From Prosopocoilus inquinatus (lineage: Eukaryota; Arthropoda; Insecta; Coleoptera; Lucanidae), in NCBI GenBank assembly GCA_036172665.1, contig CM069869.1:6712939-6776938 (forward strand): a DNA stretch of 64,000 bases, in the 5' to 3' direction. This document shows positions 1 through 64,000 of this stretch, one piece after another; position 1 is the stretch's first letter; the number at the start of each line of letters is the position of its first letter. The position numbers and the translations under genes are program-made. Under the pieces are notes generated by a model. It searched no databases. It was not told the origin of the DNA and saw only the letters and a list, made by a program, of their open reading frames with translations.

Positions 1-21
1 CTTATACCAGATTAACATGTA

Positions 22-224
22 CTGTCGGAAGCAAAAAAAAGTAAACGAATTGCAGTTTTCAGTAATTATTCTTTCTGAAAATGGTAGTGTTTAAGGACGA
101 CTCCTTAAAAAAATTTACAAGCTTTCAAAATTAACAAGTTTAAAACTTTGGTAAAACCTGTGAATTCGTCTTTAATATTTCGCAATTTGAGAAAGGAAAA
201 CTGTACTTTGTTTACTTTTAACTG
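22..224. mobile_element. MITE with TA target duplication, in intron 3 of GTPase gene 1
   Basis: The segment is flanked by TA on both sides (20-21 and 225-226). It is recognisably similar, in inverted orientation, to the palindromic element at 37532-37762: both share a run including AACAAGTTTAAAAC. The right end reads TTTTAACTG and the left end is degraded. TA duplication and about 200 bp length suggest a Tc1/mariner-type MITE. It lies just downstream of the exon 3 splice donor of GTPase gene 1, so it sits in an intron of that gene if the gene continues to the left. Confidence 0.6.
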
Positions 225-256
225 TAGTTCTGCGAACGACATAAAATTATACTTAC

Positions 257-1891
257 TTGCTGATGAGATATTCGATGTACTCTTTATACTTGTCGTTGTA
301 TACAGTGATGGCGTTGTTCTTCAAGAAGTGGGCAAATTTCGCCATCGATTCTTGAATGACGCTCTTTTCATGTTCATACTTCCTTTTCCTCTCTTCCAAC
401 ATTCTGATCGTCTTCCTCAAGTCCTCCACTGTAATTTCTTTCTGCTTAATGTTTTCCCCTACGTTGGCGTCGACGATCTTATCGGGATAGGTTTCGGTGA
501 TGTAGTAGATATGCATGTGAATCAAATAACTGTGACCACAAACTTTACAGTTGCGGTCGGATTTCATCGCAGCACAATAAATCAGTTCCGGAGAGCCGAT
601 GATTTCTTTTGGCACTTGTCGCAGATAGCACGGATTGTGGCATATCGTCTTGTAATGGATTTTGGTGACTCCCTCAACCTGTAATTTCACGCGAGTTTGA
701 AGTACTTTAAAAAGAAATTTCATCGAAGTTAGACCTTAACAACTTCAGTGCAGCTTGAGTGAGTGCAGACGGTTCTTGGTTCCGGCAGTTCCGTCACTTT
801 AAGTCTACTAACGGGAACGTATAGCAATTTCTTCAGATCATCAATGGATCTCCTATTGTCGTTGAGTTCAGCGTTTCGCTTTTCTAACAGTCGTAGGTTC
901 TTATCGATGTTTTCCGTAACTTGCGCTAGCGGCAAACTGAGCCTAAGAATTAAACGGCGAGCTTCGTTAATGGAAACCGTATCCTGAATCTTGTGTGGCT
1001 TGGCCTTCACAACGTAATCAATTAATCTGAAAAGGAAAAAAATAAACGGTTTAAGATGATTTAAATTGCTAATTAGGAGATAAATAATTACGCCAAGCAA
1101 ACGTCGGCGGATTTGGTCCAACTGATGGCGAAGTCTTCCTTCTCCTGTTCGGAGAACAATACACCTTGCTTGTTCGCCACCAGAAACCTAAACGCTTCGT
1201 TATCCATACAGAAAACGTTACCCTTGTGGAAAGGGATCTTCACATTAGGCGGTCTCGATTCGATCTCCTCAAGAATCTTTTTCAGAGGTCTCAGGGTATC
1301 GCCAGGCCGATAGAAAGTGCTGCGGGAATTCGTAAATAAGAAGCAGATGTTCTTGCTGGCGCTTCTCTGTAAACGCGATAGCAATTGCTTCACGCAGTAT
1401 TCGAACAGAACCGTCAGCCTGGCATTGTTCGGCTTGAGCATTATGCAGATGGCGTGTATGTCTTTTAGTTCCCCGATGACAGTCAGCAATCTATCGAAAT
1501 TTTCCTCGTCTTTGTTTATACCTCGGGTATCACCTATTCCAGGGGTGTCTATCAGACGGATTACCGCGTTTCCGACCAGAAACTTGTAGCTCCTTGCTGA
1601 TTGGGTCGCAGACGCGCCCACAGCCACCGATTCGTTTTCATCTCTTCCAAAAACTATCAGTTTCTCCTCTAGGTCTTCGTTTGTCACGGTGAATCTGGAT
1701 GGAATGAGAGACTCGATGTTTTCTGCAGATAGAGCATCGTCTAATGTCCTGAAAGACATGTAGTTAACGAAAGCGTTAATGAACGTTGATTTTCCCACTC
1801 CGGTTTCTCCGACCAACAAGATGTTAAACTGCTTCGGAGGACCAGGTTTTGGCCTTGGAACCAGACCCGGTGTAGGCGTCGGGTCCGACAT
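257..1891 (-). CDS. AIG1/GIMAP-like P-loop GTPase, paralogue 1 (3'-partial, spliced)
   Basis: Three exons fit by splice sites and by comparison with paralogues: 1092-1891, 735-1026 and 257-678 (complement), with introns of 65 and 56 bp ending in TTTTCAG and ATTACAG. The start ATG at 1891 is the one conserved in all three paralogues; an in-frame ATG 30 bases upstream lies in the 5'UTR intron (1902-2064). Residues 28-36 are the P-loop GETGVGKST, and IRLIDTPGIGDTRG is the switch II/G3 region. Exons 2-3 hold Cys pairs (CTHSSC, CHNPC, CKVCGH) that look zinc-binding, then a charged coiled coil (LEERKRKYEHEKS). The exon 3 donor is at 251-256; the expected terminal exon is not in the window. The family is GTPase-like by motif; its cellular role is unknown. 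Confidence 0.85.
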
Positions 1892-1901
1892 TTTAAGGAC
1901 T

Positions 1902-2064
1902 CTAAAACAGTCATATTTCAATTACTTCCCGATTTTCTAAACGTCACGTCGCCGCCGAGTCAGTTTCCTATGAGAAACTGCACGTGCAAAATTGTGGGAG
2001 AAACGAAATCCCACGAGCAGAAAAAAAAATTTGATTGAAATTTATACACAAAAATGTTTTTTAC
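1902..2064 (-). other. 5'UTR intron of GTPase gene 1
   Basis: On the minus strand the untranslated exon ends GACGACAAG before gtaaaa at 2064, and the next exon begins after a TTTTAG acceptor at 1902, ten bases before the ATG. The same donor context (GACGACAAG|gtaaac) and acceptor occur at 8581 and 43834 in the paralogues, so the leader intron is ancestral to the three genes. Confidence 0.65.
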
Positions 2065-2448
2065 CTTGTCGTCAATCTATAGGTACTGATCACTGCAGAA
2101 ATGATTTTTACTTGCTGTTATATAGTAAACGCACGGGATGTGGGTTTCACACGTGGAAAATACATGTGGAATAGATAATAAACGCGGATGTTTACGAGGA
2201 GCGGAAAATATTTTTATTTTTGCGAGAATGAGGTCTTAGATAAGATATTATTTCAAAAAAAAAAGAGAATACACAGCCTTACATTTTTTAAAACAGTTAA
2301 TGAAAAAAAAATGTTTCTTTTTTTTTGTTAAATTAATTAAACATTCTTAAATTGTATGAACCGATATGCTTTTGCCATCACATATTTTCTTTTTACGTTA
2401 AACATTCATTTATTCACCGAGAGTGGAGGATCTATTCTAGGACACTTA
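2065..2448. other. Upstream flank of GTPase gene 1, no further gene seen
   Basis: AT-rich sequence containing the untranslated first exon of the GTPase gene (from 2065 upwards on the minus strand) and homopolymer runs around 2260-2340. No promoter element could be assigned with confidence. Confidence 0.4.
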
Positions 2449-2838
2449 GGCCCAGTTTTACAATCACGGTTTAACTTTGAGCCGAAGCTTAAACCCTTCA
2501 CAACAATTGTTGAAATAATCGTTGCTAAGGGTTTAAACCTCAGCTCAAAGTTGAGCTGCAATTGTAAAACTGGACCTTAGGCCCAGTTTTACAATGACGG
2601 TTTAACTTTGAGCCGAAGCTTAAACCCTTCACAACAATTGTTGAAATAATCGTTGCTAAGGGTTTAAACCTCAGCTCAAAGTTGAGCTGCAATTGTAAAA
2701 CTGGACCTTAGGCCCAGTTTTACAATGACGGTTTAACTTTGAGCCGAAGCTTAAACCCTTCACAACAATTGTTGAAATAATCGTTGCTAAGGGTTTAAGC
2801 CTCAGCTCAAAGTTGAGCCCCATTTGTAAAACTGGACC
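2449..2838. mobile_element. Tandem array of three 128-bp Harbinger-like MITEs
   Basis: Three units (2449-2576, 2580-2707, 2711-2838) are each 128 bp, begin GGCCCAGTTTTACAAT and end with the near complement TGTAAAACTGGACC. Each is a palindrome with a central AACAATTGTTG. The units are separated by single TTA triplets (2446-2448, 2577-2579, 2708-2710) and the last is followed by TAA. TWA target duplications are typical of PIF/Harbinger elements. No transposase is encoded. Units 1 and 2 are nearly identical. Confidence 0.8.
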
Positions 2839-3329
2839 TAAATTATTTTGCCTAGTAACAAAATTACGTTACGTACGTTAATCAAAAGCGCTTCTTGGTC
2901 AAAGGCTGCGAATTCTATCTTTCCAAACTAATATGGAATTGATAGACCAAAAACCTTTATCCACGCGCTGACTCCCTTGCAGTCGTGGTTGCTGCTTTTT
3001 TCGGTGATGTGAAAATTCTTGCCCAAATGAAAATGTGCAATAGTTATATGTATTTATTTACAAGCGTAAATTCTGCTCAGCGGTTTTGTAATTATGCACT
3101 TAAATAATGAAACATGGTTTAGCGTCTATGAGGTCTCTTGCGCTGACAAAACATTTGAAACTTTCTTAAATATATTTTCGTATTATTTAAATAGCTGTTT
3201 TCCCTTAGTTAGGTGTCGTTTCTATAATCATGTAAACAAACGAATATCATCTGATATTCTTCAAGTTAAAAATAATCTATTGTTTCTAAAAGACTTAAAA
3301 ATTTGTCCGATGAATATTGTATGTAAAAA

Positions 3330-3479
3330 GTTTTTTTTTTTTAATCTTGAACCGTACAGAATTATGAATGGCAAAACACTCAACGTTTCGCTATTGATTA
3401 ATAGCTTCGTCAATAGCGAAACGTTGATTGTTTTGCCATTCATAATTCTGTCCGGTTCAAAATTAAAAAAAAAAAAAAC
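3330..3479. repeat. Hairpin insertion with T/A-tract ends
   Basis: Near-perfect inverted repeat: CAGAATTATGAATGGCAAAA (3358 onward) is mirrored by TTTTGCCATTCATAATTCTG (up to about 3450), with a loop around TTAATAGCTTCG. The outer ends are poly-T and poly-A. It interrupts the LINE ORF, so it is a small foldback or MITE insertion. Confidence 0.7.
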
Positions 3480-3501
3480 TTAACTGAATCAATGAATGCA
3501 T

Positions 3502-3702
3502 AATCATGTTCAGTCCAAATTTACTGTGTTGAGAAAACAGCAAATAACTTTCTAGATTTTTATTTTAAGTGAATTATTGGCTTAAAATTCTTTCACAGAA
3601 GGATATCTGTAGCCTCCTGAAGCCAACAATTACTTAAATTAAAAATCTAGAGAAAGTTGTTGGTTGTCTTCTCAAAACAGTAAATTTGGACTGAACATGA
3701 TT
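3502..3702. mobile_element. Palindromic MITE of about 200 bp
   Basis: The left arm AATCATGTTCAGTCCAAATT is mirrored by AATTTGGACTGAACATGATT at the right end. The arms of about 80 bp extend to the centre near 3590-3620. It is inserted in the LINE relic. The superfamily cannot be named because no clear target duplication was found. Confidence 0.65.
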
Positions 3703-5255
3703 TAACAATCGTCGATTCAATTATTCTAAGATAAATCATATATCTGCTCGTTTTAAAAATAATGACCATCTGAGTAACTCTTTTGATAAATATTTTTTGT
3801 CTTGACCTTATAATTTGGTTTCTAAGTATGATACTAACTTAACTTATAATTTCACTGGTCAACATTTAACCCAGAACTCAACATCAGTTTTTTATCATAC
3901 CTGTTACTTATTGCGATATTTTTCGAACTATTTCCCCCCCAAATACTTCTGAAACAGCAGTAAAAGATGGTGTATCGTCTTTCATTATAACAAAAATCCT
4001 CACCTTTTACAGACGAAGAATTGTCCTATCTTATTAATTTGCCTTTTCAGTAAGCAGTGTTTCCTTCGAAACCGAAGATAGCCATTATCTAACCCTTACC
4101 TAAAGGGGGTAAAAGTAATTAATCTTTTCGAAAATTATCGTCTGATATGTATTTTGGCAACTTTTAGTCAAATTTATGGGAGTATTATAAATAAAAAAGT
4201 CAGTCTTTATTTTAAACAATTTTCATTGTTGTTTTCGTTAATCAAATCATTAATCAAAATAAATCAACTGATACTGCCTTATAAGAATTTTTGAAGCAAA
4301 TCTATAATGATTTAGACAGTAAAAAAAAATTTCATAGACTTATCTAAGGCTTTTGATTGTGTTAGTCATAATATATTACTCCGTAAATTAAGGGAGGGGG
4401 ATTATGGGATTAACGGTACAGCTCATCTTTGGTTTAAATCATATCTTTCGAATCGTACGCAATCAGTACCCAACTGTCTACTGAAGGTCATTCGAATATC
4501 GGCGTACCTCAAGGATCTATCTTGGCATCCACTCTCTTTTTAATATACATCAACGATTTTATTAATTTTCTAGACACCAAAACTTCAAATATTGCACTTT
4601 ATGCTGATGATATCAATTTTACAGTTATTGGTAGCAATGCTAATGAATTGATGACAAGAGCGAAATCTGTTTCTACACATGTTTTACGGTAGATGACCGC
4701 AAACAAGTTGGTTGTAAACGATGAAAATTCCAGATATAAAATATCCACTTTTAAACTCTCCGAAGATATTATTTCTCTTCAAGGTTACTTGGCGTGATCA
4801 TCGACGAGGATTTGAATTGGATTTCACATGTAAATTATCTTTGTAATTCGTTTTCAAGGGTTTGTTTTGCCTTATACCAACATAAGAAATTTTGCACTTT
4901 CAGTACTCAGAAAACTTTTTATTATTCTAACTTTTATTCCCAGTTGAGACATGGTATGGTACATGTGTTGCTTTTTGTATTCAAATATAAAGAGAATTTT
5001 GGAGTTATTCAAAATCATGATTATAATACACGTAATTATAATTTTAATAGGGTAATTTTAATAAATATAAAAAAACTAATAAGAGATATTCTATTAACAT
5101 AAAACTATTATTCTGTAACTGAATTTTCTGATTATTGTAAAACGATAACTTAATTATTAACTTTGTTTGTGACGTATTTCTTGTACAATGTACTTTGTTG
5201 TACGCTGTACTTTATTGAATTAAATATATTGTTGTTATTATTATTATTAAATCTT

Positions 5256-5805
5256 CTTAATTTAACTTGCGAAGAGAAAAAAAGAAGGCATCAAATGCAA
5301 TCCAATACGTCCAAATAATTTCCAGAAAATTTACAACATTTTTAAAATGGCTGTACGTAGACAACTTCGTTTATGCTGTCTTGTCCATAAAATATTAGAA
5401 ATTCAAGACCCTACTTATTTGCATCGTAAGTTAATTTTCCTCACTCTAAAACCCGTCAAATATACAAATACGCTGAATATGCCAATCCATAGAACTGCGT
5501 TCTTCAAAGGATTTTTTTTCTTACTCCTCCGGTTGTGCTGGCAATGGTGTCCCTGATACGTTTGAAGCATTAAAGTTTCAAGTCTAAATTAAAATTATTT
5601 TCATCGTATATGAATTAACTCCTTTGAGTTTCTAGGTTTGTCAAATGTATTACACGATCATTGTTAGGTAATTGATAAATCTTTTATACAAGGTAGGATC
5701 TTGTACAATATATTATTGCAATTTTCAGCATACAAGGTAGGATGACAATAGTCAGTGGCTGAAATCTCCATCTGAAACTGTAATACCAAGTAATAATAAT
5801 AATAG
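5256..5805 (+). pseudogene. LINE ORF2 C-terminal fragment and 3' end
   Basis: After the (TTA)n tail of the preceding LINE, sequence resembling a second LINE 3' end continues. The reading RRQLRLCCLVHKILEIQDPTY followed by PIHRTAFFKG (5347-5520) matches the conserved C-terminal portion of ORF2 in this type of element. The coding part then shifts frame (GNGVPDTFEAL). A run of TAA near 5791-5803 marks the tail. The same fragment recurs at 40674-41223 inside the segmental duplication. Confidence 0.6.
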
Positions 5806-5807
5806 GC

Positions 5808-5813
5808 TTTATT
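5808..5813 (-). promoter_or_regulatory. Poly(A) signal of GTPase gene 2
   Basis: AATAAA on the minus strand lies 27 bp downstream of the TGA stop, preceded by CCGCCTG. It is conserved at complement 41559-41564 for paralogue 3. A short inverted copy of the gene's end (TCTGAAACTGTAAT) lies just beyond at 5771-5784. Confidence 0.6.
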
Positions 5814-5839
5814 CAGGCGGATTATTAGGAATTACAGTT

Positions 5840-8409
5840 TCAGACGGAGAACCATCGAGCAATTTCACTAAAGAAGCCCCCACTTGTTGAAGATCTAAAA
5901 GGCGGTCGGTATTCCCTCTCAGTCTTCGTCAAAAATTCTCTCTCCTGAACTAGGCGCTGCTCTTGGAAGAGATTTCTTATGTTTTGACCGTTCAACTCAA
6001 GCTCGTACAAATCCTGAACGGCGGAAATAACTTCCTCAGCGGTTACCGCCGCGATGATGTTCTCGCCTTTGCATTTGGAATCGCGCAAGGCTGCATCCAA
6101 AACATCGTTTTGTTCTTGGTAAACGCGGATCAGTTCGCGATAACATTCTATCTGTTTTTCATCAGCATTTTCACCGAGATTTTGGTGCCTGCAATAAAAT
6201 TTAATATACCGGCTGTTTCAAACCGAATGTGCACTGAAGGGATCTCCTGAACCATAAGAGATACAAATTCTATGAACTAAACATTGCCAATATGTATTAA
6301 ATAAAGGTTTAAAAAAATCTGTGTTATTTAAGCTTCAAATTAATATCAACTATTAAATGTGATACACTATTACAATCAGAAGAAAAAATGCTATCGAATA
6401 GAATAATGAAAAGATATACGTTGTAATTAAAAAATCGAAACTGATGGTGGTCGTAGAAAACGAAACGTTTGACTTCAATTCTACCACCCCTCTTCGAAGT
6501 AGAATAAAAAAGTGCCTGTAGAAAGCTAAATCAAAATATCAAAATTATTTATAACAAAAGAGATACAGATCAAAAAAGAAAATCGCATTAATATCTCAAG
6601 AAGAAATAAGAATAAAATCATTTTGTCAAGGGATATGAATAAAGCATTAATTCGTGCATTTAACCGAATTTATATCTCTTACGGTTTACGAGATCCCTTC
6701 AGTGCGTATTCAATTTGGATGAGTCGGTATGTGTATACCCGGCTAACACGCAGTTCTGCGGACGACATAAAATTACTTACTGGATGATGAGATATTCAAT
6801 GTATTCTTTATACTTGTCGTTACATACAGTGATCGCGTTGTTCTTCAAGAAGTGAGCAAATTTCGCCATCGATTTTTGAATGACGCATTTCTCATCTTCA
6901 TACTTCTTCTTTTTCTCTTCCAATTCTCTGATCGCCTCCCTTAAAGTATCCGCTATTTTTTCTTCGTGATCGATGTTTTTCCTCACACTGCTGTTTTCGA
7001 CTTTAACCGAAAGGATTTCAGTCTCGTAGTAGACACGCATGTGCTTTATATAGTGGTGAGTACAAAGTTTACAAAAGTTGCGAAACATCATGGCACAGTT
7101 CACTAGGTGATGATTTCCGACGCTATTTTCTTTCACTTCAGTCAGCTGACATGGATCGTGGCATACTGTCCCGTAATGGAAATATTGCTGTTGATTGTTC
7201 TGTAATTGTATGCGAATTTGTAGCATTTTACAAACAAATTGGACTAGAGCAAAACCTTAAAACTGCTGGAGCAACTGAGTTCGGTGCAGACGGTTCTTGC
7301 TCGATTCACATTTCTTTCTCTAACTTTCTTCGTGGTAAAGTACAGGTCTTTCTTCAAATCATCAACGGATTTCGTTTTGTCTTCGAGGTATTTCTTCCGG
7401 TTGTCTAGTAGCTGCAGGTTCTTCACGATGGCTTCCGTAATTTGGGCTAACGGCTCACTGAGCAAGAGAATTAGACGACGAGCTTCGTTAATGGAAACTG
7501 TATCCTGAATCTTGTGCGGCTCGGCGTTCACGACGTAATCCATAAATCTGGAAAGGAAAGAAAATCAAACGAGATGGTTTAAATTGTTAATTGGGAAATA
7601 AATAATTACGCCAAGCAAACTTCGGCGGATTTGTTCCAACTGAGGCCGAAATCTTCCTTCTCCTGTTCGGAGAACAATACGCCCTTATTGTTCGCCACCA
7701 GAAACCTAAACGCTTCGTTATCCATACAAAAAACGTTACCCTTGTGGAAAGGGATTTTCACATTAGGCGGATTAGATTCGATCTCCTCAAGGATCCTTTT
7801 CAATGGTTTCAGGGTATCACCAGGGCGATAGAAAGTACTGCGTGAATTCGTGAATAAGAAACAGATGTTTTCGCTGGCGCTTCTCTGTAAACGCGATAGC
7901 AATTGTTTCACGCAGTATTCGAACAGAATCGTCAGCCTGGCATTGTTGGGCTTGAGCATTATGCAGATGGCGTGTAAGTCTTTTAATTCCCCGATGACTT
8001 TCAGCATCTCATCGAAATTTTCCTCATCTTTCATTATACCTCGGGTATCACCTAATCCAGGGGTGTCTATCAGACGGATAACCGCGTTTCCGACCAGAAA
8101 CTTGTAGCTCCTTGCCGCTTGGGTCGCAGACGCTCCCACAATCGCCGATTCGTTTTCATCTTCTCCAAAAACTACCGGTATCTCCTCTAGGTCTTCGTTT
8201 GTCACAGTGAATCTGCATGGAATGAAAGACACGATTTTTTCTGCAGGCAGAGCATCGTCTAATGTCTTGAAAGACAGGTAGTTGACGAAAGCGTTAATGA
8301 AAGTTGATTTTCCCACTCCGGTTTCTCCGACCAGCAAAATGTTAAACTCCTTTGGAGGGTAAGGTTTTGGCTTTGGAGCCGGGTCAGGTATACGCGTAGG
8401 ATCCGACAT
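5840..8409 (-). CDS. AIG1/GIMAP-like P-loop GTPase, paralogue 2 (complete, 619 aa)
   Basis: Four exons on the minus strand: 7610-8409, 7256-7547, 6781-7199 and 5840-6188. All junctions are GT-AG and the frame is open throughout, giving 619 residues. P-loop GETGVGKST is at 28-36, the likely G2 Thr is in SATQA near 96, and DTPG is at 115-118. The G4 region reads LFTNSRSTFY. C354/C359, C377/C381 and CKLCTHH form a Cys/His cluster, followed by the coiled coil LEEKKKKYEDEK. The last exon is helical and ends in an aromatic tail (GGFFSEIARWFSV) that could touch membranes. A 5'UTR intron ends at 8581. A poly(A) signal is at complement 5808-5813, 27 bp after the stop. Paralogue 3 is its near-identical duplicate. 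Confidence 0.88.
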
Positions 8410-8582
8410 TTTATGGATTCTAAAACAATTATATATTTTAGTTACTTTTCGTTTTCAAGAGGTCGAGTCAGTTTTCTAAGAGAAACTGCACGTGCAAAAT
8501 TTTTCCTCAGAAAAACGGAATACCACCAGCAAAAGAAAACATTCCTTCAAAATATTAATTAAATCACACAAGAAAGTTTACC

Positions 8583-9860
8583 TTGTCGTCAGTAGGTACT
8601 GCTCAGTGCAACAACGAAAGATTGTAGTGTTATTATTGCAAACTTTTGAAATCTGTGTGCGCAGTAACATACATATCGGTTAGATGCACAATCTACAATT
8701 ATTCAGACTTGTACAGAGTGTTTCGTAAGAATGTGACGACCCTAACATTTGTTTTTTAAATGGAACAATCTATATATTATTGCACAGTTAGCTGTCTTAT
8801 TATCAGTGGACGAAAATGATGTCAGGTTTTATTGACCTAAAGTTTATCGTTTTCAAGATATTGACAATTTACCGGTAAAAATTATTATATGAACATTTAT
8901 GCTTTTGTTTTAAAACAAAATATTAGGTTACTAAGAATTTTTGTTAAAAGTAATTTCTTTATGTAAATATGTAAATAAGTACCATAATTGAATAACATTT
9001 ATTAATTTAATAATAATTTTAGTTTAGTTCTGAATGTTTACAGGCATCCCCCTTCTAGATATTTTATTTTTTCAAAATTTTTTGTAGTATTTTGATATTT
9101 TCTTTTAAAACAAAAGTATTAGTGTGTCGTACGGTCGTATTCAGATTTTGTATTTGTATCACGTGTTATGAATGTCTAAGGCAGCGTCCATAACAAAAAA
9201 GACAATTGACAGTGGCATCTTCCAAACTGTCAATCTTAACCTATTTGTTCGAACTCTAATAGATTGTTCATCGAATTTAACATAAAAATATCGAATGTCA
9301 TGTTTATATTTTTATAAATAAGGAAGATATTCGAGCTTTTCGAAAATTGGAATTTTCAGTTTCTTGAAGATATTTTAGAAACGAATGAAGGTAGAAAAGA
9401 TTTTCTTGAATATTTTGATAGGCTCCAAAGTAGGGCAACTTTTTTGCACGTTTGACCGTCTCTGTGTCTCTTATAGTTTACGGAGATCCCCATGGTGACC
9501 CTTTAATTAGTTGTAAGCCTGTATACATTTGTTATGCCATTCCTAGCAGCCAGTAGGCATCAATAGGAAAGTTCTGTGTCAATGAAACGATTAAGAAACG
9601 AATCTGATCTCACAGAAGTTACGCAGAAACAAATTATGTATCACCATGTAAGGCAGTTAAATGTTACTTGTAAATCATAGAAATAAACAATTATTTTCTA
9701 TCTTCACTAACAACTTTATAACTTTTTTAAGCAGTTTTATATGTACTTTTTAATTTTAAACAGAGCTTTTTTATTGCAATTTTTCTCTCAAATCAAAATG
9801 AAGGGAACATCTCTCTAGGGACACATTTGAACTTTTTAATTTGATCACTCTGCACACTGG
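8583..9860. other. Intergenic AT-rich sequence upstream of GTPase gene 2
   Basis: Contains the untranslated first exon of the GTPase gene (from 8582) and otherwise AT-rich sequence shared with 43836-45115. No coding region with recognisable homology was seen. Confidence 0.5.
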
Positions 9861-10570
9861 GTGTCTCAATAAGGGCGGCGACCGGCGATATGTAGCAACT
9901 CGTCATACTCACAGCTTCAGGAGAAAAACAAATTATAGTTAAAGTGATCAAGAAATTCAAGGAAAATATTTTCAAGTATATCTGAGATAACCGCAAGGAG
10001 ACGCAATCAATAGAATCAACAATAAAAATTAATTTTACTTACAAAAGTCTCAGAATAAGCTACAGCTTTGATAGCATCGTCATTAACGATAAAAATTATA
10101 CCCCTCTCTAACTTTGAAAAACACCATTTTTTAATTTCCTTTTTCCTATTTTCGATGTCTAAATAAACAACAAATTAAAAGAAATTTATCACAGTAGTAA
10201 AAGATAATAGTAATTCTAGAGGGGGGCAAACTAATATTAATGCATGTAAAACATAAATTATTTAAATATCGTTGTTAATCTTAATACTCGTTGGGCCAAA
10301 ATTTCAAAGTGCAAGCAGGGTTCGACCAGAGAGGTTGGAAACCTCTCTGACTTCGACTAGCCTTAAGAAACTGTTGAATTAGTTATTTTAAAAATCTATC
10401 ATAACTTCTTTACTCTTTATCAAAAATTAACGAACTTCGGCTCGTTTGAAAACTAGGAATATTTTTTTTGAATATCTCTTGGCCACTTTTACCATGAGCT
10501 TTTTCTGCCGAAGCTATTATTATTATTACGGTTTGCTCTATGTCGTCGGTCGCCGCCCTTATTGAAACAC
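9861..10570. mobile_element. Non-autonomous DNA element with about 34-bp TIRs, copy 1
   Basis: The left end GTGTCTCAATAAGGGCGGCG is mirrored by CGCCGCCCTTATTGAAACAC at the right end, and the match continues inward for about 34 bp with few mismatches. Length is 710 bp. No transposase. The target duplication is unclear, so the superfamily is open. The duplicate at 45116-46030 is 205 bp longer internally. A 67-codon minus-strand frame crosses the left TIR and is probably not a gene. Confidence 0.6.
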
Positions 10571-13242
10571 GCGGTATAAGTGAGAGCTTGAGTTTGTAAA
10601 GAAAACATAAAAATTTAAAAAAAAATCGTCATAAAAAAGAATTGATGACTCACATTTTACAATCGCTACTGTAATGCACTTAGTTAATAATACGTTTGAT
10701 TCACATATTATGCATTTTAACACTTTGTGAAATCGATAACGAGCAATTAGTTTTGTTTCTTCATGAGATTCCGTTTAACTGCTACAAAGTAGATAAACAA
10801 AGTTCACACTGTTTTTATGCTTCTAACATTAGTAGTATAATTGAAAATAAAAATTAATAAATGAATTTCAATTGTAATAAATTTGCAAATGAATTAGTGC
10901 CACATTAAGGACGAGCTGCAGGGGGCCGAGTGGCCGGGACGCATTTTTATTGTTGCATGCAGTCGCGTTTCATTCGTCTTATTTTTTCAAATAAGTAAGT
11001 GGAGTAAATATCTTGTGAGAACGATATATTTTACTATTTTTGCAGGGGGAAGGGAATAAATTAGATAATTGGCCCCAAGCGCAAGCTTTCCATACTGCAG
11101 CACCAAACTGAATTCTACAGGATGTGTCATAAAATACGGAGGAGATTTCCCGCATGGTCTGGATGGACCTTAAGAAGGAAATATTTTAAACATTAAATAA
11201 TGTTTCGACAAATACGTAAAATAATATGTTATAAAAGAGTGTCTAATATTTTATTGAATATTAGTATAGGTATTACGAGTTTCTTTAACTCCAAATTTCA
11301 ACCTAGGTAAAATGTTCCTGCGCTCAATTTTTAAAAACCAGTTTGGCATTTGCAGGCGTTCTATGATGAAACAAGATGAGGTTCAGCAATATTTAGGTTT
11401 ATTTTTTTTAAATAAAAATATTATAACTGTTCAAAATGTTCTCTTACACGTTTACACGGTTTTCAAATGTTTTACAGCATTTTTAAATATTTGAAACGTA
11501 ACTGATCTTAACAACACACTTGTTTTATTCAAACTTGCTTGCTTATCCTGCAATGGAACATCACCTTTTAAGTACACATATATAAAAACTCCTACATTTA
11601 TATTTGAAAAAGAATAACCTTACCGCTTGTAGTGTATTACACTTCTGATACTCCACAACAATCAAGTTCTTTTGGGTTGTACCAGTTCTCGCCTCAACAT
11701 TTATATTCGTGCTATCTAATCACCCTTTCCTTTTAGCGATTACGGAATTATGCATACGTATTTTAAGGAATTTTTTTCAATTTCGGTGCTTTAAAGAGCT
11801 ACATTATGAAACTTAAATTAGTCATTTGGATTTCATAAAGTAGGACATTAAATCACCCGAAATTTTATTTTGTAAGGTTGGTGGCAACATACGCTGCTGG
11901 ATTACAAATTACAAGTAATAACCTAACTCCAAGTTATACGTGTTTGAAATTACCTCTATTTTCTAGCATCTTAAATTAAATTATGTTAAGCGTCAACCAA
12001 TTTCATCAACCGACCTCAACAAAACAAAATTCGCCATATGACACTAGAAAATAACATCGATTTTTAAGATTTTCTTCTTGTCTAAGCACCAAAATAGAAA
12101 GAAATACTATAAAATACACGTAAGTCACTTTGGCGCATTTGTTTTCGACTCGTTTTCTAAAACTGGACGTGTACGCTAAAATCACGTCTTATCAAAGTAA
12201 GAAAATTAAAAAAAAATCAAATTTAGAACATATTAGACAAAATTTTAGTAAGTATGTGTCATTTGGTACTCACTCAAAAGGATTTGCCGCATGATATTTC
12301 GAAAAGAACGATTTTTTTATTTTCTGTTTCATTCAAGATGTCAAGCGGTAAATGGTATTTAACTTTACCGAGTAGTTAGCTTCTTCAATTATATCCAGAA
12401 AAAATATTTGAAAAAATTAAATTTGTTTTACTGTTGCACGCACAAGGAAATTTCAGACGATTTTTCACATTTTCGGTGCAAATCGATTTTTCTTTTTTAA
12501 TAATATTTTGCATTAGCATTTCTGATTACTTTATAATCAACACACTCAATTGCCACATCTTTACAGAAGATCGCACATGCTTCCTGAGAATGTCCGGAAT
12601 TTCCCGGGCTGTGCTCATGCATTTATTTCGTAAACAGGACATGCTAAAAGATCTTTGCTCCCTTGCTGTCTTGAGCAAGACTGCCGAAATCAAAACTTTA
12701 CTTTTCCACTACGTACGTTTCGAACAAATTGAGCCCTTTTTCAAGTGAAAAATATTACTTCCTGCTTGAAATATAATATTTCTTTTTTTTATAAACTGCA
12801 GTAATTTTTTAAAGTATTATAATTTACAAATTTAATTAAAAAAATCGTACTGGTTGGGTCAAATTCGCCTTCTTTAAAGACAAGCGCCATCTAAAAAGAG
12901 GTGTTTCCCTTTAAAAGAGTTTAAAATTTGACACACCCTGCATCTTATATATGCAAACTAATTTCAAATAACAACTTATTGCTTTTTTTAACGTACAGCA
13001 TGTCTTAAAAGGCCGTACCTTTGAAATTGGGTTCGGGAAGCTGAAATAATCGAAATAAATGAAAGAATGATGAAAGTTTCGATTTGCCTTCATTAAAGAG
13101 TTCTTCGAGAAAATAGCTCTAAATATTGTTACGACAGAATGTGGCTAACTTCACTTATTTACGGATATATTTTAATTTAATACACGTATCAAAGGTAAAC
13201 GTAGTTAATTACGTTATATTTTAGTTACAAAAGAGTGTCGTG
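10571..13242. other. Non-coding remainder of duplicated segment 1
   Basis: AT-rich, shared with 46031-48399. Only short open frames occur. One of 104 codons at 12434-12748 lies mostly in a stretch missing from the sister copy, so it is probably not a conserved gene. Confidence 0.5.
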
Positions 13243-13910
13243 CACTTGAAGGACTCAAGTTAATTTTTATTTTAGTTAATTACTTAGTGGATTCGTCACT
13301 TTAGATAAGTAATTTAAAGCTTAAATTTATAAATGTACGACTTTAAGGTGTAGGTGTTAGAATAGTCCAACTGAATCATATCTCGCGATTATTGTTTAAT
13401 TTTTTGTATAATTCTTAGCCTCGCGGTGCGTGTTGATTTACTTTGTGGCCAGTTAAATCTTATTTGATATTATCTTGACATTTGCGTCGTATGTTTTGGC
13501 CATCGCCGAGACTCACATATCTTTAAAGCTTGAATCAACAGACATTTCTTCAACAATTGTGCTGTGTTATTGTCTACTTCTTACGTTGAACGCAGAGAAA
13601 GAGTGAATGAAAATCTTCCGTGGGCTAAAGAATGCCTTCGGACGTTGCTGGAATTTTGGGAATCATTGTTTCAGTAGTTCTTTCAGCAGAGCTTCTTTCC
13701 CTTGTTTTGAATCAATAAACAATTAAAGTGTAGGTATACAGATTTGAAGAGGAAACACATTAGGTATACTTAAGAAGCGGACACTTTACGTTACTACTTT
13801 AGCTTTGCTCAGGGTACCGTACGTGAGGTATAGTTGGCGAGTATGTTGATGAAAGGCGATTTTTCAAAACTGCGCTCGCCGGTTTCCCTCAGGGTGCTCA
13901 TTCTCGAATC

Positions 13911-14032
13911 AGGGGAACAAACTCGTAAAAAAACGTGACCTCAACATGACGTTGACCCTCACACAAACCTACACGATTCGCAGGAGAATTACGTCATTTT
14001 GACGTCACGTCCTCTTGCGAGTTTGTTCCCTC
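13911..14032. repeat. Small palindromic element
   Basis: GGGGAACAAACTCG near 13912 is mirrored by CGAGTTTGTTCCC ending near 14030, with ACGTGAC and GTCACGT in the inner arms. About 120 bp; probably a MITE. Confidence 0.55.
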
Positions 14033-14195
14033 AATTTAAGGTGATCAACTGTTTTATTCAGGACAGTTGGCAACGCTGTCCTGGGTAAATCGTTATATTA
14101 CAGAACCCAATGAACGTACTGGTTTTTAAGAAGTGTCCTGGGAAGGGCTGTTCCACCTGCTATCACAAAGCAGCAGACTGCTATGTTTAACGCTT

Positions 14196-14445
14196 ATTCT
14201 CATCTCATGATTAGAGTCATATCTAACTAAAGTCCAACATACACGATAAAGCTTTATGCAAATTTTATGAGCAAGAGAGTGAAAGAGAATTTAATCACAA
14301 TGACCGGTATTTTCTTTTATTTAGCAACGCTGTGATTAAATTGTCTCTCACTTTCTTACTCATTAAATTCGCATAAAGTTATATCGATTCTGTTTATTTT
14401 AACCAAGGCTTTAGTTAGAGACGACTCTAATCTTGAAATGAGAAT
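14196..14445. repeat. Palindromic element of about 250 bp
   Basis: ATTCTCATCTCATGATTAGA at the left is mirrored by TCTAATCTTGAAATGAGAAT at the right. Arms of about 105 bp include AACTTTATGCGAATTTAATG-like sequence around an AGCAACGC-containing centre. A MITE-like hairpin. Confidence 0.6.
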
Positions 14446-15051
14446 GCAGCTCGGCGTTGCTAAATTAAATACGAGGTGAGAATACGGGCTAATGTTACTC
14501 ACATGTCTTTCGTTTTTGAATGGCAACGATTAAACATATATGTTCTTAACATAAATGTAATAGTTTTCGAGAAAAATGCAGTGGCAGATTTTCACTAAAC
14601 CGTTTGAGAACTGCTGGCATAGCTAAAAGTGGAACGTGTGCGCCTCTTCAATTACAACCCGCAGCCGAAGTAGGCCAGGGTCAGCGCCTTATTAGAACTT
14701 GAGCAGGAATGATGTAACTCAGCGCCGCTGCGATCAGTTGATCCGTCAAAGTGTTTACAATTTAAATTAACTTCACTGCAAGTAATTACAAGTTTAAGTA
14801 TTAAATTAAAAGCTAGTGCAATTCAAGAAGCTGCGGTTTTATAATTGCCGAACAAATTAAAAGCGAGGTACAAACAAACTGTAATTTCTCATTCCATATC
14901 ATTTTTAAAAGACTTACAAAAATTTTACATTTACTTTGTTTCCAAGGACCGTAACTAGTAATACTTTCATAGTTAGCAGCGAGATTGCAGCCAAAGTTTA
15001 TTTACGTAAAAGGGTGAAGGAAGAACATTTTCAACGCTCTTGCCTAATTGG

Positions 15052-15373
15052 TGCATACGTTTCTAGGGCTTCATTTTATTTATTTAAACGAATAAAACAC
15101 TCGGTAAACTTAACCGTAATTTAATAATGCTTACGAATTAATTTATTTGTAACAATTTATTTGCACACTAAAATCTAACTTCGACGATCGCTGTTAGAAT
15201 TCAACTGACTCCTGAGTCCACTCCGGCCGATTTTATATCTTTTGCTGCCGTCTCGAATTTTCCAAGCTGGAAAATTCGAATTTGTTCGATGGTGGCGTGA
15301 CGGCCAATAACGCATAACGAACCGACTTCTCGACGCCTTCAGTTTGACGTAGTAAGCCGGGTGGCGCGCCACA
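15052..15373 (-). repeat. 3' LTR of gypsy copy A
   Basis: Begins TGTGGCGCGCCAC (from 15373 downward) right after a purine tract AAGAAGGGGGCAG and ends near 15052 with a degraded version of ACGTAACA. It contains TATAAAAT (15230-15237) and an initiator TCAGTT whose A is at 15206, a spacing of 31. Confidence 0.85.
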
Positions 15374-15384
15374 CTGCCCCCTTC

Positions 15385-16020
15385 TTAAAAACGTTTCGTC
15401 TCGAAATGTTCCTGGTTATAGTCTTGAAGGAGGGTGTCGGAATCTACATGCTGGCCATTCTTGCAACTTCCAACTTGGTGGCTGCAGACTAGGACTTCAA
15501 TTCCCGTTCTGTGGAAGATGACTTCCAGCATGCTTCGAATTACTCTCCAGTCTAGTCCGTCTAATCCGCAGCCCAATTTGGAGATGGCTAACTTCATCTG
15601 ATGGTTCTCTATTAGCTGTCTCCTCAAGCTATATAGGGCTCTTCACATACTTTGATAATCATGTTTACCGCTTGATGTCTTCTTAGTGACTAAATAATGC
15701 ACCTGGCGCCTCCGATCTGCCGTCGAATCGATGATCTGCAGACTCTTGCCTACCACAGGATGCTGTCTTCGGAGCTCCTCGATTTGGCCAAATTTCTTCC
15801 TAAACACCTGAGCGATTCCTTTGGACATTTTCAGGTCTTCTGCTACGCAGTGGGCCAGACTGTACTCCAGTGGCACTTTAAAGAGATCTTGTTGCTTCTC
15901 CGTGGTCACTCCAAACCGTGCCTTACTTCCTTCGGCGTGATGAGACATGAAGGTTTCGAAGTTCACTTCGGAAACTTGCGCCCTTTGTACTGTCCCTTCA
16001 TCTGCTTCTCCATGGTAAGG
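15385..16020 (-). pseudogene. TARG1/OARD1-like macrodomain, copy A (CCCH finger lost)
   Basis: Follows the integrase GPY/F region. Readable core: DLFKVPLEYSLAHCVAEDLK, then MSKGIAQVFRKKFGQIEELR, YLVTKK and LGCGLDGLDW. In the TARG1 family the TKK lysine and the GLD aspartate form the catalytic pair, and both are kept. A TGA replaces a Trp codon after YQSM (near 15646), and a deletion near 15465 removed the start of the CCCH finger, leaving GSCKNG. Because CCCC became CCC at the end of IN, this domain is out of frame with pol here. Confidence 0.85.
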
Positions 16021-19000
16021 GCTATCCGGTTGAAGTGGATTACTTTGGGTTTGCCATGGGGGACCTTCTTGATGCGGTAAACGACGTCGTTGATGCGTTT
16101 CATCACTTTGTAAGGACCTTCCCAAGAGGTCTGCAGTTTTGGGGACAGGCCTCGACGTCTTTGGGGGTTGTAAAGCCAGACCAGTGCTCCAGGTTGGTAT
16201 CCCCCGTTTTGAGCGTTGATGTCATAGTGCTCCTTCATCCGATCGCTGGCCGTCTGTATATTGTGACGCACTTGGTTGTGGATGTGGTCCATTTTCCTGC
16301 GTAATTTGCTCACGTAATCTTCGTCGGCAGAGACTTCGCCAGGCTTCACACCAAACTTCAGGTCGCAGGGCAGTCTCGGTTCTCGCCCGAATACCACTTT
16401 CGCTGGAGTCTCCCCTGTTGTCTCATGAACGGACGAGCGGTATGCCATTAGAAACAGGGGAATGTACGTGTACCAGTTCCTCTGATGATCGGAAACGACC
16501 TTGGATAAATGTCGGTTGATGGTTCTGTTGAACCTTTCCACCATTCCGTCTGACTGTGGGTGGAGTGTAGTTGTTCTAGTTCTAGGCCGATTCAAAGTTC
16601 CTTCCTTGGTCTGAATGCAGTTCCATAGGTACACCATACCGACTGATCCATTCCTTGACAAGGACTTCCGCAATAGTGACTGCCTCTTGGTTAGGTAGGG
16701 CGTAAGCTTCAACCCACTTGCTAAAGTAGTCCATTACCATGACGATGTACTTGTTTCCACCATTCGTTTCTGGAAACGGGCCGGCTACATCGATGGCAAC
16801 TCTCTCAAAAGGACTTCCAACGTTGTACTGTCTCATGGGGGCCTTACCCCGCCTGTGGGGACCGTTACTGGCTGCGCAGACTGTACACTTTCTGCACCAA
16901 TCCTTCACGTCTTCCTTGCAGTTCACCCAGTAAAATCTTTCGCGCACCTTCTCCATAGTCTTCTTAATTCCCAGATGCCCTCCCGAAGTTCCATCGTGAA
17001 GTTCCCTCAGAACTTTTGGCACCCTATTCTTGGGGATCAGTAACTGTGTCTTCTGTTCCACGCCTTCCTGATTCTCTATGCTTCGTCTCAGAAGACCACG
17101 ATCCAACACTATGGAGTCTAGTATGATTTTACGGACGCTGTACATGGTGCTACCTCTTCCCAGGTAGGCCTCGCGTCCCTGCTTTTCCACTCTAGCACTA
17201 ATTTAAAATCCGGGTCGTTCTCCTGGTATCTTCGCAGTTCTTCGCCTCGCCATTTGTCGTCAATAATGGCTGTCCTCGCAGTCGTGGCTACTTTCTCGTC
17301 CAAACGACTACAGTGCTTACAGTCTTCGGCACAGGGTCTTCTCGACAAAGCATCGCCATTTCGATGGCTAGTTCCTGCCCGATGCTGAATTTCAAAATCG
17401 TACTCCTGAAGTCGTTCGATCCATCGTGCAACTTGCCCTTCTGGGTTCTTGAAACGGAGAAGCCATTTTAGAGCGGCATGGTCGGTCCTCAGCAGGAAGC
17501 GTCTACCGTACAAGTACTTGTAGAAGTGTTCTATCGTTTTTACGACGGCTAGCAATTCCCTTCTTGTGACGCAATAGTTTCGTTCTGGCTTTGATAGGAC
17601 TTTACTGAAGTAGCCGATCACCTTCTCTTGCCCCTCTTGTATATGGGAGAGTACGCCACCAATCCCAACGTTGCTAGCATCTGTGTCCACGACGAATTTG
17701 CCTTCCGGGAGAGTATAACTCAGAATAGGAGCACTAATCAAGTACTGCTTTAGTTGTTCAAAGCCAATTTGACACTGTTGGTCCCATTCAAATGGACGAC
17801 CTTCTTCAGTGAGTTCTGTCAACGGCTCAGCAACGTCTGCAAATCCAGGAACGTAGCGCCGATAATAACTACACAGGCCAAGGAAACTCCTTGTTTGGTG
17901 TTTATTTCTGGGAGTTGGCCAGTCTTTCACCACCTGAATCTTCATAGGGTCCACGGCGATTCCATTTCCATTAACAATGTGCCCCAGGTAATTCACTTCC
18001 TTCTGGAACAGGTGACACTTCTTGAGGCTAAGCTTTAGTCCAGCTCCGCGAAGCCGCTGAAACACTCCTTCTAGGTTCCTTAGGTGGTCGTCGAACGTCT
18101 TTCCCACGACAATTATGTCATCAAGGTACACCATGCACGTTGTCCAGGACAGACCTTTCAGAACCGTCTCCATTAACGTCTCGAATGTCGCTGGGGCATT
18201 ACATAATCCGAATGGCATCACTGTGAACTGCCACAGACCCATACCAATGGAAAACGCCGTCTTTTCTCGATCTTCAGGCGCCAGCTCCACTTGCCAATAT
18301 CCACTCTTTAAGTCCAAAGTTGAGAAGATCTTTGAGCCGGCCAGGGTGTCTAGGGTATCATCAATCCGTGGCAGGGGATAGCTGTCCTTCTTGGTGACAT
18401 TGTTGAGTAACCGGTAGTCTACACAGAACCTGGTGGACCCATCCTTCTTCTTCACAAGCACTACTGGTGACGCCCAAGGGCTGCTTGATGGTTCTATTAC
18501 ATTATCCTTTTCCATCTCGCGAATAATGCGTTCCGCTTCCTCACGCTTCGCCAACGGTAATCGCCTTGGAGCTTGACGGATAGGTCTTTCTTCTCCAGTC
18601 TCTATTTTGTGTTTCACGACATCAGTTCTTCCCTTGGATCCATTTTCTACCTCGAATACATCTTGATAACGGCCGATCAGATTCTTTGCTTTTGTCTTCT
18701 GGTCTGGAGTCAATTCCTGGGCTGTTGACATAACCATTTACCATAGTTTCGTTGGGACTTTTGCTTCTGGCACGTTTGCTTCAATTTGGCGGGAGATGGA
18801 GGACACCATGGTGCAGCTTCCCAAGATTGTTCCTTTCTTGATATTGACGGAGAAACAATTGACGTTCATCAGGCGGACAGGTACTTCCTCCTTCGTCGTC
18901 AACAACATTTTCCCAACGAGGACTCCTCTTCCAATCCTTTGATCATCAGTATTAGGTTCAACCATAATGACTTGCCCATCTTGAAAAACACCGTCCAGTT

Positions 19001-20839
19001 TTGCGTCGACGATAACCTCAGTCCTGCTGGATAATACAACGTCTTCAGCGAGGACTACTCGAGCGGCCACGTCCCCTCGTTGATGTAGAACCAACTCCTC
19101 ATTATTGACCGCCATCTCGCCACGCTTTAAGTCCAATTGGAACCCGTGGGCACACATGACGTCCATGCCCAAAATTGCCTCGTCCTCTATGTCTGCCACC
19201 AGTGCACGGTGTTTTATTGGAGTTGAACCAATGGTGATGATAACCCCTACTGCACCGTGGACAGTTGCTGATGTTCCAGTTGCAGTTTTCAGTCTCCACT
19301 TGGTCGGCTCGGTGCGTCCAGATGACTTAATGACGTCGGGTCTTAAGATGGTCTTCGTCGCACCCGTATCCAACAACATGGTGTGAGGAATGTCATCAAT
19401 GGTGACATCCACGAAGACACTGCTGGTTAACTGCCGTAGGGATATTACTTGTTTGGCTTTCGTCTTTGGGGACCTTTGAATACGGTTCGAAGTTTGCCCC
19501 TCTGCACCGACCCGGCTTAGTTTAACTGTGGCTTTCTTGGATCCTGTCTGGGCTTTGGACATCGCCTGCGAACATGTCCTTCCTCCTGGCCACACCAGCG
19601 GCTTCTTCTGCTTGAGGTCCTGTTCCACAATGCGGCGAACATCTTCAGCGGTGGTATACTCCCTGGGTCGCTCCTTTATAGCACATCCCACCTTGGCGTT
19701 AACGGGGTCTTCCTTTTCTTCCTCTTGGAAGTCCATAGCCGCTCGCACATTGACATGCCCTCTTGAAACTCGTCTCGCCGCTTCAAATTCCAAGGCATAA
19801 GCCAATGCGTTCTTGGATGTCTTCGGATGGGTCATTCTCAATGCCTGCTGGTTGTCTGGGTCACGAATTCCATCTATGAAGGTCTGCACCGTCAAACATT
19901 TGAGGAATTCAACAGGAGCTGTGGGATATGCCAACTGGGCCAGACGCGCTACGTCCGCTTCGAATTCTTGAAGACTTTCTCCGGATTTCTGACAGCGATT
20001 CCTCAACTGCGCATGGTATACCTCGGTCAGATGGGTCTGTCCATAACGCATTTCCATCCTATTCACCAGCTTGTCGAAGTCTTCTTGCTCCTCTGGCGGC
20101 ATCGTCTGTAGCACATCGATAGCGTCCCCTCTCAAGGCCACAATTAACGAAGTGGCTTTTTCGCTGGCCGTCCATCTGTTCGCTTTGCTGCTGCTTCGAA
20201 CTGTTTGAAATAGTTGGGCCAAGAAGACTTTCCATCGAACGTTGGTGGTTTTATTTTCAATTTCGAATTTTCTGCTGGTCCTTCCACAATTCGGGTTTCA
20301 TTATTTTCTAGTGTTTGTACTGGTGGCTGATCCCCGAACATTCGCAACCCCGCCATGATTTGTTCCAGATTTTTGATTTTGTTATCCTGCTGGAATATTA
20401 TTTCTTCCACATTTTCTTGCAGGTTCCTTGTTTCTTCCGATATTTTTACCACTAGTTGATCTTCGAGTCCTTTTGTTTGTTCTAGAAATTTCTCGTCGAA
20501 ATTTCTGGATTGCTCTCGAAATTTCTCGTCTAAGTCTCTAGATTGTTCCAACAATTTATTCTGTAATTTGTCGAAATTTCCAGATTGTTCTAGAAGCTTC
20601 TCCTCTAAATTTCTGGATTGTTCTCGAAGTTCATCTTTCAGGATTTTATTAAAATCGACGAGACCACACGAAATTTCGAAAAGGAACGTCTCTGGATCTT
20701 CACCAGCTCTCAACAAATCTCATCGGAGACGCTGTTGAAGTGCGCCTTTCAAACCACAGGTATCTAACTCTTGTTCTTCCAATTCGGTTTTTAATTCCGC
20801 CACTTTTAAGTCTTTCAACAACACTTTTCTCGTAGCCAT
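15963..20839 (-). pseudogene. Gag-Pol of gypsy copy A
   Basis: The ATG at 20839 opens a SAP-domain Gag, stopped at TGA near 20717 and followed by 11-residue repeats (EEKLLEQSGNF) and a gag capsid region (FDGKSSWPNYFKQF). An 8-nt deletion fused gag to pol, replacing the zinc knuckle (reads VWPGGRTCSQ). Protease DTGA lies in 18738-20222. RT (FCVDYRLLN, YLDD) and RNase H (TDHAALKWLL) lie in 17118-18737. Integrase HHCC and the first two Asp lie in 16582-17190, and the Glu (DGMVERFNR) and GPY/F (EGPYKV) in 15963-16712. Stops and a small deletion in IN make it defective. Confidence 0.9.
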
Positions 20840-20922
20840 TGTTTTTTTTTTCGATAATGTACTTATTTAATAATCTGATTAAATTTAATTTACTTTAAAT
20901 TGTTTATTTACTTGCACAAACC

Positions 20923-20938
20923 CCGCACCTGACACCAC
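20923..20938 (-). promoter_or_regulatory. Primer-binding site, copy A
   Basis: On the minus strand GTGGTGTCAGGTGCGG follows the 5' LTR. TGGTGTCAGG is complementary to the usual 3' end of tRNA-Leu; the assignment rests on general knowledge of LTR elements. Confidence 0.6.
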
Positions 20939-21162
20939 TGTTACGTTTCTAGGGTTTAAATTAATTTATTTAATCGAATAAAATACTCGGTAACAAACTT
21001 AACCGTAATTTAATAATGCTTACGAACTAATTTATTTGCAACAATTTATTTTATACACTAAATCTAACTTCGACGATCGCTATTAGAATTCGATTGACTC
21101 CTGAGTCCACTCCGGCCGATTTTGAATCCTTTGCTGCCGTCTCGAATTTTCCAAGCTGGAAC
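20939..21162 (-). repeat. Truncated 5' LTR of gypsy copy A
   Basis: Matches the 3' LTR from its end (TGTTACG on plus) up to CAAGCTGGA at 21162, then similarity stops; about 100 bp of U3 are missing. Confidence 0.8.
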
Positions 21163-23230
21163 CTTAACCACCCACCGACGACCATGATTGTTTATTAATT
21201 ACGGTAAACCCCACTATTGATTACTTTTAATTTAGCACTTGCTTTTAAATTAAAATTATTATTCTTCGTGAAGAAAAAAATTCCCCATTATTTTTCAAAA
21301 GATAATTTAAATTGAATTCCAATTTCTAAGTCCATTTTCAATTTGAAATACTGACACTATCTCCCCCCCCCCCCCTCCCGTATGTTCTGGTTTTTGGTTT
21401 TGTACGATTGGTTACCTTACCTCAATTCGACAATAAGGCCCCTGGACCAGAATGTTGACTGGATTTATCACGGTCATTGTTTTAAAGATGCTGGAAACAA
21501 ATCGAACCGTAAAATTTGGATTTTTACAAAATTGCGTAACTATACAGGCTGTTCGTTTTTTCGGGTGCCACTATGGGTATCTCGCTTATCTTAAGAAATA
21601 CGAAGTTGGTTTAATTAGAGCAAAGTTGCACATTTTCGTGCTGAATAATAATCTCAAAAGAAATTTGAAGTATCTTCAATGGTTTTGAAAGTATCGCAAA
21701 ATAACAAAAATCTCTGATTTTCGTTTTTAATTTTTTCACGATAAACTAATCATACTAGGCATTTCTAACCAAGACATTATTCAGACACTTTTCTATGAGG
21801 AATTCTAATATGGCATCCCTTTTCAATAATTTTCAAGATGGCGGAAAAACACCCGGCAACTTTATTTTTTCTTATGGACGCCATTTTGGATTTTAACATT
21901 TTGAGATTACGTCTTTTTTCCTCTTTACAACAATATATCACACATGGTGGTGTAATATCACATTTTTGCCAAAAATCTAATTTTTAATTTTTTGTGAATA
22001 TTGCTGAAAAACAAAACGTTCTTTTGTTGTAAACAAAAGTTTGACAGTTTGATCCTATTTCAAGTCTTGTCATTTACGTTTGTGCTAGTTTTATCGCCTT
22101 TATGAGCTCTACTAACACGCCCTCAAAGGAATGGGTAGACTTATCAGTCATCCTGTATATGCATGCAACTTGTCTCAGTAATTATTCACCCCGTACTTTC
22201 ACATTTTTTTCAAAATTTTTGGAATCGTGCAACTTTAAAATGGCGTAAGCTTTACATGATAATGATGAACTCGGGGTTGGTTGCAATTAAAAAATTCGCG
22301 CAACTTTTCGACTTGCGTACATTTTTCGTAGATAAAAAATTGAGCAACTCAGTGTATCACCAATTGTTGAAAAATAAAGTGAAGACATTTTTGCCGATGT
22401 GCAAGTTTCAGGAATGTGTAACATAATGCAGAAAGCGTATGCAAGTCACTTGCGCCACTTTGAAGTTGCGTTATGTCTCCGGTCTCCGGTCAATACGTTG
22501 ACCAAACATTGTTCGCTTTTATCTGCATTATAAAACAGGCAGGTGATTTGCTAAGCTTTCATTTTATCAAGACGCAGTTCGCAATGCAATTTAGGCGAGA
22601 AATTGCGTCTTGATAAAATGCAAGCTACTATACGTTGCCCGATCAAATTGAATGGTAAACTGCGTAACTTTGGGAATTGCGGTTATTTCTTAATTAAAAC
22701 AACTTTTCTTAATATATAACATATTAGGCATTTAAACAATGCCTAATATGTTTTTCTTAATTTCTTGCAATTTGTTTCTGATCGCAGTAGACTATGGTTT
22801 ATAATACCAAAGATTTTAAAATCAAAAAATGTCGGGTCTAGAAGGAAGTAGAAGTGGCGAAAATTTAAAATCAATCCGTTAATAAATGAAAAAAAGTAGA
22901 TGGGTGTGTAGATGAGAAGTGAAACACCCTTTTTGTAATAAAACTAACAATCTAGAGGGTGTCTATAAAATAATTGCTATTTAGTTTTTTTTATATTTGC
23001 GAATTTAAAAAGAAAAAATATAAAGGAAGTTGTAGAATTTATTTCAATACTGCTACAGTTATTAACAAAAAAATAATTGAGCGTCGTTTTGGTTTTAAAT
23101 AAAGTAACATTAAACGACATTTTAATATTAACATATTAAATCAATTTAAGCATTTTGCAAAAAATTAACTTTGAAAGTGGAAACGAAAAATATTACGGAA
23201 TGAACTTTAAAAAATTTCAGTTATGAAAAT
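21163..23230. other. Intergenic sequence with hairpins, no gene recognised
   Basis: Contains a C-tract at about 21364-21375, a hairpin at 22553-22625 (ATTTTATCAAGACGCA versus TGCGTCTTGATAAAAT) and a perfect short hairpin at 22719-22751 (ACATATTAGGCATT versus AATGCCTAATATGT). Short frames at 21382-21688 and 22163-22426 resemble nothing known to me. Confidence 0.45.
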
Positions 23231-23438
23231 TTAATGTAAAACATGTTCAAAGCGTCCTCCGTTTTTTTGTCTGTAAACTGTAAATCTTTTTAATATGTTT
23301 TGAATGACTTTTCTCAGTGTAAAAGGATCATTATTCAAATTTTCTATTTCTAAAATTATACGGTTCCGTAATTCCTCAACATCTAAAATCCCAAATCCCA
23401 AACCCCGCACAAAAAAAGTCCATGGGTGTCAATTCGGG
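23231..23438 (-). pseudogene. Tc1/mariner-type transposase C-terminal scrap
   Basis: On the minus strand ELTPMDFFCAGFG is followed, after a frame change, by VEELRNRIILEIENLNNDPF and GGRFEHV before TAA. This is the layout of the last catalytic region and C-terminus of mariner-like transposases. No TIRs were found. A (AAT)n tract follows at 23442-23465, probably a separate retroelement tail. Confidence 0.6.
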
Positions 23439-23440
23439 GC

Positions 23441-24035
23441 TTAATAACAATAATAATAATAATATCTTTTATTGGGCCATAAGCAATGGTTACGTCCAAA
23501 GAGAAAAAAATTCCAGTATCAAAGTGATGCTTGAAGAAACTCATTGATGGTATAATATGGGTGTGCCATTAAGTGCAACCTCAGCTTCTTTTCCAAAATT
23601 TTGATATTCGTGCCTTTCCAATTTTCGGGAAGTTTATTATACAGAACGGGTCATTCAATAGCGCCTTAACTATTAATTAGAAAAGAAAATGTCTTCTACA
23701 AAAGTTATCGCCTATAATCAGCGAATCTCAACGAATTATTTCAACATATACAGCATGTCCCATAAGTGAGTTACCTACGAAACTTATACTTTTTTAATGG
23801 AATGTACCAATTTTTATTGCAGATATCGATAAATTTCTTAAAAATGAGCATTTTCAATTCAGCAACTATAGCCCTAAATAGAACCATTCGCAATCTACAG
23901 CTGTTCTATTGGATTAAAGAGCTAAAATGTAGAGGTACTGTATTCATAATCAGCGGACAAAAAAATTCTTTAGCGTACCTAACTGATTATAAATATCGTG
24001 TAGAATATGAATAAGAACAACATTTTTTATGTATG
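23441..24035. other. Unassigned sequence before the foldback
   Basis: Starts with an (AAT)n tract and TTTATTGGGCCATAAG, which on the minus strand looks like a retroelement 3' end with AATAAA. The rest has one 82-codon frame (23766-24014) of no known homology. Its last residues, YLTDY, may be a decayed RT box of the gypsy element to the right, but this is weak. Confidence 0.35.
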
Positions 24036-25021
24036 TGCGTTTGCACAGAAACAATTAAAACTTAAAAGTTTAAATTTCTCGAGAAATGTAAATGGAACGT
24101 CCTCTATATTTTAACATATTCGAATAGCTCGTGAAATTATGTTTCTAACAAATGCAACATGTATTGTTTTGAAGCTTACGGTTTTCGAGATATCTGCACT
24201 TACTGATAGAACTACTGGCAAGAACCATATTTCAAGAAAATAAACAAAAGAAAAGGGCACAATTACGTTTATCTGTTAAATCTCAAGGAAGTATTGATCC
24301 GAGAACTTAAGTTCACTATAAGAACTGCTTACAGCTGAAACTAACTAACTGCTGAAGTACTAACAAAGAAATTCGAAGTGTAATTTTGATTTAATGAAAC
24401 TTGAACTCCATCAAACCTTCAATTTATTTTCAACACCTAATAGACATCTTGGAAACTATTGAATATCTGCTAATCATTTCTAGCAATTTTTTTGAAAAAA
24501 TTGTCTTATTTTTTAATATCCAATCGTATTTGGTTGAATTAAAAAAAAGTAATACTAGGGACTAAAACATTTTCAATAACAAATAATTAGCGTTATATGT
24601 CGATTAGATGTTCGAAATAAATTGAAAATTTGATAGAGTTCGAGTTTTATTAAATGAAAATTACACTGAATTTCTTTGTTAGAACTTTTAGCAATTAGTT
24701 AATTTCAGCTGTAGGCAGTTCTTTTAGTGAACTTAAGTTCTTGGATTATTTATAAATGTCAATATTTCCTTGAGAATTAACAGATAAACCTAATTGTGCC
24801 CTTTTTTTTGTTTATTTTCTTGAAATATCGTTCTTGCCAGTAGTTCTATCAGTAAGTGCAGATATCTCGAAAACCGTAAGCTTCAGACCAATACATGTTG
24901 CATTTGTTAAAAGCAGCATTTAACGAGCTATTGGACTGTGTTAATATATACCTGGCGATCCATTTACATTTTTTGAGAAATTTAAACTATTAAGTTTCAA
25001 TTGTTTCTGTGCAAACGTGAT
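24036..25021. mobile_element. Foldback element of about 1 kb with long inverted arms
   Basis: The left arm from CGTTTGCACAGAAACAATT (about 24037) is mirrored by AATTGTTTCTGTGCAAACG ending near 25019. Similarity continues inward for over 400 bp (for example TATCTGCACTTACTGATAGA versus its complement). AGAACAACAT occurs directly outside on both sides (near 24015 and 25023) and may be a target duplication. It contains no coding sequence. Confidence 0.75.
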
Positions 25022-25035
25022 TAGAACAACATATA

Positions 25036-25729
25036 GAGAAATTCAAATTAGTTTTCGATAGGTTGAGAGAGGCAAATGTTAAACTAAAACCGAGTAAATG
25101 CCATTTTTTTTTAATGAAAGAAATTAAATACTTGGGGCACGTAATAACCACGGAAGGTATTAAACCCGATCCTGAAAAATTGGAGGCCGTGAAAGAGTTC
25201 CCAATTCCACGAAATGTCAAGGATGTGAGGGCATTTTTAGGATTAGTAGGTTGGTATAGACGGTTTATAAAACACTTTTCTAATATTGCTGAGACATTAA
25301 CCAATTTAACTAAAAAGGGAAGCACGTTTCAAATAGATAAAAAGGTTTTAGAAGCAATCTTTGAAATTGGAAATCACTAACGAAGAGTACTGTGTTATCC
25401 AAACTTTTCAGAGCCTTTCGTTTTAGCTACCGATGCCAGTGGTAGTGGGGTAGGCACCATACTTAGTCAAGTACGAGATGTATTCGGGAAGCCTATAGCG
25501 TTCGCAAGTCGTTAATTAAACAAAGCTGAGCGAACCTATAATGTTACTGAACGGGAATGTCTAGCTGTCATCTTTGGAATTAGACAATTTAGATGTTACC
25601 TGTATGGATGTAAATTTACCTTGGTTACCGATCACAGACCTTTAAAGTGGCTCCTGACGCTGAAAGATCCGCATTCGCGTTTGGCACGCTGGGCGTTGTT
25701 ACTATCCGAGTATGAATTCGAAATTGTAC
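25036..25729 (+). pseudogene. RT C-terminus and RNase H of the second gypsy element
   Basis: Reads HIEKFKLVFDRLREANVKLK, KYLGHVITTEGI and RAFLGLVGWYRRFI, all typical of the Ty3/gypsy RT thumb and connection. RNase H follows: VLATDASGSGVGTILSQV, NVTERECLAVIFGIRQF and VTDHRPLKWLLTLKD. At least one frame change and a stop (near 25378) break it. The catalytic YxDD box is not preserved. The coding sequence is cut at GTAC (25726-25729) by a transposon and resumes at 28370. Confidence 0.88.
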
Positions 25730-28369
25730 GGTGGTGTCGAAAAGTTTTAAGACGAAATGAAATACCCCTGGCCGTACGAATATCTGTGCTTTGCAATTAT
25801 GAACCTTAACAACATTTAGCCGGCTGACCTGCTTTTATGGTACGGCCGGCGGCAAGCCTAATAAATAAATATTGGTTACGGTTTCCAGTAATAATAACAG
25901 GTATCGTTGGTCCTATGACAATACACATACAATGGAATGATTATCTCTTTCGGTAGTATGTGTTCTGCGTTCCATGTCACAACGAAATTAAACAAAACTT
26001 TCCGACACAAGAAATTGTTCAATACTAAAAGATAATTAGTTCGCAGCTTCTTATACACAGAGAAAAATCAACAGTAAAAAGTAACACAAATTCAGAAGTA
26101 GTCAGAATAAAGACAGAAACACATTATAACAAATATTAACATAATTGTAGTAAATATTAGCACAATTGTGGTAAATAGTCCGACAATTGTGTGAATATTT
26201 GCTACAATTTGTTTCCCTCTTCATTGTAACTACAATTTGTGTTACTTTTTACTATTGATTTGTCTCTGTGTACCTACACACTAAATTGGGATAATACACG
26301 GTAGTACCGGAAATTTTCCAGAATACCAACATTTTACAAATGTAATAGGATGTAGAGGTATAAAAGCATTCCTGCGCAAGATAATTAAACAGGATTTAAA
26401 TATTAGAGACAATATTCTACTTAGTATTAATTTTCATTTTCTTATGAGATGTTTAAATTCCTCAATTTGTATTTAAATTCCCGGTTTTATGAACAGAAAT
26501 TTGAATCACTTTTAAGAATATTCTTTATCATACGTTTTCATGAATTAATTAATATAACGGTAAGGTCCGATTTCATAATAGGTCTTTAATTTTAAAGTTA
26601 TTTTAACCTAAAAAAAATACATTTGTTTCTCCATTCTTAAATTGACTTAGTCTGATTATGAAAACGGCCATAAGTCCAATTAAAAATTAATGTGTTATTA
26701 AAAATACTTTGTTACTCATTCGATTTATACAGAAAAAATAGGATAATAAAATAATTTTGGTTTATTTAACTCGTTTTGTTTGACACTGTATAATAGTTTG
26801 ATCTAAATTAGCGTTGTAAATTTTTAATTGCAACACTTAACTTAAATTTAAATTTAAATACATTCTGAACTTATGGCAGTTTAAAACATTTTGATTTAAT
26901 ATCTTTCAGTTTTGTTAACAATTTATGAAATGAATGAAATGAAAATCTAAATTGAATCTTAAAAGAAAAACAGAACGTAACAAAACCCGGGTAGGTATTA
27001 TTTTTATTAACATTAAACTAAAAACAATTAACAAACTGTTACCGTTCAATTTCTGTCCGACCCCGAATCACCCTGTATATTGTTCCCCGTGAAATTATTT
27101 TCACAGACCGCCCGGCGAATTCTTTGCGCTCCGTCGATTTGCTTTCAAAGCATTTCCCCGTGTTATTCGTTTTCCTGTAAAAATTAGGATAAGGAAAAGT
27201 TTGGGTTGCGAAAGTTAAATTCTCCGGTCGCATAGATTCTTATTTAGCCTTTTTGATTTACGCATTATTGCATCATATTGTGAAATCAGTGATTCCTTTC
27301 CCACGTTAGCTACACAAAAATTGAACCCTGGTCTTTAAGCCCATTGGTCCTCGTTGACGTAAGATTCTGTCACGGTTGGCGGAGGCACACTATCTCTTCT
27401 TGTTTTAACCCCATCTCTTTCCGTTTGCCGGTGCGAAGCGATTTTGTCAGAACAGAATGATTCTCGTTCTTCTCGGTGTAACAACCCGTTTCGTGTCGTT
27501 GTGCTTTCCTTTGTGTACGTTTTCGCCCAAAAATTGATGGTGGGTGAAGGCAATAACAGCTTTTCTTGGCTGATTATATCCCGTTACACGTGAAGAGTTA
27601 TAATACCTTCGTATTGTCTACGCCTGTTCCCTTCCAAGCAGTTCTGCGAACAGGCTTTAGTTAAGGGGTTTCCTCACCTCGGTGCCGCTTTCGGCAAGAG
27701 CGTCTGATTTTGTTGGCCATTCCCCGCTTCGGCACGGTCTCGTGAGTCCCGGCGGACACCTTGGAGCTGATCAACACTCCGACCGACGTGCGACACGCGC
27801 AGGGATAAGGTTGGCCTGTTTATTATTTTATTTTACGCTACCGGAAAACGGCATGTAGCTTCACACTGCGTTGTGATACGTTTTGAAGTTGCTGACTGCT
27901 ATCTTTTTTTTGCGCACCGTTCCGGTTAGTTTATTAAGTTTATTAGTTTGGTGTTTACATTTTAAGCGCGGTTGCGGCTTTTATTAGAGCTTAGATATTT
28001 TGTTTTGTTTATCGATTTTTGACTCAGTTTTAATGTCAACTTTATTATTTGTTTTGTGTGAATAAAACTGTATTGAAAACGTATCTTGGATGAGACGTGG
28101 ATACCTGTACAGGTACGTAGCAAAACTTAACATGACTTCACAAAATATAACTATATACCTGAATTAATTTTATTAATAATTACTGTCATAATACATTACA
28201 AATTATGCAGTTCTCATTACCTGGAACTTCCTTAGTCAATGAATGAATTTTATGACCCTGCTCATCCCCTGGTCAAGAGAGGGAGAGAGAAACTGGGAGG
28301 CTCGAATGCAGAAGGTTCTAAATTCAGACAGATTTACTGCTTTTCGTCTTAAAAGTTTTCGACAGTAGT
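25730..28369. mobile_element. 2.64-kb TIR element with 4-bp duplication (GTAC)
   Basis: Inserted in RNase H: GTAC occurs at 25726-25729 and 28370-28373. The left end (GGTGGTGTCGAAAAGTTTTA) matches the complement of the right end (ACTACTGTCGAAAACTTTTA) at 24 of 29 positions over the full TIR. No transposase was recognised. The interior is AT-rich except for a GC-richer part at about 27300-27900. Near 28060 is GAATAAAACTGTATTG, so an LTR or mRNA-like insert may be nested inside. A 4-bp duplication occurs in several superfamilies, so the family is left open. Confidence 0.75.
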
Positions 28370-28848
28370 GTACATAGGGCTGGCGAAAAGCACGGAAATA
28401 TTGACGCCTTAAGTAGGGCTTATAACTATGCTTCGAATTTCGAAGGATTTTTAAATTACCCTGACCAAAATAAAATCGAAAGCGATGATGTAACGGATGA
28501 AGTAGGTAATATATTTTCCGTTATTGGCCAAAGCTCACTCGCTCACACTGTATCTAAAGATTTGTGTATGAGCAGGGGAATAGCAAAAGAATTTAAGGCA
28601 CAATTTGCTTCGGTTAACGAACTTCTAAATGGAAATAAAAATGTAGGGGATGTGGGCGTTTTGAGAATGATCGATTTCAATGTGTATTATTTGATAACTA
28701 AAGGTCGGTGTTACAATAAACTTACTTATCAAACTCTTTGGAATGCCCTTCAGGCATTAAAAAAGTGTTGCTTGTAACTTAAAGATTACCATATAGCGAT
28801 GCCTCGAATTGGTTATGGACTAGATAAATTAGAATAGGAAATCGTAGT
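28370..28848 (+). pseudogene. RNase H tail fused to TARG1/OARD1-like macrodomain
   Basis: One frame, open from 28370 to 28777, reads HRAGEKHGNIDALSRA (the conserved end of gypsy RNase H). After about 40 residues it continues as a macrodomain: SSLAHTVSKDLCMSRGIAKE, YYLITKGR and, after a stop, AMPRIGYGLDKLE. The TKG lysine and the GLD aspartate correspond to the catalytic pair of the TARG1 type; the usual GCGLD is GYGLD here. Stops after KKCCL and after DKLE show decay. The domain is cut by the Sailor-like element and finishes near 30970, directly before the integrase. Confidence 0.85.
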
Positions 28849-28850
28849 TA

Positions 28851-30923
28851 TAGTTTGGCCAACGCTATTTGGATAATACGGTCGTTAAAACGAATTTACT
28901 TTACGATAGGTTTGGCAGGTAAGGCTGTAAAATTATTAAGCTGTGGAAGTATAAAAATGCGATTACTACGTTCGTCGTATAGTAGCCGTATTCAAGAAAT
29001 TTGTTAGGGCCACAGCTCTTCTAGGTAATGTTAAATTCAAGCAAATGGTACTTATACGCTTTGGCGAAATTAGCGCTTTCACCTTAATGCGCGGGTTATT
29101 TGTAATTCCTTGGAAGTATTAAATATCTATATTTGATTGCTGTTTGCTATATAAATATATTTCCATTAAGAATAACCTCAGTAATAAACTTCATTCTGAA
29201 GTGAACATCATTATTCAACTAGTCTTGTGTTTAGTCGTATAAGTGCTGAAATAAAAAGATGTGGTGTCCTTGGGATCACTGTGATAGTGATAATATGGAA
29301 ATTCATGAAGAGGAGATATTACAAGATGAACTTCCCGTCTCAGAGGATAATCATAGAGGAAATAGTAGTGCTCGACAGAACCTTCATTTACGAGTAGAAG
29401 CTAAATGTATCGTTTTGAATGTATTTAAGTATCTGAGAGATACTGAAAACGGCAAAGCTACTATAAAAAAAAAAACATCTCAAATGACAGGTGTTCCTTG
29501 CACTTCTGTATGGAGAATTCTTAATGAAGACATTCATTATAGGAAAAACTAGGCTTGATAAAGGTGTTCTTCGTAGCTTAGTTATTGAGAAGCATGCTCA
29601 TGTATTGAGAATATTTATTTCTGACATGTACAAAGCAAAATTGATACCAACTCTAAGAGGTTTACAGGAAAAAATTCACTGGGCATTCACTGCGCAGAAG
29701 AGACCATAAGATCATTTTTACGGAAGATTGGCTTTACCTACAGTACGATAAATAAAAGACAGGTTATTAAGGAATCTCCGAAAATAAGCGAGTGGCGGTA
29801 TAATTATTTAAAGGAAGTGAAGAGACTTCGAGATGAAGGGAAAACGTTTTATTTTCTCGATGAAACGTGGTTTGATAGCCACGATGTATTGAAAAAAAGT
29901 TGGACAGACCATTCAGAAAGATGCAGATTCGATGTTCCAGTCTCAAAAGGAAAACGAATTATTATTCTGCATACGGGATCGGAATACGGTTGGGTGCCGA
30001 ATGGATTACTATTATCAGCTAAAAATATCTCAGATGCGAAATTCGATTACCATGAAGACATGACGGGAGTTCTTTTCTATAAATGGTTTAAGGACAGTTT
30101 CATTCCAAATATTGTTCCCAACAGTGTTATAATTATGGACAACGCAAGCTACCATTCTATACAAAATGAAAAAATACCTTGCTCTAACTCTAGAAAAGGT
30201 GAAATTATGGAATTTCTATATGAAAAGGATATATTTTTTGAAGAAAATTATACAAGAAAACAACTTTTAGAAATTGTTAAGGCTTTTACGTTCAAAAAAG
30301 ATTATGCAATCGATACTTTGGCTAAGGAATATGGACATCAAGTTATCAGACTACCTCCATATCACTGCATTTTAAATCCTATAGAATTGATTTGGGCCAA
30401 CTTGAAATGTAATATAAGAAAAAATAACAAAAATCCTCAATTTAGTAATGGAGTACTTGAATTAATAAAAGAGGAAGTTGCAGAAATGTGGGCCAAGTGT
30501 ATTCAACACGTACTAAAAGTAGAAGACAACTACCGATCAGAATTTGTTGAAGACTTCATAATACATTTAGTACCGAAGATAGTGAGAATGAAATGAGTGA
30601 AACGTAAAAATATAAAATTGTTATTGAATTTGTTATAACTGTTTGTATATATTGTGCTTGAAATTAAATTATGTAGGTACTCTATGAAAATTACATTTGT
30701 TTTTAATTTCATTTAATATTGCCTTTATATCTATAAATCTAATTCATAGTTCTTAATATCTGAATAATTTAAGAAATTACATCGTAAAATTTAAAGTACG
30801 GATCTGCAAGTTTCTGTTAGCGCGTGCCGCATTTACTGCAGGGGGTGCTTCTGGTGCCATAAACGACCCTTAAAGTGAACTAGTCCTAACGACCGTATAT
30901 TCCAAATAACGTTGGACAAACTA
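28851..30923 (+). mobile_element. Sailor-like (IS630-Tc1-mariner) transposon, 2.07 kb
   Basis: Flanked by TA (28849-28850 and 30924-30925). TIRs: TAGTTTGGCCAACGCTATTT at the left against TAGTTTGTCCAACGTTATTT (complement of the right end), continuing through TACGGTCGTT. The transposase at 29259-30596 has about 81 residues between the second Asp and the Glu, which fits the DD82E/Sailor group rather than mariner or Tc1. It is inserted in the macrodomain of the gypsy element. Confidence 0.85.
29259..30596 (+). pseudogene. Sailor-like DDE transposase (frameshifted)
   Basis: The N-terminal part (from ATG 29259) carries a helix-turn-helix-like segment (TSQMTGVPCTSVWRILNE). Frames change near 29549 and 29709. 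The catalytic part, 29817-30596, is open: FLDETWFDSHDV (first Asp), VIIMDNASYHS (second Asp) and PPYHCILNPIELIW (Glu). Spacing D2 to E is 81 residues. The element is probably inactive, but damage is limited to a few frameshifts. Confidence 0.85.
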
Positions 30924-30925
30924 TA

Positions 30926-32537
30926 ACATACTAGTAGTAGTTTTCTAATATACATCTGTAAAAATTCGTATCTTCAGGTTACCCAACGAATCCGAGCAAA
31001 AGGAACTAATGGTAAGTACTATAAAGGCAGAACCCTCGGAACCACCCTTCATACCAATATGGAATAGGGATAAAATTAAAGCTGAGCAGGCAAAAGATCC
31101 CTTCTGTCTAAATATTGTTGAAACATTACGGGAAAATCAAGAAAATTTTGGATTTTATTTAGATTTAGACGAGTTGTTATACAAAAACAATGACAATGAT
31201 GGGCGAGATTTGTTAGTGATTCCTAAAAGCTACGTCAAAAAATTAATACATGATTTTCGTGATTTACCTTTAGCTGGACATCAGGGACAATCAAAAACCT
31301 TGGCTTTACTTAAAATTAGATTCTATTGGCCCAACATGAAAAATGATACAGTTCAATACTGTTCTAATTGTCATTCTTGTAATTTGAGAAAAACATCACT
31401 ACATTTAAAACGAGCTCCTTTACGAAATTTTAAAGAAATATCTTATCTTTTCGAACGACCGGCAATGGATATTGTGGGTGCATTAGTAAATTCCTATAAA
31501 CGTAATAAGTATATTTTAACGTTCCAAGACTATTTTACCAGATATATTGAATTAATACCTCTCCCCGATCAAAAAGCTGACTCTGTGGCTAGAGCTTTTG
31601 CCGCTTACATTGTTGCACGTCATGGAACTCCAAAACAACTGTTAAATGATCAAGGTGCAAACTTTTTATCAAAATTGTTTAAATCTGTTTGTGAAATTTT
31701 CGGAGTGTAAAAATTACAGACCACGCCCTATCACCCCCAGATTAATGGAATGTTTGAGCGTAGTCATAGAGTTATTAAAGACATTTTATTACACTATATT
31801 GCGAACAGTCAAGAAGACTGAGACGGTTGGTTACCTTATACTCAAATGGCATATAATTTTAGCACACACAGTTCCACATGGCATAGCCCTTAGTTTCTAT
31901 TACATGGTAGAGATCCTGTTTTACCTTTTGAAGACGTTTTAATAGCTAAACCGAGCTTTTACCCAGCTACAAGAAAATTTACGACAGTTAGTCGAACGGA
32001 GCGATATAATAAAAAGGCTAAGGAGAAATTATTTGAATTAGGTGATTTAGTGTATTTACATGACGAAAGCGTTCAGATAGGATTATCGCGCAAAATGGTT
32101 AAACCATGGGCAGGACCATATCGCGTTATGGAAGTTAAATGACCCGTTACTTATAAAATTAGAGCGTTAAATTCCCGTGAAGACTTGACAGTACATGTAA
32201 ATTGGTTAAAACCTTGTTATAAATTTAGTTATCGCGAAAGCTTAGATCACCACCCACAAGTTGACAATGATGCAAGCGATGAAGACAACGAAACCCGCTC
32301 AATTATGTATGGTAACGATGTCTTAAAGGCAACCTTAGATATCGCCAGAGGCATAGATAGTGGATTAATTCCGCACCAATACAATAAGCAAAGAAATTAC
32401 ATTCCTACGAACAAGTGGAAGCTATACCACAGGTCAATGCGCCAGAAAATGAACCTAATTGTTTGGGCACAGAATTCAGAGATGGAGTTAGAAGGTCTTG
32501 GAGACTAAGAAGGCCTCCAAGAAGATTTGACTGTTAA
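30926..32537 (+). pseudogene. Macrodomain end and integrase of the second gypsy element
   Basis: The first about 45 bp finish the macrodomain (EIVV resumes after the TA). Then integrase: zinc-binding H/H and CSNCHSC near 31275-31380, the first Asp in AMDIVGAL and the second in LNDQGANFLS; the Glu region (PQINGMFERSHRV) is out of frame after a TAA at 31708. The GPY/F-like WAGPYRVMEV and a tail rich in Arg (RRSWRLRRPPRRFDC) end at 32537. The frame 31009-31710 is the longest intact piece. Catalytically dead because of frameshifts and stops. Confidence 0.87.
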
Positions 32538-32873
32538 ATCCTGTGTAGTATTTTAAACTATAATATAAATTTAAATTTTTACGCTAACAATCTTAAGGCC
32601 AATTCATAAAAGGTTGATTTAACAGCTCAACAGTAATTTGATTCGGAAAGTTTATTTTTATCAGTGTCAAGGCCAGGAAGACATGCTCAAAAAAGACAAT
32701 TGTAAACCTTAGTTAAGCAAATATGTCTATATAATATATATTTTATATTGCACCTTAAATATTATTTTATTGGAAACATAATATTTAGACATATCCTTTT
32801 CATATTATGTAGTACTTGTTTTGTTACTCTACGTTGTTAAGAATAGATTTTAATGTTATTTGCTTGTTTTAAC

Positions 32874-32875
32874 AG
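32874..32875 (+). promoter_or_regulatory. Splice acceptor before the env-like gene
   Basis: TTGCTTGTTTTAACAG is a pyrimidine-rich acceptor five bases before the env ATG (32881). Spliced env mRNAs are usual in env-bearing gypsy elements. Confidence 0.55.
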
Positions 32876-32880
32876 GGACA

Positions 32881-33456
32881 ATGAAAGCTATAACGGATCT
32901 GTTGTTTTTGGCACTTCAGTGTAGTGCAGTGTTTACTCTTATTGCCTATGACTGTAAGGATAAGGACATGAATATCTCCGTGATTTCCCTAAAGGATATT
33001 GAACCATGCCCTGTAGAAGAAAATGCCTACAATAGCGATAGGTCTTAAGTACACATTCTGCAAGGCAACAGTGTTAAATTAAAGCACGTTCACACCTGTC
33101 TAATAGAATTCTCGAGAATCATATCACCTTGTGGCATGCACAGTCATAATTCTGCTGTATCCGGTGGATTATCAAGTTACATCCAACCATTGGGAGCTGA
33201 AGAATGTAGAAACGCATATCGGTATCAAACCATACGGATTCATCGACCTACCTACGATTGGCAAATTACGTTTTAATGGCACAACATCTGTCTCAATTAC
33301 GCTAGAGGGTGAGCTGAAAGTTGATGGAACCTGTAGAGGAATATGTTACACTGAAGATGAACATTCTTGGTCCGACGTCATCGTTTATGCAGCAGTCAAA
33401 AACCTGTTAAAAGATTATTTAGCCCCGGTCAACTTAGAGAGTAATGAGATAAGCCT
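32881..33456 (+). pseudogene. Env-like glycoprotein, N-terminal part (chuvirus-type)
   Basis: Starts MKAITDLLFLALQCSAVFTL, a plausible signal peptide. A stop after NSDRS (33046) and frame changes follow. Conserved-looking Cys motifs appear (PCGMHSHNSAVSGG; CRGICYTEDEHSW) that fit the chuvirus-type glycoprotein family captured by arthropod retroelements. That assignment is from pattern recognition of the Cys/His motif. The frame before the solo LTR is interrupted but still readable. The gene is decayed and not functional. Confidence 0.65.
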
Positions 33457-34773
33457 TGTGACGATATGTATATATTTAGGTTGGCACTTTGTTGTAGTTT
33501 CATTTTTGCCGTTTGGCACCACTTCTTTCTTCCTCCCTTCCCTTGCGCTTTTATTTGAATGATAAGGTGCTCTTTACCGTCTCTTCTGTGTTGGCCTCTC
33601 GGCGAGTTAAGTACGAAGTTATTTACCGATTCCGAGTGTTTATTGTGTTTGAGGAACCTGTTTGTTCCATTTTTGATTTGCTCGCCGATTGTATCGTTTT
33701 CGATTTTCGCATTTCGCAATTTTGTAAGAGGTAACTTGAAATTTTGTGTTTTTCCGGAAGAAGTCGAATTAGTTTCGGTAAGTCGTTTTTTTGTTATTAT
33801 GTTTCCTAATTTATTTCGTTGTTGTTTCTTCTTTAGGCTTCTTTTTCTTTTGGTACTTTTTCTTCTCTTCCGGATGCATTTCCCCGACCGGCCTCCAACG
33901 ATAATTTTGGTCTGGTATTACGGTCATCAATCCTCCCTGACGGTTTCAGCACCAACCTCTCCGCCTGCTTCTCATAGGACAGTTTTTACGATTCAGGAGA
34001 TTGGTAATAGCCGCTGTTGAAGCCCTCCGTCAAGTCCACTTTATTTCTCGTTGTTTTTGTATCGAGAAAGATAAGAACAGGACAACAAGGAAGGTACATG
34101 CGATCCATTTCCGAGAGAATCTTGTCGTCGTCAAGCTTTGGTGAGAGATCAGATCACGATAATTTTTCAAACCACTTTGTCGGGATTTGCCCTTTTTTTT
34201 TGTCTCTTTGAATTTACTCTAATTTGTGCCGCGGTATTTCAAAGAAAGTTGAATTAAGTTAAATTTTTAGTCTGTATTTAAAAGTACGTGTAAAGTTTCG
34301 TGGAATTCCACCAGGCTATAATTATTTTACTGTTTTGCTATCATTTAGTTGAATTACGTGACGCATTTCAAGACCTTTTGATCTTTCGCCTGCCTGAGCA
34401 ACGTCCCATTTATTATTTTGTGTTACACGCCGCTAATAAATTAGTTCTCTGGTCGATATGCAGTTTCTTTGCACTCTTTTGCTTCTGTGCTTCAATTACG
34501 ATTTTTTTCGGACATTTCTATTCCGGTCCGTCGAGGGACCACACGAGGCATACTTTTAGTTTGGTTCTTGGCTGCGGGGATTTCCTCGACTGGCGCCCAT
34601 TTCCGGTAACTTCCGTGTCACCCACGAAAACCGCTCTCCGCTTTTCTTTTTCTGTTGCGAGCAAGCCGGAGCCAAGAGTCGTCCGTCCGTTTTTTTTGTC
34701 ATCATCTTCCGAGCACGGATTCTGCTGTCTTGCAAGATTTTTGAATCAGCAGGTAAGTACTTGTGACGTAACA
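33457..34773. mobile_element. Solo LTR, 1.3 kb, inserted in the env-like gene
   Basis: Begins TGTGACGATATG and ends CTTGTGACGTAACA, that is TG...CA, with the 4-bp duplication GCCT at 33453-33456 and 34774-34777. The env reading frame is not shifted by it. It contains splice-like motifs (TTTCGGTAAGTC near 33775, CAGCAGGTAAGTA near 34748) and pyrimidine-rich tracts. The parent family is not otherwise present in the window. No coding sequence is supported. Confidence 0.75.
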
Positions 34774-36107
34774 GCCTCATAGGTGGAATCGTTTGCCCTT
34801 ATTTGAATGGTTACTGCGTAGACTCTACATTTGGAGAAACAATGTGGGAACCTTACCAAGATACTGTTTGTGATCACGACTTAAGTACATTGTACAAATT
34901 TTGGTTGTAGAACAGGGAGACAAAGTGTTTGCCCTTTCGTTAGTAAAAACTATTCGCGTGTGTGGTATCAAGGTTTGGTTAACCGAACACCCGAAAATTT
35001 TAGTACTGGAAAAAACAATAGAGCAGCTTATGGGACAAATGGGACTACTACCACAGAATACGGAGTTACCCGCCTATATTAACAGTAAACTTTTGTACAT
35101 CGAACAAGCGTATAAAACATCGTTAGATGTGTTATACGCTGATACTGTTTATCGAAGGTGTTTGCTCGTCTGGGGCCCTTAGCCTCTGACAACTTTGGCG
35201 CTGTAATTAAACAGAAATTGGGTTATGTAGGTCGGGTCCTAGGTGAAGTAATTTATCTTATGCAATGTAGGCCAAAGTTAGTCCAAATTAGAAGGACCGA
35301 TTATTGTTTTATGTAGATAATGAAACCCTTTTTATGACCCCTCTAACGCATGTAATCCAAGACCATGCTGAACAAATAGACTGCAATGTAGTGACTCCGC
35401 CACTGTATTACGTCGACAACGAGTGGATTGGTTTAACTCCTTATCCAGTAACTAAGAAAGCGCCCATCCAGTTAGAAGTTGACGAAGAAGAGAAGTTAAA
35501 ATTTGATTCCGTACAATCTCTAAGAGCAGCGGGCCTATACACCAGGCAGGAAATTTATATTGTTCAAAGAATTTTAACATTCGGAATTGAAAGAAAGGCT
35601 GTTGGAACTATTCTAAATAGAAAGTTATTAGGAAAAGATACCGACACTCAAGGTTTCTCTGCCCAACACACTTTTGATGCAGAGGAGATGGAAAATTTAG
35701 CGAAATCAATCTTGCAATATGTTTAAGGATGGTTTACTGATATAGGGATGTTCACGAGTGGACTTATAGGATTTTTCATTGTATTCAAAATTCTTGTGTA
35801 CTGCGCAGAAGTACTTATTAATGCTTTCTCTACGTATCGAACCGTAGGATGTGGACCAGCTTTATTAGCTAGCTTGTGGGGTACGATGGCCCTGTGGATT
35901 GTTCATCGTTATCAGGATATTTCTAGAAAAGACGGAACGGAGGCAGAGTGTACATCTATCCAGATAGTGAATACTGAACCTCCCAACGTACGACTTACCA
36001 CGGAAAAATCAGCTATTAATGACCGTGTTCAGGAAAGGAACGCGTCCTCAGCTCACTTGTATCCAGGTTTACAACACTGCACAGAAATAAACCGTGAAGT
36101 TCAGTAA
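34774..36107 (+). pseudogene. Env-like glycoprotein, C-terminal part with membrane anchor
   Basis: Continues after the solo LTR. Recognisable stretches include VCGIKVWLTEHPKILVLEKT (from about 34955), a cysteine pattern around RRCLLVWGP, and a long open frame 35304-35726 ending in a region before the membrane. Frame 35748-36107 has a hydrophobic anchor (GLIGFFIVFKILVYCAEVLI) and a cytoplasmic tail. Frameshifts at about 35180 and 35290 and a stop at 35724 break it. Together with 32881-33456 it makes one decayed class of envelope glycoprotein. Confidence 0.65.
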
Positions 36108-36596
36108 CTGAGTTAAATTTTAAATTCTAACAGGGTTCCCTAATCTCCAACCTCATCCACCCTTACCGTGGTCTATCCAACAATGTACCTGCAGCGACAG
36201 ACCGCGCTTGCAAAGAAAAAAAAATCCTCTCAAGTTATCCTCCTAATGGAAACCCTAGAACATGCAAATGTAAACAAGGAAAGGCAGAAAAGAGCACAAC
36301 CAGGAACACAGGGAATCACCGAACCAGAGCCTTGGAGATTGAGTGCTGTCCTAAGTGTGAACCTTGCACGGAAGTGTATATCTATTCGTTTAATGTTTTT
36401 TTTTTGCTTAATACTTTGTTTTCATTCGTTGTTATTTTGATTTTATCTGTCAATTCGTTGATATTTTGTTTTATTTGTTTCATATATTCTTGTTTGTATT
36501 GCTTTAATATACTCTGTTTTAGAGTAGAGAACCAAAATGTAAGAGAAGGAATGCTTACTTGTAGAAATAAGTATTCTTTTTAAAAATGGGGAGTAA
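36108..36596 (+). other. Sequence between env and 3' LTR
   Basis: No certain gene. A purine-rich stretch AAAAATGGGGAG ends at 36593 and can serve as polypurine tract for the LTR that follows. T-rich sequence near 36390-36520. Confidence 0.4.
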
Positions 36597-36756
36597 TGTA
36601 ATACCCTGTCTGAATTCGTTATAATTGGAATACCCTGTATATCGAATCAAGTGAGCTACGCTGAATACTTCTCCGGTAGACTTGTTTACGTGCGATAAAC
36701 CTCCGCACCGGAGCCCGAAGAGGGATCAACAAAAAGACACTCGCAGACTAGTGATG
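36597..36756 (+). repeat. Probable 3' LTR start of the second gypsy element
   Basis: Starts TGTAATACCCTGTCTG just after the purine tract. No matching 5' LTR exists in the window, so length and end are unknown; a tandem repeat begins at about 36757. Confidence 0.4.
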
Positions 36757-37060
36757 CGACGAGTCGAGTAGACTCGCTATCAGACTCGATTCTCAAAGGT
36801 ACTCATTGTACTCGAGTAACTAATCTGTGAACCCGAGTCAGCGGTACTCGAGTCGACTCGAGTACGATACAAGTACTCGAGTATCGACTATAGAATTTGT
36901 AGACTCGAGTCCCAAAGGTATTCGTTCTACTCGAGTAACTATTGCAGAGACACCGAGTCAGCGAAACTCGAGTCAACTCGAGTTCGATTCAAGTAATTCG
37001 AGTACCGGCTTTAGAACTAAATAACGAGTCGAGTAGACTCGATGTCAGACTGGATTTTAT
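36757..37060. repeat. Tandem repeat rich in ACTCGAGT palindromes
   Basis: Two and a half units of about 119 bp. The segment CGAGTCGAGTAGACTCG occurs at about 36763 and 37025, and ACTCGAGTCGACTCGAGT-like palindromes lie inside each unit. A frame runs through the repeat (36827-37024), which follows from the repeat itself. Confidence 0.7.
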
Positions 37061-37531
37061 TGGATTCTCTTTATAGAGCCTCCTCGTCAGTTGGTAACGA
37101 GTGAATGAGTGTCGTTTTTTTTTTATATTTCATGAGAAAAATTACACAAAAAAAATGAATAAGTCCTAAAATTTCAAAGGGAGTGCAGTTTTTTGTAACT
37201 GAAAAGGCTGTTAAATATTGTTAAATAAAAACTGAAGACTCATGCTCATTTAATGAATCATTTGTGGCTCTATATTCTATATTTTGTTTTCTTTTAAAGA
37301 AAATAATTTTAATTCAACTAAACATGCAATTACATAGTAAATAAATTTTCTTTTTGTTTTACACAGTGCCTGCACACTTTATTATGAGACATATCAAATA
37401 AAATTACACAGTTACAAAATTTTAAATTTATCTGAACCGCCAGAATATATTAAAAAAGAAAACACGTGACGATCGGAAATCAAGTAAAATATAGAATGAA
37501 CTTTATTATTTTAAACGGAACGTTCAATATA
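37061..37531. other. AT-rich spacer, nothing recognised
   Basis: No coding or repeat structure could be assigned. Confidence 0.4.
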
Positions 37532-37762
37532 CAGTTGAAAACAAAAAAGTAGACAAATTACTGTTTCCTGTAATTATTCTTCCTCAAAATGCCATAGATT
37601 AAAGCCGAATTCACAGATTTTACCACAGTTTTAAACTTGTTAATTTTGAAAGATTTTAAATTTTTTTAAAGTTATTTATGAAATCGTCTTTAATCACTAC
37701 CATTTTCAGAAAAAAATAATTATAGGAAACCGTAATTTGTCTAATTTTTTTGCTTTCAACTG
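37532..37762. mobile_element. MITE, 231 bp, TA duplication
   Basis: CAGTTGAAAAC at the left is mirrored by GCTTTCAACTG at the right. Arms of about 55 bp contain GACAAATTAC and a T/A-rich tract. Flanked by TA (37530-37531, 37763-37764). A sister copy, inverted and shorter, is at 22-224. Likely a Tc1/mariner-type MITE. Confidence 0.75.
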
Positions 37763-37924
37763 TAAAGTCGGCGTATGTGGAATACCCATTCTTTGTGCCG
37801 TCATAAATTCTGAACTAAGACACTAAATATGTTGTTTTCCAGCGGTTGTAAATAATAAATTTAAGAAATACATATTTTTGGGGCAAATTCTGAAACAAAT
37901 TAAAAAAACTGCTTTTTCATGATA

Positions 37925-40455
37925 GGGTAAAACCGGTAGAGTTGGCCCACGTTTTTTTAAATGAAGAAATCGTTAACTAATAATTGAAAATTTTATATTG
38001 AAAAAATACACTATTCTAATTAACATGTTTTACAAACAATAACGTATTCTTATTACTAATATAAACTCAAACAAACTTAAAAAAAAAAATATTTTCTAAA
38101 AAGTGAAAAAACCATCTCACCCAAATTTTCCGGGTGAGATGACCTATGCTGTATGGGTGACATGTGATATTAACCTGATTTAATGGTTTTTCTGCATTTT
38201 TTGCTGATTAGTATACCACAGTCGTCACACAAGTTTTCATATTTTGAGCAACCCTCGTGAAACCAACGAGCACAAGTTACATATTGAAGCCAATCGTCCT
38301 TCTTTGAGGTAGATATGTATATTTCACCGCAACCTACGCATTCAGTTTCATCTTCGTTTTCTACTTCCTCACTTGACTCCTGGAGATCGATATCAGAGGA
38401 CGAAGATTCAGAGAACTTCTGCTTGCGGGACTTCTTACTTTTATTAAACTGAGCTGATTGGCGTTTTTCAATTATTCTTGCTTCTTTTTCTTTCTTCTTT
38501 GTTTCAGTCCCCTTTCGTTTTGATATGTTTTCGGGACTTGTTAAAATTATGGCTACTTGCTTACTTCTTTTTCTAATTTGGTTGATACATGACACGGAAG
38601 GTACCGGGCTGATATCCTCAAGTATCTTACTCGAAGTTTGCTGGTTTACACTTGAGGTGTGAGGTTGATACCGGGAGGTGGTCGCTGCTGGACCCTTTGT
38701 TGGAGTAGAATCAAAATCTCGATGTTGCAATTTAAAGGTACTAGACTCTGCATGATTTGTTGTAGTAAGAGAGGTGGATGCCACATTTGTTGCTGCAATG
38801 TTGTCAATGAGAGGTTGTTCAGTTGGAGGTTGTCCTAGATAAGCATAATCGGGAATAGCATTTGGATTGAAAGGATAAATACAGGTAGCTTTAAATGCAG
38901 ATATACCATTGCTAACTGTCGCGGACTTTGCCCAAGATTCTGCCAACAATTTTCCAAATTGCAATCTATTAATTTTTCGAGTCGGGTTCATTCTAACAAA
39001 TAAATTGCAAACGTTATTCCAGTGGGACTTCAGGGATTTAAAAAAAAGCTCTGTCTAGACGTTGCAGGAACTGAGTCGTATGGCTCGGTAGACACAAGAG
39101 TATTATATCAGCTTCCTCTGCAAATTGCAACATGTCCACAGAATTGCAATGGCATGAATGTCCATCTAGAATAAGAACAACTTTTCCTTTTGGCTTCCTT
39201 GGAACGAAGTGTTAATGTACGCTGATTTTGCATTCAAGTACACTTTTGAGCCAGGTGGCATCCCATCTTCGAACTCTTTTTTCAAGTTTTTCCCCTTGAA
39301 AATACAAGTTGGTGGAAGAAAGACTCCTTCCGCATTACGGCAAGCAATCATTGTAATCGTTTCTCCTTTTTCAGACGATGTAACAGCAGCTACATTTTTT
39401 GAACCCTTCTTTGCTATTACATTCTCAGCCTTATTGTTCAACTGTAATCCAGTTTCATCCATATTGAACACATTGCTTGGTTTATTTAGCAGATCATTTT
39501 TTTGAAGGATTTTCTCTACAAGATTAAAATAATGTTGAACTTCTTTGACATTCATGTCCTGACTCCGTGCCAAAGATACTCCTTCAGCTTTTCTAACACT
39601 TAGCTCTGGATGTCTCTTCAAAAAGTTTTACAACCAGTCGTTACCTGCTACGCGTTTTTGTTTGTTAAAGGTGTTGTTAATTCCTAATGTCTCCGCCAGT
39701 CTATAAGCCATTTTTCTGACTGAGTGCCTTGTAGGAGCAAAACCATGGTTTTGTAATTTTAAAACGTGACGTCCAATGTTTTTTTCATTATCTGACCCCA
39801 ACGCAGAAGTGCCACCACCTAAACCTACTTTTGTTAAGTTATTACTTTTTAATCATCTTCTTACTGTCGGAGGAGGTATATTAAAAGATCGAGCGGTTTC
39901 ATTTACTCCCATTTCTCGCGTTCGAATCGCATTTGCAGCTTCTACTAGCTACTCCTCACTCCACAAACATCGAGGTTTGGTCCCTTTTCTTTTGTATTGC
40001 GTAGGCATGGCTAAAAAAAGTATAATTTAGAAAACGAGTAAATTAAATATTGGGTCATCTCTCCCAAATCCAATCGGGTCATCTCACCCAAAAGAGACGG
40101 GAGAGTTGGCTCACCTGATAATTGTGAGTTTTAAAGCAATACAAAGGCAACCAATTACGCAAACATAACCCCAAATAGCTGTCAAATCATGCGTATGCAA
40201 ATATTTCAATAAGAAGCTTGAATAATCAGTAATATCGAAGTTTGACTAGAGCGCATGAAAAATTTTCAGAGACCAACAAACCTTTTTTGTGAATAACTTA
40301 CCTATTAGTTACTTAAAAACCACAATTTTTACTGAGCAATGTAGCGACGTGGTCCAGGTTAATAAAACGCGGGAATTATTTCCTAAATGTTACTATTGGT
40401 CGAGATAGTTGAACGAGTCGACTCACCCGCTGCGCCAACTCTACCGGTTTTACCC
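37925..40455 (-). mobile_element. pogo/Tigger-like DNA transposon, 2.53 kb
   Basis: Perfect inverted ends of 22 bp begin GGGTAAAACCGGTAGAGTTG; the element is flanked by TA (37923-37924 and 40456-40457). The transposase runs on the minus strand from 40008 to 38170 and is interrupted. TIRs this intact beside a broken gene suggest recent loss. Its right end is also the left edge of segmental duplication copy 2. Confidence 0.9.
38170..40008 (-). pseudogene. pogo-like transposase with C-terminal PHD-like finger
   Basis: From ATG 40008 the N-terminal HTH region (about 39850-39990) contains stops. Then 39166-39621 gives the DDE core start (NVFNMDETGLQLNN, first Asp). After a frame change near 39170 the second Asp region reads VVLILDGHSCHCNS. 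Frame 38170-38991 gives the C-terminus, with a C4HC3-like finger (CVGCGEIY, WFHEGCSKY, CDDCG). This arrangement is known in some insect pogo-type transposases. Several stops and frameshifts make it inactive. Confidence 0.82.
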
Positions 40456-41232
40456 TACACGTAATTATAATTTTAATAGGGTAATTTTAATAAATATAAA
40501 AAACAAATAAGAAATTAATTTTAAACTGTTATTCTGTATCTGAATTTTCTAATTATTGTAAAACGATAACTTAATTATTAATTTTCTTTGTGACGTATTT
40601 CTTGTACAATGTACTTTGTTGTACTCTGTACTTTATTGAATTAAATATATTGTTATTATTATTATTAAATCTTCTTAATTTAACTTGCGAAGAGAAAAAA
40701 AGAAGGTATCAAATGCAATCCAATACGTCCAAATAATTTCCAGAAAATTTACAACATTTTTAAAATGGCTGTACGTAGACATCTTCGTTTATGCTGTCTT
40801 GTCCATAAAATATTAGAAATGCAAGACCCTACTTATTTGCATCGTAAGTTAATTTTCCTCACTCTAAAACCCGTCAAATATACAAATACGCAGAATATGC
40901 CAATCCATAGAACTGCGTTCTTCAAAGGATTTTTTTTCTTACTCCTCCGGTTGTGCTGGCAATGGTGTCCCTGATACGTTTGAAGCATTAAAGTTTCAAG
41001 TCTAAATTAAAATTATTTTCATCGTATATGAATTAACTCCTTTGAGTTTCTAGGTTTGTCAAACGTATTACACGATCATTGTTAGGTAATTGATAAATTT
41101 TTTATACAAGGTAGGATTTTGTACAATATATTATTGCAATTTTCAGCATGCAAGGTAGGATGACAACAGTCAGCGGCTGAAATCTTCGTCTGAAACTGTA
41201 ATACCAAGTAATAATAATAATAGGCTTTATTC

Positions 41233-41468
41233 AGGCGGGATTTCAGCCACTGACTGTTGTCATCCTACCTTGCATGCTGGAAATTGCAATATATTATTGT
41301 AATTTTTAATTAATTTAATATTTGTAATTTTAAATTTTTTATTGTTTACTTAGTTACATGAATTTGTGCACACCTTTCTCATTTGACGTACATTTATTGT
41401 ATATTGTATATTACTTTCGAGATTTCAGCCAATGACTGTTGTCATCCTACCTCGTACAATATATTATT
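41233..41468. repeat. Inverted-repeat insertion near the GTPase 3' end, copy 2 only
   Basis: GATTTCAGCCACTGACTGTT near 41238 and GATTTCAGCCAATGACTGTT near 41424 are both inverted with respect to AGTCAGCGGCTGAAATC near 41172. Copy 1 lacks the insertion. Looks like a local inverted duplication around a MITE of about 235 bp. Confidence 0.55.
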
Positions 41469-41590
41469 GCAATTTTCAGCATACAAGGTAGGATGACAAT
41501 AGTCAGTGGCTGAAATCTCCATCTGAAACTGTAATACCAAGTAATAATAATAATAGGCTTTATTCAGGCGGATTATTAGGAATTACAGTT

Positions 41591-43661
41591 TCAGACGGAG
41601 AACCATCGAGCAATTTCACTAAAGAAGCCCCCACTTGTTGAAGATCTAACAGGCGGTCTGTATACCCTCTCAGTCTTCGTCAAAAATTCTCTCTCCTGAA
41701 CTAGGCGCTGCTCTTCGAAGAGATTTCTTATGTTTTGACCGATCAACTCAAGCTTGTACAAATCCTGAACGGTGGAAATAACGTCCTCAGCGCTTACCGC
41801 CGCGATGATGTTCTCGCCTTTGCATTTGGAATCGCGCAAGGCTGCATCCAAAACATCGTTTTGTTCTTGGTAAACGCGTATCAGTTCGCGATAACTTTCT
41901 ATCTGTTTTTCGTCAGCATTTTCACCGAGACCTTGCTGCCTGCAATAAAATTTAATATACCGGCTGTTTCAAACCGAAGGTGCACTGAAGGGATCTCCTA
42001 AACCATAAGAGATACAACTGATGGTGGTCGTGAAAAGACGGAACGCTTGACTTCAACTGTACCACCCCTATTCGAAGTACAATCAAAAAGTGCCAGTAGA
42101 AAGTTAAATCAAAATATCAAAATTATTTGTAATAAAAGAGATACAGATCAAAAAAGAAAATCGCATTAATATCTCAAGAAGAAATAAGAATAAAATCATT
42201 TTGTCAAGGGATATGAATAAGGCATTGATTCGTGCATTTAACCGAATTTATATCTCTTACGGTTTAGGAGATCCCTTCAGTGCGCATTCAATTTGGATCA
42301 GCCGGTATATGTATACCCGGTTAACATGCAGTTCTGCGGACGACATAAAATTACTTACTGGTTGATGAGAAATTCAATGTATTCTTTATACTTGTCGTTA
42401 CATAAAGTGATCGCGTTGTTCTTCAAGAAGTGGGCAAATTTCGCCATCGATTTTTGAATGACGCATTTCTCATCTTCATACTTCTTCTTTTTCTCTTCCA
42501 ATTCTCTGATCGCCTCCCTTAAAGTATCCGCTATTTTTTCTTCGTGATCGATGTTTTTCCTCACACTGCTGTTTTCGACTTTAACCGAAAGGATTTCAGT
42601 CTCGTAGTAGATAGGCATGTGTTTCGTATTGTCTTCGAGGTATTTCTTCCGGTTATCTAGTAGCTGCAGGTTTTTCACGATAGCTTCCGTAATTTGGGCT
42701 AACGGCTCACTGAGCATGAGAATTAGACGACGAACTTCGTTAATGGAAACTGTATCCTGAATCTTGTGCGGCTCGGCGTTCACGACGTAATCCATAAATC
42801 TGGAAAGGAAAGAAAATCAAACGAGATGGTTTAAATTGTTAATTGGGAAATAAATAATTACGCCAAGCAAACTTCGGCGGATTTGTTCCAACTGAGGCCG
42901 AAATCTTCTTTCTCCTGTTCGGAGAACAATACGCCCTGATTGTTCGCCACCAGAAACCTAAACGCTTCGTTATCCATACAAAAAACGTTACCCTTGTGTA
43001 AAGGGATTTTCACATTAGGCGGATTAGATTCGATCTCCTCAAGGATCCTTTTCAATGGTTTCAGGGTATCACCAGGGTGATAGAAAGTACTGCGTGAATT
43101 CGTGAATAAGAAACAGATGTTTCCGCTGGCGCTTCTCTGTAAACGCGATAGCAATTGCTTCACGCAGTATTCGAACAGAGTCGTCAGGCTGGCATTGTTG
43201 GGTTTGAGCATTATGCAGATGGCGTGTAAGTCTTTTAATTCCCCGATGACTTTCAGCATCTCATCGAAATTTTCCTCATCTTTCATTATACCTCGGATAT
43301 CACCGAATCCAGGGGTGTCTATTAGACGGATTACCGCGTTTCCGACCAGAAACTTGTAGCTCCTTGCCGCTTGGGTCGCAGACGCTCCCACAATCGCCGA
43401 TTCGTTTTCATCTTCTCCAAAAACTACCAGTGTCTTCTCTAGGTCTTCGTTTGTCACAGTGAATCTGCATGGAATGAAAGACACGATTTTTTCTGCAGAC
43501 AGAGCATCGTCTAATGTCTTGAAAGATAGGTAGTTGACGAAAGCGTTAATGAAAGTTGATTTTCCCACTCCGGTTTCTCCAACCAGCAAAATGTTAAACT
43601 CCTTCGGAGGGTCAGGTTTTGGCTTTGGAGCCGGATCAGGTGTAGGCGTAGGATCCGACAT
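41591..43661 (-). CDS. AIG1/GIMAP-like P-loop GTPase, paralogue 3 lacking the Cys/His module (529 aa)
   Basis: Three exons on the minus strand: 42862-43661, 42359-42799 and 41591-41939; the frame is open to the stop. It is the duplicate of gene 2, but exons 2 and 3 of that gene are joined by an in-frame deletion: KYLEDNTKHMPIYYETE replaces about 90 residues. This removes intron 2, the CxxxxC pair and the whole Cys/His cluster, but leaves the GTPase domain, the coiled coil (LEEKKKKYEDEK) and the C-terminal exon with WFSV tail. A 5'UTR intron (43673-43834) and a poly(A) signal (complement 41559-41564) are kept, so it may be expressed as a shortened isoform-like protein. Function unknown. Confidence 0.85.
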
Positions 43662-43835
43662 TTTATGGATTCTAAAACAATTATATATTTTAGTTACTTT
43701 TCGATTTTCAAGAGGTCGAGTCAGTTTCCTAAGAGAAACTGCACGTGCAAAATTTTTCCTCAGAAAAACGAAATACCACCAGTAAAAGAAAACATTCCTT
43801 CAAAATATTAATTAAATCACACAAGAAAGTTTACC

Positions 43836-45115
43836 TTGTCGTCAGTAGGTACTGCTCAGTGCAACAACGAAAGATTGTAGTGTTATTATTGCAAACTTTT
43901 GAAATCTGTGTGCGCAGTAACATACATATCGGTTAGATGCACAATCTACAATTATTCAGACTTGTACAGAGTGTTTCGTAAGAATGTGACGACCCTAACA
44001 TTTGTTTTTTAAATAGAACAATCTATATATTATTGCACAGTTAGCTGTCTTATTATCAGTGGACGAAAATGATGTCAGGTTTTATTGACCTAAAGTTTAT
44101 CGTTTTCGAGATATTGACAATTTACCGGTAAAAATTATTATATGAACATTTATGCTTTTGTTTTAAAACAAAATATTAGGTTACTAAGAATTTTTGTTAA
44201 AAGTAATTTCTTTATGTAAATATGTAAATAAGTACCATAATTGAATAACATTTATTAATTTAATAATAATTTAATTTAGTTCTGAATGTTTACACGCATC
44301 CCCCTTCTGGATATTTTATTTTTTCAAAATTTTTTGTAGTATTTTGATATTTTCTTTTAAAACAAAAGTATTAGTGTGTCGTAGGGTCGTATTCAGATTT
44401 TGTATTTGTATCACGTGCTATGAATGTCTATGAAGGCAGCGTCCATAAGAAAAAAGACAATTGACAGTGGCATCTTCCAAACTGTCAATCTTAACCTATT
44501 TGTTCGAACTCTAATAGATTGTTCATCGAATTTAACATAAAAATATCGAATGTCATGTTTATATTTTTATAAATAAGGAAGATATTCGAGCTTTTCGAAA
44601 ATTGCAATATTCAGTTTCTTGAAGATATTTTAGAAACGAATGAAGGTAGAAAAGATTTTCTTGAATATTTTGATAGGCTCCAAAGTAGGACAACTTTTTT
44701 GCACGTTTGACCGTCTCTGTGTCTCTTATAGTTTATGGAGATCCCCATGGTGACCCTTTAATCAGTTGTAAGCCTGTATACATTTGTTTTGCCATTCCTA
44801 GCAGCCAGTAGGCATCAATAGAAAAGTTCTGTCTCAATGAAACGATTAAGAAACGAATCTGATCTCACAGAAGTTACGCAGAAACAAATTATGTATCACC
44901 ATGTAAGGCAGTTAAATGTTACTTGTAAATCATAGAAATAAACAATTATTTTCTATCTTCACTAACAACTTTATAACTTTTTTAAACAGTTTTATATGTA
45001 CTTTTTAATTTTAAACAGAGTTTTTTTATTGCAATTTTTCTCTCAAATCAAAATGAAGGGAACATCTCTCTAGGGACACATTTGAACTTTTTAATTTGAT
45101 CACTCTGCACACTGG
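43836..45115. other. Intergenic duplicated sequence, copy 2
   Basis: Counterpart of 8583-9860; holds the untranslated first exon of gene 3 and no other recognisable coding region. Confidence 0.5.
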
Positions 45116-46030
45116 GTGTCTCAATAAGGGCGGCGACCGGCGATATGTAGCAACTCGTCATACTCACAGCTTCAGGAGAAAAACAAATTATAGTTAAAGT
45201 GATCAAAAAATTCAAGGAAAATATTTTCAAGTATATCTGAGATAACCGCAAGGGGACGCAATCAATAGAATCAACAATAAAAATTAATTTTACTTACAAA
45301 AGTCTCAGAACAAGCTACAGCTTTGATAGCATCGTTGGAAAGCTGAATTAATTCTGCACAACTTTGATTTTAGACTTATTATCGTATCACCATTAATAAG
45401 AGTTAGTTAGTTATTAAGGCTAGTCTGACCCACCTAGAAAAACTGTTTTTCCTTTTTTTCGGTATTAAACTGAACTTTTTGTTAATGTGTAATATGTCAA
45501 AATACGCGCCTTTTAAATCTCTATGGGGCTTAACTAATTTCATTAACGATAAAAATTATACCCCCCTCTAACTTTGAAAAACACCATTTTTTAATTTCTT
45601 TTTTCCTATTTTCGATGTCTAAATAAACAACAAATTAAAAGAAATTTATCACAGTAGTAAAAGATAATAGTAATTCTAGAGGGGGGCAAACTAATATTAA
45701 TGCATATAAAACATAAATTATTTAAATATCGTTGTTAATCTTAATACTCGTTGGGCCAAAATTTCAAAGTGCAAGCAGGGTTCGACCAGAGAGGTTGGAA
45801 ACCTCTCTGGCTTCGACTAGCCTTAAGAAACTGTTGAATTAGTTATTTTAAAAATCTATCATAACTTCTGTACTCTTTATCAGAAATTAACGAACTTCGG
45901 CTCGTTTGAAAACTAGGAGTATTTTCTTTGAATATCTCTTGGCCACTTTGACCATGAGTTTTTTCTCCCGAAGCTATTATTATTATTACGGTTTGCTCTA
46001 TGTCGTCGGTCGCCGCCCTTATTGAAACAC
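45116..46030. mobile_element. Non-autonomous DNA element with about 34-bp TIRs, copy 2
   Basis: Same ends as 9861-10570 but 915 bp because it has about 205 bp (45335-45540) absent from copy 1, so copy 1 lost, or this one gained, that block after duplication. Confidence 0.6.
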
Positions 46031-48399
46031 GCGGTATAAGTGAGAGCTTGAGTTTGTAAAGAAAACATAAAAATTTAAAAAAAAATCGTCATAAAAAAGA
46101 ATTGATGACTCACATTTTACAATCGCTACTTTAATGCACTTAGTTAATAATACGTTTGATTCACATATTATGCATTTTAACACTTTGTGAAATCGATAAC
46201 GAGCAATTAGTTTTGTTTCTTCATGAGATTCCGCTTAACTGCTACAAAGTAGATAAACAAAGTTCACACTGTTTTTATGCTTCTAACATTAGTAGTATAA
46301 TTGAAAATAAAAATTAATAAATGAATTTTAATTGTAATAAATTTGCAAATGAATTAGTGCCACATTAAGGACGGACTGCAAGGGGCCGGTGGCCGGGGCG
46401 CCTTTTTATTGTTGCATGCAGTCGCGTTTCGTCTTATTTTTTCAAAGCTGATTTTGTGGAATAAATATCTTGTGAGAACGATATATTTTACTATTTTTGC
46501 AGGGGGAAGGGAATAAATTAGATAATTGGCCCCAAGCGCAAGCTTTCCATACTGCAGCACCAAACTGAATTCTACAGGATGTGTCATAAAATACGGAGGA
46601 GATTTCCCGCATGGTCTGGATGGACCTTAAGAAGGAAATATTTTAAACATTAAATAATGTTTTGACAAATACGTAAAATAATATGTTATAAAAAAGTGTG
46701 TAATATTTTATTGAATATTTAGTATAGGTATTACGAGTTTCTTTAACTTCAAATCTCAACTTAGGTAAAATGTTCCAGCGCTCAATTTTTAAAAACCAGT
46801 TGGGCATTTGCAGGCGTTATATGATGAAACAAGATGAGGTTCAGCAATATTAAGGTTAATTTTTTTTAAATGAAAACATTATAACTGTTCAAAATGTTCT
46901 CTTACACGTTTTACACGGTTTTCAAATGTTTTACAGCATTTTTAAATATTTGAAACGTAACTGATCTTAACAACACACTTGTTTTATTCAAACTTGCTTG
47001 CTTATCCTGCAATGGAACATCACCTTTTAAGTACACATATATAAAAACTCCTACATTTATATTTGAAAAAGAATAACCTTACCGCTTGTAGTGTATTACA
47101 CTTCTGATACTCCACAACAATCAAGTTCTTTTGGGTTGTACCAGTTCTCGCCTCAACATTTATATTCGTGCTACCTATCACCCTTTCCTTTTAGCGATTA
47201 CGGAATTATGCATACGTATTTTAAGGAATTTTTTTTTTATTTCGATGCTTTAAAGAGCTACATTATGAAACTTAAATTAGTCATTTGGGTTTCATAAAGT
47301 AGGACATTAAATCACCCGAAATTTTATTTTGTAAGGTTGGTGGCAACATACGCTGCTGGATTACAAATTACAAGTAATAACCTAACTCCAAGTTATACGT
47401 GTTTGAAATTACCTCTATTTTCTAGCATCTTAAATTAAATTATGTTAAGCGTCAACCAATTTCACCAACCGACCTCAACAAAACAAAATTCGCCATATGA
47501 CACTACAAAATAACATCGATTTTTAAGATTTTCTTCTTGTCTAAGCACCAAAATAGAAAGAAATACTATAAAATACACGTAAGACACTTTGGCGCATTTG
47601 TTTTCGACTCGTTTTCTAAAACTGGACGTGTACGCTAAAATCACGTCTTATCAAAGTAAGAAAATTAAAAAAAAATCAAATTTAGAACATATTAGACAAA
47701 ATTTTAGTAAGTATGTGTCATTTGGTACTAACACAAAAGGATTTTCCGCATGATATTTCGAAAAGAAAGACTTTATTTTTTCTATATTCAAGATGTGAAG
47801 CGGTAAATGTTATTTAACTTTACCGAGTAGTTAGCTTCTTCAATAATATCCAAAAAAAATATTTTAAAATATCAAATTTGTTTTACTGTTGCACGCACGA
47901 GGAAATTTGAGACGATTTTTCACATTTTCTGTGCAAATCGTTTTTTTTTTATAAATACTACAAATATTACTTCCTGCTTGTAATATAATATTTTTTTTTA
48001 TAAACTGCAGTAATTTTTTAAAGTATTATAATTTACATATTTAATTAAGAAAATCGTACTGGGTGGGTCAAATTCGTCTTTCTTAAAGAGAAACGCTATC
48101 TAAAAAGAAATTAAAAGTGTTTAAAATTTGACACACAATTTTTTTTAACGTTCAGCCTGCCTTAAAAGGCCGTACCTTTGAAATTGGGTTCGGGAAGCTG
48201 AAACAATCGAAATAAATGAAAGAATGATGAAAGTTTCGATTTTCCTTCGTTAAAGAGTTCTTCAAGTAAATAGCTCTAAATATTGCTACGACAGAATGTG
48301 GCTAACTTCACGTACTTACCGATATATTTTAGTTCAATATACGTATCAACGATAAACGTAGTTAATTAGGTTTTATTTTAGTTCCAAGAGAGTGTCGTG
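46031..48399. other. Non-coding remainder of duplicated segment 2
   Basis: AT-rich and collinear with 10571-13242. No gene recognised. Confidence 0.5.
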
Positions 48400-48424
48400 A
48401 GTAGTAGGAATAGGCCGATTCTAG

Positions 48425-48780
48425 AACCTTGACCAATAAAATTCAAGGTCAAGGTCGGAGGAGGTTCCAGAATAGGCCTATTCCTGACGCGATCCCACCA
48501 TGAGCTTCAAGATCAAGGTCATGACCTTGCGATGACCTCGAGATGACCTTGAAATAACCTTGAAATTACCTTCAGGCGACCTTGAAGTGACCTTGAGATG
48601 TCCTTGAAATGATCTTGGTGTGACCTTGAAATGACTTTGAGATGACCTAGAAATGACCCTGAGGTGACCTTGAAACGACCGCGAGGTGATCTTGATATGA
48701 CCTTGATGTGACCTTGAAATGACCTTGAGGTGACCTTGAAATGACCTTGAGATGTCTTAGTAACGAACCTTGACGCGCGG
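48425..48780. repeat. Minisatellite of TGACCTTGA units
   Basis: Degenerate tandem array with an 11-12 bp unit such as TGACCTTGAAA or TGACCTTGAGA. I count nine exact TGACCTTGA and two TCAAGGTCA in about 350 bp. TCAAGGTCA is the extended half-site bound by ERR and FTZ-F1 type nuclear receptors. A minus-strand frame in it just translates the repeat. Confidence 0.75.
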
Positions 48781-48952
48781 TGACTCAAATGTGATTGTTT
48801 TGAAATAACCCTGACGCAACCTGTTATTGAATTTGTACCTATTTAAGGAGGTGTTTGATTTGATACCCGCAGACGATGGTTGACTCTCAGATTGAGTTTA
48901 CCAACTTATTGAACGTAGTGAACGCGATAGTGCTTATTAGAATTATAACATA

Positions 48953-50432
48953 TTTAATTGCAATCAGTGTGGCAAACAATTTACGCGAATCGATAATATG
49001 AATCGTCATTTGCGTACATCATGCCAGGGAAAACGCTTGAAATTAGATGAAATTTCCGGACCGTCCAAAGTTGTTGACCCAGTGAACGTTACGAAATGTG
49101 ATGTGGTTTGAACTCGAAGAAGGCAACTAAATATTTACTGTATCTTGATGCTAAAAACCTGTACGGTCACGCAATGTGTTCCAGATTTCCGTGGGGAGAA
49201 TTTACTTGGTTATGTACAGAAGAGATTAACAATCTTAACATTTCAGAGTTAGAAAAAAATTTAGATGTCGGGTACATATTCGAAGTAGATTTGGAATACC
49301 CGACTCATTTACATGACAACCACAACGAATTACCATTTTGTCCGGAAAACATAATTCCACGAAATTCCAAACATGGTAAACTTATTCCAAATCTATACAA
49401 CAAGAGGAAATACATAATCCACTATTTAAATCTGAAACAATGTTTGGAAAATGGTTTAATATTAAACCAAATTCATAGGGCAATTAAATTTAAGCAATCT
49501 CGTTGGCTGAAAATATACATAGACTTTAATTCACAAAAACGAGCTGAAGCTAAAAACGAATTCGAAAATTTTTTTTACAAATTATTAAATAATAGTGTTG
49601 TCGGTAAAACTATGGAAAATGTTGAGAATCGCGTCGACATTAAATTAGCCACCAGCTGGGAAACCCATAATCGAAGACCGGGAGCTGAATCATTGATAGC
49701 TAAACCAAACTATAAATCGAGTAAAATTTTTAGTGATCACCTGGCCGCAATAGAATTATCCAAAGTGCAAGTAAATTATAACAAACCTTTATACGTAGGG
49801 TTTTGTGTTTTGGAAATATCAAAAACAGTAATGTACGATTTTTATTACAATTTTATAAAGCGAAAATATAACAACAGAGCAGCTTTATTATATACTATAT
49901 ATAGTATAGTTTAATACTGACCGTTAAAACTGACAATGTATACGATGACATAAAGCAAAATTTAGATAAATTTGATACTTCAAATTACCCACTGAATAAT
50001 ATACATGAAATGCCTCGAACTGAATCAGTTATTGGACGATTTAAAAACGAATACGCAGGACAGATCATAGAATCTTTTATCGGGACCGGTGCGAAAGCTT
50101 ACTGTGTAAAGCTTATTTCAAAATGTACTAAGAAAGCAAAAGGTGTTAAAAAATACGTTGTAGATAAATACTTAACTGTAGATGACTACAAAGAAATCAT
50201 TGAACGAGATGGTTTTATTTTTAAAAAGATGTACGTGTTTCACTTGGATTTTCATACGGTGTATACAGAGTTGAAAAATAAAATTGCCTTACCATCAAAA
50301 GACGATAAACGTTATATTTTGGATGACAAAATTCATACTCTGGCATGGGGTCACCATAAAATTGCTGATATGGAAAGAGATAAAAAACTAAAAGAACTAA
50401 TTGAAAAATTGGAAAAAGAATTAAAAAATTAA
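48953..50432 (+). pseudogene. Polinton/Maverick-type protein-primed DNA polymerase B relic
   Basis: Begins with a C2HC finger (CNQCGKQFTRIDNMNRH). After a stop near 49111 the polymerase palm reads YLLYLDAKNLYGHAM (from about 49138), so the part between is deleted. The frame runs to 49914, where the expected catalytic Asp box is replaced by an AT-rich palindrome (TATACTATATATAGTATA) that also shifts frame. The C-terminal part (50010-50432) holds SKCTKKAKGVKKYVV, DDKRYILDDK and TLAWGHHK, typical of the end of this polymerase. Dead copy. Confidence 0.75.
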
Positions 50433-50546
50433 TAAAGTATGTTTTATTTATAGGTTCTGTTAGAAAGTAAATAAATTCATTTGTAAAATTCATTTATTGT
50501 GTATTGTGAGTATTGTATGTTTACAGTAGTAGTTAATAAATATTTA

Positions 50547-50736
50547 TTATAAAACATTGCGTTTTGGTATCCATGAATCATGTTTAGAACTCAATCCTAA
50601 ATAATTTACAAGCGCTTTATTACCTTTTTTTCTCAAAACGTTAATTAAATATATATCTGGATGTTTCACTTTTTGTAACTCATACTCATAAAACCCATCA
50701 AGAATGGCTTCACCATCAGCGTCTTTAATTAGATAT
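50547..50736 (-). pseudogene. Polinton-type integrase C-terminus with chromodomain-like fold
   Basis: On the minus strand: FYEYELQKVKHPDIYLINVL, then KALVNYLGLSSKHDSWI. This is the kind of chromodomain-like end found on Polinton integrases. It lies tail-to-tail with the polymerase relic and is cut at 50737 by gypsy copy B. Confidence 0.6.
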
Positions 50737-51069
50737 TGTGGCGCGCCACTCAGCACTACGTCACACTGAAGGCGTCAAGAAGTCGGTTCGTTATTGTGAC
50801 ACGTTACACCGCCGCGCCACCAGGATATCTATACCGAACAAACTCGACTTTTCTAGCATCTACGAAGATGGAATAAACGAAAAGGCAGCGTAGAATATAA
50901 AATCGGCCGGAGTTGACTCAGGAGTCAGTCGAGTTCTAATTAGCGATCGTCGAAGTTGGATTTAGTGTGTAAATAAATTAGATTATAAGCATCATTAAAT
51001 TACGGTTAAGTTTTTACCAAGTGTTTTATTCAATGAAATAAATTAATTTAAACCCATAGAAACGTAACA
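50737..51069 (+). repeat. 5' LTR of gypsy copy B
   Basis: TGTGGCGCGCCACTCAGC ... CGTAACA, 333 bp. Contains TATAAAAT at 50896-50903 and TCAGTC with A at 50927. Confidence 0.9.
50896..50959 (+). promoter_or_regulatory. LTR core promoter: TATA, initiator and DPE-like motif
   Basis: TATAAAAT starts 31 bp upstream of the initiator TCAGTC (A at 50927). AGTTGG begins at +28, matching the insect DPE consensus RGWYV. The same TATA-Inr spacing occurs in copy A (15237/15206) and copy C (57557/57588), where the DPE-like motif is one base closer. Confidence 0.7.
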
Positions 51070-51070
51070 G

Positions 51071-51086
51071 TGGTGTCAGGTGTGGG
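51071..51086 (+). promoter_or_regulatory. Primer-binding site, copy B
   Basis: TGGTGTCAGGTGTGGG directly after the 5' LTR; complementary to the usual tRNA-Leu 3' end. The same sequence follows the LTR of copy C at 57745. Confidence 0.65.
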
Positions 51087-51166
51087 TTTGTGCAAATAAA
51101 TAAACAATTCAAAGTAAATTAAATTTAATCAGATTATTAAATAAGTACAGTGTCGGAAAAAAAACA

Positions 51167-51421
51167 ATGGCTACGAGAAAAGTATTGTTGAAAGACTTAA
51201 AAGTGGCCGAATTAAAAACCGAATTGGAAGAAAGAGAGTTAGAAACCTGTGGTTTGAAAGGCGCACTTCAACAGCGTCTCCGATGCGATTTGTTGACAGC
51301 CGGTGAAGATCCAGAGACGTTCCTTTTCGAAATTTCGTGTGGTCCCGTCGATTTTAATAAAATCTTGAAGGATGAATTTCAAGAACAATCCAGAAATTTA
51401 GAGGAAAAGCTTCTAGAATAA
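51167..51421 (+). pseudogene. Gag N-terminus with SAP domain, copy B
   Basis: MATRKVLLKDLKVAELKTEL followed by CGLKGALQQRLR is a SAP-type DNA/RNA-binding motif. A one-base deletion after LEEKLLE creates a stop at 51421; the reading continues in another frame from 51484. Confidence 0.8.
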
Positions 51422-51483
51422 TCAGAAATTTAGAGGAAAAGCTTCTAGAACAATCTGGAAATTTCGACAAATTACAAAATAAA

Positions 51484-54400
51484 TTGTTGGAAAAATCTAG
51501 AGACTTAGACGAGAAATTTCGAGAGCAATCCAGAAATTTCGACGAGAAACTTCTAGAACAGTCCGGAAATTTGAAGGGTAAATTTCTAGAACAAACGAAA
51601 GGACTCGAATATAAACTAGTTGTAAAAATATCGGAAGAAACAAGAAACCTGCAAGGAAATGTGGAGGAAATAATATTCCAGCAGGATAACAAAATCAAGA
51701 ATCTGGAACAAATCATGGCGGGGTTGAGAGTGTTCGGGGATCAGCCACCAGTAGAAACACTAGAAAATAATGAAACCCGAATTGTGGAAGAGCCAGCAGA
51801 AAATTCGAAATTGAAAATAAAACCACCAACGTTCGATGGAAAGTCTTCTTGGCCCAACTATTTGAAACAGTTCGAAGCAGCAGCAAAGGCGAACAGATGG
51901 ACGGCCAGCGAAAAAGCCACTTCGTTAATTGTGGCCTTGAGAGGGGACGCTATCGATGTGCTACAGACGATGCCGCCAGAGGAGCAAGAAGACTTCGACA
52001 AGCTTGTGAATAGGATGGAAATGCGTTATGGGCAGACCCATCTGACCGAGGTATACCATGCGCAGTTGAGGAATCGCTGTCAGAAATCCGGAGAAAGTCT
52101 TCAAGAATTCGAAGCGGACGTAGCGCGTCTGACCCAGTTGGCATATCCCACAGCTCCTGTTGAATTCCTCAGATGTTTGACGGTGCAGACCTTCATAGAT
52201 GGAATCCGTGACCCAGACAACCAGCAGGCATTGAGAATGACCCATCCGAAGACATCCAAGAACGCATTGGCTTATGCCTTGGAATTTGAAGCGGCGAGAC
52301 GAGTTTCAAGAGGGCATGTCAATGTGCGAGCGGCTATGGACTTCCAAGAGGAAGAAAAGGAAGAATCCGCTAACGCCAAGGTGGGATCTGCTATAAAGGA
52401 GCGACCCAGGGAGTATGCCACCGCAGAGGATGTTCGCAGCATTGTGGAACAGGTCTTCAAGCAGAAGAAGCCGCTGATGTGGCCAGGAGGAAGGACATGT
52501 TCGCAGGCGATGTCCAAAGCCCAGACAGGATCCAAGGAAGCCACAGTTAAACTAAGCCGGGTCGGTGCAGAGGGGCAAACGTCGACCCGTATTCAAAGGC
52601 CCCCAAAGACGAAAGCCAACCAAGTAATATTCCTACGGCAGTTAACCAGCAGTGTCTTCGTGGATGTCACCATTGATGACATTCCTCACACCATGTTGTT
52701 GGATACGGGTGCGACGAAGACCATCCTAAGACCCGACGTCATTAAGTCATCTGGACGCACCGAGCCGACCAAGTGGAAACTGAAAACTGCAACTGGAACA
52801 TCAGCAACTGTCCACGGTGAAGTAGAGGTTATCATCACCATTGGTTCAACTCCAATAAAACACCGTGCACTGGTGGCAGATATAGAGGACGAGGCAATTT
52901 TGGGCATGGACGTCATGTGTGCCCACGGGTTCCAATTGGACTTAAAGCGTGGCGTGATGGCGGTCAATAATGAGGAGTTGGTTCTACATCGACGAGGAGA
53001 CGTGGCCGCTCGAGTAGTCCTCGCTGAAGACGTTGTATTATCCAGCAGGACTGAGGTTATCGTCGACGCAAAACTGGACGGTGTTTTTCAAGATGGGCAA
53101 GTCATTATGGTTGAACCTAATACTGATGATCAAAGGATTGGAAGAGGAGTCCTCGTTGGGAAAATGTTGTTGACGGCGAAGGAGGAAGTACCTGTCCGCC
53201 TGATGAACGTCAATTGTTTCTCCGTCAATATCAAGAAAGGAACCATCTTGGCAAGCTGCACAATGGTGTCCTCCATCTCCCGCCAAATTGAAGCAAACGT
53301 GCCAGAAGCAAAAGTCCCAACGAAATTATGGGAAATGGTTATGTCAACAGCCCAGGAATTGACTCCAGACCAGAAGACAAAAGCAAAGAATCTGATCGGC
53401 CGCCATCAAGATGTATTCGAGGTAGAAAATGGATCCAAGGGAAGAACTGATGTCGTGAAACACAAAATAGAGACTGGAGAAGAAAGACCTATCCGTCAAG
53501 CTCCAAGGCGATTACCGTTGACGAAGCGTGAGGAAGCAGAACGCATTATTCGCGAGATGGAAAAGGATAATGTAATAGAACCATCAAGCAGCCCGTGGGC
53601 GTCACCAGTAGTGCTTGTGAAGAAGAAGGATGGGTCCACCAGGTTCTGTGTAGACTACCGGTTACTCAACAATGTCACCAAGAAGGACAGCTATCCCCTG
53701 CCACGGATTGATGATACCCTGGACACTCTGGCCGGCTCAAAGATCTTCTCAAATTTGGACTTAAAGAGTGGATATTGGCAAGTGGAGCTGGCGCCTGAAG
53801 ATCGAGAAAAGACGGCGTTTTCCATTGGTATGGGTCTGTGGCAGTTCACAGTGATGCCATTCGGATTATGTAATGCCCCAGCGACATTCGAGAGGTTAAT
53901 GGAGACGGCTCTGAAAGGTCTGTCCTGGACAACGTGCATGGTGTACCTTGACGACATAATTGTCGTGGGAAAGACGTTCGACGACCACCTGAGGAACCTG
54001 GAAGGAGTGTTCCAGCGGCTTCGTGGAGCTGGACTAAAGCTTAGCCTCAAGAAGTGTCACCTGTTCCAGAAGGAAGTGAATTACCTGGGGCATATTATTA
54101 ATGGAAATGGAATCGCCGTGGACCCTGTGAAGATTCAGGTGGTGAAAGACTGGCCAACTCCCAGAAATAAACACCAAATAAGGAGTTTCCTTGGCCTGTG
54201 TAGTTATTATCGGCGCTACGTTCCTGGATTTGCAGACATTGCTAAGCCGTTGACAGAACTCACTGAAGAAGGTCGTCCATTTGAATGGGACCAACAGTGT
54301 CAAATTGGCTTTGAACAACTAAAGCAGTACTTGATTAGTGCTCCTATTCTGAGTTATCCTCTCCCGGAAGGCAAATTCGTCGTGGACACAGATGCTAGCA

Positions 54401-54861
54401 ACGTTGGGATCGGTGGCGTACTCTCCCAGATACAAGAGGGGCAAGAGAAGGTGATCGGCTACTTCAGTAAAGTCCTATCAAAACCGGAACGAAACTATTG
54501 CGTCACAAGAAGGGAATTGCTAGCCGTCGTAAAAACGATAGAACACTTCTACAAGTACTTGTACGGTAGACGCGTCCTGCTGAGGACCGACCATGCCGCT
54601 CTAAAATGGCTTCTCCGTTTCAAGAACCCAGAAGGACAAGTTGCACGATGGATCGAACGACTTCAGGAGTACGATTTTGAAATTCAACATCGGGCAGGAA
54701 CTAGCCATCGAAATGCCGATGCTTTGTCGAGAAGACCCTGTGCCGAAAACTGTAAGCACTGTAGTCGTTTGGACGAGAAAGTAGCCACGACTGCGAGGAC
54801 AGCCATTGTTGACGACAATTACCAGAAGCGAATGGTGGAAACAAGTACATCGTCGTGGTAA
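51484..54861 (+). CDS. Fused Gag-PR-RT-RH frame, copy B (1125 codons)
   Basis: A single open frame containing 11-residue repeats, the gag capsid region (FDGKSSWPNYLKQFEAAAK), a hybrid join without a zinc knuckle (MWPGGRTCSQ, from an 8-nt deletion), protease (MLLDTGATKTIL), RT (FCVDYRLLNN, VYLDDIIVVG), RNase H (VVDTDASNVGIGGVL, RTDHAALKWLL) and HRAGTSHRNADALSR. It ends when a 495-bp deletion removes the integrase zinc domain and first Asp and shifts frame (KRMVETSTSSW). The start at 51484 is only the first codon of an open frame. Whether the fused protein functions is unknown. Confidence 0.88.
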   Translation: MLEKSRDLDEKFREQSRNFDEKLLEQSGNLKGKFLEQTKGLEYKLVVKISEETRNLQGNVEEIIFQQDNKIKNLEQIMAGLRVFGDQPPVETLENNETRIVEEPAENSKLKIKPPTFDGKSSWPNYLKQFEAAAKANRWTASEKATSLIVALRGDAIDVLQTMPPEEQEDFDKLVNRMEMRYGQTHLTEVYHAQLRNRCQKSGESLQEFEADVARLTQLAYPTAPVEFLRCLTVQTFIDGIRDPDNQQALRMTHPKTSKNALAYALEFEAARRVSRGHVNVRAAMDFQEEEKEESANAKVGSAIKERPREYATAEDVRSIVEQVFKQKKPLMWPGGRTCSQAMSKAQTGSKEATVKLSRVGAEGQTSTRIQRPPKTKANQVIFLRQLTSSVFVDVTIDDIPHTMLLDTGATKTILRPDVIKSSGRTEPTKWKLKTATGTSATVHGEVEVIITIGSTPIKHRALVADIEDEAILGMDVMCAHGFQLDLKRGVMAVNNEELVLHRRGDVAARVVLAEDVVLSSRTEVIVDAKLDGVFQDGQVIMVEPNTDDQRIGRGVLVGKMLLTAKEEVPVRLMNVNCFSVNIKKGTILASCTMVSSISRQIEANVPEAKVPTKLWEMVMSTAQELTPDQKTKAKNLIGRHQDVFEVENGSKGRTDVVKHKIETGEERPIRQAPRRLPLTKREEAERIIREMEKDNVIEPSSSPWASPVVLVKKKDGSTRFCVDYRLLNNVTKKDSYPLPRIDDTLDTLAGSKIFSNLDLKSGYWQVELAPEDREKTAFSIGMGLWQFTVMPFGLCNAPATFERLMETALKGLSWTTCMVYLDDIIVVGKTFDDHLRNLEGVFQRLRGAGLKLSLKKCHLFQKEVNYLGHIINGNGIAVDPVKIQVVKDWPTPRNKHQIRSFLGLCSYYRRYVPGFADIAKPLTELTEEGRPFEWDQQCQIGFEQLKQYLISAPILSYPLPEGKFVVDTDASNVGIGGVLSQIQEGQEKVIGYFSKVLSKPERNYCVTRRELLAVVKTIEHFYKYLYGRRVLLRTDHAALKWLLRFKNPEGQVARWIERLQEYDFEIQHRAGTSHRNADALSRRPCAENCKHCSRLDEKVATTARTAIVDDNYQKRMVETSTSSW

Positions 54862-55660
54862 TGGACTACTTTAGCGAGTTGGTTGAAGCTTACGCCCTAC
54901 CTAATCATTAGGCAGTCACTATTGCGGAAGTCCTTGTCAGGTAATGGATCAGTCGGTATGGTGCACCTATGGAACTGCATCCAGACCAAGGAAGAAACTT
55001 TGAATCGGCCTTGTTCAAGAACGTGTGTACTCTGCTCGGCGTACGAAAAACTAAAACAACTGAACTCCACCCATAGTCGGACGGAATGGTGGAAAGGTTC
55101 AACAGAACCATCAACCGACATTTATCCAAGGTCGTTTCCGATCATCAGAGGGACTGGGACTCGTACATTCCTCTGTTTCTAATGGCATACCGCTCGTCCG
55201 TTCATGAGACAACAAGGGAGACTCCAGCGAAAGTGGTATTAGGGCGAGAGCCGAGACTGCCCTGCGACCTGAAGTTTGGTGTGAAGCCTGGCGAAGTCTC
55301 TGCCGACGAAGATTACGTGAGCAAATTACGCAGGAAAATGGACGACATCCCCAACCAAGTGCGTCACAATATACAGACGGCCAGCGATCGGATGAAGGAG
55401 CACTATGACATCAACGCTCAAAACGGGGGATACCAACCTGGAGCACTGGTCTGGCTTTACAACCCCAAAGACGTCGAGGCCTGTCCCCAAAACTGCAGAC
55501 CTCTTGGGAAGGTCCTTACAAAGTGATGAAACGGATTAACGACGTCGTTTACCGCATCAAGAAGGTCCCTCATGGCAAACCCAAAGTAATCCACTTCAAC
55601 CGGATAGCCCTTACCATGGAGAAGCAGATGAAGGGACAGTACAAAGGGCGCAAGTTTCCG
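54862..55660 (+). pseudogene. Integrase remainder of copy B
   Basis: After the deletion, the second Asp (PDQGRNFES) and the Glu (DGMVERFNRT, frame 55086-55526) are readable, as are the linker KLRRKMDDI and the start of the GPY/F part. Three in-frame stops and a lost C near 55464 break it. Confidence 0.85.
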
Positions 55661-55662
55661 AG

Positions 55663-56242
55663 GTGAACTTCGAAACCTTTATGTCTCATCACGCCGAAGG
55701 AAGCAAGGCAAGGTTTGGAGTGACCACGGAGAAGCAACAAGATCTCTTTAAAGTGCCACTGGAGTACAGTTTGGCCCACTGCGTAGCAGAAGACCTGAAA
55801 ATGTCCAAAGGAATCGCTCAGGTGTTTAGGAAGAAATTTGGCCAAATCGAGGAGCTCCGAAGACAGCATCCCGTGGTAGGCAAGAGTCTGCAGATCATCG
55901 ATTCGACGGCAGATCGGAGGCGCCACGTGCATTATTTAGTCACGAAGAAGACATCAAGCTATAAACCTGACTATCAAAGTATGTGGAGAGCCCTGTATAG
56001 CCTGAGGAGACAGCTAATAGAGAACCACCAGATTGGGCTGCGGATTGGACGGACTAGACTGGAGAGTAATTCGAAGCATGCTGGAAGTCGTCTTCCACAG
56101 AACGGGAATTGAAGTCCTAGTCAGCAGCCACTACCCACAGGCAACAGTCAGCAACAGCAAAACCGTGGACTGCTACTTCTTCCAGACGGGAAGTTGCAGG
56201 AATGGACCGGCATGTAGATTCCGACATCCTCCTTCAAGACTA
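55663..56242 (+). pseudogene. TARG1/OARD1-like macrodomain plus CCCH finger, copy B
   Basis: DLFKVPLEYSLAHCVAEDLK, MSKGIAQVFRKK and HYLVTKK are intact to 56030. A deletion of about 22 bp then removes the strand before GCGLDGLDW (readable from 56033 in another frame). The CCCH finger CYFFQTGSCRNGPACRFRH is complete (CX7CX5CX3H, 56168-56226). Relative to IN it is out of frame because of the CCCC to CCC change. Confidence 0.87.
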
Positions 56243-56273
56243 TCACCAGGAACATTTCGAGACGAAACGTTTT

Positions 56274-56287
56274 TAAGAAAGGGGAAG
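56274..56287 (+). promoter_or_regulatory. Polypurine tract, copy B
   Basis: AAGAAAGGGGAAG directly precedes the 3' LTR, the plus-strand primer position. Confidence 0.6.
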
Positions 56288-57418
56288 TGTGGCGCGTCAC
56301 TCAGCTCACTACGTCACACTGAAGGGGTCAAGAAGTCGGGCCGTTATTATGCGTCATCGGCCGCCGGGCTGTCTATGCCGAACAAACTCGACTTTTCCAG
56401 AATCTTCGAAGATGGAACATAGGCGCCGGATTTTGCAAATATTGTCGGGTGCAATTTTTGTCGGTATCTAGTACAGTTTATAATGTGTGTAATATAACTT
56501 ATTCATAATTTAAAAGAGAACTGCCTTATGAATAAATACAACTGCCGACGGAGTCCTAGTTAAGAACTCAATAACAAAGTGACAAATATATGAAATAAAT
56601 GACAAGGTTATGAGTTCTGAATTTTTAATAATTACGATAATTTAATTAAGGGCTTCTTTTTTCCATTTGCGTGGCATTGAAAACGATTCTTAAGACGAAC
56701 ATATAGTCTTTAATAATAATTTGTTACACAAGTCCTGACTAATCAAATTAGATTGTGAACCACTATCAAGAAGTGCTCTACACATTTGAGGTCAACCTGA
56801 AGAATGTATTTCAATAAGATAATAAAATAAGTATTAAAATTGTCTTACCAATTTACTTTAGTGTCAGCGAGGAGGAAAGAAAAGTTTTTCCTGATCCCCC
56901 TGCTTAGTATTTTGACAATATTTTACAGGACACTGTGTTTTATACCAACATAATGCAACAGGTGGTGGTTTTTTGATTTGTGAACAAATAATACACTAAT
57001 AGCGTTTTCTACTGACTTACATTCTATGCACTGAGTGTGCACTAAGAGTATATCCAACTCACTTTATTACATGAGGTTAGAAAAAGATGGAGATACAGTG
57101 AGTACGCACACACGCAGTGCACGTCAGTAAACGCTATAAGTATGCTGTATTCCTGCTTTGGACGATGAATCTGGAAGAGCTAGCAATATTTTAAACAATT
57201 TGTAAATTTCTGGTAATCCTGTTAATGATAGATTTTCTTTAAAAAACTGTATTCTTTGAATTCATTAAATAAAAGGAGACTACCATGACACTACTTTGTC
57301 GGGTGCTCTCTAATACTTTTGCACCCAACAAAATCATTTGTCGGGTGCACGAGGCCCCTGCACCCAACGAAGCGGCGCCTATGAGATGGAACAAACAAGA
57401 AGGCAGCGTAAAATATTG
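56288..57418 (+). repeat. 3' LTR of copy B, split by insertion
   Basis: 56288-56417 and 57394-57418 are LTR; the rest is the hAT-type insertion. The remaining part was to the right of copy C and is not in the window. It differs from the 5' LTR of the same copy at many sites. Confidence 0.8.
56418..57385. mobile_element. hAT-type non-autonomous element, 968 bp
   Basis: AGATGGAA occurs at 56410-56417 and 57386-57393 (8-bp duplication), with TIRs CATAGGCGCCG and CGGCGCCTATG. Repeated subterminal GGGTGCA or TGCACCC motifs near both ends are typical of transposase sites. There is no transposase in it; short frames only. Confidence 0.88.
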
Positions 57419-57743
57419 TGGCGAGCCAACCTGACTTAGCGCAAGGCGTCAAGAAGTCGGTCCGCTGTTATGTGTCATCGGCCGTCACGCGGTCGAGGCC
57501 TACATCGAACAAACTAGAATCTTCCAGCGTAGAGACTTCCAGACGCCGGCAAATGATATAAAATCGCCCGGAGTTGACTCACCAGTCAGTCGAATTCGAA
57601 CAGCGAACGTCGAAGTTAGATTTTAGTGTGTAAATAAATTGTTACAAATAAATTAGTTTTTAAGCTTTATTAAATTACGGTTAAGTTTGTATCGAGTGTT
57701 TTATTCGTTTAAATAAATAAATTAAAACCCTAGAAACGTAACA
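57419..57743 (+). repeat. 5' LTR of gypsy copy C
   Basis: TGTGGCGAGCC ... CGTAACA, 325 bp, with TATAAAAT at 57557 and TCAGTC with A at 57588. It differs from the copy B LTRs in U3. Confidence 0.88.
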
Positions 57744-57844
57744 GTGGTGTCAGGTGTGGGGTTTGTGCAAATAAATAAACAATTTAAAGTAAATTAAATT
57801 TAATCAGATTATTAAATAAGTACAGTATCGGAAAAAAAAAAACA

Positions 57845-59372
57845 ATGGCTACGAGAAAAGTGTTGTTGAAAGACTTAAAAGTGGCCGAATTAAAAACCGA
57901 ATTGGAAGAACGAGAGTTAGAAACCTGTGGTTTGAAAGGCGCACTTCAACAGCGTCTCCGATCCGATTTGTTAACAGCTGGTGAAGATCCCAGAGACCTT
58001 CCTTTTTGAAATTTCGTGTGGTCCCGCCGATTTTAATAAAATCTTGAAAGATGAACTTCGAGAACAATCCAGAAATTTCAAGGACGAACTTCGAGAACAA
58101 TCCAGAAATTTGGACGAGAAGTTTCTAGAACAGTCTGGAAATTTAGAGAAGCTTAGAGAACAATCCAGACATTTAGAGGATAAGCTTCTAGAACAATCTG
58201 GAAATTTCAAGGACGAGCTTCGAGAACAATCCAGAAATTTAGAGGAGAAGCTTCTAGAACAATCTGGAAATTTCGACAAATTACAAAATAAATTGTTGGA
58301 ACAATCTAGAGACTTAGACGAGAAATTTCTAGAGCAATCCAGAAATTTCGACGAGAAACTTCTAGAACAGTCCGGAAATTTGAAGGGTGAATTTCTAGAA
58401 CAGACGAAAGGACTCGAAGATAAACTAGTGGTGAAAATATCGGAAGAAACAAGGAACCTGCAAGAAAATGTGGAAGAAATAATATTACAGCAGGATAACA
58501 AAATCAAAAATCTGGAACAAATCATGGCGGGGTTGCGAGTGTTCGGGGATCAGCCACCAGTAAAAGTACTAGAAAATAATGAAACCCGAATTGTGGAAGG
58601 ACCAGCAGAAAATTCTAAACTGAAAATAAAACCACCAACGTTCGATGGAAAGTCTTCTTGGCCGAACTACTTCAAACAGTTCGAAGCAGCAGCAAAGGCG
58701 AACAGATGGACGGCCAGCGAAAAAGCCACTTCGTTAATTGTGGCTTTGAGAGGGGACGCTATCGATGTGCTACAGACGATGCCGCCAGAGGAACAAGAAG
58801 ACTTCGACAAGCTGGTGAATAGGATGGAAATGCGTTACGGACAGGCCCATCTGACCGAGGTATACCATGCGCAGTTGAGGAATCGCTGTCAGAAATCCGG
58901 AGAAACTCTTCAGGAATTCGAAGCAGACGTAGCGCGTCTGGCCCAGTTGGCATATCCCACAGCTCCTGTTGAATTCCTCAAATGTTTGACGGTGCAGACC
59001 TTCATAGATGAAATCCGTGACCCAGACAACCAGCAGGCATTGAGAATGACCCATCCGAAGACGTCCAAGAACGCATTGGCTTATGCCTTGGAATTTGAAG
59101 CGGCGAGACGAGTCTCAAGAGGGCATGTCAAGGTGCGAGCGGCTATGGACTTCCAAGAGGAAGAAGAGGAAGAATCCGCTAACGCCAAGGTGGGATCTGC
59201 TATAAAGGAGCGACCCAGGGAGTATACCACCGCCGAGGATGTTCGCCGCATTGTGGAACAAGTCTTCAAGCAGAAGAAGCCGCTGGTGTGTTGGAAGTGC
59301 CAGGAGGAAGGACATGTTCGCAGGCGATGTCCAAAGCCCAGACAGGATCCAAGGAAGCCACAGTTAAACTAA
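57845..59372 (+). pseudogene. Gag of copy C: SAP domain, 11-residue repeats, capsid, CCHC knuckle
   Basis: The ATG at 57845 starts the SAP domain (VAELKTELEERELETCGLKG); an extra C near 57990 shifts frame, so the long open part starts at 57981 and ends at TAA 59370-59372. About nine repeats such as REQSRNLDEKF or LEQSGNFKDEL form a probable coiled coil, more than in copies A and B. The capsid region is followed by the zinc knuckle CWKCQEEGHVRRRC (CX2CX4HX4C), which only this copy keeps. It overlaps pol by 85 bases in the -1 frame. Confidence 0.87.
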
Positions 59373-62300
59373 GCCGGGTCGGTGCAGAGGGGCAAACGTC
59401 GACCCGTATTCAAAGGCCCCCAAAGACGAAAGCCAACCAAGTAATATTCCTACGGCAGTTAACCAGCAGTGTCTTCGTGGATGTCACCATTGATGACATT
59501 CCTCACACTATGTTGTTGGATACGGGTGCGACGAAGACCATCCTAAGACCCGACGTCATTAAGTCATCTGGACGCACCGAGCCGACCAAGTGGAAACTGA
59601 AAACTGCAACTGGAACATCAGCAACTGTCCACGGTGAAGTAGAGGTTATCATCACCATTGGTTCAACTCCAATAAAACACCGTGCACTGGTGGCAGATAT
59701 AGAGGACGATGCAATTTTGGGCATGGACGTCATGTGTGCCCACGGGTTCCAATTGGACTTAAAGCGTGGCGAGATGGCGGTCAATAATGAGGAGTTGGTT
59801 CTACATCAACGAGGGGACGTGGCCGCTCGAGTAGTCCTCGCTGAAGACGTTGTATTATCCAGCAGGACTGAGGTTATCGTCGACGCAAAACTGGACGGTG
59901 TTTTTCAAGATGGGCAAGTCATTATGGTTGAACCTAATACTGATGATCAAAGGATTGGAAGAGGAGTCCTCGTTGGGAAAATGTTGTTGACGACGAAGGA
60001 GGAAGTACCTGTCCGCCTGATGAACGTCAATTGTTTCTCTGTCAATATCAAGAAAGGAACAATCTTGGGAAGCTGCACCATGGTGTCCTCCATCTCCCGG
60101 CAACTTGAAACAAACGTGCCAGAAGCGAAAGTCCCAAAGAAATTATGGGAAATGGTTATGTCAACAGCCCAGGAATTGACTCCAGACCAGAAGACAAAAG
60201 CAAAGAATCTGATCGGCCGCTATCAAGATGTATTTGAGGTAGAAAATGGATCCAAGGGAAGAACTGATATCGTAAAACACAAAATAGAGACTGGAGAAGA
60301 AAGACCTATCCGTCAAGCTCCAAGGCGATTACCGTTGGCGAAGCGTGAGGAAGCGGAACGCATTATTCGCGAGATGGAAAAGGATAATGTAATAGAACCA
60401 TCAAGCAGCCCGTGGGCGTCACCAGTAGTGCTTGTGAAGAAAAAGGATGGGTCCACCAGGTTCTGTGTAGACTACCGGTTACTCAATAATGTCACCAAGA
60501 AGGACAGCTATCCCCTGCCACGGATTGATGATACCCTGGACACCCTGGCCGGCTCAAAGATCTTCTCAACTTTGGACTTAAAGAGTGGATATTGGCAAGT
60601 GGAGCTGGCGCCCGAAGATCGAGAAAAGACGGCGTTTTCCATTGGTATGGGTCTGTGGCAGTTCACAGTGATGCCATTCGGATTATGTAATGCCCCAGCG
60701 ACATTCGAGAGGTTAATGGAGACGGTTCTGAAAGGTCTGTCCTGGACAACGTGCATGGTGTACCTTGACGACATAATTGTCGTGGGAAAGACGTTCGACG
60801 ACCACCTAAGGAACCTGGAAGGAGTGTTCCAGCGGCTTCGCGGAGCTGGACTAAAGCTTAGCCTCAAGAAGTGTCACCTGTTCCAGAAGGAAGTGAATTA
60901 CCTGGGGCACATTGTTAATGGAAATGGAATCGCCGTGGACCCTGTGAAGATTCAGGTGGTGAAAGACTGGCCAACTCCCAGAAATAAACACCAAATAAGG
61001 AGTTTCCTTGGCCTGTGTAGTTATTATCGGCGCTACGTTCCTGGATTTGCAGACATTGCTAAGCCGTTGACAAAACTCACTGAAGAAGGTCGTCCATTTG
61101 AATGGGACCAACAGTGTCAAATTGGCTTTGAACAACTAAAGCAGTACTTGGTTAGTGCTCCTATTCTGAGTTATCCTCTCCCGGAAGGCAAATTCGTCGT
61201 GGACACAGATGCTAGCAACGTTGGGATTGGTGGCGTACTCTCCCAGATACAAGAGGGGCAAGAGAAGGTGATCGGCTACTTCAGTAAAGTCCTATCAAAG
61301 CCGGAACGAAACTATTGCGTCACAAGAAGGGAATTGCTAGCCGTCGTAAAAACGATAGAACACTTCTACAAGTACTTGTATGGTAGACGCTTCCTGCTGA
61401 GGACCGACCACGCCGCTCTAAAATGGCTTCTCCGTTTCAAGAACCCAGAAGGGCAAGTTGCACGATGGATCGAAGACTGTAAGCACTGTAGTCGTTTGGA
61501 CGAGAAAGTAGCCACGACTGCGAGGACAGCCATTGTTGACGACAAATGGCAAGCCGAAGAACTGCGAAGAGACCAGGAGAACGACCCGGATTTGAAATTA
61601 GTGCTAGAGTGGAAAAGCAGGGACGCGAGGCCTACCTGGGAAGAGGTAGCACCATGTGCACCATCCGTAAAATCATACTGGGCGCAGTGGGACTCCATAG
61701 TGTTGGATCGTGGTCTTCTGAGACGAAGCATGGAGAATCCAGAAGGCATGGAACAGAAGACACAGTTACTAATCCCCAAGAATAGGGTGCCAGAAGTTCT
61801 GGGGGAACTTCACGATGGAACTTCGGGAGGGCATCTGGGAATTAAGAAGACTATGGAGAAGGTGCGCGAAAGATTTTACTGGGTGAACTGCAAGGAAGAC
61901 GTGAAGGATTGGTGCAGAAAGTGTGCAGTCTGCGCAGCCAGTAACGGCCCCCACAGGCGGGGTAAGGCCCCCATGAGACAGTACAACGTTGGAAGTCCTT
62001 TTGAGAGAGTTGCCATCGATGTAGCCGGCCCGTTTCCAGAAACGAATGGTGGAAACAAGTACATCGTCGTGGTAATGGACTACTTTAGCAAGTGTGTTGA
62101 AGCTTACGCCCTACCTAACCAAGATGCAGTCACTATTGCGGAAGTCCTTGTCAGGGAATGGATCAGTCGGTATGGTGCACCTATGGAACTGCATTCAGAC
62201 CAAGGAAGGAACTTTGAATCGGCCTTGTTCAAGAACGTGTGTACTCTGCTCGGCGTCCGAAAAACTAGAACAACTGCACTCCACCCACAGTCGGACGGAA

Positions 62301-62740
62301 TGGTGGAAAGGTTCAATAGAACCATCAACCGACATTTGTCCAAGGTCGTTTCCAATCATCAGAGGGACTGGGACACGTACATCCCCCTGTTTCTAATGGC
62401 ATACCGCTCATCTGTTCATGAGACAACAGGGGAGACTCCCGCGAAAGTGGTATTCGGGCGAGAGCCGAGACTGCCCTGCGACCTGAAGTTTGGTGTGAAG
62501 CCTGGCGAAGTCTCTGCCGACGAATATTACGTGAGCAAATTACGCAGGAAAATGGATGATATCCACAACCAAGTGCGTCACAATATACAGACGGCCAGCG
62601 ATCGGATGAAGGAGCACTATGACATCAACGCTCAACACGGGGGATACCAACCTGGAGCACTGGCTGGCTTTATAACCCCCAAAGACGTCGAGGCCTCTCC
62701 CCAAAATTACAGACCTCTTGGGAAGGTCCTTACAAAGTGA
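59288..62740 (+). CDS. Pol of copy C: PR-RT-RH-IN (1150-codon open frame)
   Basis: Aspartic protease LLDTGATKT (Asp near residue 78), RT with FCVDYRLLNN and YLDD at 492-495, then RNase H with DTDASNVGIGG and TDHAALKWL. An in-frame deletion of about 30 codons after RWIE removes the HRAG...DALSR segment seen in A and B. Integrase has HDGTSGGH (H842), WCRKCAVC (C876) and D911, D971, E1007 (DD35E). A single-base loss near 62663 shifts the GPY/F region, so the frame ends with GKVLTK at 62740. It lies in the -1 frame relative to gag, with a candidate slippery site at 59363-59369. Probable translation only by frameshift. Confidence 0.88.
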   Translation: MLEVPGGRTCSQAMSKAQTGSKEATVKLSRVGAEGQTSTRIQRPPKTKANQVIFLRQLTSSVFVDVTIDDIPHTMLLDTGATKTILRPDVIKSSGRTEPTKWKLKTATGTSATVHGEVEVIITIGSTPIKHRALVADIEDDAILGMDVMCAHGFQLDLKRGEMAVNNEELVLHQRGDVAARVVLAEDVVLSSRTEVIVDAKLDGVFQDGQVIMVEPNTDDQRIGRGVLVGKMLLTTKEEVPVRLMNVNCFSVNIKKGTILGSCTMVSSISRQLETNVPEAKVPKKLWEMVMSTAQELTPDQKTKAKNLIGRYQDVFEVENGSKGRTDIVKHKIETGEERPIRQAPRRLPLAKREEAERIIREMEKDNVIEPSSSPWASPVVLVKKKDGSTRFCVDYRLLNNVTKKDSYPLPRIDDTLDTLAGSKIFSTLDLKSGYWQVELAPEDREKTAFSIGMGLWQFTVMPFGLCNAPATFERLMETVLKGLSWTTCMVYLDDIIVVGKTFDDHLRNLEGVFQRLRGAGLKLSLKKCHLFQKEVNYLGHIVNGNGIAVDPVKIQVVKDWPTPRNKHQIRSFLGLCSYYRRYVPGFADIAKPLTKLTEEGRPFEWDQQCQIGFEQLKQYLVSAPILSYPLPEGKFVVDTDASNVGIGGVLSQIQEGQEKVIGYFSKVLSKPERNYCVTRRELLAVVKTIEHFYKYLYGRRFLLRTDHAALKWLLRFKNPEGQVARWIEDCKHCSRLDEKVATTARTAIVDDKWQAEELRRDQENDPDLKLVLEWKSRDARPTWEEVAPCAPSVKSYWAQWDSIVLDRGLLRRSMENPEGMEQKTQLLIPKNRVPEVLGELHDGTSGGHLGIKKTMEKVRERFYWVNCKEDVKDWCRKCAVCAASNGPHRRGKAPMRQYNVGSPFERVAIDVAGPFPETNGGNKYIVVVMDYFSKCVEAYALPNQDAVTIAEVLVREWISRYGAPMELHSDQGRNFESALFKNVCTLLGVRKTRTTALHPQSDGMVERFNRTINRHLSKVVSNHQRDWDTYIPLFLMAYRSSVHETTGETPAKVVFGREPRLPCDLKFGVKPGEVSADEYYVSKLRRKMDDIHNQVRHNIQTASDRMKEHYDINAQHGGYQPGALAGFITPKDVEASPQNYRPLGKVLTK
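59363..59372 (+). promoter_or_regulatory. Candidate -1 frameshift site before the gag stop, copy C
   Basis: G TTA AAC TAA: a near-consensus slippery heptamer (GTTAAAC, first base not T) directly before the gag stop. A -1 shift enters the pol frame (GTT AAA CTA). No stimulatory structure was examined. Confidence 0.4.
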
Positions 62741-63451
62741 TGAAACGGATCAACGACGTCGTTTACCGCATCAGGAAGGTCCCCCATGGCAAACCCAAAG
62801 TAATCCACTTCAACCGGATAGCCCCTTACCATGGAGAAGCAGATGAAGGGACAGTACAAAGGGCGCAAGTTTCGGAAGTGAACTTCGAAACCTTCATGTC
62901 TCATCACGCCGAAGGAAGCAAGGCACGGTTTGGAGTGACCACGGAGAAGCAACAAGATCTCTTTAAAGTGCCACTGGAGTACAGTCTGGCCCACTGCGTA
63001 GCAGAAGACCTGAAAATGTCCAAAGGAATCGCTCAGGTGTTTAGGAAGAAATTTGGCCAAATCGAGGAGCTACGAAGACAGCATCCCATGGTAGGCAAGA
63101 GCTTGCAGATCATTGATTCGACGGCAGATCGGAGGCGCCACGTGCATTATTTAGTCACTAAGAAGACATCAAGCGGTAAACCTGACTATCAAAGTATATA
63201 GCCTGAGGAGACAGCTAATAGAGAACCATCAGATGAAGTTAGCCATACCCAAATTCGGCTGCGGATTGGACGGACTAGACTGGAGAGTAATTCGAAGCAT
63301 GCTGGAAGTCATCTTCCACAGAACGATAATTGAAGTCCTAGTCTGCAGCCACCACCCACAGGCAACAGTCAGCAACAGCAAAACCGTAGACTGTTACTTC
63401 TTCCAGGCGGGAAGTTGCAAGAATGGGCCAGCATGTAGATTCCGACACCCT
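62737..63451 (+). pseudogene. TARG1/OARD1-like macrodomain plus CCCH finger, copy C
   Basis: GPY/F end (VIHFNRIAPYHGEADEG) and macrodomain are in one frame here, with CCCC intact, indicating the original fusion. Macrodomain: DLFKVPLEYSLAHCVAEDLK, MSKGIAQVFRKK, YLVTKK; a 14-bp loss near 63197 shifts frame before the last third (FGCGLDGLDW, 63251 onward). The Lys of TKK and the Asp of GLD are present, so the ADP-ribose hydrolase site looks preserved. The CCCH finger at 63389-63448 (CYFFQAGSCKNGPACRFRH) is intact. LINE sequence begins right after. Confidence 0.88.
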
Positions 63452-63453
63452 CC

Positions 63454-64000
63454 TTATTGCGATATTTTTCGAACTATTTCCCCCCCAAATACTTCTGAAA
63501 CAGGAGGAATAGATGGTGTATCGTCTTTTATTATAACAAAAATCCTCACCTTTTATAAGCGAAGTATTGTCCTATCTTATTAATTTGTCTTTTCAGTAAG
63601 GAGTGTTTCCTTCGAAACCGAAGATAGCCATTATCCAACCCTTACCTAAAGGGGTAAAAGTAATTAATCTTTTTGAAAATTATCGTCCGATAAGTATTTT
63701 GACAACTTTTAGTCAAACTTATGAGAGTATTATAAATAAAAAACTCTGTCTTTATTTTACACAATTTTCATTATTGTTTTCATCTAATCAACGTGGTTTT
63801 ACACAAAATAAATCAACTGATACTGCCTGATATGTATTTTTGAAGCACATCTATAATGATTTAGACAGTGGTAAAAAAAATTTCATAGACTTATCTAAGG
63901 ATTTGGATTGTGTTAGTCATAATATATTACTCCGTAAATTAAAACGTTATGGGATTAACGGTGTAGCTCATCTTTGGTTTAAATCATATCTTTCGAATCG
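63454..64000 (+). pseudogene. Non-LTR retrotransposon (LINE) fragment, second copy
   Basis: Starts at TTATTGCGATATTTTTCG, identical to the LINE at about 3906, immediately after the CCCH coding part of copy C (joint at CCTCCTT). The frame 63603-63830 reads ENYRPISILTTFSQTYESII and NKSTDTA, RT motifs. Frameshifted after that; continues past the window end. Confidence 0.8.

Follow-up and report, generated by a model that had tools for sequence, protein, structure and literature searches.

The window analysed here is a stretch of 64,000 nucleotides from the lucanid beetle Prosopocoilus inquinatus (contig CM069869.1 of assembly GCA_036172665.1), and all coordinates are positions within it. The feature under study, referred to as lineage 2, lies on the plus strand and begins with the C-terminal part of a reverse transcriptase (RT, 25021-25380), which is adjoined upstream by a palindromic insertion with two arms of ~310 bp (24038-25017). 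Five relatives were used as tblastn queries, and none matched an RT upstream of 25021 apart from P0126, whose match starts at 24913. No protease belonging to this copy itself was found. The first part of RNase H (25489-25728, with one stop) matches residues 500-579 of P0124, a protein of Leptinotarsa decemlineata, and is split at ~25728/28370 from the RNase H end VHRAGEKHGNIDALSRA (28370-28420) by a probable DNA transposon. This insertion (25729-28369) carries inverted repeats of 23 bases with one mismatch (25735-25757 and 28342-28364) and, by eye, a GTAC duplication; no transposase was identified in it. The open frame that links the RNase H end to the macrodomain, placed at 28370-28777 by the first-pass annotation, is indeed present and spans 28322-28777.

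The main part of the macrodomain, with equivalents of Lys84 and Asp125 and two in-frame stops, occupies 28478-28846. It had been thought to end at 28848, which did not hold, as a Tc1-like transposon at 28851-30923 (inverted repeats, TA duplication by eye, and a DDE_3 transposase frame at 29625-30593) interrupts the domain, whose C-terminal end resumes at ~30926-31000. This last piece, with one stop, was placed by alignment with P0124; human TARG1 alone gave no match to it by tblastn. The proposed position of the macrodomain directly before the integrase stood, with the integrase start moved from about 30975 to ~31036; the integrase (H2C2, rve core and p58-like C-terminus, with frame breaks) runs from 31036 to 32220. 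Aligned to the window pieces, P0124 joins at residues 579/579 and 738/740, and the breaks in lineage 2 are thus explained by the insertions. With its stops and frame breaks, the window copy is defective.

Downstream of Pol and on the same strand are two pieces that match PF24664, the Monjiviricetes fusion glycoprotein: the N-terminal part of an envelope-like gene, with breaks (32881-33559), and a later part (35292-36104, PF24664 positions 405-652). Judged by order and strand, both are taken as belonging to the lineage 2 element, and they supply the envelope gene downstream of Pol by which an errantivirus-like element or endogenous retrovirus is recognised. We take PF24664 to be of the chuvirus type, and the gene is an apparent second capture, from a negative-strand RNA virus. 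The RT-RNase H-integrase order of the window copy is that of Ty3/Gypsy Pol, and a protease lies ahead of RT in the relative P0125 and in the host loci L014 and L047, giving the order PR-RT-RH-IN. No chromodomain, the mark of a chromovirus, turned up when the lineage 2 integrase pieces and P0124 were scanned with Pfam. The feature is probably what is left of a Ty3/Gypsy-type element that carried env and had a Pol of the order RT-RNase H-macrodomain-integrase.

Three further copies in the window (A, B and C), here lineage 1, carry the macrodomain after the integrase: copy A on the minus strand (15619-15882), and copies B (55747-56010) and C (62962-63198) on the plus strand. A scan of copies B and C only found a CCCH zinc finger after the macrodomain in each (56021-56419 and 63155-63580, respectively); such a finger is also among the precomputed Pfam domains of the relative P0017. 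As had been remarked from the sequence, RT, RNase H and integrase of lineage 2 are unlike those of copies A-C, with identities of 44-45%, 54-56% and 35-43%, respectively. The window also holds three similar GTPase frames (MMR_HSR1/AIG1-like) on the minus strand at 1088-1921, 7606-8454 and 42858-43799, which form a small local family, and frames at 49102-50432 that resemble a Polinton-type DNA polymerase B, with no Pfam match.

The assignment of the lineage 2 domain to the TARG1 (OARD1/C6orf130) class of macrodomains, made originally from the motifs YYLITKGR and GYGLDKL, was confirmed by sequence and by predicted fold, both nearest to TARG1 among solved macrodomains. Searched against the PDB, the last 98 codons of the window frame match human TARG1/C6orf130 (2l8r, E 1.2e-17), and tblastn with TARG1 gives 44% identity over 123 residues of 28478-28846, through the two in-frame stops. 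The Lys84 equivalent lies in YYLITKGR and the Asp125 equivalent in GYGLD. Pfam-A gave no match to the window frame with the macrodomain, and none came from a comparison of the 151-residue frame with proteins of similar length (10 candidates). A profile built from seven element macrodomains matches TARG1 with an E of 6e-53, and the model predicted for the P0124 macrodomain (pLDDT 79.7) superimposes on TARG1 (4j5s) with a TM-score of 0.95 on the target and an rmsd of 1.3.

A region so full of insertions, with the macrodomain itself interrupted, could have brought a host TARG1 fragment or a piece of another element beside a retroelement by nested insertion. We regard such a chance juxtaposition as very nearly negligible, because P0124 has the same order in a single frame (RNase H 509-593, macrodomain 623-~770, integrase 781-997), aligns across the breaks of the window copy, and has a counterpart in P0131 (Gonioctena quinquepunctata), in which the macrodomain C-terminus stands by eye just before the integrase, so that the macrodomain-integrase junction is common to both. 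The match of P0131 to the macrodomain end piece of the window is weak. The gene model behind P0124 is named tropomodulin isoform X2 and fuses tropomodulin exons to the Gypsy Pol fragment. RNase H-macrodomain-integrase is a real Pol order, and a nested-insertion accident is rejected for lineage 2.

Relatives of the lineage 2 integrase vary in whether they carry the domain. An X-padded query of the integrase piece returned 32 matches (E <= 0.001) from 5.8 billion proteins, and the two best, P0122 (57% identity) and P0123 (52%), pass from RNase H to integrase without a macrodomain, which is also absent from P0126. In P0125 a decayed macrodomain follows RNase H and precedes the integrase; it scores 42.2 by hhalign, and none of 40 shuffles exceeds 22.8. 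A further hhalign search, for remnants in other parts of relatives that have a decayed macrodomain or none, covered 10 segments of P0122, P0123, P0125-P0128, P0025 and P0033; its top score, 18.5 in P0126, falls within the shuffle range. Because three relatives are without the domain and in a fourth it is decayed, the macrodomain is inessential to replication. The integrase tree joins the window copy to P0122 and P0123 as their sister (97/92) and groups P0124, P0131 and P0125 (100/99). Within the lineage 2 clade this pattern fits a single gain followed by loss and decay, or else two separate gains; the refuting outcome named in the first-pass annotation, one insertion with later deletion, is thus compatible with lineage 2 considered by itself. 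Scans of viral contigs with the integrase piece, P0146, P0134 and A1 found no confirmed relative.

The segment between RNase H and integrase might also be a structural linker, in which an enzyme captured long ago was later retained for its fold alone. The macro-like segment of P0125, whose ligand-binding loops seem to be deleted, would suit such a history, as would P0146, in which the RNase H-integrase segment scores 30.1 against 16.2 when shuffled, and whose predicted structure, of low confidence, finds TARG1-class chains among the best matches. The P0146 signal, however, is lost when it is aligned with P0134 or P0148, a direct comparison of P0125 with P0146 gives no match (17.4), P0122 and P0123 join RNase H to integrase with no such domain at all, and the copies in the window, P0124 and P0131 have kept the active-site motifs, so that we think a linker quite unlikely. 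P0134 and P0148 themselves are unsupported as decayed macrodomains, the former scoring below its shuffles and the latter 20.3 against 19.3.

The two window lineages do place the same type of enzyme at different points of Pol, as the first-pass annotation proposed, and the position after the integrase, like that between RNase H and integrase, recurs elsewhere. Among the best 120 of 7919 matches listed for lineage 1 (E <= 0.001), 20 carry a macrodomain after the integrase, and in a first integrase tree these 20, the window row and four macro-less rows form one clade (support 100). In a later integrase tree that included 13 of the 20, the clade of this family, C1, is supported at 100/100 inside a larger group, the nine other sampled members of which are macro-less. 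No macrodomain was detected in four members of the C1 clade, of which P0012, P0023 and P0094 extend no further than the integrase end and P0008 has a different tail. Three Gypsy Pol records, P0006, P0014 and P0041, are filed under Klebsiella pneumoniae, Erysiphe pulchra and a Rickettsia endosymbiont, and are possibly arthropod contamination.

A third position emerged from the host genome (650 Mb, 173 contigs), in which a search with Pfam Macro gave 39 matches, 19 of them within open frames of 1575-1953 codons. All but two matches, of L006/L007, were examined as 37 loci; the PF01661 matches L006/L007 and L008/L050 were rejected as TARG1-type, having no TARG1-type match. The macrodomain was found ahead of the other Pol domains at 27 of the 37 loci and after the integrase at six; three (L027, L037 and L040) have no clear order, and the remaining one, L050, lacks a TARG1-type match. 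Of the 27 macro-first loci, 26 contain a recognised RT and L032 showed RNase H and integrase only. At the edge of L027 lies a further macrodomain, of the lineage 1 type. Pfam scans of pieces of three before-RT loci, from families N1, N3 and N4, located a protease ahead of the macrodomain in N1 (L014) and N3 (L047) and none in the N4 pieces (L033). Four families thus carry the macrodomain before RT (N1-N4) and two after the integrase (C1 and C2), and macro-bearing Ty3/Gypsy Pol families come from the host genome, from beetles and from unnamed sequences. Across families there are three Pol positions: PR-macrodomain-RT, RNase H-macrodomain-integrase and integrase-macrodomain.

Three positions require at least three placement events. 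The first-pass annotation had looked to trees of RT, integrase and macrodomain to separate independent capture from a single insertion. The families are deeply apart in the RT and integrase trees, with macro-less lineages in between, and on the macrodomain tree none of seven AU-tested groupings was rejected (C1 with C2, p 0.0515; the others, 0.152-0.353). L027 was dropped from the integrase tree because its RT and integrase are those of a C2 element and its row label is C1. The macrodomain tree covers 13 of 36 genome macrodomains, with human TARG1 as the only animal cellular sequence; the truncated P0003 and two pieces of window copy B were dropped, and P0125 is in no macrodomain tree. Within it C1, C2, N4, N3 and N1+N2 are each supported by bootstraps of 97-100 and lineage 2 by 86/79, and relations between families are weakly supported.

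One ancient capture, by a Ty3/Gypsy ancestor whose descendants relocated the domain and many times lost it, is a serious contender, though we hold it at somewhat less than even odds, and it is compatible with the function proposed below. In the best tree the element macrodomains do group apart from human TARG1 (89/79, not starred), and groupings that follow the integrase tree are not rejected by the AU tests. On the other hand, the integrase tree has macro-less lineages separating C1 from C2 and surrounding lineage 2, a single clade of C1 and C2 macrodomains comes near rejection (the p-AU given above), and each position still needs its own placement event. Exchange by recombination also occurs, given the mosaic pattern of N1 (L014, L021) and N2 (L038, L041), which share 95-97% nucleotide identity in RT and 73-74% in the macrodomain, with integrases 97% identical in one pair and 83% in another. 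The enzyme may have come to each family either by recapture from the host or by transfer between elements.

The idea that recurrent use reflects a selected function gained support from low dN/dS in diverged macrodomains and from near-invariant catalytic residues. The residues were counted in a set with many near-identical copies, from which P0125, P0131 and the truncated rows are absent: 56 of 57 rows have Lys84, and 54 of 56 have Asp125, whose column one row lacks. P0018 has lost both residues and P0019 Asp125. For diverged macrodomain copies, dN/dS is 0.15 and 0.13 in two comparisons of N1 with N2, and 0.17 and 0.21 in two comparisons within N4. Closer copies, in six pairs with few changes, give 0.19-0.81, and two pairs of N1/N2 with N4 are saturated and yield no value. 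In these families dN/dS is lower for RT and integrase (0.00-0.27), and the macrodomain thus evolves faster than the core enzymes.

Taken together, the sequence points to an active ADP-ribosyl hydrolase that would counter host ADP-ribosylation, and we give the joint reading, of an env-bearing Ty3/Gypsy-type remnant whose macrodomain had this activity, a probability of about 0.6. The macrodomain would travel with Gag-Pol and act as a mono-ADP-ribosyl hydrolase, removing the ADP-ribose that host PARPs attach to the element's proteins, to the termini of RNA or cDNA, or to chromatin where integration takes place. An activity independent of neighbouring domains would account for its free placement in Pol. 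Passages of PMC7050489 give mono-ADP-ribosylated proteins and ADPr at nucleic-acid ends as TARG1 substrates, and passages of PMC9411070 describe the reversal of thymidine-linked ADP-ribosylation by TARG1, DarG and SCO6735; between them, these passages name acidic residues, the ends of nucleic acids and DNA-linked thymidine as the sites that TARG1 frees of ADP-ribose.

Alternatively, the macrodomain could be a reader of ADP-ribose that guides the pre-integration complex to ADP-ribosylated chromatin, catalysis being incidental, a role like the proposed reading of histone marks by the chromodomain of chromoviral integrases. In favour of a reader are the macrodomain's place after the integrase in C1 and C2, with a CCCH zinc finger following it in window copies B and C, and its place before the integrase in lineage 2. 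We nonetheless consider a reader unlikely, as the counted rows keep Lys84 and Asp125 beyond the need of binding alone, and in four families the macrodomain lies ahead of RT, away from the integrase.

Returning to the hydrolase, the presence of the enzyme in three places in different families suggests a repeated advantage to the elements. A broader and tentative proposal, which we would rate as rather improbable in its full form, is that restriction by host ADP-ribosylation has led invertebrate Ty3/Gypsy elements to take up TARG1-type hydrolases repeatedly, at three places in Pol, and that the RNase H-integrase segment of a wider Gypsy group, P0146 and its kin, descends in decayed form from such a capture. 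Were this so, the conflict over ADP-ribosylation would be old and widespread in invertebrate retroelements. The positions, the active-site conservation and the low dN/dS values suggest that invertebrate retroelements are under a pressure from host ADP-ribosylation that has been little recognised.

No macrodomain in a Ty3/Gypsy element appeared among the literature matches listed, which came from open-licence papers only and are weak evidence. The nearest cellular relative, the ALC1-like hydrolase TARG1/OARD1/C6orf130, shares sequence family, predicted fold and the catalytic Lys and Asp; it differs in being a stand-alone protein of ~152 residues, whereas the element form is a module of retroelement Pol. 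The macrodomain of P0124 also matches 157 phage records, 92 of them named Escherichia (one listed phage match is annotated as a phosphatase). Phage TARG1-like proteins and DarG are likewise ALC1-like macrodomains on mobile elements or their hosts, but are stand-alone genes or toxin-antitoxin partners outside Pol. The macrodomains of alphaviruses and coronaviruses, which are of the MacroD type and thought to counter host ADP-ribosylation, already make this fold known as a counter-defence enzyme of RNA viruses; they share the macro fold, with alphavirus chains among the structure matches, and belong to another macrodomain class and another kind of element. Chromoviruses, themselves Ty3/Gypsy, resemble C1 and C2 in having an extra domain fused to Pol after the integrase, but the chromodomain is a reader in one fixed position and the macrodomain an enzyme fold in three.

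A parallel in placement is the retroviral dUTPase, a captured cellular housekeeping enzyme found at varied polyprotein positions (Pol or Pro) and, in some lentiviruses, between RNase H and integrase. It too is a housekeeping enzyme that was captured and is free in its position; enzyme and substrate are different. According to a passage of PMC4977317 that cites Basta et al. 2009, some fish endogenous retroviruses encode macro-domain proteins in extra reading frames. As far as that passage describes them, they share with the beetle elements a retroelement having taken up a macrodomain protein, and differ in being vertebrate and in carrying it as a separate extra frame, whereas the beetle case is a TARG1-type domain within Ty3/Gypsy Pol, at three positions.
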